DNA of 64,000 nucleotides from an uncultured Bacteroidales bacterium (lineage in GTDB: Bacteria; Bacteroidota; Bacteroidia; Bacteroidales; Muribaculaceae): contig CADCFN010000007.1 of NCBI GenBank assembly GCA_902800715.1, positions 1 to 64,000 on the forward strand. Direction: 5' to 3'. The notes beneath the pieces are model-generated. The model did not search any database, was not told where the DNA came from, and saw nothing but the letters and a program-made list of their open reading frames with translations. The position numbers were made by a program, and so were the translations under genes. Positions 1 through 64,000 of this stretch are shown in pieces (the first letter of the stretch is position 1; each line of letters opens with the position of its first letter).

Positions 1-85
1 TGCTACCCCCGCGCTGCCCCTCGACTTGCATGTGTTAAGCCTGTCGCTAGCGTTCATCCTGAGCCAGGATCAAACTCTTCGTTGT
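1..85 (-). rRNA. rrs: 16S ribosomal RNA, 5' end only (runs off the left edge)
   Basis: Read on the minus strand, the bases ending near position 80 give GAAGAGTTTGATCCTGGCTC, the universal 16S 5' segment (primer 27F region). It is followed by GATGAACGCTAGCGACAGG and the conserved ACACATGCAAGTCGAGGGG block. Aligning GAAGAG to E. coli position 6 puts the mature 5' end near 85. Only about 85 nt of the gene are present. The GCGACAGG variant is, from memory, typical of Muribaculaceae, which is a weak taxonomic hint. Confidence 0.97.
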
Positions 86-252
86 TGTATTTTGTCTTTC
101 TCTTTTGCAAGAATTAAATGAAAACGCAACACTCGACCGATATTGATGTCTGGCCCTTGATGTTCCTGCTCTATTGTGTTGTACTATGTTTTAGAATCAA
201 CGGAGACAATATTTGTCCCTGTTCTCTTGTACTACGTCAATGTTGTTGCAAA

Positions 253-267
253 CATGTCAAAGAACTC
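253..267 (-). promoter_or_regulatory. boxA-like antitermination site in the rRNA leader
   Basis: The minus strand reads GAGTTCTTTGACATG about 170 nt upstream of the mature 16S end and inside the predicted leader. It resembles the boxA core (TGCTCTTTGACA type) bound by NusB/NusE during rRNA transcription. A small hairpin AACTC-AAAAAA-GAGTT (265-280) lies just before it. The assignment rests on motif and position only. Confidence 0.5.
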
Positions 268-311
268 TTTTTTGAGTTACTTTCACGCCCCGTTTCGGGC
301 GAAAAGCGGTG

Positions 312-343
312 CAAAATTATAACCGATTTTGATACTGACCAAA
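312..343 (-). promoter_or_regulatory. rRNA operon promoter (Bacteroidetes -33/-7 type)
   Basis: On the minus strand TTTG (343-340), a 20-nt spacer and TAATTTTG (319-312) match the TTTG / TAnnTTTG consensus exactly. Transcription would start near 305, giving a leader of about 220 nt before 16S. A GCCCG-AAA-CGGGGC hairpin (287-300) lies directly downstream of the start. Confidence 0.75.
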
Positions 344-548
344 TTTTTTAGCAACTTTTTTTCATCGAAGTTATTAACAATCGAGCCATTTTGCTGTTAA
401 TAACGCATTTAAAGAACTAATAATCAATGAATTAAATCGCCGAAAAATATTTTAAAAAAAACAGAAAAAACTTTGACCAAAAAGCCAAAAACTGCTGTGT
501 GGGGTATTACAAGCGCCAAAACCACACGAATCAACCATGAACAATGCA

Positions 549-581
549 GGCGGCTCACTGAATCCAAATCAATGAGCCGCC
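549..581 (-). terminator. Hairpin downstream of the TerB-like gene
   Basis: GGCGGCTCA (549-557) pairs perfectly with TGAGCCGCC (573-581). It lies 41 nt past the stop of the minus-strand gene and before the rRNA promoter. There is no clear T-run on the minus strand, so intrinsic termination is uncertain. Confidence 0.5.
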
Positions 582-621
582 CGTAGCCGAAATGTGTCTA
601 TTATATATAATGTATAGCCAA

Positions 622-978
622 CTAGATTTTAGAATCCCTGGCATTGACAAGGATATCAACCCCAGTTGCTTTACATATTATATTAAAGAGCTGAATCTCC
701 ATGTCATCGTCTTTGGCATCAGCGTCAATCACGCGAATGAGCAGTTGAGCAGTGACTATCTTCTGTATATCACTCATGTTCTTCATGATATTGATTGCCA
801 CCATACTGTTGAGGGAGCGTCCCAGATTGAAAATGTCCTCCCCTATCCCATATTCCACACATATTGTATCGAACACGGCGCATTCGCTGGGATCAACGAC
901 AGCGTCGGCATTGATCATCTCGATGAGCAGACTGACGATTGCAGCCTTCTGTGTTTCATTAAAATCAACGATTGGCAT
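622..978 (-). CDS. TerB-like (tellurite-resistance family) helical protein
   Basis: A 118-residue, acidic, all-helical protein that I read as a single TerB-type domain. Acidic clusters recur in its two halves (NADAVVDPSE near residues 23-32 and DADAKDDD near 84-91), which is the pseudo-repeat of TerB metal-binding folds. TerB proteins are cytoplasmic and linked to envelope or stress functions, but no precise role can be assigned. It starts 13 nt after the ftsH stop and probably forms the last gene of an rsfS-ftsH-terB transcript. Other small helical stress proteins are not excluded. Confidence 0.6.
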   Translation of the reverse strand: MPIVDFNETQKAAIVSLLIEMINADAVVDPSECAVFDTICVEYGIGEDIFNLGRSLNSMVAINIMKNMSDIQKIVTAQLLIRVIDADAKDDDMEIQLFNIICKATGVDILVNARDSKI

Positions 979-991
979 GATAATAACCTAA

Positions 992-2983
992 TTAATCATT
1001 CTCTTCAAACGGTGGAGGCGTCACAGTTATGTTGTCATCGTTAAGAGATGCCTCCTCGTGCTTATCCTTAACAATCTCCTCGGTGCGTGATTTCCACTGA
1101 CGCGGTCCGAATATACGCTCGGCGTCCTCGGTATAGATGACCTCGCGCTGCTGCAGCAAGTCAGCCAGTGCATGATGTCCAGCCTCATACTGGGAGAGGA
1201 TAAGACGTGCGCGTTCATACTGGCTGTCGATAATTGCCTGGACCTCCTTGTCGATGGTCTGAGCGCGGTCCTCGCTGTAGGGCTTGGTAAAGCCGTAGGA
1301 CTCGCCCGAAGTATCATAATAAGAGATGTTGGGCAACTTGTCGCTCATGCCGTAGTAGGTAACCATGGCATAGGCAATCTTGGTCGCACGCTCAAGGTCG
1401 TTGAGGGCACCGGTGTCGATGAAGCCCAGGAACATATCCTCAGCAACGCGTCCCGCCATCAGGGAGCAGATTTTATCGAGCAGAGCCTGCTTCGGCTCAA
1501 TCTGGCGTTCTTCTGGCAGATACCATGCAGCACCGAGGGCCTTGCCACGGGGCACGATGGTAACCTTGATGAGCGGGTCTCCATAGCGCAGATGCCAGCT
1601 GACCGTCGCATGACCTGCCTCGTGAACGGCAATCGAATGCCGCTCCTCTTCGGTAATGACCTTGGAACGCTTCTCCAAACCGCCGACAATGCGGTCGATA
1701 GCATCCATGAAGTCCTGCCGTTGCACTGCCTGCTTCTTGTGTCGGGCAGCTATGAGTGCCGCCTCGTTGCAGACGTTGGCGATATCGGCACCCGAGAAAC
1801 CGGGTGTCTGCCTTGCCAGGAGGTCCAGTTCAACCGACCCGTCGGTCTTGACATTGCGCAGGTGGACCTGGAAGATTTCCTTGCGGTCACTCAGTTCGGG
1901 CAGCTCGACATAAATCTGCCTGTCAAAACGTCCTGCACGCAACAATGCCTTGTCAAGGATATCGGCACGGTTAGTAGCAGCCAGGATGATGACACCGCTG
2001 TTGCTGCCGAAACCGTCCATCTCGGTAAGCAGCTGGTTGAGCGTGCTCTCGCGCTCATCATTGCCACCCAAGTTAGACTTGTTGCCACGGGCACGGCCCA
2101 CGGCATCAATCTCGTCGATGAATACGATACAGGGGGCCTTTTCCTTGGCTTGACGGAAGAGGTCACGCACTCGCGAAGCACCAACACCGACAAACATCTC
2201 GACGAAGTCGGAACCCGACATCGAGAAGAAAGGCACATCAGCCTCGCCAGCCACAGCCTTAGCAAGCAACGTCTTACCTGTTCCCGGAGGTCCCACAAGC
2301 AGGGCGCCCTTGGGAATCTTACCACCCAGTTCAGTGTAATGCTTAGGATTCTTGAGGAAGTCGACAATCTCGGCAATCTCCACTTTAGCCTCGGCAAGTC
2401 CTGCCACATCCTGGAAGGTCACCTTATGGTCATTATCCTTGTCAAAGAGGCGCGCCTTGGATTTACCGACGCTGAAGATGCCGCCACCAGCTCCTCCCCC
2501 ACTCATGCGACGATACATCAGGAAGTATAACGCCACCAGCAGGATAATGGGACCGAAGGACCAAAGCAACATCGAGTAGTCATCGGCTTTGTCGTATTTT
2601 ATCTCGCCCGTGAAAGCGCCAGATTGGTTCCACTCCTCGGCCTTGTCCGAGAACTTGTCTGGACTTGGAATCTGGGCCGAGACCTTGTTGGTAGGACGCG
2701 TTTCGGCTAACAAGGGTGAATCTGCAGGTTTAGGCTGCTTAGTCAACGCCTTAGCCGCTGAATCGGTCAAGACCGCCTCCAGGTAATCCTTGTTGGTATA
2801 TACCGTAATCGACTGGACGCCATGATCATTGACGATTTTCTCAAACTGAGTCCATGAGACTTCCTGCGCAACGTCAGCGTCACGCGTCATCCAGTACATG
2901 GAAAGCAAAAACAGCGCCATGAGTCCATACATCCAGAAGAAGTTGAACTTGGGCATCTTGCGTTGGTTATTGTCACTAGCCAT
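992..2983 (-). CDS. ftsH: ATP-dependent zinc metalloprotease FtsH
   Basis: A membrane-anchored AAA+ protease (663 aa, normal length) that extracts and degrades misfolded membrane proteins and short-lived regulators. Transmembrane segments lie at about 13-31 and 141-160, framing a periplasmic domain. The Walker A motif GPPGTGKT is at 231-238, Walker B is VFIDEIDA, and the arginine-finger region ([17 protein letters not shown]) is present. The zinc protease site is HEAGH at 454-458. The hexamer sits in the inner membrane with its ATPase and protease in the cytoplasm. The C-terminal tail is long and acidic. The gene follows rsfS by 39 nt and precedes the TerB-like gene by 13 nt, so co-transcription is likely. 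Confidence 0.97.
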
Positions 2984-3022
2984 TATTTTTTCCTCAATCG
3001 AAAATTAATCTAAACCATCAAA

Positions 3023-3382
3023 TCAGTCCAAGTCGGGAATCTTGTTGATACGCGCATCGGCCCAGAGTTGCTCCAGGTTGTAGCGTTCACGGAAGTCAGG
3101 GACAAAGATGTGAACAAAGATGCTGCCGTAGTCAATGATTACCCATTGAGCATTCTGATATCCATCATAGTTGAAAGGTCGCTGGCCGGCGTTTTTCTCA
3201 ACATACTCGCGAACGCTGTCGGCCACGGCGCCAACCTGCATGGGTGTGCTTCCAGTTGCAATGACAAACCCCTGAGCTGCAGCGGTTTCAATACCCGAAA
3301 GGTCTACATGGACGATATCACGTCCTTTCTTTTCCTGAATTGCTTCGATAATTGCTTGAATTAATTTCTCGTTTTCGTTCAT
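3023..3382 (-). CDS. rsfS: Ribosomal silencing factor RsfS (Iojap family)
   Basis: A 119-residue RsfS/Iojap protein. The family binds ribosomal protein uL14 on the 50S subunit and blocks subunit joining when nutrients are short. Diagnostic stretches are DIVHVDLSGIETAAAQGFVIATG, read at about 20-42, then YDGYQNAQWVIIDYG and the C-terminal FRERYNLEQLW. Length is typical. It is the first gene of the group with ftsH. A TACCTTTG -7 element lies 25 nt upstream. Confidence 0.93.
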   Translation of the reverse strand: MNENEKLIQAIIEAIQEKKGRDIVHVDLSGIETAAAQGFVIATGSTPMQVGAVADSVREYVEKNAGQRPFNYDGYQNAQWVIIDYGSIFVHIFVPDFRERYNLEQLWADARINKIPDLD

Positions 3383-3406
3383 AGATTATGATATTATTCC
3401 AATTTG

Positions 3407-3414
3407 CAAAGGTA
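3407..3414 (-). promoter_or_regulatory. -7 element upstream of rsfS-ftsH
   Basis: TACCTTTG on the minus strand matches TAnnTTTG and lies 25 nt before the rsfS start. I see no good TTTG at the expected -33 distance, so only half of the promoter is supported. Confidence 0.5.
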
Positions 3415-3572
3415 ATCAAAGTTTTAAACATTGATGCGGGAAAAGTGGTAATTTATTTTAAAGGGGGATAAAAGACACAGGAAACCAGCAGTCACCAGCA
3501 CTGGGAGAGCAGTTGCTTTCCCCCAACAATCGAGCCTGGATGAGGAAAGAGCATTCCGCTGGAGGTGTTCAG

Positions 3573-3615
3573 AGTAAAAAAACTCAGGCAGGTTGCCAAA
3601 GCAACAACCTGCCTG
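3573..3615 (-). terminator. Intrinsic terminator of gdhA
   Basis: AGGCAGGTTG (3587-3596) pairs with CAACCTGCCT (3605-3614). On the minus strand the stem is followed by a TTTTTTT run (3576-3582). It begins 43 nt after the gdhA stop. Confidence 0.85.
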
Positions 3616-3656
3616 ATGTCCGATAGTCGGTTAGTTAAGCAATCCTTCAAGCGGGA

Positions 3657-5000
3657 TTAGATAATACCCTGCTCGAGCATAGCCTGAGCAACCTTCATGA
3701 AGCCGGCGATGTTAGCGCCCTTCACGTAGTCGATAGTGCCGTCGGCCTGAGTACCGTACTTCACGCACTGCTCGTGGATGTTCTCCATGATCCAGTGGAG
3801 CTTCTCGTCAACTTCCTTAGCTGACCAGCTGAGGTGAGCAGCGTTCTGGGTCATCTCGAGACCAGAGGTAGCTACGCCACCAGCGTTGACAGCCTTACCA
3901 GGAGCGAACAGAACACCGTTCTTCTGGAAGAAGTGGATAGCGCCGGGCTGGCAACCCATGTTAGAAACCTCGCAGCAGCACCAGCAGCCGTTAGCCTTCA
4001 GTTCCTTAGCGTCGTCCTCGCTGAGCTCATTCTGGAATGCGCAGGGGAGAGCGATGTCGGTGGGAACGCTCCAAGCCTTCTTGCCGGCGGTGAACTTAGC
4101 CTGTCCGGGGAACTTGGTTGCCATATCCTCAACCTTGTTGCGGTTAGAAGCACGCATGTCGAGCATGTAGTCGATCATCTCCTTGGTGATGCCCTCGGGG
4201 ATCTCGCATACGCCGTCGGGGCCAGAGATGGCAACGACCTTAGCGCCGAGTTCAACAGCCTTGGTTGCAGCACCCCAAGCTACGTTACCGAAGCCAGAGA
4301 GAGTAACCTTCTTGCCCTTGATGTCCTTACCAGCGGTGCGGAGCACGTGCTCAACAAAGTAGAGAGCACCGAAACCAGTAGCCTCGGGACGGAGGATAGA
4401 ACCACCCCAGGTCATGCCCTTACCGGTGAGAACGCCAGTGTGATACTGACGAGCGAGTTTCTGATACATACCATTGAGGAAGCCAATCTCACGGCCACCA
4501 ACGCCAACGTCACCAGCGGGAACGTCCTGGTCGGGACCGATGTTGTGACGGAGCTCAAGCATGAAGGCCTGGCAGAAACGCATGATTTCAGCGTCGCTCT
4601 TGCCAACGGGGTCGAAGTCAGAGCCACCCTTACCACCGCCCATGGGCAGAGTGGTGAGAGCGTTCTTGAAGGTCTGCTCGAAACCTAAGAACTTCAGCAT
4701 TGAGGGAGTAACGGCCTTGTGGAAACGCAAACCACCCTTGTACGGGCCAATAGCGCTGTTGAACTGTACACGATAACCAAGGTTGGTCTGAACCTCACCC
4801 TTGTCGTCGATCCAGGTTACACGGAAAGTGAAGATGCGCTCGGGCTCAACCATGCGCTCAACGATCTTAGCCTTCTCAAACTCAGGATGCTGGTTATAAA
4901 CCTCCTCGATGGACTCAAGGACTTCGCGTACAGCCTGCAGATACTCGGATTCGCCTGGGTGTTTAGCCTCCAGGTCGGCCATAATTTTCTCAACGTTCAT
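3657..5000 (-). CDS. gdhA: NADP-type glutamate dehydrogenase
   Basis: Reductive amination of 2-oxoglutarate to glutamate, the main ammonium assimilation step in many gut Bacteroidales. The 447-aa length matches hexameric GDH (family I). PMGGGKGGSDFDP (119-131) carries the substrate-binding lysine K124, and GPDQDVPAGDVGVGGREIG is the second catalytic block. GFGNVAWGAA near 237 is the dinucleotide-binding loop. Family members like this usually use NADPH, but the cofactor is inferred. It stands alone, with its own promoter and terminator, and diverges from serC. Confidence 0.96.
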   Translation of the reverse strand: MNVEKIMADLEAKHPGESEYLQAVREVLESIEEVYNQHPEFEKAKIVERMVEPERIFTFRVTWIDDKGEVQTNLGYRVQFNSAIGPYKGGLRFHKAVTPSMLKFLGFEQTFKNALTTLPMGGGKGGSDFDPVGKSDAEIMRFCQAFMLELRHNIGPDQDVPAGDVGVGGREIGFLNGMYQKLARQYHTGVLTGKGMTWGGSILRPEATGFGALYFVEHVLRTAGKDIKGKKVTLSGFGNVAWGAATKAVELGAKVVAISGPDGVCEIPEGITKEMIDYMLDMRASNRNKVEDMATKFPGQAKFTAGKKAWSVPTDIALPCAFQNELSEDDAKELKANGCWCCCEVSNMGCQPGAIHFFQKNGVLFAPGKAVNAGGVATSGLEMTQNAAHLSWSAKEVDEKLHWIMENIHEQCVKYGTQADGTIDYVKGANIAGFMKVAQAMLEQGII

Positions 5001-5107
5001 GATAATAATACAAAAAGTTGTTAATTAGAAAAAAATATAAAAAGTAAATAATCTTCTTCAATTATCAGACGCTGTGAACAAGGTCACAGCATCTTCTAAA
5101 AGCGTCA

Positions 5108-5137
5108 CAAATTTACGGCTTTTTTTCCAATTCCAAA
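5108..5137 (-). promoter_or_regulatory. Putative gdhA promoter
   Basis: Minus strand TTTG (5137-5134), 18-nt spacer, TAAATTTG (5115-5108). The -7 box is perfect and the spacer slightly short. Start of transcription is predicted near 5100. Confidence 0.55.
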
Positions 5138-5339
5138 TAATTTTTGAGATGATTTTCAGTTTTTTTTCATCGACTGTGAAAAAAGTAAAAAAGCACGAAA
5201 AAAAATTTTGCCACGAAAAACGCGAAGAATATACAAATTGTCACAAAAAGGTTAATTTCCATCACAAAAGGCACCACAGAATCAGTAGATTACCCTACAA
5301 ATTGACAAAACGCTAAAAAAGGCTAAAATTCACGAGGTA

Positions 5340-5370
5340 TTGCGCCAATGAAAAAAAAGCCGTATCTTTG
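5340..5370 (+). promoter_or_regulatory. serC-serA promoter
   Basis: TTG (5340-5342), 20-nt spacer, TATCTTTG (5363-5370). This is a full match to the Bacteroidetes -33/-7 pattern, with about 70 nt of leader before serC. Confidence 0.7.
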
Positions 5371-5447
5371 TCACAGTCAAAAACCGACATTAAAGCGAGA
5401 CACTACATTATCTTTTATAATAACTTCTAATTTCAATTAACAGCATT

Positions 5448-6515
5448 ATGAAGAAACATAATTTTTATGCTGGACCGTCAATCCTGAGCCAGTACACTCT
5501 GGACAAGTGCGTTGACGCCATTCGTGACTTTGCAGGCACCGGCCTGTCCATTCTTGAGATTTCACACCGCAGCAAGGAGTTCCAGGCTGTCGTTGACGAG
5601 GCCGAGGCTCTGTTCAAGGAGCTGCTCGACATCCCCGATGGCTACAAGGTTCTGTTCCTGGGCGGTGGTGCCAGCACCCAGTTCTATATGGTTCCCGCAA
5701 ACCTGCTGAAAACCAAGGCCGCTTACCTCGACACGGGTACGTGGGCAAACAAGGCCATCAAGGAGGCCAAGCTGTTTGGTGAGGTTAACGTAGTGGGCTC
5801 TTCCAAGGAGGACAACTACACCTATATCCCCAAGGGCTACGAGATTCCCACCGATGTTGACTACTTCCACATCACGACCAATAACACCATCTACGGTACC
5901 GAGATCCGCGAGGACTATGACGTGCCCGTTCGCATGGTAGCCGATATGTCGTCTGACATCTTCTCACGTCCCGTTGACGTGTCGAAGTATGACCTCATCT
6001 ACGGTGGTGCACAGAAGAACATCGCTCCCGCCGGCGTTACCTTCGTTATCGTTAAGGAAGACGTCCTGGGCCAGGTTGACCGCGTGCTGCCCACGATGAT
6101 GAACTACAAGACCCATGTTGACAAGGGTTCGATGTTCAACACGCCCCCCGTATTCCCCATCTACGCAGCCCTGCAGACCCTGAAGTGGTACAAGGAGCTG
6201 GGTGGTGTTAAGGAGCTGCAGCGCATCGACGAGGAGAAGGCTGCTTATCTGTATGACGCCATCGACTCGAGCAAGATGTTTGTGGGTACCGTTAAGCCCG
6301 AGGACCGCTCAATCATGAACGTATGCTTCGTGATGAAGCCTGAGTACAAGGAACTGGAGAAGGACTTCCTGGACTTCGCAACCAGCAAGGGCATCGTCGG
6401 CATCAAGGGTCACCGCTCGGTGGGTGGTTACCGCGCATCTCTGTACAACGCCCTTCCCCTCGAGAGCGTGAAGGTGCTTGTTGAGGCCATGAAGGAGTTT
6501 GAGAAGAATCATTAA
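5448..6515 (+). CDS. serC: Phosphoserine aminotransferase
   Basis: Converts 3-phosphohydroxypyruvate to phosphoserine with PLP (serine synthesis) and can serve pyridoxine synthesis. 355 aa, normal for the class-V aminotransferase SerC. It opens with [14 protein letters not shown] (family FxAGPAxLP motif) and has GGGASTQF for phosphate binding. The PLP lysine is K190 in [11 protein letters not shown], and [15 protein letters not shown] is the C-terminal substrate motif. serA follows after 30 nt in the same orientation, so these two steps of the pathway are co-transcribed. Confidence 0.97.
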
Positions 6516-6545
6516 TTTCAATAGACTAATATCTAAACGCAAATC

Positions 6546-7463
6546 ATGAAGATTTTAGTTGCAACCGAGAAGCCCTTTGCTCCCGTAGCTGTTCAGGGCA
6601 TCCGTGAGGTGATTGAAGGTGCAGGTCATGAGCTCGTACTCGTTGAGAAAGGCACCCGTCAGGACATGATTAACGCTATTGCCGACTGCGCTGGTCTGAT
6701 CGTGCGCAGCGACAAGGTGGACAAGGAAGTATTTGACGCCGCTCCCCAGCTGAAGGTGGTTGTTCGCGCCGGTGCAGGTTATGACAACATCGACCTGGCC
6801 GAGGCTACCGCCCACGGCGTATGCGTGATGAACACTCCCGGCCAGAACAGCAACGCTGTTGCCGAGCTGGTAATGGGTATGCTGGTTACCTTGATTCGTA
6901 ACCGCTATAACGGCACCTCGGGCACCGAGCTGCTGGGCAAGACGCTGGGTATCCATGCCTATGGCGCCGTTGGTCGCTGCGTAGCACGCATCGCTAAAGG
7001 CTTCGGCATGAAGATCAGCGCTCTCGACCCCTGGGTGAAGGACGAAGTGATGGAGGCCGACGGCATCCACCCCGTTCACAGCGTCGAGGAGCTGTACAGC
7101 GAGAACCAGTATGTGAGCCTACACATCCCCGCTACCGACGAGACCCGCGGTTCAGTAGGCAAGCGCCTCATCGAGATGCTGCCCAAGAACGGTGTGCTCA
7201 TCAATGCTGCCCGCAAGGAGGTTATTGACGAGGCTGGTCTGGCTGAGGCCATGGAGAGCCGTCCCGACTTCCGCTATGTAGCTGACGTGAAGCCCGCTAA
7301 CGCCGATGAGCTGGAGGCCAAGTATCCCGAGCGCGTACTGTTCACCCCCAAGAAGATGGGTGCCCAGACCGCCGAGGCCAACATCAACGCTGGTCTGGCA
7401 GCCGCCAACCAGGTTGTTGCCCACCTGAAGGATGGCTGGAACCGCTTCCAGGTAAACAAGTAA
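6546..7463 (+). CDS. serA: D-3-phosphoglycerate dehydrogenase
   Basis: Oxidises 3-phosphoglycerate to 3-phosphohydroxypyruvate, the first step of serine synthesis, and is encoded right after serC. 305 aa: the short form without an ACT regulatory domain, common in Bacteroidales. VVRAGAGYDNID is the substrate-loop motif and GIHAYGAVGRCVARIA is the NAD-binding loop. Note Ala-Tyr-Gly where many members have Gly-x-Gly. HIPATDETRGSVG and LINAARKEVIDE complete the D-2-hydroxyacid dehydrogenase signature. The usual catalytic His near the C-terminus is not obvious, and PKKMGAQTAEAN replaces the common PHIGA(S/N)T(xE) loop. Confidence 0.92.
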   Translation: MKILVATEKPFAPVAVQGIREVIEGAGHELVLVEKGTRQDMINAIADCAGLIVRSDKVDKEVFDAAPQLKVVVRAGAGYDNIDLAEATAHGVCVMNTPGQNSNAVAELVMGMLVTLIRNRYNGTSGTELLGKTLGIHAYGAVGRCVARIAKGFGMKISALDPWVKDEVMEADGIHPVHSVEELYSENQYVSLHIPATDETRGSVGKRLIEMLPKNGVLINAARKEVIDEAGLAEAMESRPDFRYVADVKPANADELEAKYPERVLFTPKKMGAQTAEANINAGLAAANQVVAHLKDGWNRFQVNK

Positions 7464-7489
7464 GCACAGGAGGCTTCTTAATTGAAACA

Positions 7490-7525
7490 AACCTGTGGTC
7501 CAAGTATCGGGCCACAGGTTTTTTC
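7490..7525 (+). terminator. Intrinsic terminator of serC-serA
   Basis: AACCTGTGG (7489-7498) pairs with CCACAGGTT (7512-7520), followed by TTTTTT. It lies about 27 nt after the serA stop. Confidence 0.9.
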
Positions 7526-7532
7526 ATTGCTT

Positions 7533-7567
7533 TTTGGGAAAGATATCGTAATTATTTGTTATTTTTG
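7533..7567 (+). promoter_or_regulatory. Putative promoter of the DIP1984-type gene
   Basis: TATTTTTG (7560-7567) matches TAnnTTTG. A TTTG (7533-7536) lies 23 nt upstream, which is longer than usual. The ATG is 30 nt downstream. Confidence 0.5.
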
Positions 7568-7597
7568 CGATTGATAATCCATTAAAAAGAAAAAGAT

Positions 7598-8050
7598 ATG
7601 AAACTAGCCGAAGCATTAAGCATCCGCAAGGACCTGCAGACACGCATCAGCCAACTGTCAACGCGTCTGCTGAGCAATGTGAGAATACAGGAAGGTGATG
7701 AGCCAGCCGAGGACCCCAAGGACCTGCTCAAGGAACTGGACAGCTGCCTGAAGCAACTGGAGGAATACATCTACCGCATCAACCTGACCAACATGCGTAC
7801 CATGAGCGGTGAGAAATCACTCACCCAGTTGTTGGCCGAACGCGACGTGCTCACCAAGCGCGTGAGCGTGTTGCAGGAGGTATTCAAACAGGCATCATCA
7901 TCCAGCGAACGCTACTCTCGCAGCGAAATCAAGTTTGTGACAACCGTTGACGTCAAAGCGCTGCGCAAACAGATAGACAAGTTGTCGGCACAACTGCGAC
8001 AACTGGACATCGAAATCCAGTCCATCAACTTCTCTACCGAATTAATATAG
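7598..8050 (+). CDS. DIP1984 family coiled-coil protein
   Basis: A 150-aa, strongly helical and charged protein of the DIP1984 (septicolysin-like) family, recognised from its opening MKLAEALSIRKDLQTRISQL. Further support comes from EEYIYRINLTNMRT and the C-terminal Lys/Gln-rich helix ending in a DIEIQSINF-type motif. No signal peptide or membrane segment is seen, so it is probably cytoplasmic. The family's molecular function is unknown to me. The older name septicolysin should not be taken as evidence for lysis. It stands alone with its own promoter. Confidence 0.75.
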   Translation: MKLAEALSIRKDLQTRISQLSTRLLSNVRIQEGDEPAEDPKDLLKELDSCLKQLEEYIYRINLTNMRTMSGEKSLTQLLAERDVLTKRVSVLQEVFKQASSSSERYSRSEIKFVTTVDVKALRKQIDKLSAQLRQLDIEIQSINFSTELI

Positions 8051-8341
8051 AAAGCTTATAGGAATTGTAGGTTGTGGATAGTGGGGCGAACTGAAAACCA
8101 TCATTGAGGCACTGCAAGGGACTGCAGTTTTCCCGGGAACGGGTCATCACGGAGCAAGTCCAGCACGCCAGTACGTTGCACAGCGCATTCATCCAGCACG
8201 TAGCACTACCGCCAGTTGACCACTGGCCACAACCGAGGGTGGGACGAGGGAATCTGGGACACGCATCCCATATTGACACATTAAAAACGGCACCGCAAAA
8301 TGCGATGCCGTTTTAATGTTTGGATTATCCCGAATTACCTA
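8051..8341. other. GC-rich intergenic segment, no gene recognised
   Basis: About 230 bp of relatively GC-rich sequence (8080-8270) with several short self-complementary patches, such as CACTGCAAGGGACTGCAG and GCACGTAGCACTACCGCC. It is followed by a bidirectional terminator. Both strands' small open frames look random in composition. A structured RNA cannot be excluded, but I recognise no SRP, RNase P or tmRNA signature. Confidence 0.4.
8284..8314 (-). terminator. Terminator of the distal tonB copy
   Basis: AAAACGGCA (8284-8292) pairs with TGCCGTTTT (8306-8314), with T-rich flanks on both strands. It sits 28 nt beyond the stop of the minus-strand tonB. Confidence 0.85.
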
Positions 8342-9208
8342 TTAGTTGATACCTTGGAGCTTGAACTGGACGGGCAGCGTGAACCATACCGGTACGGCTT
8401 GTCCATTCTGGCGCCCAGGGATGAACTTGGGCAGCGCCTTGCAGACGCGGACGGCCTCACGGTCGAGGTCCTTGTCCACCGAGCGGACAACCTTCACTTC
8501 ACCCACTTTACCAGTCTTATCAACAACGAACTGCACAATAACCTTACCCTGAACATTGTTCTCGGCTGCCATGGGCGGGTAGTTGATGTGAGAAGCAAGA
8601 TACTTCCTCAGAGCATCTTCACCACCAGGGAACTGGGGCATCTGCTCTACTGCAGTGAAGACTTGTTCCACAACCTCTTTGGGCCGTTCAACCTTTTCTT
8701 CGACCACAACCTCGTTCTTGGCTTCTTGGGTGACCATTTTATCATTTGTACCTTTATCGAAATCAGTACTGCCAGCTGAATGCTCAGACTCTAACTGTTC
8801 TTCTATAGTTTTGATTTCGTCCTCCTTACTGACCTTATCGTCATCGACGATGGCGAGTTCGGTAACTTTAATAGTGTTCAGGACCTCCTCGGGGAGAACC
8901 TCAGGCTTCTCCTGTTCGATACGTTCCTGTTCGGGTTCGGGCTCTTCGGCATCTTGAGACATGTCGATGAGCACTTCCTGCTGTTCACCTTGTGCGGCAA
9001 GCCTTCTCTCCTCAATGTACTGGTTGGCCTTTACAAAACCAAAGGTAATCAGTCCGAAGATGATGGTACCAATGACGGTGAAAAAAACAGCTTTGTTGTG
9101 ACGCTTGGATGAATCAGTGCGAATGACATAAGCACCGAAGTCCTTATTCTTGCCTTCAAACACCAGGTCACACCATTCACGCGATGAAAGATCAACTGAT
9201 TGTGCCAT
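8342..9208 (-). CDS. tonB: TonB family energy transducer (second, separated copy)
   Basis: 288 aa. N-terminal cytoplasmic segment with SSREWCDLVFEGKNKDFGAY, one transmembrane helix at about 42-62, and a Pro/Glu-rich periplasmic linker. The C-terminal TonB domain carries QFPGGEDALRKYLASHINYP, VQGKVIVQFVVDKTGKVGEV and the final QNGQAVPVWFTLPVQFKL. TonB couples the inner-membrane proton gradient (via ExbB/ExbD) to outer-membrane receptors. It is a close paralogue of the tonB at 10518-11384, with the same length and near-identical ends. The two are separated by 1.3 kb of transposon debris and a palindromic element. It has its own -7 box (9376-9383) and terminator. Confidence 0.93.
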   Translation of the reverse strand: MAQSVDLSSREWCDLVFEGKNKDFGAYVIRTDSSKRHNKAVFFTVIGTIIFGLITFGFVKANQYIEERRLAAQGEQQEVLIDMSQDAEEPEPEQERIEQEKPEVLPEEVLNTIKVTELAIVDDDKVSKEDEIKTIEEQLESEHSAGSTDFDKGTNDKMVTQEAKNEVVVEEKVERPKEVVEQVFTAVEQMPQFPGGEDALRKYLASHINYPPMAAENNVQGKVIVQFVVDKTGKVGEVKVVRSVDKDLDREAVRVCKALPKFIPGRQNGQAVPVWFTLPVQFKLQGIN

Positions 9209-9375
9209 AATAATTCAATTTTAAAAGTTTAACAAATGTCCATTAACCAGTATTTATTCAATCGTGATACCTTGTCAGATACTCAAGCCTATCTGTTTTA
9301 AATCGATTTCACGAACAGTAACCATAATAAATCAAAACATTATTTTGGTTAATAAAACGGGCTAACTCTCGCTTG

Positions 9376-9383
9376 CAAAGTTA
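9376..9383 (-). promoter_or_regulatory. -7 element for the separated tonB copy
   Basis: TAACTTTG on the minus strand, 168 nt before the tonB start. No matching TTTG at about 20 nt. It may give this copy transcription independent of exbB. Confidence 0.4.
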
Positions 9384-9480
9384 CTATGGATCATAGAAAA
9401 ACAGCGAGCATTCGATGGTCATACTTTAAAACACAACACATTGTGCACCAATACTTTATAAAACAAAAAGGTCATTTGGA

Positions 9481-9720
9481 GGTAATTCGGAATTTTAGGC
9501 ATTGATGATGACGCCTTTTTATTGATTTTAGAATTGATTTTGAGATTGGTTGCCAAGAAAGCAAAGTCCATGGTGACCATGTCTTTTAACTAAGTGGAGG
9601 AAGCGATTGATGGTGATGGTGTCCGGCTTCTCGTAGCCCGCAAGTCAGATGTAGTGAATGTTGCGGCGCCGCGCATATCATTCAACCTACCTGACTATAG
9701 CGGACATCAACGGTAGTGTA
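9481..9720 (-). pseudogene. Remnant of an IS1182-like transposase
   Basis: On the minus strand a broken frame reads RRRNIHYI-stop-LAGYEKPDTITINRF (about 9680-9610). This resembles the N-terminal (R)DIxxIWLxGxxKPDxxTINRF block of IS1182-type transposases. About 60 nt later MDFAFLATNLKI (about 9573-9535) resembles the family's C-terminal end. An in-frame stop interrupts the first part and the whole catalytic core is missing, so this is a deeply deleted relic. Family assignment is from memory of the motif. The deletion fits repeated insertion between the two tonB copies. Confidence 0.55.
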
Positions 9721-9762
9721 TTTGCACTCGAAAGTATTACTTTGCAGACGTGTTTTTCTATT

Positions 9763-10127
9763 GGTGTCCGGTAAAGATTTTCAACATCGACATAATTCAC
9801 TATATATGAGCCCAATAATCATTTCAGCTATATCATAGGCTTGGCTTTTGCCTCGTAGAGGAGGGTCGAAGACTCGACTTCTATGGAAAACACCATGCAA
9901 GCTCATCGAAGATGAGCGCAGCTTGGTGGTTGCCATATCAAGTGGAAAGTGCGTCGTAGACGAACTTCCACCTCCGCCAAAAGCCTGTCAATCACAAAGT
10001 TCCTCTTCGAGGCACTTGCAAGCTCATGGACCAAGCTGCGAACCTCTACGAGGTTCTTGCATGGTCTTACTTATTGAAATCGGTTCTTCGAACCGCTAAC
10101 ATCTACGATGTTTCCCCGGACACTAAT
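9763..10127. repeat. MITE-like palindromic element with eight GNA-loop mini-hairpins
   Basis: Bounded by GTGTCCGGTAAA on the left and, inverted, GTGTCCGGGGAAA on the right. Inside are two inverted arms with about four hairpins each. Left arm: 9851-9861 (loop GTA), 9865-9873 (GAA), 9901-9917 (GAA), 9942-9971 (GTA). Right arm: 10002-10012 (TTC), 10040-10056 (TAC), 10081-10095 (TTC), 10098-10112 (TAC). Read from the minus strand, the right-arm loops become GAA or GTA closed by a C-G pair, as in the left arm. Linkers are shared: ACCATGCAAG (9892-9901 and inverted 10056-10065) and CGCAGCTTGGT (9917-9927 and inverted 10030-10040). No coding capacity is credible. Confidence 0.75.
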
Positions 10128-10287
10128 AATTTTTTATTTAAAGATATTATTGCCAAAAAGTGAAGCCCTAGTGTACGGAGTTGATTGCTCTTTGGGGGTC
10201 AATCCTTTCCTTGCTACAACAAAGGTAAAGATAATCACAAAAATCCAATTTGATATTAATTTCTCTAATTTGACAATGCAAAGTTAG

Positions 10288-10350
10288 GGTGTCCGGCAAA
10301 ATGCGAATAATTCAGGCCGAAGGTCTGCACAAAGCCAGAAGTCGCTGTCG
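10288..10350. repeat. Second GTGTCCGG end with attached hairpins
   Basis: GTGTCCGGCAAAA (10289-10301) repeats the terminal sequence of the element at 9763-10127. It is followed by another GAA-loop hairpin, CAGGCC-GAA-GGTCTG (10313-10327, one mismatch), and a GTGGT/ACCAC stem. It is probably a truncated second copy. Confidence 0.45.
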
Positions 10351-10396
10351 TGGTTCTCGACCACATTGGCCCCACCTTTTATCGGGTGAGACAGAA

Positions 10397-10428
10397 CAAA
10401 GCCTCAGCTTTCCCTTGCAGAGGCTTTG
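10397..10428. terminator. Hairpin CAAAGCCTC/GAGGCTTTG
   Basis: A perfect 9-bp inverted repeat (10397-10405 with 10420-10428) upstream of the stronger terminator of the proximal tonB. No long T-run. It may be part of the mobile debris. Confidence 0.4.
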
Positions 10429-10452
10429 TTATACGTTTTACAGCATGTTACA

Positions 10453-10490
10453 AAAAGAGGATGTGCCAGAATTTTGACACACCCTCTTTT
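10453..10490 (-). terminator. Terminator of exbB-exbD-exbD-tonB
   Basis: AAAAGAGGATGTG (10453-10465) pairs with CACACCCTCTTTT (10478-10490) with one mismatch. On the minus strand it is followed by TTTTTG. It lies 28 nt after the tonB stop. Confidence 0.8.
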
Positions 10491-10517
10491 ACTATACGGG
10501 ATTAACCGAATATTCGA

Positions 10518-11384
10518 TTAGTTAGCACCCTGGAGCTTGAACTGGACGGGCAGCGTGTACCATACGCGCACAGCCTGACCATTCTGACGACCCGGTGTGA
10601 ACTTGGGCAGAGTCTTGCAGACGCGAACTGCCTCACGGTCGAGGTCCTTGTCCACAGAACGGATAACCTTCACTTCACCAACCTTACCGTCCTTCTCGAC
10701 AACGAATTGTACAACGACCTTACCTTGAACATTGTTCTCAGCGGCCATGGGCGGATAATTGATGTGTGAACTCAGATACTTCATCAGTGCCTGATCGCCA
10801 CCAGGGAACTGGGGCATCTGCTCTACTGAACGGAAGATCTCCTCCTTCACCTCCTTGGGTTTCTCAACAGGTTTCTCAACGACTACCTCTTCCTTCAGAG
10901 TACGGGTAACATTACGGTCCTCAGTACCTTCCTTGTTATCCTTCTGACCGAAAGCGGTCTCGGTCTCCTTCAGCTCATCCTGAGTCTTGATCTCGTCTTC
11001 CTTCCTTACTTTGTCGTCTTCGACGATCTGGAGCTCAGTTACCTTTACCGACTTGAGCACCTCCTCGGGAAGCACTTCGGGCTTCTCGGGTTCTACGCGC
11101 TGCTGTTCGGGTTCTTGTTCTTCAGCTTCCTGATTCATGTCGATGAGCACCTCTTCCAGGTCCTGCTGATTGGCAAGACGCCTTTGCTCAAGGACATTGA
11201 GACCCTGAACTAAACCGAAGATGAGCAGACATAAGAGCGCTGCACCGATAAAAGTATAAAGAACAGCTTTATTATGACGCTTGGTAGATTCTGTACGGAT
11301 TACATAAGCACCGAAGTCCTTATTCTTTCCTTCAAACACCAGGTCACACCATTCACGCGATGAAAGATCAACTTCTTTTGCCAT
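10518..11384 (-). CDS. tonB: TonB family energy transducer (operon copy)
   Basis: 288 aa, last gene of exbB-exbD-exbD-tonB, 45 nt after exbD. It shares the layout of its paralogue: N-terminal SSREWCDLVFEGKNKDFGAYVIRTES, one membrane helix (about 41-61), a Glu/Pro/Lys periplasmic spacer, then the TonB_C domain. In that domain are QFPGGDQALMKYLSSHINYP and VQGKVVVQFVVEKDGKVGEV, ending in VWYTLPVQFKLQ. Its function is to transmit ExbBD-derived energy to TonB-dependent receptors in the outer membrane. The linker is where the two copies differ most, while their ends are nearly identical. Confidence 0.95.
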   Translation of the reverse strand: MAKEVDLSSREWCDLVFEGKNKDFGAYVIRTESTKRHNKAVLYTFIGAALLCLLIFGLVQGLNVLEQRRLANQQDLEEVLIDMNQEAEEQEPEQQRVEPEKPEVLPEEVLKSVKVTELQIVEDDKVRKEDEIKTQDELKETETAFGQKDNKEGTEDRNVTRTLKEEVVVEKPVEKPKEVKEEIFRSVEQMPQFPGGDQALMKYLSSHINYPPMAAENNVQGKVVVQFVVEKDGKVGEVKVIRSVDKDLDREAVRVCKTLPKFTPGRQNGQAVRVWYTLPVQFKLQGAN

Positions 11385-11429
11385 AATTGAATTCTTTTTT
11401 AAAGATTAAACAAATTCATTAATCCAACA

Positions 11430-12125
11430 TCACTTCTTAAGGTTCTTAGCCTGCAGCATGATCATCATCGCCGAGTCAACCTCATTCATGCGGTCAATCT
11501 GATAGCGGTTGATGTCATTGATTTGCATCTCGTCGAGCACGCTAACGACGTTAGCATAGCTGGCGTGAGGCGTAGCCTTAATAATTACAACCGGACGCTT
11601 CAAGGTCGAGTCGTTCATGACTTTCTTACGCTCGGCATTGTAGATGGAGTCGTTCAACTTATCGTCTTTAGCGAATCCGTTCTCCTTCCACTTCTTCTTC
11701 AAGTCGTTCACCTTCAGAACAACTTCCTTGTTGCGTTCTTGTAGAATCCCGCGGATGGCGTCATAAGCACCTTGCTTTGAGCCGAACTCGGCCTGCTTCA
11801 TGTTGCTTTCGCCTTGAGCGAGATTAGCGGTCTCGGGCTTACCTTCATAGTAGTAAAGCATACCCTCTTCAGGCAAAGCCTTACCAGACTTTTCATCGAC
11901 TTTACCGTCGATAATGATGGTGATAGCCTCTGACTCCTTAACCTTGTTCTGTTGCTCTTTCTCGACCTTCTCGTTGGTAGGCAACGCAATCTGGAGCGTT
12001 TGGCTCTTGATCATGGTGGTACACAACATAAAGAAGGTAATCAAAAGCATGTTCATATCAACCATAGGAGTGAAGTCGATACGGGTATCGAACTTTTTCT
12101 GACGACTTTTTGTTTTAATTGCCAT
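11430..12125 (-). CDS. exbD: ExbD/TolR family biopolymer transporter (distal)
   Basis: 231 aa, longer than E. coli ExbD (141 aa) as usual for Bacteroidetes. It begins with a basic stretch and FDTRIDFTPMVDMNMLLITFFMLCTT, the single N-terminal membrane helix. That helix carries the conserved Asp (VDMN) thought to conduct protons. The periplasmic part has a lineage-specific insert (about 60-150) before the ExbD C-terminal fold (VVIIKATPHASYANVVSVLDEM). It lies 3 nt after the first exbD, so the two are translationally close and probably form a heteromeric partner pair with ExbB. Confidence 0.93.
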   Translation of the reverse strand: MAIKTKSRQKKFDTRIDFTPMVDMNMLLITFFMLCTTMIKSQTLQIALPTNEKVEKEQQNKVKESEAITIIIDGKVDEKSGKALPEEGMLYYYEGKPETANLAQGESNMKQAEFGSKQGAYDAIRGILQERNKEVVLKVNDLKKKWKENGFAKDDKLNDSIYNAERKKVMNDSTLKRPVVIIKATPHASYANVVSVLDEMQINDINRYQIDRMNEVDSAMMIMLQAKNLKK

Positions 12126-12128
12126 ATC

Positions 12129-12836
12129 TTATTCCTCCTCTGATTTAAGGGCCGTCATCAGCGTGAACTTGTTAAACTTGATGGTCTGGAGGTTATCCAT
12201 GACCACATTCACGACGCTATAAGGCGTTGACTGGTCGGCCTTGATTGCAATACCTGTACCTTTCGTAATAGATTCCTGGAGTTCGTCGTCAATGGAGTTA
12301 TAGGCAGCCTTAACCCACAACTGGAACTCATTGGGTCTGTTAGGATCTTCATTCATGTCGATTGGAATACCCGCATCTTTCTGCTGGAGGACTTTATCAC
12401 GCTCCTCGGTATCCATATTCAACCATTTCTTCATAAAAGTAATGGGTACACCAAATGCATTCAACTTGGAGAACGTAGCCAACTCTTCATTGGTGAAGGA
12501 AATGTTAGCACCCGGATGAAGGGCATTGTACTGTTCAGCCATGTATTGAAGCATGTGCGCGCGAACATTCTCACTACCTTTTCTCTTATTGTCGGTTGAG
12601 TCTTGACTACCCAGAACCTCGAGGAAAACCTGGCCTTCGGGACTGACAAGAACTGACAACAGGTTAGAAATAGGAACCTTCTCCTCCGATACTGATGGAG
12701 GTGTGATTACTTGAAGGGGTTCCTTCTGAAGGAATGTAGAAGTCAACATGAAGAAAGTCAACAGAAGAACGGTCACATCGGACATAGCGGTCATGTCGAT
12801 GCGTGTCTCTTTCTTTTTGATTTTGACTTTTCCCAT
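12129..12836 (-). CDS. exbD: ExbD/TolR family biopolymer transporter (proximal)
   Basis: 235 aa. KKETRIDMTAMSDVTVLLLTFFMLTST is the N-terminal membrane helix with the conserved Asp in the MSDV motif. The C-terminal AIKADQSTPYSVVNVVMDNLQ is the ExbD fold signature. The central part (about 60-170) is a Bacteroidetes-type extension of unknown role. It is diverged from the adjacent exbD, which suggests an old duplication. It follows exbB by 64 nt. Confidence 0.93.
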   Translation of the reverse strand: MGKVKIKKKETRIDMTAMSDVTVLLLTFFMLTSTFLQKEPLQVITPPSVSEEKVPISNLLSVLVSPEGQVFLEVLGSQDSTDNKRKGSENVRAHMLQYMAEQYNALHPGANISFTNEELATFSKLNAFGVPITFMKKWLNMDTEERDKVLQQKDAGIPIDMNEDPNRPNEFQLWVKAAYNSIDDELQESITKGTGIAIKADQSTPYSVVNVVMDNLQTIKFNKFTLMTALKSEEE

Positions 12837-12900
12837 ATTTCTAGATTACCTTAATCTGTTTGTTTAAAAAAGGTTACTTAAACAGTTGCTAACCCAGAAA

Positions 12901-13752
12901 TTAGTGAGTAGCGGAGAATGTAGAAACGATCGAGAAGCCGAGCTCATCGATAGCGTAGGTCATGTTATCAATCTTGTTGGTGTAGAAGTTGTAACCAATC
13001 AGAGCGAGGGCTGCAGTTGCGATACCGAGAGCGGTGTTCACAAGTGCCTCAGAAATACCGGTTGACAGCTCGGTCGAGTCAGGAGCACCCGAAGCAGACA
13101 GTGCCTGGAACGACTTGATCATACCCAACACAGTTCCGAACAGACCGATCAGGGTACCCAGAGTGGTCAGGGTTGCAAGAACGGGGAGGTTCTGCTGCAG
13201 AGCGGGCATCTCAAGAGCGGTAGCCTCCTCGAGGGTTCCCTGGATAGCAGCGAGTTTCTGCTCCTTGCTCATCACGTTTTCCTTCTCCATCTCTTTGTAC
13301 TTCTGGAGGGTTGCAAAAACAACAGCGCCTACAGTACCCTTCTGATTGCGGCAGAGGTCCTCAGCCTTGGCGAGGTCATGGTTACGCAGAGCGGCCTTAA
13401 CATCCTCGACAAACTTAGTGGTGTTGCCTTTACCTTTAGCCTTAGCCAGAGCAATCCAGCGCTCAGCGCAGAGAACGAGCACAGTGAGGAAGCAGGTGAT
13501 CAGCACGGGCACAACCACACCACCCTTAAACACGGTACCAGCCAGGTTCATGGGACCTTCCTTGTCCAAGCTCAAGAGACCCGGAGATGTCTTGAAGTTA
13601 CCGGGAGCACCCAGAACGAACAAGAAGAACAGTACTGCGATGATAAAGCAAACGAGAATGACGAGCGATGCGCTCTTGATACCACTAACATTGCTGCTCA
13701 CGTCTTTCTTGGCAGCGGTCTGTGGCTTCTGAATGTTTGTTTGTTCAGCCAT
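12901..13752 (-). CDS. exbB: ExbB/MotA/TolQ family proton channel
   Basis: 283 aa with helices at about 28-48, 73-95, 194-216 and 235-258. The MotA/TolQ/ExbB channel block reads LATLTTLGTLIGLFGTVLGMIKSF, followed by GISEALVNTALGIATAALALIGYNFY. In this family these helices form a pentamer around the ExbD dimer and use the proton gradient to energise TonB. First gene of the operon. A TAAATTTG -7 box lies about 195 nt upstream (13947-13954). Confidence 0.95.
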   Translation of the reverse strand: MAEQTNIQKPQTAAKKDVSSNVSGIKSASLVILVCFIIAVLFFLFVLGAPGNFKTSPGLLSLDKEGPMNLAGTVFKGGVVVPVLITCFLTVLVLCAERWIALAKAKGKGNTTKFVEDVKAALRNHDLAKAEDLCRNQKGTVGAVVFATLQKYKEMEKENVMSKEQKLAAIQGTLEEATALEMPALQQNLPVLATLTTLGTLIGLFGTVLGMIKSFQALSASGAPDSTELSTGISEALVNTALGIATAALALIGYNFYTNKIDNMTYAIDELGFSIVSTFSATH

Positions 13753-13946
13753 AATAAAAAAAGTTTTTAAAATGAATTAATAAAATTAGTTATTTAGTTA
13801 TTAAAGTTCTTGTTCTCAAATCAAGGTTATTGCCCACACATCGGCCTGTGAGGTCAATGTACAAGCCATTGAAACACAACAAATTTCGAAACAAACGGCG
13901 GCCGTTTGGGCTCTTTCTAGAAGCCATTTTGCTTAAAAAATTAACG

Positions 13947-13954
13947 CAAATTTA
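13947..13954 (-). promoter_or_regulatory. -7 element for exbB operon
   Basis: TAAATTTG on the minus strand, 195 nt before exbB. The nearest TTG is 24 nt upstream, so the match is partial. Confidence 0.4.
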
Positions 13955-14202
13955 TCACAATTATTTGAAAACACCACACAATTGAAGAACTTTTTTTCAT
14001 TATTTTTTATTAACAATTGCGTTTTGCTATTCTGTGGCACCATAACACCAGCAAAAGCGTTAACCCGTTTTAAATGCAGTTTCCACGCATCTTGACTTTT
14101 GCAGGCATTGGCAGCGGGGTGCAAGAACACTATTTTTTAGCACTAGAAAGAGAATTTAGTGCCAATGAGTTAGGATTTTTCACATTATTTTGTATCTTTG
14201 TG

Positions 14203-14210
14203 CCCACATT
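14203..14210 (+). promoter_or_regulatory. -7 element of the nqr operon
   Basis: TATCTTTG, 35 nt before the nqrA start. The -33 position shows only a T-run (14176-14180), so the promoter rests mainly on the perfect -7 box and its position. Confidence 0.5.
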
Positions 14211-14245
14211 ATATATAATATAACCCTAGACATAATAGTACAAAC

Positions 14246-15571
14246 ATGGCAACTGTAAGACTCAAGAAAGGGTTCGACATCCACTTGCTGGGCGCCATCA
14301 CCGACAATGCTATTGTCGATGCAGCCAAGCCCAACACTGTGGCGGTCATTCCCGACGATTTCCATGGGGTCATTCCCCGCATGGAAAAGAAAGAGGGCGA
14401 GCATGTAGCTGCAGGCGAACCCCTCTATCACGACAAGAATTATGAGGCCATCAAGGTTGTATCGCCAGTGAGCGGTACCGTCAAGGAGGTGCGCCGCGGT
14501 GAACGGCGGCACATCGACGCCATTGTCATCGCCCCCGACGGCGGCAGCGAGACCGTCACCCACAACATCATGGGTGATGCCGAGCAAGTGCTGCTGTTGT
14601 CCGGCCTGTGGGTGATGATGCGTCAACGTCCTTACGACGTGGTACCCGTGCCCGGCGTGAAACCTAGAGATGTTTTTGTGACCGCTTTTGACTCGGCACC
14701 CTTGGCACCAGACCTGGATGTGGTGCTTGGCGCCAAGCGGCAGTTCATCGGCAAGGGAATCGAAGTGCTCAACTCGCTCACCGACGGCAAAGTTTACATC
14801 GGCGTGCGTGAGGGCCAAAGCATTGAAGCCCCCAGTGCTGAAGTGACTACCTTTGTCGGTCCCCACCCTGCCGGCAACGCTGGTGTGCAGGCTGCCAATA
14901 CCGTTCCCGTCAACAAGGGTGACACGGTATGGACCATGGACATCATCACGCTGGCACGTATCGGCGAACTATTCACAACCGGCAAAGTGAACCACGAGAC
15001 TGTTACAGCCATTACCGGTGAGATGGTACAGCAACCGCATTACATCAAGACCGTGATGGGTGCCGACCTCGAGAGCACCCTCAAGGGTGAACTGACTGAT
15101 GTCGACGGTAGCCGCATCATCTGCGGCAACGTGCTGACCGGCGAGAAAACCGAGTCCAACCAATGGCTGCGTGCTCCCTATCGCCACATCACCGTCATCC
15201 CCGAGAACAACAAGCCCGACGAGTTCATGGGATGGGCATCGCTGTGTCCCAGCCGCTTCTCGATTTACCGCACCTTTACCTCCTGGCTGCGCGGCCTTGG
15301 GAAGCCCGTGAGCATGGACAGCCGCATCAAGGGCGGAGAACGTGCTATCGTGCGCACCGGCGAGTATGATGCCATGCTGCCGATGGACATTTACGGCGAG
15401 TTCCTCATCAAAGCCATCATCAGCGGCGACATCGACAAGATGGAACAGCTGGGCATCTATGAGATTGCGCCCGAAGACTTCGCGCTGGCAGAGTTTGCCG
15501 ACACCAGCAAGCTGGAACTGCAGCGCATCGTGCGCGAGGGTCTGGACCGGTTGCGTGCCGAGATGTCTTGA
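14246..15571 (+). CDS. nqrA: Na+-translocating NADH:quinone reductase subunit A
   Basis: The NqrA subunit (441 aa, normal) lies on the cytoplasmic face of Na+-NQR and contributes to quinone reduction. It begins with a TVRLKKGFDIHLLG-type N-terminus typical of NqrA, then a barrel-sandwich domain (VAAGEPLYHDKNYEAIKVVSPVSGTV). Further support comes from GVKPRDVFVTAFDSAPLAPD and the conserved CPSRFSIYRTFTSWLRGLGKP. It is first of six nqr genes in the standard A-F order, which makes the assignment secure. Confidence 0.95.
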   Translation: MATVRLKKGFDIHLLGAITDNAIVDAAKPNTVAVIPDDFHGVIPRMEKKEGEHVAAGEPLYHDKNYEAIKVVSPVSGTVKEVRRGERRHIDAIVIAPDGGSETVTHNIMGDAEQVLLLSGLWVMMRQRPYDVVPVPGVKPRDVFVTAFDSAPLAPDLDVVLGAKRQFIGKGIEVLNSLTDGKVYIGVREGQSIEAPSAEVTTFVGPHPAGNAGVQAANTVPVNKGDTVWTMDIITLARIGELFTTGKVNHETVTAITGEMVQQPHYIKTVMGADLESTLKGELTDVDGSRIICGNVLTGEKTESNQWLRAPYRHITVIPENNKPDEFMGWASLCPSRFSIYRTFTSWLRGLGKPVSMDSRIKGGERAIVRTGEYDAMLPMDIYGEFLIKAIISGDIDKMEQLGIYEIAPEDFALAEFADTSKLELQRIVREGLDRLRAEMS

Positions 15572-15627
15572 CACACCTTGTTATATTTTAAAGTCAACTA
15601 AAATCGCTATTCAACAATATCATTGAT

Positions 15628-16836
15628 ATGAAAGCTTTAAGGAAATTCATGGACAAGATACAGCCATCTTTCCGTCCCGGCGGCAAGCTCGCAAAGCTGG
15701 AGTCGGTATATGACGGTATGGAGACTTTCTTGTTCACGCCCAACGCCACATCGCGTTCGGGTGCCCACATCCACGACGGCAATGACCTGAAGCGCACCAT
15801 GATTACTGTGGTCGTCGCGCTGATTCCCGCATTGCTGTTCGGCATGTACAACATCGGCTATCAGCATTACCTGGCCATCGGACAACCCGATGCCGGCTGG
15901 TTCACGATGTTCCTCTTCGGTCTGCTGGCATTGCTGCCCGTCATCGTGGTGAGCTATGCCGTGGGTCTGGGTATCGAGTTTATCGGCGCACAGATTCATC
16001 ACAAGGAGATTCAGGAGGGATTCCTGGTAACGGGTATCCTTATCCCCCTGATTGTTCCCATCAACACGCCGCTGTGGATGACGGCTATTGCCACGGCATT
16101 CGCGGTCATCTTTGCCAAGGAGGTTTTTGGCGGCACGGGCATGAACATCTTCAATGTCGCTCTGATTACCCGCGCGTTCCTCTTCTTTGCCTATCCCTCT
16201 CGCATGAGTGGTGACGAGGCTTTTGTCAAGGTGGACAGCGCCTTCGGTATGGGAGACGGTTCGATGATTGACACCTTTACAGGTGCAACGCCGCTGGGTC
16301 AGATTGCCACCAACGTGGGCGACAGCCTGCAGATGACCAACATCCTAGGCGAGCCCATCAGTTGCTTGGACGCCTTCATCGGTCTCATTCCCGGTTCGCC
16401 TGGCGAGACCTCGATGATTGCCATCCTGCTGGGCGCAGCCCTGTTGCTGATTACAGGCATCGCCTCGTGGCGCATCATGTGCTCGGTATTCGTTGGCGGT
16501 CTGGCCATGAGTGCCCTGGTTCATGTATTGCCCAGCGCCACCTACCCTGCCTCGATGCTTGACCCCTGGACTCAGCTGTGCCTGGGCGGCTTTGCTTTCG
16601 GTGCCGTGTTCATGGCTACCGACCCCGTGACGGGAGCGCGTACCAATGTGGGCCAGTACATCTACGGTTTCCTGATTGGTGTGTTTGCCATCCTGATTCG
16701 TGTTTACAACAGTGGTTACCCCGAGGGCATGATGCTCGCCATCCTGCTGATGAACGCCTTTGCACCGCTCATCGACCACTGCGTGGTTTCGTCTAACATC
16801 AAGCGCCGCGCCCGTCGCGCCGCTACTAAAGAATAA
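15628..16836 (+). CDS. nqrB: Na+-translocating NADH:quinone reductase subunit B
   Basis: 402 aa, integral membrane subunit with about ten helices. It forms much of the Na+ pathway and carries riboflavin plus a covalent FMN. The flavinylation motif TGAT is at 218-221, with T221 the expected attachment site. GGTGMNIFNVALITRAFLFFAYPS and FMATDPVTGARTNVGQYIYG are conserved NqrB/RnfD blocks. Starts 56 nt after nqrA. Confidence 0.96.
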   Translation: MKALRKFMDKIQPSFRPGGKLAKLESVYDGMETFLFTPNATSRSGAHIHDGNDLKRTMITVVVALIPALLFGMYNIGYQHYLAIGQPDAGWFTMFLFGLLALLPVIVVSYAVGLGIEFIGAQIHHKEIQEGFLVTGILIPLIVPINTPLWMTAIATAFAVIFAKEVFGGTGMNIFNVALITRAFLFFAYPSRMSGDEAFVKVDSAFGMGDGSMIDTFTGATPLGQIATNVGDSLQMTNILGEPISCLDAFIGLIPGSPGETSMIAILLGAALLLITGIASWRIMCSVFVGGLAMSALVHVLPSATYPASMLDPWTQLCLGGFAFGAVFMATDPVTGARTNVGQYIYGFLIGVFAILIRVYNSGYPEGMMLAILLMNAFAPLIDHCVVSSNIKRRARRAATKE

Positions 16837-16849
16837 GGAGGGATAAGCT

Positions 16850-17626
16850 ATGAACAAGAACAGTAATACTTATCAGATCCTGTATGCTGCCGTGATGGTG
16901 CTGCTCGTGGGTACAGTGCTGGCGTTCATCTACATGGCGCTCAAGCCCAAGCAGAACGAGAACATCGCCAACGACACGCGCAAGCAAATCCTGAGCGCCC
17001 TGCACATCGGTGCCGATGATGACGCCAAGATTAAAGAGACCTACGAGAAATATATCATCCAAGATTTGCTCGTGGACCTTGAAGGCAACATCGTGGACAG
17101 CGCCCAGAATGTCGCTTTTGATGTGCCGATGAAGAAAAACGTGAAATTGCCCAAAGAGGAGCGCTTGTTGCCCGTGATGAAGTGCAAACTGGATGACGGC
17201 AGTATCAAGTATGTGCTGCCCGTCTATGGCGCAGGTTTGTGGGGTCCCATCTGGGGCTACATCGCCGTGAATGCAGACGGCAACTCCATCTACGGTGCCA
17301 ACTTCTCTCATGAGGGTGAGACTCCGGGTCTGGGTGCCCGCATCACCGAGCAGGCCTTCCAGGACTTGTTCGTGGACAAACATCTGTTTGTTGAGGGCGA
17401 GTTCAAGAGCGTGGCTGTGCTCAAGAAGGGCCAGAAGACCACCAACGGTGCCGAACAAATCGACGCCCTGACCGGTGCTACCATCACCAGCCGTGGCGTG
17501 AGCGACATGATGGCCGACTGCCTGGCTCCCTATGAGGCATTCCTGAAGAAACTCGGTGGCGACGGTGGCGCACAGTGCACCGCTGATGCCGTCGAGAGTG
17601 AAACCAACGACAATCAACCCGAATAA
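16850..17626 (+). CDS. nqrC: Na+-translocating NADH:quinone reductase subunit C
   Basis: 258 aa with one N-terminal helix (about 10-31) and a periplasmic FMN-binding domain. The flavinylation motif ALTGATITS (206-214) predicts covalent FMN on T211. GLWGPIWGYIAV and HEGETPGLGARI are family hallmarks. It lies 13 nt after nqrB. Flavin transferase ApbE, needed for FMN attachment, is not in this window. Confidence 0.96.
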   Translation: MNKNSNTYQILYAAVMVLLVGTVLAFIYMALKPKQNENIANDTRKQILSALHIGADDDAKIKETYEKYIIQDLLVDLEGNIVDSAQNVAFDVPMKKNVKLPKEERLLPVMKCKLDDGSIKYVLPVYGAGLWGPIWGYIAVNADGNSIYGANFSHEGETPGLGARITEQAFQDLFVDKHLFVEGEFKSVAVLKKGQKTTNGAEQIDALTGATITSRGVSDMMADCLAPYEAFLKKLGGDGGAQCTADAVESETNDNQPE

Positions 17627-17640
17627 AACCATCTGCGATT

Positions 17641-18264
17641 ATGTTATCCAAGAAAAACAAAGAAGCTTTTTTCAACCCGCTGTCCAAAGACAATCCCGTC
17701 TTGGTGCAGATTCTGGGTATCTGCTCCGCGCTAGCCGTCACCGCCAGTCTGGAGCCCGCCATCGTGATGGGCATCTCGGTGATTGCCGTGCTGGCGTTCA
17801 GTAACGTGATTATTTCGTTCCTTCGCAAAACCGTTCCCACCAACATCCGCATCATTGTGCAGCTGGTAGTGGTTGCTGCGTTGGTTATCATTGTTCAACA
17901 GATCCTCATCGCCTACAACTATGACGTGAGCAAGAAATTGTCGGTGTTCATCGGTCTGATTATCACCAACTGTATCTTGATGGGACGTCTTGAAGCGTTT
18001 GCGATGCACAACAGCCCATGGCCGTCGTTCCTTGATGGTATCGGCAACGGATTGGGCTATACCATCGTCCTGCTGATTGTCGCTTTCTTCCGCGAGTTAC
18101 TCGGCTCAGGAACGCTGTTCGGCTATCATGTGATTCCGCAGTGGTGCTACGAACACGGCTACATGGACAATGGTCTGATGATTTTGCCTCCCATGGCGCT
18201 GATTACTGTGGGCTGCATTATCTGGGTACACCGTTCCCGCAACAAGGAACTGCAGGAGAACTAA
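17641..18264 (+). CDS. nqrD: Na+-translocating NADH:quinone reductase subunit D
   Basis: 207 aa, six-helix membrane subunit of the NqrD/RnfE family. PLSKDNPVLVQILGICSALAV at the N-terminus and NCILMGRLEAFAMHNSPWPS in the middle are diagnostic. Together with NqrE it binds an intramembrane iron centre and forms part of the ion path. It begins 14 nt after nqrC. Confidence 0.96.
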   Translation: MLSKKNKEAFFNPLSKDNPVLVQILGICSALAVTASLEPAIVMGISVIAVLAFSNVIISFLRKTVPTNIRIIVQLVVVAALVIIVQQILIAYNYDVSKKLSVFIGLIITNCILMGRLEAFAMHNSPWPSFLDGIGNGLGYTIVLLIVAFFRELLGSGTLFGYHVIPQWCYEHGYMDNGLMILPPMALITVGCIIWVHRSRNKELQEN

Positions 18265-18298
18265 TGAGCATGTTTAACCATTCAAATCACTAGAGACA

Positions 18299-18916
18299 AT
18301 GGAAGAACTTAATCTGTTTATCAAGTCGATATTCATCGACAACATGATATTTGCCTACTTCCTGGGCATGTGCTCGTTCCTGGCAGTTTCCAAGAATGTC
18401 AAGACGGCCTTCGGACTGGGTATCGCGGTCACCTTCATGCTGGTGGTGACCCTGCCCATCAACTACCTGCTCAACAAGTACGTCCTGCAAGAGGGCGCAC
18501 TGCAGTGGCTCAGCCCCGAGCTGACAGGTGTGGACCTGAGTTTCCTCGGCCTGATTCTCTTCATCGCCGTGATTGCTTCGGCAACCCAGCTGGTCGAGAT
18601 GGCGGTAGAGAAATTCTCGCCCTCGCTCTATGCCTCGTTGGGCATCTTCTTGCCGTTGATTGCTGTGAACTGCGCCATCCTGGGTGCCTCGCTGTTCATG
18701 CAGCAGCGTGACTTCGGGTCGGCTGGTACGGCAATGATTTATGGCGCCGGGTCGGGTATCGGCTGGCTGCTCGCCATCGTGGGCATTGCCGCCATCCGTG
18801 AGAAATTGGCTTACAGCGACATTCCCAAGCCCCTGCGCGGCGTGGGCATCGCATTCATCATTACTGGTCTCATGGGCATCGCCTTCATGAGTTTCCTGGG
18901 CATTAAATTAGGATAA
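18299..18916 (+). CDS. nqrE: Na+-translocating NADH:quinone reductase subunit E
   Basis: 205 aa, six-helix NqrE/RnfA family. Conserved FAYFLGMCSFLAVSKNVKTA and VNCAILGASLFMQQRDF carry the cysteines that coordinate the intramembrane iron together with NqrD. It is 34 nt after nqrD. Inverted topology relative to NqrD is a family property, not shown here. Confidence 0.96.
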   Translation: MEELNLFIKSIFIDNMIFAYFLGMCSFLAVSKNVKTAFGLGIAVTFMLVVTLPINYLLNKYVLQEGALQWLSPELTGVDLSFLGLILFIAVIASATQLVEMAVEKFSPSLYASLGIFLPLIAVNCAILGASLFMQQRDFGSAGTAMIYGAGSGIGWLLAIVGIAAIREKLAYSDIPKPLRGVGIAFIITGLMGIAFMSFLGIKLG

Positions 18917-18931
18917 GGAGGACTTGCAACT

Positions 18932-20218
18932 ATGATACTGATTATGAATTCAACCGGATTAACGGTATTTTCGAGCGCACTGGTGTTCCTGGTGCTCACC
19001 TTGTTGCTCGTCATCCTGCTGCTCGTCGCTAAGCACTATCTGGTGCCGTCGGGCAAAGTGAAAATCAACATCAATAACGGTACCAAGGAACTGGAGGTTG
19101 CCAGTGGCAACACCCTGCTCAACACCCTGCACGAGAACGGCGTCATGCTCTCGAGTGCCTGCGGTGGCAAGGGCAGCTGCGGCCAGTGCAAGGTGCAGGT
19201 AATCGAGGGCGGCGGCCAGATTCTACCCACCGAGGTGCCCCACTTCTCGCGCAAGGAGCAGATGGACCATTGGCGTCTGGGCTGCCAGGTCAAGGTCAAG
19301 GACAGCATGTCTATCCAGGTGCCTGACAGCGTCTTGTCGGTCAAGGAATATGAATGCACCGTCGTGAGCAACAAGCTCGTGTCGTCGTTTATCAAGGAAT
19401 TCATCGTTGCCCTGCCTCCTGGCGAGCATATGGACTTCATCCCCGGCAGCTACGCCCAAATCAGGATTCCCGAATACGAGATGGACTACGACAAGGACAT
19501 CGACAAGGAATCGCTGGGCGAGTATCTGCCCACATGGGAAAAGTTCGGTCTGTTCAGCCTCAAGTGCCGCAACGATGAGGCTACCGTGCGCGCCTACTCG
19601 ATGGCAAACTATCCTGCCGAGGGCGACCGCTTCATGCTCACCGTGCGCATCGCCACACCGCCGTTCAAACCCAAACCCGCCACAGGTTTCATGGATGTGA
19701 TGCCTGGTATCGCATCGAGCTACATCTTCACCCTGAAGCCCGGTGACAAGGTCATCATGAGCGGCCCCTATGGCGACTTCCACCCCATCTTCGACAGCAA
19801 GAAGGAGATGATCTGGGTGGGCGGTGGCGCCGGTATGGCTCCCCTGCGCGCACAGATTCTGCACATGACACGCACCCTCAACTGCCGTGACCGCGAGATG
19901 CACTACTTCTACGGCGCACGCTCGTTGAGCGAGGTCTTCTACCTCGAGGACTTCCTGCAGCTGGAAAAGGACTTCCCCAACTTCCACTTCCACCTGGCAC
20001 TGGACCGTCCCGACCCCGTTGCCGACGAAGCTGGCGTGAAATACACCGCAGGTTTTGTTGCTCCCGTGATGCGCGACACCTATCTCGCCAACCACGAGGC
20101 TCCCGAGGACTGCGAGTACTACATGTGCGGTCCCGGCATGATGAGCCAGACGGTCAACGAGGTGCTCGACTCCCTGGGCGTCGATCCCTCGTCCATCCAC
20201 TACGACAACTTCGGGTAA
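18932..20218 (+). CDS. nqrF: Na+-translocating NADH:quinone reductase subunit F
   Basis: 428 aa, the NADH-oxidising entry point. One N-terminal membrane helix (about 14-34) and a 2Fe-2S ferredoxin domain with C77, C83, C86 and C118 (CGGKGSCGQC). Then comes a ferredoxin-NADP-reductase module with RAYSMANYP for FAD, GGGAGMAPLRAQ for NADH and YYMCGPGMM near the end. It is the last gene of the operon, 15 nt after nqrE, and is followed by a strong hairpin. The start could also be Met5. Confidence 0.97.
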   Translation: MILIMNSTGLTVFSSALVFLVLTLLLVILLLVAKHYLVPSGKVKININNGTKELEVASGNTLLNTLHENGVMLSSACGGKGSCGQCKVQVIEGGGQILPTEVPHFSRKEQMDHWRLGCQVKVKDSMSIQVPDSVLSVKEYECTVVSNKLVSSFIKEFIVALPPGEHMDFIPGSYAQIRIPEYEMDYDKDIDKESLGEYLPTWEKFGLFSLKCRNDEATVRAYSMANYPAEGDRFMLTVRIATPPFKPKPATGFMDVMPGIASSYIFTLKPGDKVIMSGPYGDFHPIFDSKKEMIWVGGGAGMAPLRAQILHMTRTLNCRDREMHYFYGARSLSEVFYLEDFLQLEKDFPNFHFHLALDRPDPVADEAGVKYTAGFVAPVMRDTYLANHEAPEDCEYYMCGPGMMSQTVNEVLDSLGVDPSSIHYDNFG

Positions 20219-20241
20219 TCTCCACTACCCTATCCGACAAA

Positions 20242-20272
20242 AAGCGGGCGACCCGATATGGGCCGCCCGCTT
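20242..20272 (+). terminator. Terminator of nqrABCDEF
   Basis: AAGCGGGCG (20242-20250) and CGCCCGCTT (20264-20272) pair, extended inward by CCC/GGG with one mismatch. Strong GC stem 23 nt after nqrF, also usable by the convergent flavodoxin gene. Only a short T-rich tail. Confidence 0.8.
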
Positions 20273-20294
20273 AATTGTATTAGAGGTTGCTTGT

Positions 20295-20894
20295 TTACTT
20301 GAGGGTTTCTACCCAAGCCTTGAGGCTGTCAACGGGAGGATTGCCGTTGAGGACCTTGCCAGGGAGAATCCAGTTGGCATTGGGGGCGCTGGCCTTCTTC
20401 AGGTCCTCACCGCTCTTGCCGATTTCGCTGCCACCCGAGGTAGCAAACGGGATAATGGTCTTGCCTGTCAAGTCATATTGCTCCAGGAAAGTGTTGATGA
20501 TGCGGGGGGCAGTGTACCACCAGATGGGGAAGCCCACATAGATGGTGGTGTACTGGTCCATGTTCTCGACCTTGGCAGCAATCTCGGGGCGTGCGGTGCT
20601 GTCCTTCATCTCGATGGTGGAACGGCTCTGCTCGTCCTGCCAGTCGAGGTCCTCGGTGGTATAGGCCAGAGCGGGAACAATCTCAAACAGGTCGGCATCG
20701 GTAGCTTCGGCAAGGTTCTTGGCAACGCGCTCGGTGTTGCGCAGCTCACTGGCGGTAAAATAGGCAACCAGTGTGGTCTTGGCAGTGCTGTCATTAGCAT
20801 TGCCATCACCCTCAGTGGTGTTCTGGTTGTTCTGGCAGGCACCCAACATCAGAGCCATTGCCACAACAAATAATGCGGAGAATTTCTTCATCAT
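20295..20894 (-). CDS. Flavodoxin-like lipoprotein
   Basis: 199 aa. A lipoprotein signal peptide with lipobox LGAC (Cys20) is followed by a short Asn/Asp/Thr linker and a flavodoxin fold. The fold opens with TTLVAYFTASELRNTERVAK (phosphate-binding loop region), then IYVGFPIWWYTAPRIINTFLE and IIPFATSGGSEIG, typical of Flavodoxin_4. FMN binding is inferred. The P-loop is atypical (no clear SxTGNT). Export of a flavodoxin to the envelope suggests an extracytoplasmic redox role. It is convergent with nqrF. Confidence 0.85.
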   Translation of the reverse strand: MMKKFSALFVVAMALMLGACQNNQNTTEGDGNANDSTAKTTLVAYFTASELRNTERVAKNLAEATDADLFEIVPALAYTTEDLDWQDEQSRSTIEMKDSTARPEIAAKVENMDQYTTIYVGFPIWWYTAPRIINTFLEQYDLTGKTIIPFATSGGSEIGKSGEDLKKASAPNANWILPGKVLNGNPPVDSLKAWVETLK

Positions 20895-20931
20895 AATAAA
20901 ATGATTTTGTAAAAGGATTTAACGATAAAAA

Positions 20932-20978
20932 AACTGTCTGCCGCATGATGACATTTCATCAATCATGAGCAGACAGTT
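20932..20978 (-). terminator. Terminator of the Skp-like gene
   Basis: AACTGTCTGC (20932-20941) pairs with GCAGACAGTT (20969-20978). An inner ATGATGA/TCATCAAT stem reinforces it. The minus strand continues with TTTTTTT. It begins 39 nt after the stop. Confidence 0.88.
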
Positions 20979-21016
20979 CACCCATATAAACTTATTAATT
21001 ATGAAAAACTATAATC

Positions 21017-21715
21017 TTATTTCTTGAGGTCAACCTGACCAGGGGTTGCGGGCTTCTCGGCACTTACAGTGGGAGCAGCGGGCTTGGCGGGAGTCGTCTC
21101 GGCGGGCTTGGCAGCAGCAGGCTTGGACGAGCCACCAACCTTGTTGTAACGCTTGTTCAGACCCTCAATCACCTCGTCGGTCACGTCATACTTCTCGTCG
21201 ATGTAGAGCGTAGCGCTCTTGCGCAGCACCATGTCAAAGCCTTTCTTCTTAGCATAATCCTTCATGAAGTTGTCGATAGAGTCCAACAACTGAATCTGGC
21301 TCTGGTTCAACTCGTTCTGGATGCTCTGCTGCAGGCTGGCAAGGTAGTTCTCGGCATCGGCCTGCATCTTCTGCAACTTGGCTTGGTCGGCGTTGAAGGC
21401 CTCTTCGCTCAGGTATTGGTTATTCTGGTACTTCTGCTGCATAGCATTGCCAAACTTGCTGATTTCGTTGCCACGCTGCTTCTGTGCGGCATCAAACTGG
21501 TTCTGACGGCGAAGCATGGCCTCGTTGATGTCCTTGGCAAGGTTGTAGTTCGCCATGATGGAATCCTCGTCAATATAACGGATCTTAAGATTCTCGAGTG
21601 CAGTACCGCCAGCGGTCTTGGGAGCTTCGGCAGGCTTATTGTTGCATGAGGTTGCAGCCATGAGCAAAACAACGGCCAGCACGGCAAGCTTGGTGTAATG
21701 TTTAATGAAGTTCAT
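21017..21715 (-). CDS. OmpH/Skp family periplasmic chaperone, probable lipoprotein
   Basis: 232 aa. The signal peptide ends in a lipobox-like AATSC (Cys24). A long Gln/Lys/Glu-rich helical hairpin (about 60-150) is typical of Skp, flanked by the IRYIDEDSIMANYNLAKD beta element and GFDMVLRKSATLYID. Skp trimers hold unfolded outer-membrane proteins in the periplasm. The C-terminal Ala/Pro/Lys-rich tail (about 196-232) is extra. Membrane attachment by a lipid is unusual for Skp but common in this lineage as far as I recall. Confidence 0.85.
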   Translation of the reverse strand: MNFIKHYTKLAVLAVVLLMAATSCNNKPAEAPKTAGGTALENLKIRYIDEDSIMANYNLAKDINEAMLRRQNQFDAAQKQRGNEISKFGNAMQQKYQNNQYLSEEAFNADQAKLQKMQADAENYLASLQQSIQNELNQSQIQLLDSIDNFMKDYAKKKGFDMVLRKSATLYIDEKYDVTDEVIEGLNKRYNKVGGSSKPAAAKPAETTPAKPAAPTVSAEKPATPGQVDLKK

Positions 21716-21759
21716 TTCAAACGGTTTTTGACTTTTCTTTTTATTGTTGTTAGTTTTTG

Positions 21760-21933
21760 TTATTCAAAAAAATCCTTGTCCCTTGCACACTTGATGCCTC
21801 GCTTGCGCATCTCGGGATTGTCGTGGATGTGGGTGTTGGGGAATCGTCCTCCCTTAACGAAGAAAATCTTCACCCCCAGCAGCAGTACTGCCAGTCCGAC
21901 AATCGCCAGTGTCAATAGTAACGTAGCCATCAT
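21760..21933 (-). CDS. Small membrane protein (57 aa)
   Basis: A short frame with start ATG at 21931-21933 (a second ATG follows directly). The product has one helix (about 4-25, LLLTLAIVGLAVLLLGVKIFF) and a basic, polar tail with GGRFPNTHIHDN and MRKRGIKCA. A perfect TAACTTTG lies 17 nt upstream. I remember similar small proteins in Bacteroidales with the same GGxFPxTH...KRGIxC pattern. Size and fold recall the NQR maturation factor NqrM, but it has one Cys only, so I do not claim that function. Confidence 0.7.
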   Translation of the reverse strand: MMATLLLTLAIVGLAVLLLGVKIFFVKGGRFPNTHIHDNPEMRKRGIKCARDKDFFE

Positions 21934-21949
21934 TTAGCAAAAAGACCCG

Positions 21950-21957
21950 CAAAGTTA
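21950..21957 (-). promoter_or_regulatory. -7 element of the small membrane protein gene
   Basis: TAACTTTG on the minus strand, 17 nt before the ATG. No clear -33 element. Confidence 0.5.
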
Positions 21958-22107
21958 GTGATACTTTGCGACTTGAGAGCCGTTAATTGACAATTATTTT
22001 GCCCAAAATGCCACAGCAAGCCCCCAATTTAACTATTTTTTAAACCCCTAAAGATTAACTAACACTTCCACCCCACCCCCGACCGCAGCTCCAACAGGGA
22101 AAATGAG

Positions 22108-22115
22108 TAACTTTG
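22108..22115 (+). promoter_or_regulatory. -7 element of the REP-type transposase gene
   Basis: TAACTTTG, about 68 nt before the start. The predicted transcription start (about 22121) falls right at the palindrome 22123-22149, so the message would begin with a hairpin. No clear -33 box. Confidence 0.45.
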
Positions 22116-22122
22116 TCGTCCA

Positions 22123-22149
22123 GTATGTTGCGTTGTCAACGCAACATAC
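22123..22149. repeat. REP-like palindrome upstream of the HUH transposase
   Basis: Perfect inverted repeat: GTATGTTGCGTT, loop GTC, AACGCAACATAC. Its core TGTTGCGTTG-T-CAACGCAACA occurs again inside the transposase gene (22611-22631). It starts 34 nt before the ATG. REP-associated transposases typically act on such palindromes, so the pairing is meaningful. Confidence 0.75.
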
Positions 22150-22182
22150 AATACAAGAAACAACACAAGACAACGCAAGACG

Positions 22183-23232
22183 ATGAAAAAAGAGACCTAC
22201 AAAGCACAACAGCCCTTTGCAGGAGAGAAAAAGCCCTCCATGCTGCGCCGTTGTGTGGGTCATGACTATGCAAGCCGACAGATGTACATGATCACGATGG
22301 TCACCGAAGGACGGCGCCCGTTATTTGGACAAGTGGTGGGCAGGAGCGATGCGACGTCAGGCAGTGGCAATCAGCCACACATCGATTTGTCAGCACTTGG
22401 CCAACGCGTCAGCGACGAGTGGTGGGCCACCTCTCAGCACCACCCCGAGGTGAGGGTCCTCGCCTTGCAGATGATGCCCGACCACCTTCACGGCATCCTT
22501 TTCGTCACCCAACAGATGGAAAAACCCCTGGGCATGCTCCTGCGCGGCTTCAAGCAGAGCTGCAACCGCCACTACCGCGAGCTGGTGCTCGGCATCGCCC
22601 CCGTCCCGTCTGTTGCGTTGACAACGCAGCAAACAAAACACAAACAGGATCGCCGCAACGAGGACCGCTCCCACGGCATGCTGTTTGCCCGCGGCTATAA
22701 CGACAAACTGCTGCTGCGTGAAGGCCAACTGGAAACCTGGATTCATTACCTCAACGACAATCCCCGCCGCTTGTTGATGAAACGCGAGCATCCCGACCTG
22801 TTCCGTGTCCAGCGCAACGTCGAGGCCGCCGGAATGACCTTCTCGGCCATCGGCAACCGCTTCCTGCTCGACCGCCCCGTGCGCCTGCAAGTGCAATGCT
22901 CACGCCGCCTGAGTGAAGCCGAAATCCAGGAGCAGGTCGCACACTTCCTGACAGAGGCCCGACAAGGATCCGTTCTCGTGTCGCCCGCCATATCGCCTGG
23001 CGAGAAAGCCGTCATGCGGGCCGCATTCAACGAGGGTCTCCCGCTCATCTACCTACAGGAGAACGGTTTCACCGACCTGGCAAAGCCCGGCGGCACAAGA
23101 ATGGAAGCCTGTGCCCGCGGCCAACCGCTCATCCTCGCCCCATGGGAACACCACAACGAGCAACTCACCATCAGCCGCAGCCAATGCCTAAAACACAACG
23201 ACATCGCAAGCCTGCTAACGGCTATTCCTTGA
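22183..23232 (+). CDS. REP-associated HUH (Y1) transposase with C-terminal SLOG/DprA-like domain
   Basis: 349 aa. The N-terminal Y1 single-strand transposase domain (about 30-200) has MYMITMVTEGRRPLFG and the metal-binding MMPDHLHGILF (H101, H103). It also has the RAYT-type FARGYNDKLLL and WIHYLNDNPRR, with Y172 and Y189 as candidates for the nucleophile. Residues about 240-345 are an extra domain. Its SPGEKAVMRAAFNEGLPLIYL, KPGG and ACARGQPLILAPW resemble the Rossmann-like SLOG/DprA fold, a comparison by eye. Such proteins nick and move REP palindromes and are usually single-copy and domesticated. The gene carries an internal copy of its own flanking palindrome. Confidence 0.82.
   Translation: MKKETYKAQQPFAGEKKPSMLRRCVGHDYASRQMYMITMVTEGRRPLFGQVVGRSDATSGSGNQPHIDLSALGQRVSDEWWATSQHHPEVRVLALQMMPDHLHGILFVTQQMEKPLGMLLRGFKQSCNRHYRELVLGIAPVPSVALTTQQTKHKQDRRNEDRSHGMLFARGYNDKLLLREGQLETWIHYLNDNPRRLLMKREHPDLFRVQRNVEAAGMTFSAIGNRFLLDRPVRLQVQCSRRLSEAEIQEQVAHFLTEARQGSVLVSPAISPGEKAVMRAAFNEGLPLIYLQENGFTDLAKPGGTRMEACARGQPLILAPWEHHNEQLTISRSQCLKHNDIASLLTAIP
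22611..22631. repeat. Second copy of the REP-like palindrome, inside the transposase gene
   Basis: TGTTGCGTTG, A, CAACGCAGCA: the same 21-nt core as at 22126-22146 with two changes. It encodes part of a linker (SVALTTQQ) between the HUH motif and the tyrosine region. Confidence 0.75.
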
Positions 23233-23257
23233 TTTATCGAAAAAAATCGCCATTGCC

Positions 23258-23290
23258 ATGCAGTCTTTTCGTCAAATATGGCATCATAAC
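23258..23290 (+). promoter_or_regulatory. Motif A: putative ECF promoter of the sigma-barrel gene
   Basis: ATGCAGTC (23258-23265), 14 nt, GGCATCATAAC (23280-23290), ending 21 nt before the ATG at 23312. The same two blocks with the same spacing recur at 25001-25033 and 26565-26597. The conserved blocks with an unconserved fixed-length spacer look like -35/-10 elements (17 nt between GCAGTC and ATC). An ATG within the first block is in frame with the gene, but the variable spacer argues against translation. Confidence 0.6.
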
Positions 23291-23311
23291 AATAAAGGAC
23301 AACTTTATTGG

Positions 23312-24982
23312 ATGGACATGGAGCGTGTCATCGGGGCAGCTCTGGTTGGTGACCAACAGGCTATCGCCAAGCTCTATAATGCGTATTCCCACAAGGTGTT
23401 GGGGATATGCTATAATATTGTGGGCAACCGTGCAGTAGCCGAGGAACTGGCCCATGATGCCTTTGTGCTGGCCTTCTCCAAACTGGATCACTTGCACAAC
23501 CCTAACCGTTTTGACGCTTGGTTGTCAAGCATTGCGGCCAACGTGGCATTGCGCTACAAGCAGCGCCATCATGTGCTGGCCACTGTTCCTGTAGATGACA
23601 TGCCAGATGAGACTTGGATTGAAGATGAGCCCTCGGACATGCCGACGATGGACGAAATCATAGCTGCCGTGAACGCCCTGCCCAACGGTTACGGAAAGGT
23701 ATTCAAGATGGCGGTCATGCAGGATATGTCGCATAAGGAGATCGGCGAAATCCTGGGTATTGCCGCCCACTCCTCATCATCACAACTGGCACGCGCCAAA
23801 AAGATGTTGCAGCAATCGTTGGCCAAGTATTGGGCAATCGTCCTGCTTGCGCTGCTCACACCCCTGGCTTTGCTACTCCTGCGCCAACCCAAGACCATCG
23901 ACGAGCAACAGCCAAGGACGGCTGAGACGAACGAGCCCACAGTCACCGATGACAATCCACAAGTGACCAAGCCAGACAAACAGCAACGCAAAGAAAGTCG
24001 CAACATGGCCATTACTGTCCCCGAGAGATATGAGCAGCCAAATGTGAGCATCGCAGACTCAGTTCGGCATGAGGAGACCACAAGAGAGGCTATTGACACA
24101 ACAAAGGTTCCTGCAGAAAACATGCTGCCTCACCTGAAACTGAATGGCGACATCCACTTTGCAAACGTCAGTCATGGCCCCACTATCCAGCCAAAGAAAG
24201 ACAGCTTCAAGCGCTGGTCGGCTGATTTGGCTTATACTGGTCAACCCTCACCAGAGGCAGATCGGATGGTGCCTCACAACTTCATTGTTCCTGATTATAT
24301 TGCGCCATCAGTTCCTGGCGAACCTGATCCAACAATGTCGATTGATAACTGGAGCGATTATATCGCTTATCTTGAGGTAAAGAGTGACATCACGAGTGGA
24401 CTGTCTGAAGATGATCGCATCATGCGACAGATTGCCAAGAGCAACGAGCCGCTCAACAATGGCCAAATCGTGCGCAAGACTCACCACAGCCTGCCACTGA
24501 CCTATTTGTTGTCGTTGAGGTATCAAGCCAACAAGAGATTCGGCTTGGAGAGCGGCCTCCAGTACACAAGACTCAACTCGTTGTTCCAAACGGGTGAGGG
24601 GATCAACCGCATCGATGAGAAACAGCGCATTGATTATCTGGGTGTGCCGTTCAAGGTCTCTTATCGCATTTGGAGCGGCAAGCATGTGGGCATCTATACC
24701 TCGGCGAGCGTGACGTTGGAGATTCCAGTCAAATCAACAGTCAAGACAGATTATATCTTGAACAACCAGCCACAACTGCGCGACAGCCGTCATCTGGATG
24801 TGCCGTTGCAGTGGTCAACAGGCATTGGCATCGGTGTTCAGTACAATATCACGCCCACCATCGGCATCTTTGCAGAGCCTGGCGTGCAGTACTATATCCC
24901 TGACGGCAGCGGCTTTGAAACCTACCGCACACAGCATCCGTTCACCATCACCATTCCCGCCGGCTTGCGATTCACGTGGTAG
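23312..24982 (+). CDS. ECF sigma factor fused through a membrane helix to an outer-membrane beta-barrel
   Basis: 556 aa from ATG 23312, which I prefer to the upstream ATG 23258 that lies in motif A. Sigma region 2 spans about 7-86 (ELAHDAFVLAFSKLDH, RFDAWLSSIAANVALRY). Region 4 spans about 113-168 with helix-turn-helix MSHKEIGEILGIAAHSSSSQ. A hydrophobic helix at 174-190 follows immediately. Then comes a charged, Pro/Gln-rich linker (191-300) and an OMP_b-brl type barrel with strands to the end, closing with FTITIPAGLRFTW. The terminal aromatic residue fits a BAM signal. Topology would be sigma in the cytoplasm, helix in the inner membrane and barrel in the outer membrane. Dual-membrane anti-sigma factors (Dma) exist in Bacteroides as I recall, but here the sigma itself occupies the cytoplasmic end. 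Confidence 0.85.
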   Translation: MDMERVIGAALVGDQQAIAKLYNAYSHKVLGICYNIVGNRAVAEELAHDAFVLAFSKLDHLHNPNRFDAWLSSIAANVALRYKQRHHVLATVPVDDMPDETWIEDEPSDMPTMDEIIAAVNALPNGYGKVFKMAVMQDMSHKEIGEILGIAAHSSSSQLARAKKMLQQSLAKYWAIVLLALLTPLALLLLRQPKTIDEQQPRTAETNEPTVTDDNPQVTKPDKQQRKESRNMAITVPERYEQPNVSIADSVRHEETTREAIDTTKVPAENMLPHLKLNGDIHFANVSHGPTIQPKKDSFKRWSADLAYTGQPSPEADRMVPHNFIVPDYIAPSVPGEPDPTMSIDNWSDYIAYLEVKSDITSGLSEDDRIMRQIAKSNEPLNNGQIVRKTHHSLPLTYLLSLRYQANKRFGLESGLQYTRLNSLFQTGEGINRIDEKQRIDYLGVPFKVSYRIWSGKHVGIYTSASVTLEIPVKSTVKTDYILNNQPQLRDSRHLDVPLQWSTGIGIGVQYNITPTIGIFAEPGVQYYIPDGSGFETYRTQHPFTITIPAGLRFTW

Positions 24983-25000
24983 TTAAAATCAACAAAAATG

Positions 25001-25033
25001 ATGCAGTCATTATTCGGTTTGTGGTATCATAAC
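25001..25033 (+). promoter_or_regulatory. Motif B: putative ECF promoter of the BNR-repeat gene
   Basis: ATGCAGTC (25001-25008), 14 nt, GGTATCATAAC (25023-25033), ending 24 nt before the ATG at 25058. It differs from motif A by one base within the conserved blocks. Confidence 0.6.
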
Positions 25034-25057
25034 CATAGAATCATATAAAACATTATT

Positions 25058-26263
25058 ATGAAGATTTGGATTCTTGCTTTAGCAATGCTAGCAGCCTATT
25101 CCACTGCAATAGCGCAAAATCAACTGTTTCACTCTCTCGGATTAGGTTTTGAAGGTGGTGAACGGCAGGGTAGCTGCTCACATCCTCGGATGCACATCGA
25201 GGGAGACAGGCTTTACATCTGCACCTGCCAGGGGCTTTACACCAAAGACTTGACAGCAGAAAATTGCGCATGGCAATTAGTCGGCTTCGAGGGCATTCCG
25301 CTACAGGACTACGCCCGACGTGGCAACGACATTCTTGTCTTGCGCTACAATGAGGGCGGCAGTTTCCTGCTCCTCTCGCACGATGGCGGGCAGACATACG
25401 AAGACGTAACGCCCGAAATCTTCCGAGGGAAGAATCACGGGAGACTACCCAGCCTCGTCCAACACCCTACAGACCCTAACACGCTATTGGTATCTTCTAC
25501 GTATTGGGGCTTGTTACTCTCTACGGACTTTGGACAGACTTGGGAGTGCCTGACGGAATCCGTTTATGGAAACCCAGCCGCATCTTTCATCGGTTTTCAT
25601 CCTTCACGTCCAAACATCGTCTACAATAGTGGAGAAGGAATGGTCTACGAAGGACATATCAAAATCAGTTACGACAGCGGTCAGACGTGGAACGACCACG
25701 GCAATTCGCTCGGCTTCCCCGGTGACAACTGCGTACACCAGCCGACATTCCATCCCACCAATCCCGACCGTTGGCTGGCTGGCGGCGAAGGATGCGTATT
25801 CCTCTCAGATGACAACGGCCAGACATGGAGTTGCCAGAATTATTGGGGCGATGAATCCCGCACGGCCTACTGGTACTTCTCTGCATTTGACAACGAACAT
25901 CCCGACACAGTGTATATGGCGGGATGTCTGGGGCGAAACGGCCAGGAGGGAGCTTGCATTAAACTGATGTGCTCCACTGACGGCGGACGCTCGTGGCATC
26001 CCTCGCACGTAATGACATTTGAGAAGGACTTTGAGCGGGTAAACGACCTGCAACAATATGGCGATCGCCTTCTCATTTACTCCGAATCGGATGTCTATGA
26101 GATTTCTAAAGATGATCTTGTTAGACAGAGTACTACATCAATTCAATCAATAAGGGCGGACAAATCACAAGATGGAATTATCTATGATTTACAAGGCCGT
26201 CGTGTGAATCAGACGAGCAAGGGCATATTTATAAAGAATGGCAAAAAATACTACATCAAATGA
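25058..26263 (+). CDS. Secreted BNR/Asp-box beta-propeller protein
   Basis: 401 aa with a signal peptide (1-19, cut after AIA-Q). Five Asp boxes of the S-x-D-x-G-x-T-W type lie at 107-114, 155-162, 204-211, 250-257 and 306-313, as in sialidases and sortilin-like propellers. I do not see the sialidase arginine triad or FRIP motif, so enzymatic activity is not claimed. The C-terminal GIIYDLQGRRVNQTSKGIFIKNG block resembles the short sorting-type tails of Prevotella and Muribaculaceae secreted proteins. It follows the sigma-barrel gene by 75 nt and has its own copy of the shared motif, so it is a likely target of that sigma. Confidence 0.8.
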   Translation: MKIWILALAMLAAYSTAIAQNQLFHSLGLGFEGGERQGSCSHPRMHIEGDRLYICTCQGLYTKDLTAENCAWQLVGFEGIPLQDYARRGNDILVLRYNEGGSFLLLSHDGGQTYEDVTPEIFRGKNHGRLPSLVQHPTDPNTLLVSSTYWGLLLSTDFGQTWECLTESVYGNPAASFIGFHPSRPNIVYNSGEGMVYEGHIKISYDSGQTWNDHGNSLGFPGDNCVHQPTFHPTNPDRWLAGGEGCVFLSDDNGQTWSCQNYWGDESRTAYWYFSAFDNEHPDTVYMAGCLGRNGQEGACIKLMCSTDGGRSWHPSHVMTFEKDFERVNDLQQYGDRLLIYSESDVYEISKDDLVRQSTTSIQSIRADKSQDGIIYDLQGRRVNQTSKGIFIKNGKKYYIK

Positions 26264-26299
26264 AAATTTAGAGAGCTCTTTATATAACTACTATGTGAT

Positions 26300-26544
26300 T
26301 TTTAGGAGAGACAGAGCGAGATAACGTCTTTGATGTTGTGCATCTGGCAGGAGCTGAACACGCTGTCGAGTGTCATCAACACGGCGCACTGCTAGCATTG
26401 CCCAAGGCATTGCCGTTGTACGCTGACGGTCGCTTCTTCGAGGTCGGATGTGCCCAGTCCTTCCTCAATTACGGCCTGTGGCAAGACTACGGCACGGGGC
26501 GCTGGTTCACCATCACAATTCTCGCCGGATTGCGATTCACCTGA
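26300..26544 (+). pseudogene. Remnant of an outer-membrane barrel C-terminus
   Basis: The frame ending at 26544 finishes with GRWFTITILAGLRFT and, before it, RFFEVGCAQSFLNYGLWQDYG. This parallels the last strands of the sigma-barrel protein (FTITIPAGLRFTW). Upstream the frame has no recognisable domain and is interrupted, so only the 3' end of a second barrel gene survives. The intergenic 26264-26300 holds nothing else I recognise. Confidence 0.6.
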
Positions 26545-26564
26545 TAAAAAACCTTGTCACTGGC

Positions 26565-26597
26565 ATGCAGTCCTTGATGGATTGGAAGCATCTACAC
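26565..26597 (+). promoter_or_regulatory. Motif C: putative ECF promoter of the radical SAM operon
   Basis: ATGCAGTC (26565-26572), 14 nt, AGCATCTACAC (26587-26597), ending 31 nt before the ATG at 26629. The first block is identical to motifs A and B. The second is more diverged. Confidence 0.5.
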
Positions 26598-26628
26598 TTG
26601 TAGAAAACCAAACCATCATGGACTTAAA

Positions 26629-27681
26629 ATGTACAAACTGACTGACTACCTCTACAACGGGTTATTGTATCTCAACAATATGTCCCGACCACAGCACAAG
26701 CGGTTAAGCCAACTGATGCTCTATGCCACAACAGTTTGCCAGTCACATTGCAAGCACTGCAACATCTGGCAGAAAAAACGGGAACACCTGTCGCTCGATG
26801 ACATAAGGCGCGTCATGCAGAGCCGTTGCATCACGAGCAGGACGACCATCGGGCTCGAAGGAGGCGAATTCATCCTGCATCCGCAAGTCAATGAGATATT
26901 GGCATGGTTTCATCTGCACCACCCTAATTACACGCTGCTGACTAATGGCCTCGCTCCTCAACGGGTTATCGATGCTGTTAGGCACTACCGTCCACACCAC
27001 CTTTATGTCTCACTCGATGGGGACAAGGAAACCTACAAGAGGATGCGCGGCTGCGATGGCTACGACAAGGTGATTGAGGTCGTTGAGACATTAAAGGACG
27101 AAGTGCCGCTGTCGCTCATGTTCTGCCTGTCGCCGTGGAACTCGTTCAAGGACATGGAGCATGTCATCAATGTGGCCTTGCATTACGGCATTGACGTGCG
27201 CATCGGCATATATGGCACGATGGCGTTCTTCGACACCACGAGCGAGTTGCTCAAGATAAGCGACTACATGAACCAAATACCGGACAATATCCACAAAACC
27301 CAGGAGAATTATGATTTTGTGGCGCTCTATGACCAGTGGCGACGTGGCACTTTGCAGCTACGATGCCAGAGCATCATGAGCAGCCTGGTCATACACAGCA
27401 ACGGGGACGTGCCGCTGTGTCAGAATCTTAACGTCAAGTTGGGCAACATCCACAATCAGTCGCTGGATGATATTTTCAACGGCAATCAGGCCTGTGAAAC
27501 CCAATGCCGGTATTCCACGCAGTGCAACGGATGCTGGATTAACTTCCATCGCAAATATGACATCATCCTAATGCGCAACCTCGAGCGACTTTTGCCCAAA
27601 CGGCTCATTGAACGATTTTATGGCCCGTATCAATGGACTGACGACACAAAAATGACCTATCATAAACTGTTGAAATCATGA
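26629..27681 (+). CDS. Radical SAM protein with SPASM-like C-terminus
   Basis: 350 aa. The 4Fe-4S/SAM motif is CQSHCKHC (C37, C41, C44). It is followed by GLEGGEFILHPQ, a GGEP-like block, and LYVSLDGDKETYKRMRG. The C-terminal third has a Cys-rich stretch (PLCQNLNVKLGN, CETQCRYSTQCNGC) like SPASM or twitch domains that bind extra clusters. Substrate unknown: such enzymes modify peptides, sugars or cofactors. It overlaps the next gene by 4 nt (ATGA), so the two are translationally coupled. The putative sigma motif C lies upstream. Confidence 0.85.
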   Translation: MYKLTDYLYNGLLYLNNMSRPQHKRLSQLMLYATTVCQSHCKHCNIWQKKREHLSLDDIRRVMQSRCITSRTTIGLEGGEFILHPQVNEILAWFHLHHPNYTLLTNGLAPQRVIDAVRHYRPHHLYVSLDGDKETYKRMRGCDGYDKVIEVVETLKDEVPLSLMFCLSPWNSFKDMEHVINVALHYGIDVRIGIYGTMAFFDTTSELLKISDYMNQIPDNIHKTQENYDFVALYDQWRRGTLQLRCQSIMSSLVIHSNGDVPLCQNLNVKLGNIHNQSLDDIFNGNQACETQCRYSTQCNGCWINFHRKYDIILMRNLERLLPKRLIERFYGPYQWTDDTKMTYHKLLKS

Positions 27682-28637
27682 TACAACAACTCATCAACCG
27701 CTATAAGCGAATGCGCACCGAGCGCTATCTCAACGAGACCTACCGTTGTCAATACGCCTTCGTCGGTATGGGTCAACACAGCTTGACCAACCTTTATCCT
27801 GTGCTTCACTACCTGCAAGTGCCGTTGAAATACATCTGCGTGACCAGTGAACGCAAGGCACGGCTCATCGAACGCAAATTTAAAGGGATAAAAGCCACGA
27901 CCAGGCTTGATGACGTCCTTAATGATGAAGACGTGAAAAGTGTGCTGGTTGCCGCATCGCCCGGTGCTCATTTCTCTATTGCCTCCCGTGTTTTGCAGAG
28001 TGGCAAGTCACTGTTTATCGAGAAACCGCCTTGCCAATCAGTCGCACAACTCAAGGCACTCACCGCCATGCAGCAGGCCAGCGGATCTCGGATAGCGATA
28101 GTGGGGTTGCAGCAGCGTTATGCGCCAGCTGTCCAGATACTCAAGCACCGATTAAAGGGTGAACGACTACTCAACTATGACCTGCACTATCTCACGGGGG
28201 CTTATCCCGAGGGCGATGCCCTACTCGACTTGTACATCCACCCGATAGACCTGGCCACATGGCTGTTTGGAAAGGCCGAAATCGTTTCCTATTTAGAGAT
28301 TGATGAACATTCCTATATCCTGATGCTTCGGCACCAACACATTGTCGGCACGATAGAGTTGTCCACCTGCCACTGCTGGCAAGACGCGCGACAGTCACTC
28401 ACTGTCCACGCAGGCGTTCCCATCGAGAAACTTCTTACTTGCCGCCAATCGGTTGAATACCTGTACCGTCACAACAGTTTCTCCCCTACCATTGCCAACA
28501 ATTCCATCTACACCCAAGGCTTTTTTCAAGAGGTTTCCACCTTTGTCAACGCCGTTGAGGGAAAGAGGGCGAATGTCCTTACCGACCTTCAGTCCGTTGA
28601 ACCGACACTAAAACTGATTGACAAGATTATGGGATAA
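27678..28637 (+). CDS. Gfo/Idh/MocA family oxidoreductase
   Basis: 319 aa. The Rossmann start YAFVGMGQHSLTNLYP (about 26-41) and the family signature LFIEKPP (112-118) identify an NAD(P)-dependent sugar or sugar-like oxidoreductase. The C-terminal domain contains DLYIHPIDLATWLFG, whose His is the usual catalytic region. Overlap with the radical SAM gene implies a shared pathway, perhaps modification of a sugar or small secreted product, but nothing in the sequence names the substrate. Confidence 0.82.
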   Translation: MIQQLINRYKRMRTERYLNETYRCQYAFVGMGQHSLTNLYPVLHYLQVPLKYICVTSERKARLIERKFKGIKATTRLDDVLNDEDVKSVLVAASPGAHFSIASRVLQSGKSLFIEKPPCQSVAQLKALTAMQQASGSRIAIVGLQQRYAPAVQILKHRLKGERLLNYDLHYLTGAYPEGDALLDLYIHPIDLATWLFGKAEIVSYLEIDEHSYILMLRHQHIVGTIELSTCHCWQDARQSLTVHAGVPIEKLLTCRQSVEYLYRHNSFSPTIANNSIYTQGFFQEVSTFVNAVEGKRANVLTDLQSVEPTLKLIDKIMG

Positions 28638-28659
28638 TGGCTTATCGTCAATCTGTGGA

Positions 28660-29934
28660 TTAGTCCAGGATGCGGGGTTCGGGGATTTCCTGGCCGCGGC
28701 AGAAACGGACTGCGATGTGGCGGTCGTCGCCGACGTAGATGAAGCGTTCGAGGCGTTGGGTCAGCGTGTAGTTGTCGTGGTTGAGGTCGCTGTCGTCAAT
28801 AACGAGGGCATCAAACTCGTAGCCAGGCTCAAAGCTGCCCACGCGTCCAAAGAAGCTGCCTGCCGACTTGGTGGCAATCCAGAATGCCTCGGACAGCGAG
28901 AGGAAGTGCTTGCCCTTATACTTCTGGTGGTAAAGTTTGCTTTCCTGAATGGCATAGACCATCACACGCATGATGCTCATGTCATGGCCTCCGCTGATGT
29001 CGCTGCCCAGACCCACCTTTATACCCATATCGAGGAAGGTGCGGATGGGCGCGATGCCGGTTATCAGATTGATGTTCGACGTGGGGCAATGCGCCACCAT
29101 CACGTTGCGACGGCTCATCAGTTCCAGCTCTTCGCCTTCACTGAAGACGCAGTGTGCCATGATGGTTGGTGTCTGCCCGAACAGGCCGTAGCGGTCGTAG
29201 GCGTCGCCATAGAAGCGGCTCTCGGGCTCCAACTCACGCACCAGGGCGATTTCACCCAGGTTCTCGGACAGGTGAGACTGCACGGGCACCTGGTACTTTT
29301 GTGCCTGTTCGCCGCAAACACGTAGCATGGCTGACGAGCATGAGGGTATGAAACGTGGCGTGAGGATGGGCCTGACGAGAGCGTCGGGGTCGTTCCACTC
29401 GGCGATGAGCGCCTCGTTGGCAGCTGCGGCCTCATCGACAGTTTCCAGCAGGGCGTCGATGGAGTTGCGGTCCATATTTACCTTGCCGACCAATGCACCC
29501 ATGCCAGCCTCGCGGAACAGTTCCATGAGCAGGCGCGTGCTCTCAAGATGCGTGGTGGCGAAGGTCGCGGTACGCATCGTGCCATAGCGCCACAGGTCGT
29601 GCACAAAACGGCTGTACATGCGCCTTGCGTAGCTCGTGTCGCTGTATTTGGCCTCCTCGGGGAAGGTGTAATTGTTGAGCCATTCCAGCAGTGCCAAGTC
29701 CATGGAGATGCCCTGGTTGCGGTACTGCCCCGCATGCACATGCATGTCGTTCATGGCTGGAATGAGCAGACAGTCACCGTAGTCAATCACCTCTTCGACC
29801 TGTTGGCCAAAAGCATCAGCACTGCTTGCCACATCCACGACGCGACCGTTCTCGACGCCCACATAGCCGTTTTCCACAACCTCAAACCGGTCCTTATCGC
29901 GAGTAAATATGATGTTAGCCTTGTACAGTTTCAT
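28660..29934 (-). CDS. guaD: Guanine deaminase
   Basis: 424 aa amidohydrolase that would deaminate guanine to xanthine (purine salvage and catabolism). LIPAMNDMHVHAGQY holds the zinc ligands H65 and H67 and matches the guanine deaminase version of the motif. KVNMDRN, QSHLSEN, AHCVFSEGEE, HCPTSN and GLGSDISGG supply the rest of the active site. Other cytosine- or atrazine-type amidohydrolases are less likely because of the DMHVHAxQY and HLSEN pairing. It converges on the Gfo/Idh gene and is monocistronic. Confidence 0.85.
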   Translation of the reverse strand: MKLYKANIIFTRDKDRFEVVENGYVGVENGRVVDVASSADAFGQQVEEVIDYGDCLLIPAMNDMHVHAGQYRNQGISMDLALLEWLNNYTFPEEAKYSDTSYARRMYSRFVHDLWRYGTMRTATFATTHLESTRLLMELFREAGMGALVGKVNMDRNSIDALLETVDEAAAANEALIAEWNDPDALVRPILTPRFIPSCSSAMLRVCGEQAQKYQVPVQSHLSENLGEIALVRELEPESRFYGDAYDRYGLFGQTPTIMAHCVFSEGEELELMSRRNVMVAHCPTSNINLITGIAPIRTFLDMGIKVGLGSDISGGHDMSIMRVMVYAIQESKLYHQKYKGKHFLSLSEAFWIATKSAGSFFGRVGSFEPGYEFDALVIDDSDLNHDNYTLTQRLERFIYVGDDRHIAVRFCRGQEIPEPRILD

Positions 29935-29975
29935 AGGACATATATGAATTTAGATATTGATGAATTGCTTTTGTG

Positions 29976-29983
29976 CAAAGATA
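29976..29983 (-). promoter_or_regulatory. -7 element of guaD
   Basis: TATCTTTG on the minus strand, 42 nt before the start. The -33 box is not convincing. Confidence 0.45.
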
Positions 29984-30129
29984 GTCAAAATTATTATTCC
30001 ATGGATTTTTTTATTAACAATTGAGTGAGGATTCAAGAAAAAGTAGTAACTTAGCGGGTCAAAACAAGCTTCAATAAGCACAAGTTTATAAACCATAATA
30101 TTAACTAACATTTAACCGTAATTTTTACA

Positions 30130-31540
30130 ATGCAAGTAAAAGATCTGAATCCGCAGGCAGTATGGTCAATCTTTGACGAGATCACCAAGGTGCCCCGTCC
30201 CAGTGGCAATGAAGAAGGCAAGTTAGACAAGATCCGCGCATGGCTCGTGGACTTCGCCAAGAAACACAATCTGGAGTACAAAATCGACAAGACCGGTAAC
30301 GTGGCGATCTTCAGGCCCGCCGCTCCCGGCTACGAGAAGTGCAAGGGCATCGTGCTGCAAGGTCACATGGATATGGTCGCCGAGAAAGGTCCCGGCTCGA
30401 CCCACGGGCGCCGACGACGGTATGGGCCTGGCAATCGCTCTGGCTGCCGTTATCGAGCCCTCGCTGCAGTGCGGTCCCCTGGAGGCTCTCGCCACCGTTG
30501 ACGAGGAGACCGGCTTGACCGGTGCCAGCAACATCGAGGCCGACATGCTCGTGGGTGACTACCTGCTCAACCTCGATGAGGAGGAGGACGGCGTCATCAC
30601 CATGGGTTGCGCCGGTGGTCTGGTAAGCCTCTTCAAGTTCAACTACAAGCCCGAGCCCGCTCCCAAGGATCGCACCTACTTCGAAATCAAGTTTGAGCAT
30701 CTGCACGGCGGTCACAGCGGTGCCGACATCCACATGGGCTTCGCCACCACGACCAAGCTGAGCAGCCGTCTGCTGTGGAACATCGGCGAGGAGATGGACT
30801 ATGTGCTCGCCAAGATTGACGCTGGTAACCTGCACAACGCCATCGCACATGCCGCTACCCTCGTTATCGGTATCAAGCCCGAGGACAAGGAGAAGCTGAG
30901 CGTCGTGCTCAACACCTTCATCGCCGAGGTGAAGAACGAGTACAAGCGCACCGAGCCCAAGATGGAGATTACCTGCAATAGCGTTGACGCTCCCGAGACC
31001 ATCATCGACACCGACACCGCCCGCCGCGTTGTCAACGCCGTTTATGTAGCTCCTCACGGTATCGACGCCATGAGCATGGAGATTCCCGGTCTCGTTGAGA
31101 CCTCGACCAACCTCGCCAGCGTGAAGATGCGCCCGGGCAACCAGATTGTTGTCGAGATGTTCCACCGCTCGTCGCTCGAGAGTGGCAAGTATGACCTGAC
31201 CCACAGGTGCGAGGCTATCTTCCGCATGGCTGGTGCCAACGAAATCATCAGCGAGGGCGGCTACCAGGGATGGGAGCCCATCAGCGACAGCCACCTGCTC
31301 TCGGTTGCCAAGGACTCGTGGGAGAAGCTCTTCGGCGTTCGTCCCGAGGTTCGCGCCATCCACGCTGGTCTGGAGTGCGGTCTGTTCCTGAAGGCACGTC
31401 CCGACATGGAGATGATCAGCTTCGGTCCCACCCTGCGCGACGTTCACTCGCCCGCCGAGCGCTGCCACATCCCCGCTGTAGAAAAGGCTTGGAAGCAAGT
31501 GCAGAACATCCTCAAGGTCATTGCCGAGGAGAGCAAGTAA
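30130..31540 (+). pseudogene. pepD: Aminoacyl-histidine dipeptidase (M20), broken by a deletion and frameshift
   Basis: Two frames make up one PepD. The first (30130 to about 30400) ends after GIVLQGHMDMVAEK, which holds the first metal ligand His and the catalytic Asp. The second resumes as GADDGMGLAIAL (30407 on), with the next metal ligand, and runs intact to the end (31540). In E. coli PepD these two sites are 39 residues apart. Here the bases allow about 16, so roughly 68 nt are missing and the frame shifts. The rest shows no decay, which points to a recent mutation or an assembly error. Intact enzyme cleaves Xaa-His dipeptides. Confidence 0.85.
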
Positions 31541-31547
31541 ATTAAAT

Positions 31548-31625
31548 AGTTTTCAGTTTTCAGTCGTCAGTTGTCAGCGTCATCCGCTCTCAACTGAAAA
31601 CTGAAAACTGAGAACTGAAAACTGA
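31548..31625. repeat. Heptamer repeats forming a long inverted repeat
   Basis: AGTTTTCAGTTTTCAGT (31548-31564) pairs perfectly with ACTGAAAACTGAAAACT (31593-31609). Each arm is built of 7-nt units (TTTTCAG and CTGAAAA), with further variant units (CTGAGAA) up to 31625. It ends 8 nt before the next ATG, so it may be a terminator for pepD or a leader structure for the next gene. Confidence 0.8.
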
Positions 31626-31632
31626 GAAGAAA

Positions 31633-32049
31633 ATGGACATTAAAGGTAAGATTATCCAGAAGATGGAGCCCGTGGGCGGTGTTTCCAAAGCTGGCAACCA
31701 GTGGAAGAAACAGGAATATGTCCTCGAGACGCTCGACAGCTATCCCAAGAAGGTAAAATTTGACTTCTTTGGCGACCGTGCTGACCAATATCCCCTTGAG
31801 GTGGGTGATGTCATCACGCTGAGCTATGATATCGAGAGCCGCGAGTTCAACGGCCGCTGGTACACCGACATCCGTGGTTTCAAGGCTGTGAAGGAAGACG
31901 CTGCCGCAGCTGCTGCCGCAGCTCCAGCACCCTATCCCGCTGCAGGGGCACCAGCCCCCGAGCCCGGTGCCGACGGTATGCCCACCCCGCCGCCTCCTGC
32001 TACCCCCTTTGAACAAGGTGGTGACACAGGCGACGACCTGCCCTTCTAA
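31633..32049 (+). CDS. DUF3127 domain protein
   Basis: 138 aa. The N-terminal 95 residues match the DUF3127 family (MDIKGKIIQKMEPVGGVSK, QEYVLETLDSYPKKVKFDFFGDR, VGDVITLSYDIESREFNGRWYTDI). This has the look of an OB-fold related to single-strand-binding proteins. The C-terminal tail (about 98-138) is Ala/Pro/Gly-rich and ends in acidic DDLPF. That ending is close to the SSB C-terminal tip (DDDIPF), which recruits repair proteins. DNA binding is inferred, not shown. A terminator follows. Confidence 0.8.
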   Translation: MDIKGKIIQKMEPVGGVSKAGNQWKKQEYVLETLDSYPKKVKFDFFGDRADQYPLEVGDVITLSYDIESREFNGRWYTDIRGFKAVKEDAAAAAAAAPAPYPAAGAPAPEPGADGMPTPPPPATPFEQGGDTGDDLPF

Positions 32050-32084
32050 TCAAGAGATTAGCATTTTACATCAATAAAAACGTG

Positions 32085-32119
32085 AGCCGCTGGAGTTTCA
32101 ATGATTCCAGCGGCTTTTA
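32085..32119 (+). terminator. Terminator of the DUF3127 gene
   Basis: AGCCGCTGGA (32085-32094) pairs with TCCAGCGGCT (32106-32115), followed by TTTTAT. Confidence 0.88.
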
Positions 32120-32230
32120 TATGATATGCTCGCAGTTTAGAATTTAGAAGGATTACGCAATCAGAATTGTATTTATTTGCCTTTCCTGTGCTCGGATAAA
32201 ACGGACGAAATGGGGACGGAATGGACGAAA

Positions 32231-32875
32231 TCAATCGCCCACGATGAGGCATTGACCGTCGTGGTACTTCAGGGAGACGACGCCCATGCTGTGCAGGGCT
32301 GTCACGATGCGGGTGGCGCTCTCCTCGCTGATGTGAGCCAGTTTCATGTAGCCGTCAAGGGTGATTCCGCCGTGGTTGCGCAGGTAATCGAGCAGCACCT
32401 GTTCGCGCTCGCTGTAGCTGATGGTCTCGGCGGTGCGTGTCTCCTCGATTTCGGTCTCCTTGCTCAGGATGCGCTCATGCAGCCGGCTGGCGAGCACATT
32501 CTCGTCGGCAACACGGTAATAGACGTGCCAATTGCCGTTGTCATCGGGCGCCTCAACGGGCTTTTCCACGGCTTCGGCAATATCCGCCTTGACCACCGAC
32601 TTGCCGTTGATATTAAAGACCTTGAACGCCACATGCTGTTCCGGGCGACAGTACATCTGGGCAGCCGTCTCAATCATGTAGATTTCCTCATCGCTGCGCA
32701 CACCGGCAATATTTCCGTTGTCCTTCACGCCGATAAGCAAGTGGCCCCCGCTGTTGTTGGCAAAGGCGGCTATCGAACGGGCAATCTTTCGGGCATCGGT
32801 AATCTGGTATTTGAAGTCCTGATGCTCATGCTCGCCCTCAGCAATCAGGTCCTGTATATAATGGCTCTTCTTCAT
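32231..32875 (-). CDS. AlbA_2 (Schlafen-like) domain protein with C-terminal winged helix
   Basis: 214 aa. The N-terminal AlbA_2 domain (about 10-120) has EHQDFKYQITDARKIARSIAAFANNSGGHLLIGVKDNGNIAGV. This is the classic acidic ExxDFK start and GGxxxIGVxDxGxxxG motif. The C-terminal 60 residues read like a winged helix (REQVLLDYLRNHGGITLDGYMKLAHIS). Such proteins are mostly predicted transcription regulators or nucleic-acid-binding ATPase-like factors, and the exact function is unknown. It stands alone between the DUF3127 gene and the protease gene. Confidence 0.82.
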   Translation of the reverse strand: MKKSHYIQDLIAEGEHEHQDFKYQITDARKIARSIAAFANNSGGHLLIGVKDNGNIAGVRSDEEIYMIETAAQMYCRPEQHVAFKVFNINGKSVVKADIAEAVEKPVEAPDDNGNWHVYYRVADENVLASRLHERILSKETEIEETRTAETISYSEREQVLLDYLRNHGGITLDGYMKLAHISEESATRIVTALHSMGVVSLKYHDGQCLIVGD

Positions 32876-32938
32876 TAGAACAATGAATAATGCGAGTTAG
32901 TACAATGCTCTCTACGTCAAAAAAACAGCGACGCCGCT

Positions 32939-34885
32939 CTAAAGACTGAGTTCACGCGTCATATACCCTTCTTTCACAATATAGTCACCTTGAGGGAGAG
33001 AATTCAACTCGATTCCATAACGGGACTGAACCTTTTCACTGGGTAAATCAATGACAAGACGGCCACTGTGGTCATAGACTTTAATTCCATTGACATACAG
33101 GCTGGTCCCATTGAGCAAAGCATCGATGAGCGCAGTCACATCGGCTATCGTCACCACTCCATCAGCATCACAATCAGCAGCATCGACAACAATTGAAGAG
33201 GAATTGCCCGAAATGAGATAATCAACCAAGGCTGTCACGTCATTGATTGACAATGCACCATCACCATCCACATCACCCGGAACAACAGGATGAACCACAG
33301 TGGTGGTGAGTTCGATATAGGAGCCTTGATTCTGCTCATAATAGTAAGCCTTGACCGTATAAGTCTTGCCAGTCAAGTCTACAACCGAAGATGGAACCAA
33401 GACATCAAAATCTACGTCGCAACCGCCATAAATGGCACTTCTCACATCATAGTTATACTGATTGCTACCCACTTTGATAGTAATACGGATATCATTCTCA
33501 AAGTTGTTCTGAGACGGGTTTTTCAACGCAAGCCTGAAGGCTGTTCCAGGGGCGGTGCTTTGGAATGAATTTTCGACTTTGCGTATCGATTCTCTCAAGT
33601 ATAAGTAGGTTTCACGGGTGAAATCAGGAGCCAGAACCACATTAGCCTGTCCATTGCTAACGGTCATGTTCATGTGATTAGGCGCATTGTCCCATACGGG
33701 CTCCCATGATGCTCCATCATCAGGAGAAGAGACAAGTTTCAGCTCATAGCGACCATTCTGCAGATTGCTAGGCAAGGTGGTATAATTCAAACGACTGCCG
33801 ACCAAACCGCCACCATTGAAAGAAATGGTAGGACGATTGCTGTCCCTCAAGACCTGCAGCAGCACCCCATTACGATAGATGCCCAAACCAAAGGGCACTG
33901 CTCCACCCGTGAGACTACAGTCACGGATATCCATTTTGAGTTTCAATTGACTACCTAAGGATATGGTCTTGCTGTGTGCAGTCAAATCGTTTGCAAAATG
34001 GATATTGCTGGACAGTATGAAAGAATGTGGGCTGAAATCCTTATCGGTCAGACCATCTACAGGATAGAAATCGGTAATCATCGACTGCTCCACATTATAG
34101 CAGACTGAACGACCGCCAGGATGATCATACTGATTGGTATAATTCAGGACATTCAAGTCAACATATTTATTGTTAGATGCCCCATGACCGAAATTCGCAT
34201 GATATTTACCGTCTGATTTCCTAAAACCGTCAATCACAAAAATATGGGCAACCGACTGGTCATCATAGTTCCACTGTCCTCGATAATAGACGGGGCGACC
34301 AGCCTGTAGCTCACGATAAAGCATCTCTATCCATTCGGGAGTGGAATAGTAAACGCGACGACGATAACGGCTATCAGGATTCATGTGCAAATAATGATGA
34401 AGACCCCACATCATCTGCCCCATATTCTTCGGGGCGCTGGAAGTATAATATGACATCTGCATCGCTGCACCCACTTGATAGACAATGGAAGCAACTGCCT
34501 TTTCCGACGCTGTTCCACTATATGAAGCGGAATAACTATCCTTCACCTTAGACCATTCCATGGTCATCTGTGAGTAATCTACATCGGTCATAATGCCTGT
34601 CTTGGTATTCTGGTAGTAACTGTGTCCATAACCATGGGCAGGTTTTTTATACTTTGTCAGAATCTGGGCAACAGCAATGGCACCGCAGCCAGCGGCCGAG
34701 TGTACGTTACCGCCAGCCTGGGTCATCGGACAATATTGATTATAAGGTGTACTCTGATTCCAACTGGTGGTCAACAACGGTCCAACAGATGACTGAGAGA
34801 AAGCCAATAATGATGTGCTTAACAGTGTGACTACTAAACAGGCTCCTTTTTTCAGCGATGATTGATAATAATTCTTGGTCTTCAT
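32939..34885 (-). CDS. Secreted C10 (streptopain-type) cysteine protease with dockerin domain
   Basis: 648 aa. Signal peptide (about 1-30), then at once the C10 catalytic domain with nucleophile Cys67 in HSAAGCGAIAVAQIL and His214 in VAHIFVIDGF. The 100-residue-plus inhibitory prodomain of streptopain is missing. The segment before the Cys reads GGNVHSAAGC instead of the usual GGHAxxGC. A middle beta-rich part (about 280-530) is followed by a type I dockerin (about 533-594). It has two Ca-binding repeats, GDVDGDGALSINDVTALVDYL and ADCDADGVVTIADVTALIDALL. The last 50 residues resemble a sorting-type beta domain. Its targets are unknown. Confidence 0.85.
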   Translation of the reverse strand: MKTKNYYQSSLKKGACLVVTLLSTSLLAFSQSSVGPLLTTSWNQSTPYNQYCPMTQAGGNVHSAAGCGAIAVAQILTKYKKPAHGYGHSYYQNTKTGIMTDVDYSQMTMEWSKVKDSYSASYSGTASEKAVASIVYQVGAAMQMSYYTSSAPKNMGQMMWGLHHYLHMNPDSRYRRRVYYSTPEWIEMLYRELQAGRPVYYRGQWNYDDQSVAHIFVIDGFRKSDGKYHANFGHGASNNKYVDLNVLNYTNQYDHPGGRSVCYNVEQSMITDFYPVDGLTDKDFSPHSFILSSNIHFANDLTAHSKTISLGSQLKLKMDIRDCSLTGGAVPFGLGIYRNGVLLQVLRDSNRPTISFNGGGLVGSRLNYTTLPSNLQNGRYELKLVSSPDDGASWEPVWDNAPNHMNMTVSNGQANVVLAPDFTRETYLYLRESIRKVENSFQSTAPGTAFRLALKNPSQNNFENDIRITIKVGSNQYNYDVRSAIYGGCDVDFDVLVPSSVVDLTGKTYTVKAYYYEQNQGSYIELTTTVVHPVVPGDVDGDGALSINDVTALVDYLISGNSSSIVVDAADCDADGVVTIADVTALIDALLNGTSLYVNGIKVYDHSGRLVIDLPSEKVQSRYGIELNSLPQGDYIVKEGYMTRELSL

Positions 34886-34969
34886 GTTCTTCTCATTAAA
34901 CTACTAAATACACAAATTAAGCGAATCTCTGATTAAATCAGTTCAATTCGCGTAATTCGTAGTTAAACT

Positions 34970-36151
34970 CTAGCGGGGGTCGTTGACGCCGGGTTCCTGC
35001 GGGATGGGAGTGCCATCGAGGACAGCGCGCAGGTAAGGCTCGAGTTTCTGGGCATACCACCAGAAGCCGATGTCGGTCAGGTGGATACCGTCAACGGTGC
35101 CCTCGTTATTGGGGCCGTACAAGTCCTTACAGGTGATGTAGTAGAGGTTATTGGGATTGTCGGCCTTGAGCTTCAGGTAATTCTTGTGGTACTCGTTATT
35201 CTTGGCAGGCAGGTACTCGCTGTAAAAGCCGCTGTACTTGGCATAGCTGTACATCTGGCCCTCGACCATAAAGATGGGCACCTCGGGGCGCAGGGTGCGC
35301 AGGATGTTGACGAAGCCGTAGGTCACCGTGTCGCACATGTCCTTGGTGCAATTGGGGATAGGGTCAAGGATATAGGCAGCGACATCGGGAATCGTCGCCA
35401 TCGCCTGAGCCATACAGGAGTCCATCTTGCCCTCGCCGCTGAAACCCAGGTTCACGCATTCCACATCCAGGTCACGCTGGATGATGCTGGTTGCCACCAT
35501 GCCGGGACGGCAAGCACAACCGCCTTGCAGGATGCTGGTACCGTAGAATACGAACTTCTTGCCTTCCCTCGGGGAATCCATCATGGGCTGCATGATGACG
35601 GCACTGCTGTCCACACCAATCTCAATCCAGCGCACTCCGTCATACAAGGGCAGATAAATCATGTATTCGTGCATCTTGCCGTCCAAGCGGTCCACATACA
35701 CCTTGCTCTGAATCGAGTCCTGGCGGGGACGGATATCATTGTCGATGCGCACGGGACGGTTGCAGTTCACAAACTGCCAGCTCTCGGTGTCCTTGTCCCA
35801 GATGTAGAGGTCAGTGCCCTTGATGCCCGTGTCGGCCATGTGCATCATGTGCATATTGGTCAATAGGTTGTAGCGCACGGCTACGGCACGCGAATTGGTG
35901 GCAAAACGGATAGCCTTGCCACTGGTACACGAGGCACGATCCCACAACGTGGGGCGCACGTTGCCGTAAAACTCCAGGGGAATGCGTGACTTCAGCGTGC
36001 GGTCAAACGCCCAGTTGATGAGCCTGTAATGCATGCCGTCCACATAACGCAACGTATCTTTATCGGTAAAATCCTGCGCCTGCAGGACGCTGGGCAGCAG
36101 AGCGATAACCAACATCGCCAACCCTATCATCTTGGATTTCAGTCTTTTCAT
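34970..36151 (-). CDS. Secreted SGNH/GDSL hydrolase
   Basis: 393 aa with a signal peptide (1-25). The N-terminal beta-sandwich (about 35-190) resembles the GxDLY/SsfX3-type domain (KGTDLYIWDKD). The catalytic domain has the nucleophile S206 in FYGTSILQGG, GFSGEG for the oxyanion hole, and D354/H357 in DGIHLTDIGF. Likely a carbohydrate or acyl esterase acting outside the cytoplasm. Substrate cannot be read from sequence. It lies 84 nt upstream of the protease gene (relative to the minus strand), so co-transcription is possible. Confidence 0.88.
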   Translation of the reverse strand: MKRLKSKMIGLAMLVIALLPSVLQAQDFTDKDTLRYVDGMHYRLINWAFDRTLKSRIPLEFYGNVRPTLWDRASCTSGKAIRFATNSRAVAVRYNLLTNMHMMHMADTGIKGTDLYIWDKDTESWQFVNCNRPVRIDNDIRPRQDSIQSKVYVDRLDGKMHEYMIYLPLYDGVRWIEIGVDSSAVIMQPMMDSPREGKKFVFYGTSILQGGCACRPGMVATSIIQRDLDVECVNLGFSGEGKMDSCMAQAMATIPDVAAYILDPIPNCTKDMCDTVTYGFVNILRTLRPEVPIFMVEGQMYSYAKYSGFYSEYLPAKNNEYHKNYLKLKADNPNNLYYITCKDLYGPNNEGTVDGIHLTDIGFWWYAQKLEPYLRAVLDGTPIPQEPGVNDPR

Positions 36152-36288
36152 GTCAATTCAATAATTATTGTTTTGCCGTATAATCGCTCAAGAAACCAAG
36201 CAAAACCTGGATGAATATTATACTCGATTAAATCCCTATTAAAGTGTCAATTAACACATCGGTTAGTGACCGATTGATAATCAACACC

Positions 36289-37104
36289 TTACATTACATT
36301 CAGGAGCTTAATGGCTTCCAGGCGACCGTTATTGAGCAGCGTGGGATAATGGGCATCGCTGTTGACCACGACAGGTGCGTTGAAGCGCTTGAGCATCCCG
36401 AAGTATTTGAGATTGGGATAGAATCGGTTGCGCTGCAGCCAAGCCTTGGTATTAATCTCTATAGTGAGATGATGGTCCATGATGTTCTCAAACAGGTCAA
36501 TCACAAGCTTGTCATACCACGGTTCCTCGTCGATGCCATCGAGATACTGGCTGGCATTGAAGCCGATTTTATCCATGTGACCGACAATGTCAAAGCCACC
36601 CTCCTCGACCATCGCCATCATCTGGGAGAAGAACGTCCTGATAACATACTCGATATCGTTGTTGAAGTACTGTCCCATTCGTGTCTTGAATGCAGGATAT
36701 TTACCGTCGATATCCACCATTTCGCTTGGATTGTCAATGGCAGGAATGAAATGCACCGAACCGATGCGGTAGTCCAAGGGCAACGACTTGAAATAGTCGC
36801 TGGCAGGCCCGTCACCCACGCTCACATAGTCAATCTCCATCGCGGTATAGAGCTGGATGCGGTCACCATAAGCTTTGCGCAAACGCATCATCTCGTTAAA
36901 GTAAATCGCCACATCGTCTTTCGTCATATTGCAAGGACTCTCTACCGAGATAGGGGAATGAGGCGTGAAACCCAGATGGGTAAAGCCCTGGGCGACAGCT
37001 TCGACCACAAACTCCTCCATCGATGCATGACCATCGCAGAACTGCGTGTGAGTGTGCAGGTTATATAAATCGGTCTCTTTGGTAATCTTCTTGAAGTCAA
37101 ACAT
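36289..37104 (-). CDS. hisK: PHP-family histidinol-phosphatase
   Basis: 271 aa, PHP metal-dependent phosphatase. Metal-binding motifs are NLHTHTQFCDGHA (H17, H19), GFTPHSPIS, IGSVHFI, IVGHMDKI and NSDAHYP. This is the HisK-type enzyme that makes histidinol from histidinol phosphate, although some relatives act on other phosphates. It starts 12 nt after mutL ends and is the last gene of surA-ostA-mutL-hisK. No other his genes are nearby. Confidence 0.82.
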   Translation of the reverse strand: MFDFKKITKETDLYNLHTHTQFCDGHASMEEFVVEAVAQGFTHLGFTPHSPISVESPCNMTKDDVAIYFNEMMRLRKAYGDRIQLYTAMEIDYVSVGDGPASDYFKSLPLDYRIGSVHFIPAIDNPSEMVDIDGKYPAFKTRMGQYFNNDIEYVIRTFFSQMMAMVEEGGFDIVGHMDKIGFNASQYLDGIDEEPWYDKLVIDLFENIMDHHLTIEINTKAWLQRNRFYPNLKYFGMLKRFNAPVVVNSDAHYPTLLNNGRLEAIKLLNVM

Positions 37105-37115
37105 AATCTCAGAGA

Positions 37116-38972
37116 TTAAAACATTTTGGTTATTTGCTCCATCGGGATGACGTTGATGATGGTCTTACCGTCGGGCGTATAATTGGGCTCCGGCAACAGC
37201 AACAAGTCAGCCACCAGTTTCTCCATCTCCTCCTGCATGAGCACTTTCCCGGCAGGGATTGCCGCCGAGCGTGCCACAGTGAGCGACAGATGGTCATGAA
37301 GCCGCTTTTTCAACGGCATACCTCCATTGTCCACCGATTCAATAATCTGGTGTATCATCGTAGACACGTCAACGCTGTCAAGACCTGAGGGCACAGCGCT
37401 CACTGACCAGTCGTTGCCACTGAGTTGTGACATCGAGAAGCCCATTTTTTCCATCTCGGGCTGCAATCCCTCGAGAATCACGCTCTGAGCGGCACTCAGG
37501 TGCAATACCTCGGGGAAAAGCATCGCTTGAGAGGACATACCGCCCTCTTTCATTTGTGAACTGTATCGGTCAAACAGGATGCGGATGTGGGCACGGTGCT
37601 GATCGATGACCATCAAGCCTGATTTAGCTTGAGAAAGGATGTAACGTCCTTTAAGCTGCAGATAAGCCGACTGCAATTCAGCAGGCAGCAAGGTGCTTGC
37701 TGGCTGAAGCGAATCGGAATCAGACATGAGCGTGTCGGCAGCAGGCTGTTCGGTACCTTGTTCCTGGCCTTCGCGCTTCTTGCGTTCAAAATTGGCAAAC
37801 AGTTCGTCCCAGTTGCTCACCGCCTGTTGATGAGAACGTCCGGCAGACGGTGTCTGATGTGACGACTTGAATGGATTGTAGCTGCTATCCACTTCTATTT
37901 CAGGATGATGAAGTTCAACATGACTTTCATAGGCGGGAATTTTGGGTGTATCTTGGGTGTCAAAGTCGATAGTGGGCACCTCGATAAAGCGACCCAGCGT
38001 CTCCTTGACGCCAGCAGCCAAAATCTGCCAGATGGGAATCTCATCCTCAAACTTGATTTCGGTCTTGGTAGGATGGATGTTCACGTCAATCGACTGCGGG
38101 TCAACAGTGAAACGGAGAAAATAGTTGGGCTGCTCGCCTTCGGGTATCAATTGCTCGTAGGCCGACATGACCGCCTTGTGGAAGTAGGGGTGGCGCATAT
38201 ACCGGCCGTTGACGAACATGAACTGGATGAAATTGCGCTTGCGGGCATTTTCGGGTTTACCGATATAGCCCTGTATCTTAACGAGAGAGGTATCCACACT
38301 GAGTGGCAACAACTGCTGGTCCAGACTATTGCCCATGAGGGCAGTAATGCGCTGGCGGAAAGTGCCCTTCATCAGTTTGTACATCACGTTGCCATTGTGC
38401 ATGAATGTAAATTCCACCTCGTTGTTTACTAGCGCCAATTTCTCAAATTCCTTTACGATGTTGCTCAATTCCACCTGATTGGACTTGAGGAACTTGCGGC
38501 GGGCAGGAACATTAAAGAAGATGTTCTTAATCATGAAATTGCTGCCCACGGGACACATGTCAGGCTCCTGACTCTCGCACTGCGAGGCATTAATCACCAG
38601 GCGCGTGCCCAACTGGGCATCATGGCGACGGGTGCGCAATTCCACCTGAGAAATGGCGGCGATGGAAGCCAGGGCCTCACCACGAAAGCCCATCGTGTGC
38701 AACGAGAACAGGTCATCGGCTGTGCGTATTTTGCTCGTGCTGTGGCGCTCAAACGCCAGTCGGGCATCGGTATCACTCATCCCCACCCCATCATCGATAA
38801 TCTGGATAAGCGTACGTCCCGCATCCTTAAGGATAATCTGGATATGGGTAGCCTGGGCGTCGATGGCGTTCTCCACCAGCTCCTTGATGACACTGGCAGG
38901 GCGTTGAATCACCTCACCGGCAGCAATCTGGTTGGCAACAGAATCGGGCAGCAGTTTTATCACGTCACTCAT
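37116..38972 (-). CDS. mutL: DNA mismatch repair protein MutL
   Basis: 618 aa. The N-terminal GHKL ATPase has NQIAAGEVIQRPASVIKELVENAIDA, IIDDGVGMS and TMGFRGEALASI. It links MutS mismatch recognition to downstream repair. At the point where endonuclease-type MutL has DQHA(x)2E(x)4E, this protein has DQHRAHIRILFD (457 on). It lacks the glutamates and is probably not a metal-dependent nuclease. The ostA gene overlaps its start by 4 nt (ATGA), which implies coupled translation. Confidence 0.96.
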   Translation of the reverse strand: MSDVIKLLPDSVANQIAAGEVIQRPASVIKELVENAIDAQATHIQIILKDAGRTLIQIIDDGVGMSDTDARLAFERHSTSKIRTADDLFSLHTMGFRGEALASIAAISQVELRTRRHDAQLGTRLVINASQCESQEPDMCPVGSNFMIKNIFFNVPARRKFLKSNQVELSNIVKEFEKLALVNNEVEFTFMHNGNVMYKLMKGTFRQRITALMGNSLDQQLLPLSVDTSLVKIQGYIGKPENARKRNFIQFMFVNGRYMRHPYFHKAVMSAYEQLIPEGEQPNYFLRFTVDPQSIDVNIHPTKTEIKFEDEIPIWQILAAGVKETLGRFIEVPTIDFDTQDTPKIPAYESHVELHHPEIEVDSSYNPFKSSHQTPSAGRSHQQAVSNWDELFANFERKKREGQEQGTEQPAADTLMSDSDSLQPASTLLPAELQSAYLQLKGRYILSQAKSGLMVIDQHRAHIRILFDRYSSQMKEGGMSSQAMLFPEVLHLSAAQSVILEGLQPEMEKMGFSMSQLSGNDWSVSAVPSGLDSVDVSTMIHQIIESVDNGGMPLKKRLHDHLSLTVARSAAIPAGKVLMQEEMEKLVADLLLLPEPNYTPDGKTIINVIPMEQITKMF

Positions 38973-40870
38973 GGCTCAATCGGGGTTTTGGGGGCCGTTT
39001 CGACCGTATTAACTTGATCACTCACCACAGCAGCCTCAACATTGGCATTGCTGCCTGAACGGCGGCGGGGGCCGCCCTCTATCGACTGCATGAGGCTCTT
39101 GAGGTCATCGCTCACATCATAGATGTCAGCGGGTGACTTGGGGCGCAATTCATCATACCACTTGAACTGTGGCAGGAACATATCTGACTTTTTGGCTAAA
39201 AACAGCGGAATCACCTGGCCCGACACCTCTGGCCACATGGTGATACGGTCCACCTCCTGCTTGGCTTTGAGGTTGAGGCGCAAATAACTCGACTCGGCGT
39301 TCACCATCTTGTTGTAAGTAGAATCCTTCTCCTGAGGGAACATGATGACCTGCACATTGCCGTCAACATCCAAGCGCCGCAGTTCCTTGTTCTCAAACCA
39401 CGCTTTCATCTTCTTGCCGCTCAACTGGTCATAGCAGTTCTCGCCCAGGTGCTCGGCCATGAAACCTCCTGTAGGCAAGGTAGCCCAGTCGGCGGTACTG
39501 TCGTTGAGGTGGACATTGATTTCGTCGCCGAAAATCTGGCGTTCCAGGTTCCACACCACGGCATGGCGGTACATGTTGATAATCGTGTCGGCCTCGCTCA
39601 ACTGCAACGAGTCACAGATGCCCTGGACATCGCTGCGATAGAAACGCACCTGGTTGAATGCCCGCAGCACCCGCACCGAGTCGTTGACCGAGTCTTTTAC
39701 CACATGGTTGATGAGCGTACACAGCGTGTCGGCATGCAGGTGGATGGTATCCTTCTGGGAGAACTCGCGGGCACGGGCGTGGCCGGTCACATAGCTGTAA
39801 TGGGCGTTATCGTCATGGTAGCCGTAGTCGCCGTCGAGGATGACCTTGTTGCTCGGGTCGGTAATCACAACGCTGCCTCGCGCCTCACCATAGTTGCGCT
39901 TGCGGTTATAATAGACCGTATCGCCCAGCAGCGTCTTGCCGTCCTTGGCGGTAATGAGCGAGCGCTCATAGAGCGTCGCGTCATCGGCACTGGTGTTGTA
40001 CCAGCCGTTAGTCGTGTTGATGGTATTGCTGTCGCTCACGATTAGCGTCTCGCTCGAGATATGGGCGATGTGTGACTGTGTATTGTAGTCGAGCAGCTCG
40101 GTAAACATCTCGTAGCGGTCGTTGACCAGATGCACGTTGCGCGAGAACTCGGCCTGCTTGGTGTCCAGCTCGTAACGACCGTATTGGGAACTGAGCTCGG
40201 TATTGTTGCGATTGTCCACAATCATACCACCGTCAAAATAGTAACCCACGTTGGAGTTGATTTCATAGTCTAGTGCATCGGTCAGCAACGTAGTGCTGCG
40301 GTTTTCAAGACGCACGTTGCTGCGGAGCTCTGCCACACCCTGCTCTCCATAGTAATGCAGCACATCGCTATAGACCCACAGCGTGTCGCCCTGGGTCATA
40401 CGCACGTGACCGAAGGCGTCGAGCGAACTCGTCTCAGGGTAAAAATAGGCGCTGTCACAGAACATATACATGTCACCACGCCTGAAACGCACGTTGCCTT
40501 TCAGCACCTGATAATCGCGGCTGATAGCTTCATCAGCTTTAAGCAAGTCGGCATTCTCCAAAAACACCTTGTTCGTCTGATTGCGGTTTGCTTTGGGAAT
40601 CTGAGGCGTGATGCGCTGCACATTCTTACCCTTGGCACCCTTGCGGGCGGCCTGGACGGGTTGGGGATTGCTGGGACGCTTTGTGTTAGACATCGGCTTG
40701 ACGATGGTGCGGTTCTGCACGCCTCGACGAGGCTGCTGACCCCACATCACCGGAGCAATCATCAATGCTATCACGCAAAACACCGCCACTAGATGACGCC
40801 AATTGGCAGTGCCGTTATTGGCATTGCCATTGACTGGAGTCTGGTGACGCTGATTGCGCGAAACGGACAT
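38969..40870 (-). CDS. OstA-like protein of LPS transport (LptA-related)
   Basis: 633 aa. An N-terminal hydrophobic helix (about 26-44) and a Lys/Arg/Pro-rich linker precede a long repetitive beta structure of OstA/LptA type. Examples are LLKADEAISRDYQVLKGNVRFRRGD, FGHVRMTQGDTLWVYSDVLHYYGE and LTDALDYEINSNVGYYFDGG. Proteins of this kind form a beta-jellyroll bridge carrying lipopolysaccharide across the periplasm. It is placed between a SurA-like PPIase and mutL, a gene order I recall from other Bacteroidales. LPS transport is inferred from the family. Confidence 0.83.
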   Translation of the reverse strand: MSVSRNQRHQTPVNGNANNGTANWRHLVAVFCVIALMIAPVMWGQQPRRGVQNRTIVKPMSNTKRPSNPQPVQAARKGAKGKNVQRITPQIPKANRNQTNKVFLENADLLKADEAISRDYQVLKGNVRFRRGDMYMFCDSAYFYPETSSLDAFGHVRMTQGDTLWVYSDVLHYYGEQGVAELRSNVRLENRSTTLLTDALDYEINSNVGYYFDGGMIVDNRNNTELSSQYGRYELDTKQAEFSRNVHLVNDRYEMFTELLDYNTQSHIAHISSETLIVSDSNTINTTNGWYNTSADDATLYERSLITAKDGKTLLGDTVYYNRKRNYGEARGSVVITDPSNKVILDGDYGYHDDNAHYSYVTGHARAREFSQKDTIHLHADTLCTLINHVVKDSVNDSVRVLRAFNQVRFYRSDVQGICDSLQLSEADTIINMYRHAVVWNLERQIFGDEINVHLNDSTADWATLPTGGFMAEHLGENCYDQLSGKKMKAWFENKELRRLDVDGNVQVIMFPQEKDSTYNKMVNAESSYLRLNLKAKQEVDRITMWPEVSGQVIPLFLAKKSDMFLPQFKWYDELRPKSPADIYDVSDDLKSLMQSIEGGPRRRSGSNANVEAAVVSDQVNTVETAPKTPIEP

Positions 40871-40892
40871 CGCTCTAATGGATTACTGAGGA

Positions 40893-42254
40893 TTACTGTT
40901 GCTTGTCTTTCTTGAGCCAGTCATACTTGAACTCACAGTTGCGCCAGCCCTCCTCGATATAGACATAGACGTTCTTCTGCTTCTGGATGACCCAGTCGCG
41001 GATGATATCCTCCTTAGACTTGGCCTCACACATCTCCTTGATAATCATGTAGTCCTCGGCAAGGTCGGCCTTGTGACCGTCGATACGCTTGACGAGCTTG
41101 ACGATAGCCACCTGTTCACGACGCGTCTTGGGGTTAATCATGATGAACGGCTCGCTGATGTCACCGGGCTGCATGGTATAGACTTTCTTTCCCACCTCGG
41201 CAGGCAGGTCGGCCATCTCAAAACGACCGCTCTGGTTCTTCTCGTTGAGCATGTGGCCGTTATTGTTGCGGGAGTCCTTGTCCTGTGAGATATACAGTGC
41301 CATCTGGTCAAATGTGTTCTTGCCCGACTGGATGTCGCTGCGCACCGAGTCCAGCATGGTCATGGCATCGGTCAAGTCCTTGTCGCTCACTTTGGGACGC
41401 AACAGGATGTGACGCGTATTGATGCGGTCACCGCGCTTCTCGATGAGCTGGATGAGGTGGTAACCGTCATCGGTCTCGACAATGTTCGACACGCGTTTGG
41501 TGTCGTTGAGATTAAAGGCTGCTGTCGCATACTCAGGCAGCAGTGTCGTTCTGCTCTGGAAACCGGTCTCACCGCCATAGACAGCAGTCGCCTGGTCCTG
41601 ACTGTAGAGAATTGCCAGCGTCGAGAACTCGCGCTCTCCGCTGTTTACCTGGTTGGCATAGTCACGCAGACGGGCTTTTACCTCATCGATTTCCTGCTGT
41701 GGGATGACGGGATTGACGGTGATAATCTGTACTTCGACCTGCATCGGGATAAAGGGTAACGAATCCTTTGACAGGCTATTGTAGAAACGGCGGACCTCGG
41801 CGGGTGTAGCCTTTACATTCTTGGTCAAATCACTCTGCACCTGCTGGATACAGTAGCGGTCGCTGTACATCTCGCTGAGTTTCTCGCGAAGTCGAGGCAT
41901 CGGCATACGGAAATACTCCTCCACCTTCTCCTTGGAGCCCAAGTTGGCAATCAGGTAGTTGATTTGGCCTTCAACCTCGTTGGAGATAGTTGATGGCTGC
42001 ACCTCGACGGTATCGATGCGCGCCTGGTCCAGAAACAGTTTGTCGACTGCCATCTGCTCGGGTATCACACAGTAGGGATTTCCGTCAATCGAGATGCGCT
42101 CAATGAGCATCTGCTGGTACTGGTCCTCGACGTCACTCTTGAAGATAGGCTCACTGCCGATAACCCATACGACCTCCTCGGCCACGTTATTCTGGCCCAT
42201 CATGCCCAAAGCGGTCACCACCAGCGCCAGTGCGGTAAAAAATCTAAGTTTCAC
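40893..42254 (-). CDS. surA: SurA-like periplasmic peptidylprolyl isomerase
   Basis: 453 aa with a signal peptide (1-20). An N-terminal helical SurA-type chaperone region (WVIGSEPIFKSDVEDQYQQML, about 29-160) precedes two parvulin (PpiC) domains at about 172-275 and 280-390. The second contains RINTRHILLRPKV and is the better conserved. It assists folding of outer-membrane proteins. It is the first gene of an operon with ostA, mutL and hisK, driven by a good promoter at 42286-42317. Confidence 0.88.
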   Translation of the reverse strand: MKLRFFTALALVVTALGMMGQNNVAEEVVWVIGSEPIFKSDVEDQYQQMLIERISIDGNPYCVIPEQMAVDKLFLDQARIDTVEVQPSTISNEVEGQINYLIANLGSKEKVEEYFRMPMPRLREKLSEMYSDRYCIQQVQSDLTKNVKATPAEVRRFYNSLSKDSLPFIPMQVEVQIITVNPVIPQQEIDEVKARLRDYANQVNSGEREFSTLAILYSQDQATAVYGGETGFQSRTTLLPEYATAAFNLNDTKRVSNIVETDDGYHLIQLIEKRGDRINTRHILLRPKVSDKDLTDAMTMLDSVRSDIQSGKNTFDQMALYISQDKDSRNNNGHMLNEKNQSGRFEMADLPAEVGKKVYTMQPGDISEPFIMINPKTRREQVAIVKLVKRIDGHKADLAEDYMIIKEMCEAKSKEDIIRDWVIQKQKNVYVYIEEGWRNCEFKYDWLKKDKQQ

Positions 42255-42285
42255 TTCTATATTCGTTTTAGTTCATTTCAAACTG

Positions 42286-42317
42286 CAAAGGTACTGAAAA
42301 CCGAACACAACGCCAAA
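42286..42317 (-). promoter_or_regulatory. Promoter of the surA-ostA-mutL-hisK operon
   Basis: Minus strand TTTG (42317-42314), 20-nt spacer, TACCTTTG (42293-42286), 32 nt before the start. Exact consensus. Confidence 0.8.
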
Positions 42318-42428
42318 TTTATTTGGACATTGTTGAGGTGCAGCACCCCTTTGTCATTAAGTGGCAAATTTCCCCATTTTTCCTGACGTGACAAAACCAA
42401 TAGACAAAATCTTTGTTAAAAGCCACGC

Positions 42429-42465
42429 CAGCTTTCAGCTTTTGTATTAAAAGTGCTGAAAGCTG
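42429..42465 (-). terminator. Hairpin after the M16 peptidase gene
   Basis: CAGCTTTCAGC (42429-42439) and GCTGAAAGCTG (42455-42465) pair perfectly with an AT-rich loop. It starts 12 nt after the stop. No T-run after the stem, so it may need Rho or may act to stabilise the message. Confidence 0.6.
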
Positions 42466-42476
42466 ACGCCTTATTG

Positions 42477-45374
42477 TTATTTCTTGGCCACCTTGGTCTT
42501 GTAGATATCGTCTTTCTTGACCTTGACGATGGTGCCGTATTGCTCGAGCGCCTTCATGTCGAGTTTCTTGATGTTACCGACAATCATCAGCTGATAAGGC
42601 TGCCCCTTGATGTGCTGACGGTAGAAGGCCTCGATGTCGGCTCTAGTCATCGTGGGCAGTAGCTCAACCATTGGGGTGTTCATATCGGCAGTGAAGCCGT
42701 AGCGTTCTGACAAGGCAACCATCAAGGGCTTGCCGCGGAAGGTGGGATAGGTGTTGTTGATGTCGTTAAGCAGGCTCTGACGCGCCACTTCTAGGTTCTC
42801 GGCGTTGACAGGCATGTCGTTGATGAGCGAGTCGAGCAGCGCGATTGCCTGCATCGACTTGTCGGCTTGCGTGGCGACAAACGCCATATAGCCCGACGGA
42901 CTACTGGAATGTGCCAGATCGGGGGTCAGCGCCATGTCTTGAGCGGCATAGGCCATGGAACGGAACTCACGCACCTCTTGGAACAATACCGACGACATGC
43001 TGCCGCCGAAGTACTCACCCCACATCTCCAAGCACGCCTTGTCACGGTCACTCACCACGTCGGCAAGCGGACGGTAAAGGCCAATGACTGTCTGGCGCGA
43101 TTTGGGCATGTCAAAGACATAGACAGTTCTCGTCGGCGGGCACAGCAGGTTTTTTTCTTGAATTGCATTCTCCTGTGAACCACACAGTTGCGGCAACTGT
43201 CGGGAAATCATTTCAGCGACCTGGGTAGCGGGCAGATTGCCGCTGTAGCTGATGTCGCATCGGCAATCATACAGTCCTTTGAACGAACTGATGAGCGCAG
43301 CGGCTTTCTGTTTCTTCAATTCCTTGGCTGTCAATCGATTGAGATATGATGAGCGTTCACCGCGGACAACCTTCTCGGCCAAAGCCCTAAATACATCGGT
43401 ATTCTCTTCCCAGAAGGATTTCTCGGATGGACCTGCGGCATCCTTGATAGATTCCAGTTTATCCTCATCGGCCTGCATGCGGTCAAGGAAGTGGCCCAAC
43501 AGGCTGAGCGTCTCTTCCATGTGCCCGTCATCACCCTTGAGGACGAGCATCGTCATCTGCTCATCGGCAGTCACTTCCAACTGTGCTCCCAGGCGTTGCA
43601 TGGCAGCGCCAAACGCCTTGACATCCAGCGAATCGGTACCCAGTTCAAGAACATAGTCAGCAGCGGCTTCAAGCAGTTTATCCTGCATCGTCCCCTTGTG
43701 GAAATTGACAATAAGGCTGCAATTGTTATTTAACGGATTGGGACCCGCGAATAGACGACTGCCACCAGGCAAATTCACCTTGACGGCATCGTGATTGAAG
43801 TCCAGCAGGCGGGGCGCCACGTCCTTGACGGGAATCTGCTCCAAACGCTGGGCAAACGCCGATTTGTCAGCGGCATGCTGCGGCCTGACTGGGGTATATT
43901 CGGGGTTGGCAATCTGCTCGGCAGGAACACGACCGTTCTTCTTGTGGAAACGGTAGAAGTTGTCGGTGAAATACTTGCGGGCGACACGCATGACATCGTC
44001 ACGGCTGATGCTGGCAATGCTCGACGACAGCTTCATGCAGTAGTCCCACGACACGCCTGCCGACATGGCAGCCACCATCTGTTCACTGCGCTTGGAGATG
44101 CTTTCCAGCCCAATCTCGTTGTCACGGGCAATCATCTGCTTGACCGACTGCAGCTGCTCATCGGTGAAGTCGCCGTTTTTCAGTTTCTCAAGCTGTTCCA
44201 GACACAGATTCTCGGCAGTTTTCACCTTGCACAATAGTTTGGGCACAACCATCACGGCAAGGCCTGATGCCTGGTTCATGGCCATGTTCATCGCCATCGA
44301 GAGATAAACACGGTTTTTGTTGGTCAACTCGTCGAGCAGGCCAGTCTTGTTGTCGTTGTTCAGCAACGCCAGCGCCACCTTCATGGCAGGAGCGTCGGCA
44401 TCATAGTCGGTGGGACCGCGAAAGACCATCGCACTCATGCCGATAATCGGCACCGGGAAAAGGAACTTCTCGACGGGCTGTCCGACGATAGCAGGCGTCA
44501 CAATCTTTTCACGCACGGGCTTAACGCCACGTTCCAGCTGGCCGAAAGTGCGCTCGAGCACTGGCAACAGCGTTTCAGGGTCAATGTCGCCCGAGAGAAT
44601 CAGTCCCATGTTGGATGCCACATAATATTTCTTGTAGAAGGCTTCCATGTCAGACTGACGCGGATTCTTCAGGTTCTCGGTGCTGCCGATGATGGGATAG
44701 GCATAAGGAGTGCCGGCAAGGAATTTGCTTGATATCTGCTCCAGCATCATCGAGGCGGGATCGTCGGCATACATGTTTTTTTCCTCATAGACGGTCTCCA
44801 ATTCGCCCTGGAACAGGCGGAAGACGGGATGCACGAGGCGATGGCTGTTCAGCACACACCACTGCTCGATGAATTGAGGAGAAAAAGTGTTGTGATAGTA
44901 AGTGAAGTCATAGGAGGTGCCCGCATTCAGGTCCGAACCGCCATACTTGGTAATCAAGCGGTTGAACTCGTTGGGAATGGCATACTGCGAGGCCTTGACA
45001 TTCAATTGGTTGATGTCGTGCTGGATGGCTTTGCGCTGCTTGGCATCGGTAGTGCGCGCCAACTCGTCATATTTCATCGAGATGGAGTCAAGATACACCC
45101 GCTCGGCGGCATAGTCAACGGTGCCCAACTCATCAGTGCCCTTAAACATGATATGTTCAAAATAGTGGGCAATACCCGTATCGGGGCAATCCACAGCGCC
45201 AGCATTCACGACCACGGCTCCAAACACCTTCGGCTGACTGTGGTCCACATTGAGCCACACTTTCATGCCATTACTCAGTTCCAGTTCCTGCACCTGTAGT
45301 GCCGGATTGAGCTGACCTGTGGCAATCATCGCTGCAAACAAGCAGGATATTCCTAATAATAACATTCGTCTCAT
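42477..45374 (-). CDS. M16 family zinc metallopeptidase (insulinase-like)
   Basis: 965 aa with a signal peptide (1-20). The inverted zinc motif HxxEH is H70-YFE-H74 in GIAHYFEHIMFKG, with the downstream Glu in ETVYEEKNMYADDPAS. The length corresponds to two M16 halves in one chain (active N half, inactive C half at about 500-950), as in pitrilysin. Located in the periplasm and probably degrading peptides or participating in envelope quality control. It lies between two PpiC-domain genes but has its own terminators. Confidence 0.93.
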   Translation of the reverse strand: MRRMLLLGISCLFAAMIATGQLNPALQVQELELSNGMKVWLNVDHSQPKVFGAVVVNAGAVDCPDTGIAHYFEHIMFKGTDELGTVDYAAERVYLDSISMKYDELARTTDAKQRKAIQHDINQLNVKASQYAIPNEFNRLITKYGGSDLNAGTSYDFTYYHNTFSPQFIEQWCVLNSHRLVHPVFRLFQGELETVYEEKNMYADDPASMMLEQISSKFLAGTPYAYPIIGSTENLKNPRQSDMEAFYKKYYVASNMGLILSGDIDPETLLPVLERTFGQLERGVKPVREKIVTPAIVGQPVEKFLFPVPIIGMSAMVFRGPTDYDADAPAMKVALALLNNDNKTGLLDELTNKNRVYLSMAMNMAMNQASGLAVMVVPKLLCKVKTAENLCLEQLEKLKNGDFTDEQLQSVKQMIARDNEIGLESISKRSEQMVAAMSAGVSWDYCMKLSSSIASISRDDVMRVARKYFTDNFYRFHKKNGRVPAEQIANPEYTPVRPQHAADKSAFAQRLEQIPVKDVAPRLLDFNHDAVKVNLPGGSRLFAGPNPLNNNCSLIVNFHKGTMQDKLLEAAADYVLELGTDSLDVKAFGAAMQRLGAQLEVTADEQMTMLVLKGDDGHMEETLSLLGHFLDRMQADEDKLESIKDAAGPSEKSFWEENTDVFRALAEKVVRGERSSYLNRLTAKELKKQKAAALISSFKGLYDCRCDISYSGNLPATQVAEMISRQLPQLCGSQENAIQEKNLLCPPTRTVYVFDMPKSRQTVIGLYRPLADVVSDRDKACLEMWGEYFGGSMSSVLFQEVREFRSMAYAAQDMALTPDLAHSSSPSGYMAFVATQADKSMQAIALLDSLINDMPVNAENLEVARQSLLNDINNTYPTFRGKPLMVALSERYGFTADMNTPMVELLPTMTRADIEAFYRQHIKGQPYQLMIVGNIKKLDMKALEQYGTIVKVKKDDIYKTKVAKK

Positions 45375-45429
45375 ATCACTTCACTCGCTTAAGATTGTCT
45401 GTAATCTTTATCTTTTTAGCTATCCAAAA

Positions 45430-45471
45430 AAGGAAACCTGCGTGGGCAAATTGACTCATGCAGGTTTCCTT
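45430..45471 (-). terminator. Terminator of the PpiC-domain gene 45490-47412
   Basis: AAGGAAACCTGC (45430-45441) and GCAGGTTTCCTT (45460-45471) pair perfectly. On the minus strand it is followed by TTTTTGG. Confidence 0.88.
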
Positions 45472-45489
45472 GTTATCTCGAAGATGAAT

Positions 45490-47412
45490 TTACTTCACCT
45501 GTTTGAGGACATTCTTGTTAATCTTGGCAGGATATTTCTGAACAAGTTCCTCTTTCCAGCGTCGCTCAAGCACGTCCTGATAGTCGCTGGCTACTGCACC
45601 ACGAACGTCAGATACATCCTCGGGCTGGTCAATCACACCACCCTCAAGAATCATCATGGCGGGATAAGCCTTGCGTTCGGGCTTTTCACCAACGTGGAAG
45701 GCGAGGTAGTCGGCATACTCATTCTCACCCTTCTTGACCACCATGCGCTCCATGCGGATGTCGGCACCATACTTGTTGTGCAGGGCGTCGGTCAGCGTGT
45801 CGGCACCAAAGGTACGCATGTCAGCTTTCACCAGGTTCAGGATGCTGTCACTCTTGGCACTGATGATGATGCCCTTGAAGTGGGGCTCGTCCCAGTTATA
45901 GCGGGCGCGGTTTGCAGCATAGAAGTTCTCCAGACCAACGGTGTCCTTATTGGCAGCTTTCCACACGCGGCGGTTGCTGATTTCGAACAGCAGCATGCCG
46001 TCACGGTACTCATTGATGAGGTTGCGGTACTCGGGGTTATTGTTCATCAGTTCACGGGCATTGCACTCGGTGAGCACACCGTCGGTAACGGTTTCTACCT
46101 TCGACATGATGAACTCCCTAACTTGGTCTACATCGACCAACGGCTTCTGGGGAATGAGTTGTGATGCAAGCTGGCTTACAGGAACAGAATTCTTGACATT
46201 GTAGAAGAACAACGGCATCTTGTTGTCCTTGATATAGGTGGCAACAAAGGCCGAGTCAAGCAATGCATGCTCAACGAGAGCCTTGTCAAGCAACGCGGTG
46301 AATTCGGGGTTCAGGTTGTAGTTGAACTTATTCTTCAAGTCGTTGATGCGGCGCTGCCCAATCAGTTTTGAGCGCTCATCGCGACTGATAGCCCTATCGA
46401 TAAGGGGACGCATCTCATCCAGTGAGGGCGCACCGTGAGCCACCTTCTTGATGATATGGTAGCCAAACTTGGTAGCGAACGGCTCGCTGATTTCTCCATC
46501 GGCAAGGTCAAAGGCGATGTCTTCAAAGGGCTGCACCATGCGACCGCGACCGAACCATCCCAGGTCACCGCCACGCTGAGCACTGCCGTCCTGAGACTCG
46601 GTCCTGGCAAGTTCCTCAAAATTGGCGCCAGCCTTCAGCAATGCATAGATGGAATCAATCTGTGCCTTGCACTGAGCCTTCTGCTCCTCGGTTGCCTCCC
46701 TCGGGAAGAGTTTGAGGATGTGCTTGGCATGAACGTCGCTGCGCGGACGCTCATTGTTCACGCGAATCATGTGCACACCAAACTGAGTCGTGAACGGCTT
46801 GGAAACCGAGCCCACGGGAGTGTTGTACATCTGATTCTCAAAATCATAGGGGAATGTGCAGGCGCTCACAAAGCCATAGTGGCCATGATTGCGGGCCTTG
46901 GAGGGATCGCTAGAGAATTTGTCGGCAAGGTCTTCCCACTTCTCACCATTCAGAATACAGGTGCGGATACTGTCCATTCGGGCCAACATTCTGTCTGTCT
47001 CGAAGGAATTGCTACCGAGGGGCAGCATGAAATGGTCAATGTCGATTTCCTTCTGGCTGCGCTGGTATGCCTCATTGATGAACTGCCAGCGGTAAGTAGT
47101 GTCCTCGGCCATAAACGGAGCAGAGAGGTCTTTCTGGTAGCCCTCAAACTCCTTGATAAACAGGTCGGTAGTGTCAATACCGGCAGCCTCGGCGTCAGCC
47201 ACCTTCTGCTTGTAGAGCACAAAGCGGTCCAAATACTGCTCAAGGGTCTCTTTCTCGACCTGTTGCTGATTGTTCTTGTGATAAAGGTACTCAAACTCCG
47301 AGAGTTTGATGTCTTTGCCGTTAATGGTCATGAGGACAGGATCCTTAACCTTTGCAAAGGCGAGGATCGCAGTTCCCAACAGCAATGAAGAAATCAAAAG
47401 TTTTGCTTTCAT
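45490..47412 (-). CDS. Periplasmic peptidylprolyl isomerase with two PpiC-like domains
   Basis: 640 aa with a signal peptide (1-20). A helical N-terminal SurA-like region (about 25-120) is followed by two parvulin-like domains. The first is degenerate (about 125-225, HFMLPLGSNSF, GHYGFVSACTFPYDFE). The second is classic (about 228-330, HAKHILKLFPRE, QRGGDLGWFGRGRMVQPFE, ISEPFATKFGYHIIK). The C-terminal 300 residues are a further folding or substrate-binding region without a family I recognise. Likely an outer-membrane protein folding factor. It is distinct from the SurA-like gene 3 kb away. Confidence 0.88.
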   Translation of the reverse strand: MKAKLLISSLLLGTAILAFAKVKDPVLMTINGKDIKLSEFEYLYHKNNQQQVEKETLEQYLDRFVLYKQKVADAEAAGIDTTDLFIKEFEGYQKDLSAPFMAEDTTYRWQFINEAYQRSQKEIDIDHFMLPLGSNSFETDRMLARMDSIRTCILNGEKWEDLADKFSSDPSKARNHGHYGFVSACTFPYDFENQMYNTPVGSVSKPFTTQFGVHMIRVNNERPRSDVHAKHILKLFPREATEEQKAQCKAQIDSIYALLKAGANFEELARTESQDGSAQRGGDLGWFGRGRMVQPFEDIAFDLADGEISEPFATKFGYHIIKKVAHGAPSLDEMRPLIDRAISRDERSKLIGQRRINDLKNKFNYNLNPEFTALLDKALVEHALLDSAFVATYIKDNKMPLFFYNVKNSVPVSQLASQLIPQKPLVDVDQVREFIMSKVETVTDGVLTECNARELMNNNPEYRNLINEYRDGMLLFEISNRRVWKAANKDTVGLENFYAANRARYNWDEPHFKGIIISAKSDSILNLVKADMRTFGADTLTDALHNKYGADIRMERMVVKKGENEYADYLAFHVGEKPERKAYPAMMILEGGVIDQPEDVSDVRGAVASDYQDVLERRWKEELVQKYPAKINKNVLKQVK

Positions 47413-47786
47413 CTTCTTTAGGTTGGTTTGAATCTATATTTTACGTTTTTTCATTCTTTATTACTAATGTATAACGCACGCACACGCGAAAAATTATATC
47501 TCCACCTGATTTTTTTTTGACATATATGACGTAAAAGCCCCACAATCAACAATAATTCCCGAGCCAACAACAATAAGAACACCCCAATACACAGCCACCC
47601 TGAGCCAGAATCAGGCCTTTGACCTGACCAGGCTTGAAGGCCCGTGCGACCGGGGACATGAGGCAAAAAGAAGCCTTCAAAGAGGACCACTCACAACGAC
47701 TCATGCATCACAGTTTCCACGGGCATACAAAAAAAATGGCAACAGGAAAACCCTGCTGCCATTTGCTCCTTAATTATCACCTTCTA
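47413..47786. other. Intergenic region between recQ and the PpiC gene
   Basis: 374 bp with a short AT-rich part (47450-47520) next to the PpiC gene, probably holding its promoter. I find no perfect TAnnTTTG there. The rest (47560-47700) is mixed sequence without a convincing reading frame, and the recQ terminator lies at 47727-47764. Confidence 0.55.
47727..47764 (-). terminator. Terminator of recQ
   Basis: AAATGGCA (47734-47741) pairs with TGCCATTT (47757-47764), extended inward by CAGG/CCTG with one mismatch. The minus strand continues with eight T. Confidence 0.88.
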
Positions 47787-49964
47787 TCAATTGCCCATCT
47801 CGCTGAGGAACTTAATGCGGACGAGGCGAATTTCCTCCTCGGTGTAGTCGTCGCCCAGTTCCTGCATAGCGGTCTCGATATCGTCGGTATCGCTCTCCTT
47901 GAAGTAGTCGAAGATGTCCTCCTCGATATCCTGGTCGATGGTTTCCTCAATGAAATAAGACACGTTGATTTTGGTACCGCTATAGACAATAGCTTCCAGT
48001 TCGTCAAGCAACTCGCTGAATTCCATGTCCTTGCTCTCGGCAAGCGCATCGAGCGACACCTTACGGTCGATAGCAGTAATCAGCTCAATTTTGTTCTTGC
48101 TCCTGTTGGCTACCGTGCGAACACGCATATCCTCGGGGCGCTCAATCTCGTTCTCATCGACATATTTCTTGATAAGGTCGATAAACTCCTGACCGTAGCG
48201 TTTGGCCTTTCCTGGACCCACACCGGGTATGTTCTGCAACTCTTCAATCGAGATAGGATAAGTCGTCGCCATCGCGTCAAGTGACGGTTCCTGGAAGATG
48301 ACATAGGTGGGCAGTCCGTGCTGTTTGGCAATCTTGCGGCGCAGGTCCTTCAAGATGCTGAACAGCTGCGAGTCAACGGCACCGCTGCCGCCGCCACGCA
48401 ATTCCTCGTCGAGCATCTCGGTATACTCGTTATCCTCGACAATCCAGAATTTCTCACGGCTGTTAAGGAAGTTTTTGCCCTCCTTGGTCACCTTGATGAC
48501 ACCATAGTTCTCAATATCCTTAGCCAGGTAGTCGGCAAACACACCCTGCCTGATGACAGCCATCAGGAATTTCTCGTCACGCTCGTTGGCACAGCCGAAC
48601 ACTTCCAGCTCGTTGTGCTTGTAACCCTTGATTTCGTTGGTCGCGTCACCCATCATAACATGAGCGATATATTCAGGCTTGAAGCGTTCGCGCAGTGTGA
48701 GAATGGTCTCGATTGCAGCACGCAGTTCCTCGCTCGCCTCGACACGTTTCTTGGGCTTGAGACAGTTGTCACAATTACCGCAATTGTCACGGTCATAGGT
48801 CTCGCCGAAGTAGTGCAGCAGCGAACGGCGACGGCACACCGATGACTCGGCATAGTCGCGCGTCTCGAGCAGCAACTGCTTGCCGATTTCCTGCTCGGCG
48901 ATGGGTTTGCCCTGCATGAATTTCTCGAGTTTGTCCAGGTCCTTGCGGGAATAGAAGGTGATACACTTACCCTCGCCGCCGTCACGACCGGCACGGCCCG
49001 TTTCCTGATAATAGCCCTCCAGACTCTTGGGAATGTCATAGTGGATGACAAACCTCACGTCGGGCTTGTCGATACCCATACCGAAGGCGATTGTCGCCAC
49101 GATAACATCTACATCCTCGCTCAAGAAAGCATCCTGGTTGGCACTGCGCACGGCACTGTCCATACCGGCATGATAAGGCAACGCCTTGATGTCGTTGAGA
49201 CGCAGCACCTCGGCAAGTTCTTCCACCTTCTTGCGGCTCAGGCAGTAAATGATGCCCGACTTGCCCTCGTTGGCCTTGATGAACTTGATGATTTCGCGGT
49301 CCACGTCCTTTGACTTGGGACGTACCTCATAATAGAGGTTGGGACGGTTGAACGATGACTTGAACACGGCGGCAACGGTCATGCCTAAGTTCTTCTGGAT
49401 ATCATGCTGCACCTTGGGCGTCGCCGTCGCCGTCAAAGCGATGATAGGACGTACCCCGATGCGGTTGATAATAGGACGTATATTGCGGTACTCAGGGCGG
49501 AAATCATGTCCCCACTCCGAGATACAGTGAGCCTCGTCAATGGCATAGAAGGAGATGGGCACATCCTTGAGGAAGGCGACATTCTCCTCCTTGGTGAGAG
49601 ATTCGGGAGCGACATACAGCAGTTTGGTGCGGCCCTCCCGCACATCGTTTTTCACAGCTTCGATTGCCTGCTTGGTAAGCGACGAGTTCATGAAGTGGGC
49701 AATCCCGTCCTCCTCGCTGTAGCTACGCATGGCATCAACCTGATTCTTCATCAGTGCGATAAGCGGTGAGATGACAATCGCGGTACCCTCCATGAGGCGG
49801 GCAGGCAGCTGGTAGCACAACGATTTGCCGCCTCCTGTGGGCATGAGCACGAAGGTGTCACGCTCGGCCAGCAGGTTCTCGATGATGGCCTCCTGGTTGC
49901 CCTTGAACATCTCAAAACCGAAGTACTCCTTCAATGCCGATATCAACTTATTGTTTTTCGCCAT
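47787..49964 (-). CDS. recQ: ATP-dependent DNA helicase RecQ
   Basis: 725 aa. SF2 helicase with PTGGGKS (Walker A, 42-48), DEAH at 143-146 and QETGRAGRDG (motif VI). The RQC zinc ligands are in CRRRSLLHYF...NCGNCDNC, and an HRDC domain (about 530-610) is included. A C-terminal helical extension of about 100 residues ends the protein. It unwinds forked and recombination intermediates. Promoter at 49995-50025. It is monocistronic. Confidence 0.96.
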   Translation of the reverse strand: MAKNNKLISALKEYFGFEMFKGNQEAIIENLLAERDTFVLMPTGGGKSLCYQLPARLMEGTAIVISPLIALMKNQVDAMRSYSEEDGIAHFMNSSLTKQAIEAVKNDVREGRTKLLYVAPESLTKEENVAFLKDVPISFYAIDEAHCISEWGHDFRPEYRNIRPIINRIGVRPIIALTATATPKVQHDIQKNLGMTVAAVFKSSFNRPNLYYEVRPKSKDVDREIIKFIKANEGKSGIIYCLSRKKVEELAEVLRLNDIKALPYHAGMDSAVRSANQDAFLSEDVDVIVATIAFGMGIDKPDVRFVIHYDIPKSLEGYYQETGRAGRDGGEGKCITFYSRKDLDKLEKFMQGKPIAEQEIGKQLLLETRDYAESSVCRRRSLLHYFGETYDRDNCGNCDNCLKPKKRVEASEELRAAIETILTLRERFKPEYIAHVMMGDATNEIKGYKHNELEVFGCANERDEKFLMAVIRQGVFADYLAKDIENYGVIKVTKEGKNFLNSREKFWIVEDNEYTEMLDEELRGGGSGAVDSQLFSILKDLRRKIAKQHGLPTYVIFQEPSLDAMATTYPISIEELQNIPGVGPGKAKRYGQEFIDLIKKYVDENEIERPEDMRVRTVANRSKNKIELITAIDRKVSLDALAESKDMEFSELLDELEAIVYSGTKINVSYFIEETIDQDIEEDIFDYFKESDTDDIETAMQELGDDYTEEEIRLVRIKFLSEMGN

Positions 49965-49994
49965 ATTAACAGGTTTAGGGTTAGAACGATTTCA

Positions 49995-50025
49995 CAAATA
50001 TAGAACGATTTTGTGAACTGCACAA
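49995..50025 (-). promoter_or_regulatory. Promoter of recQ
   Basis: Minus strand TTG (50025-50023), 20-nt spacer, TATATTTG (50002-49995), 31 nt before the start. AGAACGATTT is present twice across the element (49983-49992 and 50002-50011), a possible operator. Confidence 0.7.
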
Positions 50026-50064
50026 CTATTTTTGGAAAATTATTTTTCCATTTATTTCGGCGCC

Positions 50065-50080
50065 ACCTGTTTTTACAGGT
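50065..50080. terminator. Small hairpin downstream of clpX
   Basis: ACCTGT-TTTT-ACAGGT, 38 nt after the clpX stop. It is weak and lacks a following T-run on the minus strand. Confidence 0.35.
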
Positions 50081-50117
50081 AGCTCAGCGCTGTCAACGCT
50101 TTAAAAACATGAACAGT

Positions 50118-51365
50118 TTAAAGGCTTTTCCCTAAAATCTCAAAACTGGACTTTTCCAATTGACGACGTGCAAACTCACGGGTGAGTACAAAGCGCTTCT
50201 CGTTCATACTCGGAGCCTGATACATCACGTCTATCATGATGGTCTCGAACAGGCTGCGCAACCCGCGGGCACCCAATTTATATTCAATCGATTTGTCCAC
50301 TATATAGCCCAACACGTCTTCCTCGATGACGAGTTCTACACCATCCATCTCAAGCAACTTCTTGTACTGTCGCACAATGGCGTTCTTGGGCTCGGTCAGG
50401 ATGCGTATCAAGGCGTCACGGTCAAGCGGCTCCAGATTGGTGAGAATGGGCAGACGGCCGATGATTTCGGGAATCAGACCATAGCTGCGCAAGTCCTGGG
50501 GTGCCACGAAATGCAACAGTTTGTCGCGGTCGCTCTTGCTCACGTGGCTCTCGACGCCAAATCCCACTACCTGGGTATTGAGGCGCTGAGCAATCTTGCG
50601 TTCGATGCCCTCAAAGGCACCGCCACAGATGAACAGGATATCCTTGGTGTCAACGGCAATCATCTTCTGCTCGGGGTGCTTGCGGCCGCCTTGAGGCGGC
50701 ACATTGACTACCGAGCCTTCGAGCAGTTTCAAGAGTCCCTGCTGCACGCCCTCGCCACTCACATCACGCGTAATCGACGGGTTGTCGCCCTTGCGTGCAA
50801 TCTTGTCGATTTCATCAATGAAGACGATACCACGCTGAGCCTCCTCGACGTTATAGTCACACGCTGCCAGCAGCCTGGTCAACAGGCTCTCGATGTCCTC
50901 GCCCACATAGCCAGCCTCAGTCAGCACCGTGGCGTCAACGATGGCAAAGGGAACTTTCAGCATGCGTGCGATGGTCTTGGCGAGCAAGGTTTTGCCCGTT
51001 CCAGTCGGTCCCACGATGATGATGTTGCTCTTCTCGATATCGATGTCATCGTCACGCTTCTGGTTCAAGCGCTTGTAGTGGTTATAGACGGCAACCGAGA
51101 GATAACGCTTGGCTGTTTCCTGACCGATGACATACTGATCCAGATAAGCCTTGATTTCGTCAGGCTTGGGCAGGGTTTCCATGTCGAGGTCTGTCAGCTG
51201 CGACTTGGCCATCTGGCGCAGGTACTCATGAGACAGTTCGACGGCACGTTCGGCACACTCATTGCAGATGCAGCCGTTCATGCCCGGCAGCATCAGTTCC
51301 ACCTCGCGGTCACTGCGACCGCAGAAGCTGCAATACAGTGTGCTGCTATCCTTCTTTTTCGCCAT
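50118..51365 (-). CDS. clpX: ATP-dependent Clp protease ATP-binding subunit ClpX
   Basis: 415 aa. The N-terminal zinc finger has C12, C15, C34 and C37. The AAA+ domain has GPTGTGKT at 119-126, Walker [10 protein letters not shown], and the pore loop (GYVGED). ClpX unfolds tagged substrates and feeds them to ClpP, which is encoded 3 nt upstream in the same operon. Length typical. Confidence 0.97.
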
Positions 51366-51368
51366 AGC

Positions 51369-52079
51369 TTATTTCTCCTCGGTTGATTTCTCGGCCGAAT
51401 CGGTAGCGGGCGTTTCGCGGATGAGCACCTTGTCAATCATACCGTATTCCTTGGCCTCGGCAGCAGTCATCCAGTAATCACGGTCACTGTCGGCATACAC
51501 CTTGTCGTAGGGCTGGCCCGAGTGGTCGCTGATGATGGTGTACAATTCCTGCTTGAGCTTGAGAATCTCACGAGAAGTAATCTCGATATCCGATGCCTGA
51601 CCACTGATACCGCCCATCGGCTGGTGAATCATCACGCGGCTGTGCTTGAGGGCAAAGCGCTTGTCCTTCTGGCCTGCAACGAGCAATACGGCTGCCATCG
51701 AGGCTGCCATACCGGTGCAGATGGTAGATACGTCGCTCTGGATGTACTGCATCGTGTCATAGATGCCCAGACCGGCATACACCGATCCGCCAGGCGAGTT
51801 AATATATAATGAGATATCCTTGCCGGGGTCAGCGCTGTCAAGATAGAGCAGCTGAGCCTGGATGACATTGGCGGTATAGTCATCGACCTGGGTGCCCAGG
51901 AAGATGATGCGGTCCATCATCAGGCGCGAGAACACGTCGAGCTGGGTAACATTCAGCTTGCGCTCCTCCATGATGGTGGGGGAAATATAGTTGTTGGACA
52001 CGCTGCTAGCAAACTGGTCCAAAGCCAGTCCGTTCATACCAAGATGATGTACTGCAAATTTTCTGAAATCGTTTTCCAT
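51369..52079 (-). CDS. clpP: ATP-dependent Clp protease proteolytic subunit ClpP
   Basis: 236 aa serine protease. Catalytic triad: S127 in [12 protein letters not shown]152 in MIHQPMGG and D201 in DSDRDYW, with the 25- and 74-residue spacing of E. coli ClpP. The N-terminal extension (about 1-40) is longer than in E. coli, as in other Bacteroidetes. It is co-transcribed with clpX (3-nt gap), and the trigger factor gene lies upstream. Confidence 0.97.
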
Positions 52080-52127
52080 AAATTTAAAATTAGGTGTTTA
52101 AACGGTGTATTATCTTTATTTTGTGTT

Positions 52128-52155
52128 CAAAGATACAATTTTTTTCTCATTCCAA
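52128..52155 (-). promoter_or_regulatory. Putative promoter of clpP-clpX
   Basis: TATCTTTG on the minus strand (52135-52128) with a TTG 17 nt upstream (52155-52153). Good -7 box, short spacer. Confidence 0.5.
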
Positions 52156-52258
52156 CGACAGATGCCGTCATTTTTTTTCATCTTTATTTTTTTTATGATA
52201 CTTCAGCCTAAGCAAAAAACGAGCCAACCGACATTTTGTCACCTTTTTTATAGAAAGA

Positions 52259-52288
52259 GGCAGGGTCGGCATTACTGCCTACCCTGCC
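52259..52288 (-). terminator. Terminator of tig
   Basis: GGCAGGGT (52259-52266) pairs with ACCCTGCC (52281-52288) and is followed on the minus strand by a pyrimidine-rich TCTTTCT tail. It is 26 nt after the stop. Confidence 0.75.
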
Positions 52289-52313
52289 CCATTGTTTCAT
52301 GATGTGAATCGAA

Positions 52314-53684
52314 TTACTTCTCCTCAGCCTCGTAGAGCTTGCGGAAATCCTCTACACTGATGGTCTTCTCGTTCACCTTCACAGCCTCCTTGACGGCGGC
52401 ATAGAACTTGTTGTCGATGGCGTGCTCATGAATCATCTCGCGGGTGCGGTCATCCTGCATGAAGCGCTCGGCCTGCTGACGCACGAGGTCCTCGGGAGCG
52501 TTGTAGATACCATACTGTGACAACTGCTGCTGGGCGAAGATGAAGGCGGCGGTATCAACATCCTCCTGCTCAATCTTGATGCCCAGTTCCTGTGCCAGGT
52601 GGTCCTTGACGAGTTGCCAGCGCAGCTGAGCGAACATGTCCTTAGCCTCCTCGTCGGTAACCTCGGTGTTCTGCTTCTCGTCCTGCTCGCGACGCAGCTT
52701 CAGGAAGCGCTTCAGGAACTCCTCGGGCAAGGGCAGCTCACCAGCCTTCTCGGTGAGGATGCGCTTGGCATCAACGGTGAAGCGGTAGTTGCTCTCAGGC
52801 ACGTTGGCACGCTGAATCATCTCACGGACAGCCTCGCGGAAGGCAGCCTCGTCCTTGACCTCGGTCTCGGTGCCGAGGACGCCCTTGAAGAACTCCTCGT
52901 TCATCTCGGCCTCCTGGTTGACCTTGATTTCCTCGATGGTCACACGGAAGTCGCTCTTCACGTCGGCCTTGCTGCGGTCAACATTCAACAGGGCAGCCAA
53001 CTCAGCGATGTTGCCGTTGTTGGCCTTGTAGGGATTGAAGACAAAGGTGTCACCCACCTTGATGCCGACAAACTTGGCGGCCTCTTCCTCGTCAACGAGA
53101 TAGCGGGGCGAAATCACGGTGCGCTCCACGCTGATGCCGTCTTCCTTGTCGTTACCCTGCTCATCGAGCTCGATCATCGAGCCGCGCAGCATCGACTCCT
53201 TGTCGCTGACCTCACCGTCAACGAGGGTGCCCAGGCGCTTGCGGTCGTGGGCAATGGCGTCATCGACCATCTGGTCGGTCACCTCGATATTATAATAGGG
53301 CACATTGATGCGCTTGTTCAACTTCAGCTCAATGGCAGGAGCCATACCCAAGTCGAACTTGAAAGCCATCTCCTCATCGTTCATGAGGTCCACCTTGGTG
53401 TCCTCGTTGGGCAGAGGCTCGCCCAGGACGTGGAGGTTATTCTCGCGGATATAGTCATACATGGCCTTGCCTACCTTGCGGTCAACGACATCGGCAGTCA
53501 CGCTGGGACCGTAAAACTTCATCAGCAGGCTCTTGGGAGCCTTACCGGGGCGGAAGCCCTTCAACGGGTGACGCACGCCCATCTGTGCCACTTCCTTGTT
53601 CACATCAGCGGCAAAATCTTCTCTCTTAATGTCAACGGTGAGCAGTCCGTTCACCGCATCAATCTGTTCAAAACTTACGTTCAT
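52314..53684 (-). CDS. tig: Trigger factor (ribosome-associated chaperone)
   Basis: 456 aa from ATG 53684. An in-frame ATG at 53723 is rejected because it would lie at the predicted transcription start. The N-terminal ribosome-binding domain contains GVRHPLKGFRPGKAPKSLL, the GFRxGxxP motif that contacts the ribosomal exit protein uL23. The middle PPIase-like region is diverged and the C-terminal helical arms (about 290-430) are intact. It assists co-translational folding and is located upstream of clpPX, a classical neighbourhood. Confidence 0.93.
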   Translation of the reverse strand: MNVSFEQIDAVNGLLTVDIKREDFAADVNKEVAQMGVRHPLKGFRPGKAPKSLLMKFYGPSVTADVVDRKVGKAMYDYIRENNLHVLGEPLPNEDTKVDLMNDEEMAFKFDLGMAPAIELKLNKRINVPYYNIEVTDQMVDDAIAHDRKRLGTLVDGEVSDKESMLRGSMIELDEQGNDKEDGISVERTVISPRYLVDEEEAAKFVGIKVGDTFVFNPYKANNGNIAELAALLNVDRSKADVKSDFRVTIEEIKVNQEAEMNEEFFKGVLGTETEVKDEAAFREAVREMIQRANVPESNYRFTVDAKRILTEKAGELPLPEEFLKRFLKLRREQDEKQNTEVTDEEAKDMFAQLRWQLVKDHLAQELGIKIEQEDVDTAAFIFAQQQLSQYGIYNAPEDLVRQQAERFMQDDRTREMIHEHAIDNKFYAAVKEAVKVNEKTISVEDFRKLYEAEEK

Positions 53685-53733
53685 TACTTGCTTTTTATTG
53701 TCTGTTAAATGTTTAATTCTCAAAAAACGGCTG

Positions 53734-53764
53734 CAAAGGTACTACTTTTAACACGATAAGCAAA
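53734..53764 (-). promoter_or_regulatory. Promoter of tig
   Basis: Minus strand TTTG (53764-53761), 19-nt spacer, TACCTTTG (53741-53734). Full consensus, placing the start of transcription near 53727. Confidence 0.75.
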
Positions 53765-53801
53765 ATTTCGCCGCCACTTTTTTAATAAAGAGAACAATAA
53801 A

Positions 53802-53853
53802 TACAATAAAATACAACTATTATCTGACAGCCAGACAATTGTATTTTATTGTA
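53802..53853. repeat. Perfect 15-bp AT-rich inverted repeat
   Basis: TACAATAAAATACAA (53802-53816) and TTGTATTTTATTGTA (53839-53853) are exact reverse complements with a 22-nt loop. It sits between the ECF sigma gene (stop at 53895) and the tig promoter. It could terminate the sigma gene or act as an operator. Confidence 0.7.
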
Positions 53854-53894
53854 CTTACTGCTCTGTGAATTGATGCTCCTGTCGGCAAACGGGC

Positions 53895-54485
53895 TTACAG
53901 TGTCAGCACGATGTTGTGCTCCTCGGCCATGCGGCGCATGTTCAGGATGGCATAGCGCATACGGCCCAGGGCGGTGTTGATGCTCACGCCCGTGCTGTCG
54001 GCTATCTCCTTAAAGCTCATGTTCTTGTAGTAACGCATCACGAGAACCTCACGCTGGTTGTCGGGCAACGCCTTCACCAGGCGGCGCACATCGTCATGAA
54101 TCTGAGAAACCACAATGTTGTCTTCGGTCGTGCGTTCCGACAATTCCTTGCGGTTGAGGATGTTGACCTCTTCATCATCGGTCGATTGCAGGTTTTCAGC
54201 CTTGGTCTGCCTGAAGTAGTCGATGACAAGGTTATGGGCTATGCGCGTAATCCATGCCGAGAAGTGTCCGTTCTCGACATAGCGGCCCTGCTTGATGGTT
54301 GTGATGACTTTGACGAAAGTATCTTGGAAAATGTCGTCGGCATGCTCAGCGTTTTTCACCGAGTGGTATATATACATGTAAACGCGGTCCTTGTGACGCT
54401 CCAGGAGCTCATCAAAGGCCTCATTCTTGCCATCGACATACAGCGATATCAGTTGCTCATCGCTCTTGTCCTTGTATATCTTCAT
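53895..54485 (-). CDS. ECF-type RNA polymerase sigma factor
   Basis: 196 aa. Sigma region 2 includes the -10 binding DIFQDTFVKVITTIKQGRY and FSAWITRIAHNLVIDYFRQ. Region 4 has LPDNQREVLVMRYYKNMSFKEIADSTGVSINTALGRMRYA. The plain, separate sigma contrasts with the sigma-barrel fusion at 23312. No anti-sigma gene is adjacent. This type is conserved in Bacteroidales and often annotated RpoE-like, but the inducing signal is unknown. It is preceded by a good promoter and a CGAAATC/GATTTCG hairpin. Confidence 0.93.
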   Translation of the reverse strand: MKIYKDKSDEQLISLYVDGKNEAFDELLERHKDRVYMYIYHSVKNAEHADDIFQDTFVKVITTIKQGRYVENGHFSAWITRIAHNLVIDYFRQTKAENLQSTDDEEVNILNRKELSERTTEDNIVVSQIHDDVRRLVKALPDNQREVLVMRYYKNMSFKEIADSTGVSINTALGRMRYAILNMRRMAEEHNIVLTL

Positions 54486-54580
54486 TACTATCTAGTATTG
54501 GTCAATAATAGGTAATGTTTGTCGATAGGCAGTATTTCTTTTTAGTTATTTATTATCATTAAAATTATAAACTCTCGTGA

Positions 54581-54633
54581 CGAAATCGTTTGATTTCGGG
54601 CTGCAAATATAGGAAAAATCAAAAATACAACAA
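54581..54633 (-). promoter_or_regulatory. Promoter and leader hairpin of the ECF sigma gene
   Basis: Minus strand TTG (54633-54631), 19-nt spacer, TATATTTG (54611-54604). Just downstream, CGAAATC (54581-54587) pairs with GATTTCG (54592-54598), placing a hairpin at the 5' end of the message. Confidence 0.6.
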
Positions 54634-54706
54634 TTTTTTTTCAAAAAAAAATCACTTTTTTCCTTAAAAAAGGCAATAAAACCACCCAAAATAGCGTTAT
54701 CGCGCG

Positions 54707-55045
54707 TCAACGACGGCGACGACGACGGTTGTTGCGCAGGCCCAGCAGCCACCGGGCAACCCTGAAGCCCAACAGCACATAGTCGGCAGTTTTCAAGTGG
54801 GTGAGCGTCTCGGCGTTGAACATGAGCGCACGCACGCCGTTATTGGCGACATTGCTCTTCACGCCCTCGATATTGTACTGGATGGTCGCACGACCCACCT
54901 CGCGCCTCACCAGCGCTTTGCCACGGGCACGTCGCAACTCGTCAAGCGTCATGCCGCGCCAGTTTTTGGGCGCGTCAGGTGTAGCGACAGGCAACTGTTG
55001 CTGCGACGCCGTCTGAGTATTGAGGTTATCGCTAGTATTACTCAT
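54707..55045 (-). CDS. Hypothetical protein with Arg-rich C-terminus
   Basis: 112 aa, not recognised. A Gln/Asn/Thr-rich N-terminus is followed by NWRGMTLDELRRARGKALVRREVGR and a hydrophobic patch (YVLLGFRVARWLLGL, about 90-104). The last residues are NNRRRRRR. It overlaps the end of the holin-like gene by 8 nt and is the last gene of the ytxH-ytxH-holin group, so a membrane-associated envelope role is plausible. Confidence 0.7.
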   Translation of the reverse strand: MSNTSDNLNTQTASQQQLPVATPDAPKNWRGMTLDELRRARGKALVRREVGRATIQYNIEGVKSNVANNGVRALMFNAETLTHLKTADYVLLGFRVARWLLGLRNNRRRRRR

Positions 55046-55388
55046 TGTCTTCGGGTTTTAAGAACAACTTGCTGATAAAGCGTGCCACGGGGTCCACGAT
55101 AAGCTGCCTCTTGAACGCAAACACGACAAGCAGCAGGACCAGCAACACGGCGGCAGCAATCAGATGGGCACCCCATGCACAACCCATGGCCTCGGCGAGC
55201 ACGCCCACCAGTGCAGTGAACAGATGGTGAAGCACAAAGGTGCAGATGATGATGACCACTGCAACAAACGCCACTGCCGACAACAGCACGGCGAGTTTCT
55301 CGACTGCAGTGAGCTTGGTGTAGTCCCACTCCAGAGAGAAATACTTGCGCGCCTCGCTAAACAGTTTTTTATAGTCTATCTCGTTCAT
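55038..55388 (-). CDS. Phage-holin-like (superfamily III type) membrane protein
   Basis: 116 aa from ATG 55388 (a GTG start 18 nt upstream is possible). Two hydrophobic helices (about 36-60 and 72-95, IIICTFVLHHLFTALVGVL and AAAVLLVLLLVVFA) follow a charged amphipathic N-terminus. A basic segment and acidic end (KPEDNE) close the protein. It matches the holin III pattern found in chromosomal, non-phage genes of Bacteroidetes, where the name does not imply lysis. No phage genes are nearby. Confidence 0.65.
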   Translation of the reverse strand: MNEIDYKKLFSEARKYFSLEWDYTKLTAVEKLAVLLSAVAFVAVVIIICTFVLHHLFTALVGVLAEAMGCAWGAHLIAAAVLLVLLLVVFAFKRQLIVDPVARFISKLFLKPEDNE

Positions 55389-55503
55389 ACATTGATTTTC
55401 AAGCACGCATGGCGCGTCCTTGACGGTTTGAGGTTAGATTTTAGCGGTAGAGTCGTCCTCTATCTCTTTTTCAGGCTCACCCCGACAACAACACACTTGA
55501 CCG

Positions 55504-55531
55504 CAGGCGGTGCCGCACATGACACCGCCTG
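55504..55531 (-). terminator. Hairpin between ytxH and the holin-like gene
   Basis: CAGGCGGTG (55504-55512) pairs with CACCGCCTG (55523-55531). It lacks a T-run, so it could attenuate rather than end transcription. Confidence 0.5.
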
Positions 55532-55551
55532 TCAGTCACAGTGTTATTTTG

Positions 55552-55749
55552 TCAGTCCTCAATCTGGGCGCTGATCTGCTTCACCAGCTGCTCAACCTCG
55601 TCGTCGCTGAAGTCGATGCCGTTCTTCTTCAACATCTCCTTGATGCGGGTACGCAGGTCAGATCCCTTCTCGGGGGCGAAAAGGATAGCTGCCGATGCAC
55701 CAACCAGGGCACCACCCAGGAATGCGTATAATAAACTTAATCCTTTCAT
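55552..55749 (-). CDS. YtxH domain protein
   Basis: 65 aa. One N-terminal membrane helix with small residues (LLYAFLGGALVGASAAILF), then APEKGSDLRTRIKE, the YtxH signature (GxLFAPxxGxxxR). An acidic helix follows. YtxH proteins are linked to general envelope stress in other bacteria. It is paralogous to the next gene. Confidence 0.8.
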   Translation of the reverse strand: MKGLSLLYAFLGGALVGASAAILFAPEKGSDLRTRIKEMLKKNGIDFSDDEVEQLVKQISAQIED

Positions 55750-55775
55750 TGTATTACATGTTGTTTATCAGGTTA

Positions 55776-55982
55776 TTAATCCATCTTGTCTTTAATCTCC
55801 TCGGCGATGTCGTTAACGAGATCATCGAGTTTTGAGCCTTTCAGCTTCACGCCTTGTTCACGCAGGGCATCAGCGATGCGTTTGCGGGTGTCATCACCTT
55901 TCTCGGGCGCAAAAAGCAAACCCACTGCAGCGCCGGCGATTGCGCCGCCCACGACTGCCATTACAATGTTAATCGGTTTCAT
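55776..55982 (-). CDS. YtxH domain protein (first copy)
   Basis: 68 aa with the same plan as its neighbour: a helix MAVVGGAIAGAAVGLLF, then APEKGDDTRKRIADAL and an acidic C-terminus (EEIKDKMD). It lies 26 nt upstream of the second ytxH. The tandem pair plus the holin-like gene forms a small membrane-protein cluster behind an ECF sigma gene, which invites the guess of an envelope-stress module. Confidence 0.8.
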   Translation of the reverse strand: MKPINIVMAVVGGAIAGAAVGLLFAPEKGDDTRKRIADALREQGVKLKGSKLDDLVNDIAEEIKDKMD

Positions 55983-56284
55983 ATCTGTCTGTTAATTTAA
56001 TAATTAATAATGACTTAGTAATGTTAAACCAAGCAAAAATCATGCCAGACAAGTGACATACTGCTTGATTTTGGGCAATAAAATTACTATTTCTTTTCCA
56101 ACCAAGCAATTTTTTTTCAAAAAAAGTAAAAAAACAACAGCTATTTTATAAATCCACACACCAATCAGATTACGCTGATTTAACGAATCGGCTACAGCGT
56201 TCCACTGTGAAAAAAACATCCGCAAACCCATAGCGGGAATGCGGATGTCCATTATACATTAACCAGCGGACGCTGGAGATGAAA
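55983..56284. other. Intergenic region upstream of ytxH
   Basis: 302 bp, AT-rich near 56090-56160. Contains the DUF285 gene terminator (56210-56247) and presumably the ytxH promoter, although no perfect TAnnTTTG is visible on the minus strand. No gene. Confidence 0.5.
56210..56247 (-). terminator. Terminator of the DUF285 surface protein gene
   Basis: CATCCGCA (56217-56224) pairs with TGCGGATG (56240-56247). The minus strand continues with TTTTTTT. Confidence 0.88.
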
Positions 56285-58006
56285 TCACCATACCCCGTTC
56301 AAGATATAGTCGATCATGGAGGTCACGTCGGCGATGCTCACATTGGAGTCATTGTTGCAGTCGGCAACAGACAGATCAAGTGAGTCGGGATCGGCTACGC
56401 CGAGCAAGTAGTCGATGAGCGAAGTTGCGTCGGCAACGCTTACAATGCCGTCACCGCTCACATCACCAATCTCGTTTTCCACCTTCTCGCTGAAGTAGCC
56501 AGGATTCTCGGGGCCACCGTCGAGGTGGGCATACTCTGCATCGATGTGGTCAGCATCATAGGTCGTGCCCATACCACCCACCAAGCTCGTGCAGTTGGTG
56601 AACATGTTAGCGCCGCCGGGATTGTAAGTAGAAGTTGACAATTGGTCTGTGGACCAGTCTTCGCCAGCATAGATTGTTGTCAGTTTTGTGCAGCCATAGA
56701 ACATACTACTCATGCTCGTCACTTTAGAGGTATTGAAATTGCTCAAATCAAGGGTTGTCAACTGTGAGCAGTCTTTGAACATGGTACTCATGTACGTCAC
56801 TTTAGAGGTATTGAAATTGCTTACATCAATGGTCGTCAGCTTTGAGCAGCCTTCGAACACGCTACCCATGCCCGTCACATTAGAGGTGTCGAAATTACTC
56901 ACATCAAGGGTTGTCAGACTTGAGCAGTTTTTGAACATACCACTCATGTTTGTCAAGCTCGGGGTAACAAAATTGCTTATGTTAAGGTTTGCCAGCTTTG
57001 TGCAGCCAGAGAACATACTACCCGCGTTCTTCAGTTTAGGAGTGTAGAAACTGTTCAAGTTAAGGGTCGTAAGCTGTGAGCAGTACATGAACATATTCGT
57101 CATGTCAGTCACTTTAGTGGTGTTGAAATTGCTCACATTAACAGTTTTCAGATTCTTGCAACTTTGGAACATATAACTCATGTCCGTCACATTAGAGGTA
57201 TTGAAATTGCTCAAGTTAGCTGAACCCAGCCTCTCGCAGTTGCAGAACAGGGAACCCATATTCGTCACGTTAGAGGTGTCAAATTTGCTCAAGTCAACAC
57301 TTGTCATATTGTAGCAATTCCAGAACATACTATTCATGTTCTTCAGTTTAGTACTGTTCAAATTATTGCCCCACCAAACATAGAAAGAGGTGCCTTCGCA
57401 ACCGTAGAACATATAACTCATATCCGTCACGTTAGACAGGTCAAAACTACTCAAGTTTATGGATTGCAGCATTTTGCATTCGTAGAACATCCTTCTCATA
57501 GTCGTCACATTAGAGGTGTTGAAACTGCTCACATCAAGGGTTGAATTATTTTTGCAACCATAGAACATCTCACTCATGTCCGTCACGTTGGACGTGTCAA
57601 AATTGCTCATATCAGGATGAAACAGCATTGAGCAGCCATAGAACATTTGACTCATATCCGTCACGGCAGAGGTGTTCAGATTGGCTAGTGTCGGAATTTT
57701 GTTGAGTGCCCAGAAATTATAGAACCATTTATATGTTGTCGTAGGTCTTGCATCAACAAACGTAGAATCAAATTCAACGGTGATGATATAGCCATTCCAT
57801 TGAAGCCATTCCGGCGAGTTTGTGCCTGTATTCAAATCATAAGTGTAGCCTTCCCTTGAATCCCTCTGGTCATCATAGCAGAAGGTCAAGGTGTGACCAC
57901 CATTACCAGGATACCAAACGTATGCCTCCTGACTCCAAGCTTTCATTGGCAGCAGCGACAGCAGTGCCATGCCAAATAATAATGCAGATAATTTCTTCAT
58001 GATCAT
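56285..58006 (-). CDS. Secreted DUF285 repeat protein with dockerin domain
   Basis: 573 aa (or 571 from Met3). Signal peptide about 1-25. Then thirteen repeats of about 24-26 residues with the pattern TSNVTDMSxMFxGCxxLxxLDLSxFN (about 100-430). This is the BspA-like/DUF285 leucine-rich family, used for surface adhesion or display in oral and gut anaerobes and mycoplasmas. The C-terminus (about 512-570) is a type I dockerin with two Ca-binding segments (GDVSGDGIVSVADATSLIDYLL and ADCNNDSNVSIADVTSMIDYIL). Repeat number could vary between strains because units are similar at the DNA level. Confidence 0.85.
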   Translation of the reverse strand: MIMKKLSALLFGMALLSLLPMKAWSQEAYVWYPGNGGHTLTFCYDDQRDSREGYTYDLNTGTNSPEWLQWNGYIITVEFDSTFVDARPTTTYKWFYNFWALNKIPTLANLNTSAVTDMSQMFYGCSMLFHPDMSNFDTSNVTDMSEMFYGCKNNSTLDVSSFNTSNVTTMRRMFYECKMLQSINLSSFDLSNVTDMSYMFYGCEGTSFYVWWGNNLNSTKLKNMNSMFWNCYNMTSVDLSKFDTSNVTNMGSLFCNCERLGSANLSNFNTSNVTDMSYMFQSCKNLKTVNVSNFNTTKVTDMTNMFMYCSQLTTLNLNSFYTPKLKNAGSMFSGCTKLANLNISNFVTPSLTNMSGMFKNCSSLTTLDVSNFDTSNVTGMGSVFEGCSKLTTIDVSNFNTSKVTYMSTMFKDCSQLTTLDLSNFNTSKVTSMSSMFYGCTKLTTIYAGEDWSTDQLSTSTYNPGGANMFTNCTSLVGGMGTTYDADHIDAEYAHLDGGPENPGYFSEKVENEIGDVSGDGIVSVADATSLIDYLLGVADPDSLDLSVADCNNDSNVSIADVTSMIDYILNGVW

Positions 58007-58193
58007 GTGATAATTGAGTAAATATTAGTAATAAGTTGAATAATGCTGCGAAATTACTAAAAACCATTAAAATCGACCACTAAAAAACTATTAAAATAGG
58101 TTAATATATAGAACTTTCCTAGCAAAAAGATGAAAAGTGATTGTCTGATGTAAATTCGCGAGTTGCAACCACAATGTTTCCTAAACATGGTAA

Positions 58194-58225
58194 TTTGCTA
58201 TTCTCATGAATTATTCGTACCTTTG
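58194..58225 (+). promoter_or_regulatory. Promoter of uvrA
   Basis: TTTG (58194-58197), 20-nt spacer, TACCTTTG (58218-58225). It places transcription start near 58232 and therefore the ATG at 58245 rather than the upstream ATG at 58206. Confidence 0.8.
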
Positions 58226-58244
58226 CGGGCTCAATTTACCGGCA

Positions 58245-61049
58245 ATGGCTACCAGAGGAGACATCATCATCAAGGGGGCTCGCGTCAACAACCTCAAGAA
58301 TGTTGACGTGACGATACCGCGAGGCAAGTTTGTCGTCGTGACGGGCTTGTCAGGCTCCGGCAAGTCGTCACTCGCCTTCGACACGCTCTATGCCGAGGGG
58401 CAACGGCGCTATGTCGAGAGTCTGTCGTCCTATGCCCGCCAGTTCCTGGGCCGCATGACCAAGCCAGACTGTGATTTCATCCGCGGACTGCCACCTGCCA
58501 TTGCTGTCGAGCAGCGCACCGTCACGCGCAATTCACGCAGCACGGTCGGCACGAGCACCGAGATTTATGACTACCTGCGGCTGTTGTTCGCTCGTGTAGG
58601 CAAGACCTTTTCCCCGATTTCGGGCGAGATGGTCAAGAAACACACCGCTGCCGATGTCATCAACTGCATCAACACCTACCCCGACGGGACACGCCTGGCA
58701 CTGCTCACCGACATCATCGTGCCCGAGGGGCGTGACCTGCACACGCAGCTCGACATCCTCATCAAGGGCGGCTACTCCCGCCTGATGACCAGCGACGGCA
58801 GGTTCGTCGACATCGCACAGGTGATGGCAACCGACGGCGACCTCGACCCGGCCAACTACCGTCTGCTCATCGACCGCATGGCAGTGACACATCAAAAGGA
58901 CGACGAGATGCGCCTTCTGGACTCGTTGCAGACTGCCTTCTACGAGGGAAAAGATGAATGCATCGTCGTCATGTGGCAACAGGACGGCTCGATGCATGAG
59001 CACCGTTTCTCAAAACGCTTTGAACTGGACGGCATGACCTTCGAAGAGCCCAGCGACCTGATGTTCAACTTCAACAACCCGCTGGGTGCCTGCCCGACGT
59101 GTGAGGGTTTCGGTAACGTCATCGGCATCGACGAGAGCCTGGTGGTACCTGACCGCAGCCGGTCAGTCTATGACGACGCCGTCATGTGCTGGAGAGGACA
59201 GGTGATGGGCGAGTGGAAACGCGAGTTCATCCATGTGGCAGCACGCCATGATTTCCCCATTCACAAGCCATACAACGACCTCACCCGCGAGCAGCTCGAC
59301 TTGCTGTGGCACGGCACCGAGGACGGCACCTGGAAAGGCATCGACGGCTTCTTTGAGTGGGTAAAAAGCAAATCCTACGCCATACAGTTCCGCGTGCTGC
59401 TTGCACGCTACCGCGGACGCACCGTCTGCCCCACCTGCCACGGTACGAGGCTCAAGCCACAGGCTGAATATGTCAAGGTGGGCGGCATGGCCATCAGCGA
59501 ACTGGTGAGAATGCCCGTCAAAGACCTGTTGCAGTGGTTCAAGGAACTGCGGCTCGACGAGACCGAAACGCAGATTGCCAAGCGACTGCTCACCGAAATC
59601 AACAACCGCCTGGAATACCTGTGCGATGTGGGAGTGGGTTACCTCACACTGGACCGCACCTCGGCAACGCTGTCGGGCGGCGAGAGCCAGCGCATCAACC
59701 TCGCTACCGCTCTGGGCAGCTCGCTCGTGGGGTCGGTATATATCCTCGACGAGCCCTCAATCGGACTGCATCCGCGTGATACCCATCGCCTGATTCATGT
59801 GCTGCGCATGCTGCAGCAACTGGGCAACACCGTGGTCGTCGTGGAGCACGACGAGGACATCATCAACAGTTCAGACTACCTCATCGACGTGGGACCCGAT
59901 GCGGGGCGCAATGGCGGACGCATCGTCTATCAAGGGCCCATCGGCGACATTGCACAAGCCACCGACAGTTACACGGCACAATACCTCACGCGGCAGTTCA
60001 CTATTCCTGTGCCCAAGCGTCGCCGTTCATGGAGTCAGTATATCGAGGTGAAGGGCGCTTGCCAGAACAACCTCAAGAACCTCGATGTCAAGTTCCCATT
60101 AGGCGTGATGACTGTCGTTACCGGCGTCAGCGGCTCGGGCAAGTCCACCCTGGTGGGCAGAATTCTCTACCCCGCCCTGGCACGTAACTATGACCAGACC
60201 GCCGACGCTCCGGGCAGCCACAGCGGCATCGGTGGCGACCTGGGAAGGCTGCAAGCCGTCGAATTTATCGACCAGGGACCTATCGGCAAGAGCACACGCA
60301 GCAATCCAGCTACCTACCTCAAGGCCTTCGACGAGATACGCCAACTGTTCGCACAGCAGCAACTGTCCAAGCAGATGGGCTACAATGCCGGTTTCTTCTC
60401 GTTCAACTCGCCTGGCGGCAGATGCGAGGAGTGCAAGGGCGAAGGCACCATCACCATCGAGATGCAGTTCATGGCCGACATTACCCTCACTTGCGAAGCA
60501 TGCCACGGCAAGCGATTCAGCCGCAACGCCCTCGATGTGACCTTCAGGGACAAGACCATCAGCGATGTTCTCGACATGACGGTCAATCAGGCTATCGAGT
60601 TCTTTAGCGAATCCAACACCTATAACGAGTACAAAATCGTGCGACGCCTCAAGCCGTTGCAGGACGTGGGACTGGGTTACATCAAACTCGGGCAGTCGTC
60701 ATCGACGCTGTCGGGCGGCGAGAACCAGCGCGTCAAGCTCGCCTACTACCTGAGCGGCGAGCGGCAAGGCAACACGCTGTTCATCTTCGACGAGCCGACG
60801 ACGGGACTCCACTTCCATGACATCAACACGCTGATGAAATCATTTGACCAACTCATCGGCAACGGACACACCGTGGTCATCATCGAGCACAACCTTGATG
60901 TCATCAAGTGTGCCGACCACATCATCGACCTGGGACCCGAGGGCGGAGAAGACGGCGGCAACATCGTCGTCACCGGTACCCCCGAGGAGGTCGCCCGATG
61001 CAAGGAAAGCTACACCGGCCGTTTCCTCGCCGAGAAACTGAAACAATAA
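58245..61049 (+). CDS. uvrA: Excinuclease ABC subunit UvrA
   Basis: 934 aa from ATG 58245. Damage-recognition ATPase of nucleotide excision repair. Walker [10 protein letters not shown] at 34-42, a UvrB-interaction domain, and a zinc site at [11 protein letters not shown]. The first ABC signature is LSGGESQRI. The second Walker A is GVSGSGKST, with zinc ligands in CEECKGEG...CEACHGKRF, and the second signature is LSGGENQRV. Length and order are standard. The AlkD-like gene follows after 8 nt. Confidence 0.97.
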
Positions 61050-61057
61050 TCAACCCA

Positions 61058-61630
61058 ATGGACATGGATAGAGCACAAGAGAGTATCAAGGAGATACGCA
61101 AGGAATTTTTCGCTTTCCGCAACGGCATCGTTGCCGACAAGTTGAGAAAAGCTGGCGACCCGCACAGCATCATCATGGGATGCCTGCTGGTGGACATTCA
61201 AGGTATTGCCTCCAGATTCCGCGAGTCAATCAACGACAACGAGCAAATCGCCTCTGTAGCCAGTGAGTTGTGGAGCGACACCAATTCCCGCGAATGCCGC
61301 CTGGCAGCCCCCATGCTCTACCCCGCCGAGCTGATGACCTTGGAACTAGCCCAACAGTGGTGCCAGACCGTCGAGACCATCGAAGTGGCAGACAACCTGT
61401 GCCACAAACTGTTGCGCCACATCGACGGCAGCGATGAACTGTTCAGACAACTCATCAGCGACGACAATCCCCTCATCAAGTACACCGGCTACCGCCTTCT
61501 TCTTAACCTAATGCTCATCGGCAAAGTACAAGCCACCGCCCAGTTGCAACTCATCATCAGCAACGAGGCACAGCACGCCCAGGGTACCCTCGCAGCACTA
61601 CTACAGGACATTCTCGAAGAATTCCAATAA
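61058..61630 (+). CDS. AlkD/HEAT-like protein, possible DNA alkylation repair family
   Basis: 190 aa from ATG 61058, an all-helical protein. IRKEFFAFRNGIVADKLRKAGDPHSIIMGCLLVDI and ELWSDTNSRECRLAAPMLYP resemble the HEAT-repeat DNA glycosylase AlkD family, whose usual block is LWxSxxHExR. The catalytic acidic and aromatic residues cannot be checked by eye, so activity on alkylated bases is only suggested. It is 8 nt downstream of uvrA, which supports a DNA repair context. It could also be a general HEAT scaffold. Confidence 0.6.
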   Translation: MDMDRAQESIKEIRKEFFAFRNGIVADKLRKAGDPHSIIMGCLLVDIQGIASRFRESINDNEQIASVASELWSDTNSRECRLAAPMLYPAELMTLELAQQWCQTVETIEVADNLCHKLLRHIDGSDELFRQLISDDNPLIKYTGYRLLLNLMLIGKVQATAQLQLIISNEAQHAQGTLAALLQDILEEFQ

Positions 61631-61657
61631 AAAATCCTATTTTTCTGCTTTTTGACA

Positions 61658-61688
61658 TTGCGCAACGCAATTCCACTGGTTACCTTTG
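61658..61688 (+). promoter_or_regulatory. Promoter of the ATPase-like gene 61869-63104
   Basis: TTG (61658-61660), 20-nt spacer, TACCTTTG (61681-61688). An ATTGCG-CAA-CGCAAT palindrome (61657-61671) overlaps the -33 element and could be an operator. The leader (about 175 nt) contains repeat R1. Confidence 0.65.
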
Positions 61689-61746
61689 CACTACATGTGA
61701 TAAGGATAAATGCGTTGTCAAGTACACAACGATAACATCACTGCCA

Positions 61747-61837
61747 CCACCATCAGGGTCCCACTATGCCGTGGCTCCCGCCACGGCAACTCCAGCAGCA
61801 ATGTCACATGGGCGGCGGCTATGCCCCTGTCAATCCA
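61747..61837. repeat. 91-bp direct repeat, copy R1 (upstream)
   Basis: Begins CCACCATCAGGGTCCC and ends GTCAATCCA. Contains a GCCGTGGC-TCCC-GCCACGGC hairpin and a degenerate GGCGGC stem. Same length as R2 (63176-63266) with six differences, about 93 percent identity. R1 lies in the 5' leader of the gene 61869-63104. Confidence 0.85.
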
Positions 61838-61868
61838 CAACAATATACTTTAAATCAAAAATAAAACC

Positions 61869-63104
61869 ATGAGTAACAAAATTTTTCATTACCGTGTCGA
61901 CGGTACCCACGACGAATGCGCAGCCGATAACCCTTGGAGCCAGTGTCTTATCAACCACGAGACCAACTCCGACGAGTTCACAATCAATCACCTCGTCACC
62001 ATTGGTGGCCAGCCCATCATCTCACAGCACCGTGCCACCTATCTCACCGGCACCGACACATGCCATGCACACCATTTCGCCAAGATGCTCGCTGGTACAA
62101 TCCTGTCCGGCAGTTATCAGTACGCCCCTTCGCTCACCACATCACCCACTAAGCCTGTCACAATCGAGCTGTATAATGGGCTTGGACCAAATGGAACAAC
62201 ACGCCACCACACCACATCAGCAACACCAGGAACAGTACTTTGGATTGACACGATTCACAGTCCCTATGACTGCGCACAACTTTACAGCGAGATGAAAGAG
62301 AACTTCCATTTCGACGACGGTAACTTCAATCTCGTTTGTCTCGACATGCTCGGCGTCTTCCGTGAGGACTATTACTGTGTCATCAACCGCATCGAGTCAC
62401 ATATCAGCGAACTCAAACCTGCACTCATCGTCATTGACGATATCGACCACTTCTTGCCACACTGCGGCATCAACGTCGCTTCAACATTCAACCACATCGT
62501 CCGCGACACTCTCAACCACACCGAGAGCGCATTCCTCTTCATCGGATATAACCACCTGGGCAAACGTGCATCGACAACGGGTGATCTCGGCAAATTCCTC
62601 TTCCCAAGTTCCAATAGCGTCTTCTCAGTCAACACACAGAATGGCATTTCACACGTTCGCATCGTCAAAGCATTCCAATACACCAATAACGACACACCTG
62701 AATTCATTTTCTCCATCGGTGAAGGCAATCTCCCACACGAAATGGTCAAGACAATCCCATCTGGCACAATACCCTCTACAATCGTTGAGCACTCCACACT
62801 ACAGGACATCATCAGCGAGGTCATCGAGCCAGACGAGAAACTCTCCACCGAGGAACTTGCCATCCGCATTAGCAAGCGGCAAACCCAACTCAATCGCATC
62901 AACAAGGCACGCACCATCATCTCCCAAGCCCTCACCTACGGTCTAATAAAAAAACAAAACGGCAGCAACACCTACATCCTCTGCTCCAACAAGTTAGATT
63001 CTCCCATTAACACTCAATTAACACTTCCGCCCACCCTGTCAGCCACACCAACTGAAAGTTCCCAAGAACGAGTTGTTGAAGTATTACGAGCTGCCAGCTC
63101 GTAA
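61869..63104 (+). CDS. RecA-fold/RepA-like ATPase with degenerate Walker A
   Basis: 411 aa, not assignable to a named gene. The order of motifs follows RepA/AAA_25 NTPases: TGTDTCHAHHFAKMLAG (60-76), where Walker A should be, then TVLWIDTI (122-129). Walker B is PALIVIDDIDHF (184-195), followed by SAFLFIGYNHLGKR, which is like the usual xxxVxHxxK block. The P-loop lacks the Gly-Lys-Ser/Thr, so ATP binding is doubtful. A C-terminal helix-turn-helix-like part (KQTQLNRINKARTIISQALTYGLI region) might bind DNA. It is flanked by two 91-bp direct repeats and rich in Thr and His codons, unlike neighbours. Probably a mobile or domesticated replication gene. Confidence 0.6.
   Translation: MSNKIFHYRVDGTHDECAADNPWSQCLINHETNSDEFTINHLVTIGGQPIISQHRATYLTGTDTCHAHHFAKMLAGTILSGSYQYAPSLTTSPTKPVTIELYNGLGPNGTTRHHTTSATPGTVLWIDTIHSPYDCAQLYSEMKENFHFDDGNFNLVCLDMLGVFREDYYCVINRIESHISELKPALIVIDDIDHFLPHCGINVASTFNHIVRDTLNHTESAFLFIGYNHLGKRASTTGDLGKFLFPSSNSVFSVNTQNGISHVRIVKAFQYTNNDTPEFIFSIGEGNLPHEMVKTIPSGTIPSTIVEHSTLQDIISEVIEPDEKLSTEELAIRISKRQTQLNRINKARTIISQALTYGLIKKQNGSNTYILCSNKLDSPINTQLTLPPTLSATPTESSQERVVEVLRAASS
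63086..63104. repeat. Hairpin containing the stop codon of gene 61869-63104
   Basis: TACGAGCT-GCC-AGCTCGTA closes over the stop codon. It is followed by A-run on the plus strand, so as an intrinsic terminator it does not fit this gene. It may influence release or message stability. Confidence 0.45.
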
Positions 63105-63175
63105 AAAAAAGAAAACAAGAAAGTAAAAGAACAACTTCACAACACCGCTTTCAGCAATGACCCATCACTGAGATT

Positions 63176-63266
63176 CCACCATCAGGGTCCCGCTATGCCG
63201 TGGCTCCCGCCACGGCCACTCCAGCAGCAATGTCACGTGGGCGGCGGCTCTGCCGCCGTCAATCCA
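63176..63266. repeat. 91-bp direct repeat, copy R2 (downstream)
   Basis: Second copy of R1. The GCCGTGGC-TCCC-GCCACGGC hairpin is intact, and GGCGGC-GGCTCT-GCCGCC forms a second perfect stem that R1 has lost. It ends 13 nt before the convergent hemW stop and may serve as its terminator. Confidence 0.85.
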
Positions 63267-63279
63267 TCCGTCTTATCCG

Positions 63280-64000
63280 TCACCCATCCCACATGAGGTC
63301 ACGGATGATACTGTCGCTGAGCATGATGCCGTCGCGGGTCAACACATAGCGGACATCCTCGGTCACGCGCAAATGGCCGGCGGCAATGTGGGGCTTGGCC
63401 TCACGTGTGAAGTGCTGCCATGCCGTTTCTCCGAAGTCATGGCGCAGACGGTCAGCATCCACGCCGCGAGCAGTGCGCAAGCCGAGCATCACCCGCTCAT
63501 CGTATCGTTCCATTTGGGTCAATTCTTCTTGCTCAAAGGCCGGCTCACCCGCCGTGACTTTGTCAATGTACTCCTGCAAGTTGGCAGGGTTGCTGCGCCT
63601 CACCTCACCATCATAGCTGTGGGCACCTGCCCCAAGTCCCAGGTAGGGCGTGTCGTTCCAGTACGAGGAGTTATGGCGGGAGTGGTATCCCGGCAAGGCG
63701 AAGTTGGAAATTTCATAATGCTCATAGCCGGCACGCTGCAATGACTGGACCAAGATGCGGTACATCTCCAGGCACTGTTCCTCAGGCACTTCGGTAACCT
63801 CGCCGCGCTCACGCTGCCACCACAACCGCGTGCCTTCCTCATAAGTCAGCCCATAGGCCGAGATGTGCTGCGGAGTGAGTGCCAACGCGCGCTCAACCGA
63901 GTCAGTCCATGACGTTATCGTCTGTCCCGGCAAGCCATAGATAAGGTCAATGCTGATGTTATCGATACCCGTATCACGCAGTCGTGCGACAGCCTCCTCC
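63280..64000 (-). CDS. hemW: HemW-type radical SAM heme chaperone, C-terminal part (runs off the right edge)
   Basis: About 240 residues of the C-terminal half are present. The N-terminal radical SAM cluster motif lies beyond the right edge. Visible family features are NISIDLIYGLPGQTITSW, HISAYGLTYEEGT, GYEHYEISNFALPGYHSRHNSSYWND and YLGLGAGAHSYDG. A C-terminal winged-helix-like domain (MLGLRTARGVDADRLRHDFG) follows. Related to coproporphyrinogen III dehydrogenase HemN. The cysteine that would separate HemN from HemW is outside the window, so the name follows the HemW-like sequence style. Confidence 0.85.
   Translation of the reverse strand, partial: EEAVARLRDTGIDNISIDLIYGLPGQTITSWTDSVERALALTPQHISAYGLTYEEGTRLWWQRERGEVTEVPEEQCLEMYRILVQSLQRAGYEHYEISNFALPGYHSRHNSSYWNDTPYLGLGAGAHSYDGEVRRSNPANLQEYIDKVTAGEPAFEQEELTQMERYDERVMLGLRTARGVDADRLRHDFGETAWQHFTREAKPHIAAGHLRVTEDVRYVLTRDGIMLSDSIIRDLMWDG

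Follow-up and report, generated by a model that had tools for sequence, protein, structure and literature searches.

What kind of regulator carries a sigma factor and an outer-membrane barrel in one polypeptide, and how might such a sigma factor be restrained and released? The question is raised by a single open frame of 556 codons found by open reading frame analysis on the plus strand, at 23312-24982 of the 64-kb stretch of Bacteroidales DNA analysed here (the window). Its product resolves as follows:

23312..24982, + strand: single-chain protein of 556 residues, running sigma, membrane helix, tether, barrel (frame, Pfam, alignment, AlphaFold2 model)
23312..23809, + strand: ECF sigma domain, residues 1-166, with region 2 at 21-86 and region 4 at 114-166 (Pfam, Foldseek)
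23828..23881, + strand: membrane helix with an inner proline, residues 173-190, directly 3' of the sigma domain (sequence, relatives, model)
23882..24205, + strand: disordered polar tether, residues 191-298 (pLDDT below 50 at 191-297, dN/dS, composition)
24212..24979, + strand: predicted outer-membrane barrel domain, residues 301-556, with C-terminal W (Pfam, AlphaFold2, Foldseek)

In the sigma half, Pfam Sigma70_r2 (residues 21-86, 1.6e-10) and Sigma70_r4_2 (residues 114-166, 1.5e-10) both score above their cut-offs, and TIGR02937 is matched with 61.7 bits against a cut-off of 42.9; with regions 2 and 4 as its sigma part, the protein belongs among the ECF sigma factors (sigma70-ECF). At the other end, OMP_b-brl aligns with residues 397-522 (1.3e-5) at 25.8 bits, below its cut-off of 28.7. 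AlphaFold2 was run twice with concordant results, the second time on a 40-row alignment with a mean pLDDT of 73.5. In that model sigma region 2 reaches a pLDDT of about 92, one weaker helix at 152-189 (pLDDT 57-77) links region 4 to the membrane segment, residues 191-297 are disordered and lack structure, and strands spread over residues 302-555 with pLDDT mostly near 90. Foldseek matches one end of the model to the ECF sigmas SigW and E. coli sigma-E and the other end, separately, to OmpA and further barrels; because each match spans one end only, normalising the TM-score to the full query yields low values. The C-terminal W is shared by 34 of the 40 alignment rows, some of which were trimmed at the match end, and membrane-helix and barrel matches are also present in the relatives' loci examined. 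As modelled, the chain would run from the cytosol to the outer membrane. The preliminary description had read this same succession of sigma regions 2 and 4, helix, linker and barrel with an aromatic end from the frame, and had proposed structure prediction as a check on a barrel in residues 300-556; both are borne out. Its linker of more than 100 residues also stands in length (108 residues), with a Pro/Gln richness that is only mild, at 19/108 (18%) compared with 12% for the full chain.

The most trivial answer would be that assembly or sequencing error joined two genes, and we give it almost no credence. The identical single-frame layout recurs across many genomes and contigs, and nothing supports an error in the window copy. 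Searching 150 genomes, the window's own included, at E 1e-30 returned matches in 40 (again with its own). In the genus, these comprise 14 full-length orthologs besides the window's, with 81-91% identity, and 22 full-length divergent loci with 30-37% identity; in the match table for the genus, neither group contains internal stops. Single-frame fusions are also found in families besides the window's in an order-wide sample of 393 genomes (for example G447, G417, G478, G311, and G455), together with broken ones in G392 and G148. In the family of G417 (f59), 65/251 genomes and 16/30 genera have matches at E 1e-55; among the matches listed, most are full length, and those in G630 and G634 contain an internal stop. 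No fusion outside Bacteroidales was found in a 296-genome phylum sample at E 1e-60, where the two matches are the window's own genome and one Bacteroidales genome. The fusion thus recurs in related genomes, as a search for it had been expected to reveal, and these recurrent full-length frames, combined with low dN/dS, refute a joining error in the window copy. The 18 loci that carry names come from metagenome-assembled genomes (MAGs) labelled Bacteroidales, Prevotellaceae, or Muribaculaceae, some from roe-deer abomasum; the RUG prefix of many fusion-bearing MAGs presumably denotes rumen origin.

A second deflating answer is that the fusion is degenerate, with a sigma relic attached to a working barrel or the reverse, and broken copies lend it some substance. 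The 19 close-type copies in the genus include three that are disrupted, in G021 (L025) within or shortly past the membrane helix, between residues 177 and 205, in G024 (L026) near residue 370, and in G043 (L020) before residue 38, where the match starts only at residue 38; a fourth, in G059 (L125), is truncated to about its first 80 residues. A break between codons 165 and 200 is what the preliminary description had named as a sign of two joined genes; the window copy is intact there, and the break seen in that region belongs to G021, a different genome. Either the gene is dispensable in these genomes or the breaks are errors in those MAGs. Against degeneration, dN/dS is low on both halves: among 15 close orthologs, with relatedness ignored, the median is 0.081 for the sigma, 0.104 for the helix, and 0.064 for the barrel, compared with 0.262 for the tether (residues 193-300) and 0.179 for residues 301-384. 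Moreover, invariant alignment positions occur in the sigma half and the barrel half alike, and fusions in other families retain the promoter motif described below. We therefore regard degeneration as very improbable.

A predicted membrane helix, a long disordered tether, and a C-terminal barrel are features of the Dma family of dual-membrane anti-sigma factors, and as described in the literature Dma1/Das1, Dma2/Das2, and EcfO/Reo share them with the fusion. These known systems consist of two proteins and have a cytosolic anti-sigma domain, whereas the fusion is one chain without such a domain. PMC13088901 gives an anti-sigma domain at the cytosolic N-terminus as the defining Dma feature, and we examined the fused frames for it. 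In 75/75 fused frames, taken from relatives' loci with many near-copies and with the window's own frame outside the set, the membrane window begins 0-6 residues past the sigma match. In 19 separate Dma-type proteins, by comparison, 40-69 residues lie between the first in-frame Met and the membrane segment. A gap of 0-6 residues leaves no space for an N-terminal cytosolic anti-sigma domain ahead of the membrane segment, so all 75 fused frames lack the hallmark part of an anti-sigma factor. The fusion is thus a variant of the Dma/Das kind and not a plain Dma protein.

The genome that carries the fusion offers a direct comparison, since it also encodes a separate pair related to the two halves, with a sigma match at C7:115932-116438 (27% identity) and a barrel match at C7:117175-117651 (36%). 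This pair (L009 2918-4661) consists of a 180-residue sigma and a 402-residue protein (L009 3453-4661) that has a short N-terminus, membrane segment, linker, and barrel, with 49 residues from its first Met to the membrane segment and an NCBIfam anti-sigma match below cut-off (6.6e-6, 26.3 bits of 100). Near the fusion itself, a check of seven neighbouring window genes turned up no separate sigma, as would be seen for a single-chain protein of the Dma3 type.

Another reading is dual translation, by which a full chain would be made together with a second product starting at a Met closely ahead of the helix (residue 165). This second product would be a barrel preceded by a signal peptide, leaving the sigma function nearly separate. 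A Met does occur in the stretch ahead of the hydrophobic segment in 37/40 aligned proteins. However, its position is variable, it is absent in 3/40, and it falls in a region-4 helix, in which Met and Leu often occur. Both the second product and this near separation of functions seem improbable to us.

Sequence comparison and trees identify separate sigma and barrel pairs akin to both fusion halves, and the fused proteins form a clade of their own apart from them. The trees were built from 40 fused representatives, 19 separate barrels, and 26 separate sigmas, excluding fragments of broken fusions. In the unrooted barrel tree, fused barrels stand together on one side of a branch with 99/99 support; in the unrooted sigma tree, fused sigmas stand together with 100/99 support, except for one sigma whose branch is 5.94 changes per site long. 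Both are consistent with a single ancient fusion and do not prove it, since the trees are unrooted. Repeated independent fusions are supported by neither tree. The fused sigmas resemble those whose genes adjoin Dma-type genes, which suggests possible kinship with the ECF21 group.

Within the fused clade, sensor and sigma have been exchanged. In 60-column blocks, L109 has 81-92% identity to L037 over the sigma and 9-40% over the last five blocks, and against L033 the figures are 37-49% for the sigma and 45-80% for these five blocks. The same conflict is mirrored between the sigma and barrel trees. Block identities and tree conflict together indicate that sensor and sigma recombined at a breakpoint within the helix or tether. 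Such module swapping suggests natural re-wiring and might be of use in building sensors for gut Bacteroidales.

The joining of sigma and barrel is not new as such. The preliminary description knew of no described protein of this layout, which PMC13088901 contradicts: it states that in Bacteroides thetaiotaomicron the N-terminal domain of Dma3 (bt_2778-2779) is itself the cognate sigma. The paper adds that very little else is known about Dma3, and that both genes of the two-gene locus are upregulated in two mutants. Like the fusion, Dma3 has a sigma at the N-terminus of a Dma-family protein, a likeness at the level of description, and a co-upregulated two-gene locus fits the arrangement of fusion and neighbour. 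The fusion is probably in the same class as Dma3. More distant parallels differ in their regulatory parts. IutY of Pseudomonas putida (ECF243) combines a sigma and a membrane regulator in one chain, from which Prc and RseP cleavage frees the sigma; in contrast to the fusion, it has a periplasmic anti-sigma domain and a separate outer-membrane receptor and no barrel of its own. In ECF48/52/53, such as SCO4117, a sigma is joined to membrane segments that carry extracytoplasmic parts; these proteins are actinobacterial, retain a zinc-finger anti-sigma domain, and lack an outer-membrane barrel. In a shallow literature search, which is no proof of absence, we found no description of the missing anti-sigma domain, a promoter code, cassettes, or module swapping. 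As far as was searched, then, the missing anti-sigma domain, the promoter motif and radical-SAM co-occurrence presented below, and the module swapping are new. Both the proposed tethering and the likening to Dma proteins, first drawn from this frame, hold as far as sequence can tell. That first account saw the fusion of sigma and sensor and overlooked the missing cytosolic domain, as well as the likely promoter and targets in the flanking DNA.

That flanking DNA contains a repeated motif:

23258..23290, + strand: predicted cognate promoter of the fusion gene, ATGCAGTC N13 TGGCATCATAAC (motif scans, relatives)
25001..25033, + strand: second copy of the promoter motif, 5' of the next gene (motif scan of window and genome)
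26565..26597, + strand: third copy, 5' of the radical-SAM gene, with 1 mismatch to a looser pattern (looser scan)

The pattern ATGCAGTC N13 TGGYATCATAAC has two sites in the 64 kb, before the fusion and the next gene, compared with 0.02 expected. Even with up to 3 mismatches, these two local sites are the only ones in the 3.3-Mb genome assembly (88.9% complete). With the looser pattern the genome has 7 sites versus 6 for a reversed control, and just the 3 local ones look real; a genome-wide regulon is rejected on these counts. A start at 23258, which would give a 574-residue version of the fusion protein, is possible, but the added 5' bases contain the promoter motif.

The position of the motif is conserved. 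Across 18 close-type loci (the window and L010-L026), it lies exactly 54 bases 5' of the matched start in 16, carrying no more than 1 mismatch. In L020, where the match starts at residue 38, the motif is 54 bases 5' of the ATG, and the disrupted L025 copy lacks it at -54. Across families, the blocks reduce to TGCAG[TC], followed after 15-20 bases by GTC, GAC, or ATC and, within 0-2 bases, two A/T. This relaxed pattern was tuned on 30 fusion loci (the window and L094-L122), where it is found upstream of 20/30 and downstream of 18/30 (about 0.5 and 0.4 expected) and is missing from 10/30 and 12/30, respectively. The downstream absences are the six MBOAT loci, in which little space separates the fusion from the next gene (9-19 bases in the 4 resolved), and L095, L097, L099, L101, L102, and L116. 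Out of sample, in 27 f59 loci obtained once the pattern was fixed, it is found upstream of 24/27 and downstream of 20/27, with 0.7 and 0.6 expected; three of 30 f59 loci (L135, L155, L157) had been dropped, with no fusion frame of at least 450 residues picked. The fusion loci are partly redundant, with near-copies (e.g., L130-L132) and some genomes that contribute two or three, so that P values on these counts are to be taken as descriptive.

This is the arrangement expected of an ECF sigma that controls itself and a gene beside it, which suggests that the fusion may regulate its own gene. The copies could also serve another related sigma. Before 23 separate sigma genes, the relaxed pattern occurs in 2, TGCAG[TC] in 8, and TGCAGTATT in 4, and some separate Das/Dma-type pairs carry a -35-like block related to the fusion's motif. 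Two other readings of the motif were considered. ATGCAGTC reads as an open frame 5' of the fusion and its neighbours, as for a short leader peptide (MQS[FL]xxxW); a promoter is preferred because fusions in other families keep just two short blocks upstream. A REP/RAYT element is disfavoured, the motif being confined to the fusion locus within the genome assembly.

The motif copies point to the following genes behind the fusion:

25058..26263, + strand: predicted target, BNR/sortilin-like repeat protein (Pfam)
26629..27681, + strand: predicted target, radical SAM/SPASM protein (Pfam, co-occurrence)
27678..28637, + strand: Gfo/Idh/MocA oxidoreductase, overlapping the radical-SAM stop (Pfam, locus comparison)

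The radical-SAM/SPASM gene is found at E 1e-30 in 18 genomes of the genus, and these are exactly the genomes with a close-type fusion, intact or disrupted, beyond a fragment. G059, which has only the fusion fragment, is without it, and no match at E 1e-30 was found in genus members carrying divergent fusions only. Fusion, radical-SAM, and oxidoreductase genes also cluster together at three loci in two other families (G447, G417, G478). In G138, of another family, the radical-SAM/oxidoreductase pair is present, and the 6 kb searched, which includes 365 bases preceding the pair, gave no fusion match.

Elsewhere the neighbour differs, with classes assigned by clustering and by eye (by eye for f59) and named by Pfam from representatives. 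In the 30 tuning loci, the first gene 3' of the fusion is a methyltransferase in 7, CotH-type in 6, MBOAT in 6, radical SAM (next to the fusion or one gene further on) in 4, acyltransferase-3 in 1, and other or unclear in 6. The 27 f59 loci have a lipoprotein-like gene of about 185 residues in 12 (L134, L136, L139, L142-L144, L146, L147, L150-L152, L154), a methyltransferase in 6, radical SAM in 3, and other or none in 6. Two members of the lipoprotein-like family returned no Pfam match. A similar gene precedes the radical-SAM gene in L094. The genes for O-acylation and methylation and those of CotH type suggest that the envelope or surface is modified; the cassettes are diverse, with no common chemistry proven, and the target role of these neighbours is a prediction from their position and motifs. 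According to PMC9308784, losing a related outer-membrane-spanning anti-sigma factor lengthens O-antigen.

How, then, would the outer membrane reach these promoters? With moderate confidence, we favour a one-protein device derived from a Das/Dma sigma/anti-sigma pair by fusion and shortening, similar to Dma3, in which the sigma is released by proteolysis. Its N-terminal ECF sigma would lie in the cytosol, anchored through the helix after region 4, with the disordered tether spanning the periplasm and the barrel in the outer membrane. Since there is no anti-sigma domain, the anchor is probably the restraint that keeps the sigma from its targets. A change in the barrel or the outer membrane, such as ligand binding, failed assembly, or envelope stress, would most likely expose the tether to a periplasmic protease, and an RseP/S2P-type protease would then cut the proline-containing helix and free the sigma. 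From TGCAGTC-type promoters, the freed sigma would transcribe the fusion gene along with the cassette beside it (in the window, the BNR protein, the radical-SAM/SPASM enzyme, and the oxidoreductase).

Release near residues 170-195 is plausible on three grounds: the proline pattern, the protease gene, and the IutY precedent. The membrane helix has an inner proline in 31/40 fused proteins versus 4/19 separate Dma-type proteins (relatedness ignored, fragments of broken fusions excluded). A Peptidase_M50 (S2P-type protease) gene is present in the window's own genome and also in 14/14 control genomes, S2P proteases being near universal. The main competitor dispenses with cleavage: the sigma would work while anchored, with the barrel signal changing its posture or clustering at the membrane. 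ToxR and CadC are the model for regulators that work while membrane-anchored. The single predicted helix from residue 152 to 189 that joins sigma and membrane segment, the tether's lack of an obvious conserved cleavage motif in the alignment, and motif copies that adjoin the fusion gene, as would suit a membrane-bound factor, all speak for it. However, RNA polymerase would need to bind a sigma held at the membrane, and both the proline pattern and the activation of IutY through proteolysis argue against it, so we consider anchored action unlikely.

One polypeptide both sensing the outer membrane and carrying the transcription factor would make for nearly the shortest conceivable pathway from surface to gene, and the fusion bears on how Dma-type regulators signal across two membranes. 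Because sensor, sigma, likely promoter, and likely targets lie within a few kilobases, the proposal is testable with one construct and one reporter. More broadly, we see about an even chance that these proteins represent an old and widespread group of one-component envelope regulators in Bacteroidales, namely, sigmas without an anti-sigma domain, restrained solely by a chain from cytosol to surface, whose barrels and sigma heads are shuffled by recombination, with every member governing a local, interchangeable cassette for surface modification by way of a readable promoter code common to the group.

Several minor observations accompany these results. L099 has three near-identical motif copies on one strand, at -52, +2594, and +6099 relative to where the fusion starts, which suggests that the local regulon of this genome is larger. 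In L009, ATGCAAGATT precedes the separate sigma gene and recurs after the Dma-type gene, perhaps as a second promoter code; we take the gene behind the second copy to be a serpin from its appearance. L127 (G454:C301) has a sigma match in a 429-residue frame that gave no barrel match at the threshold applied and is perhaps a different sigma fusion. The window itself contains a second sigma-like match at 53892-54458 on the minus strand, with one stop within the matched stretch. Finally, the gene upstream of the fusion (22183-23232) resembles REP-associated tyrosine transposases (NCBIfam 9.3e-11, 41.8 bits, below the cut-off of 80), and a gene of this type also adjoins the truncated G059 fusion (L125) on its upstream side.
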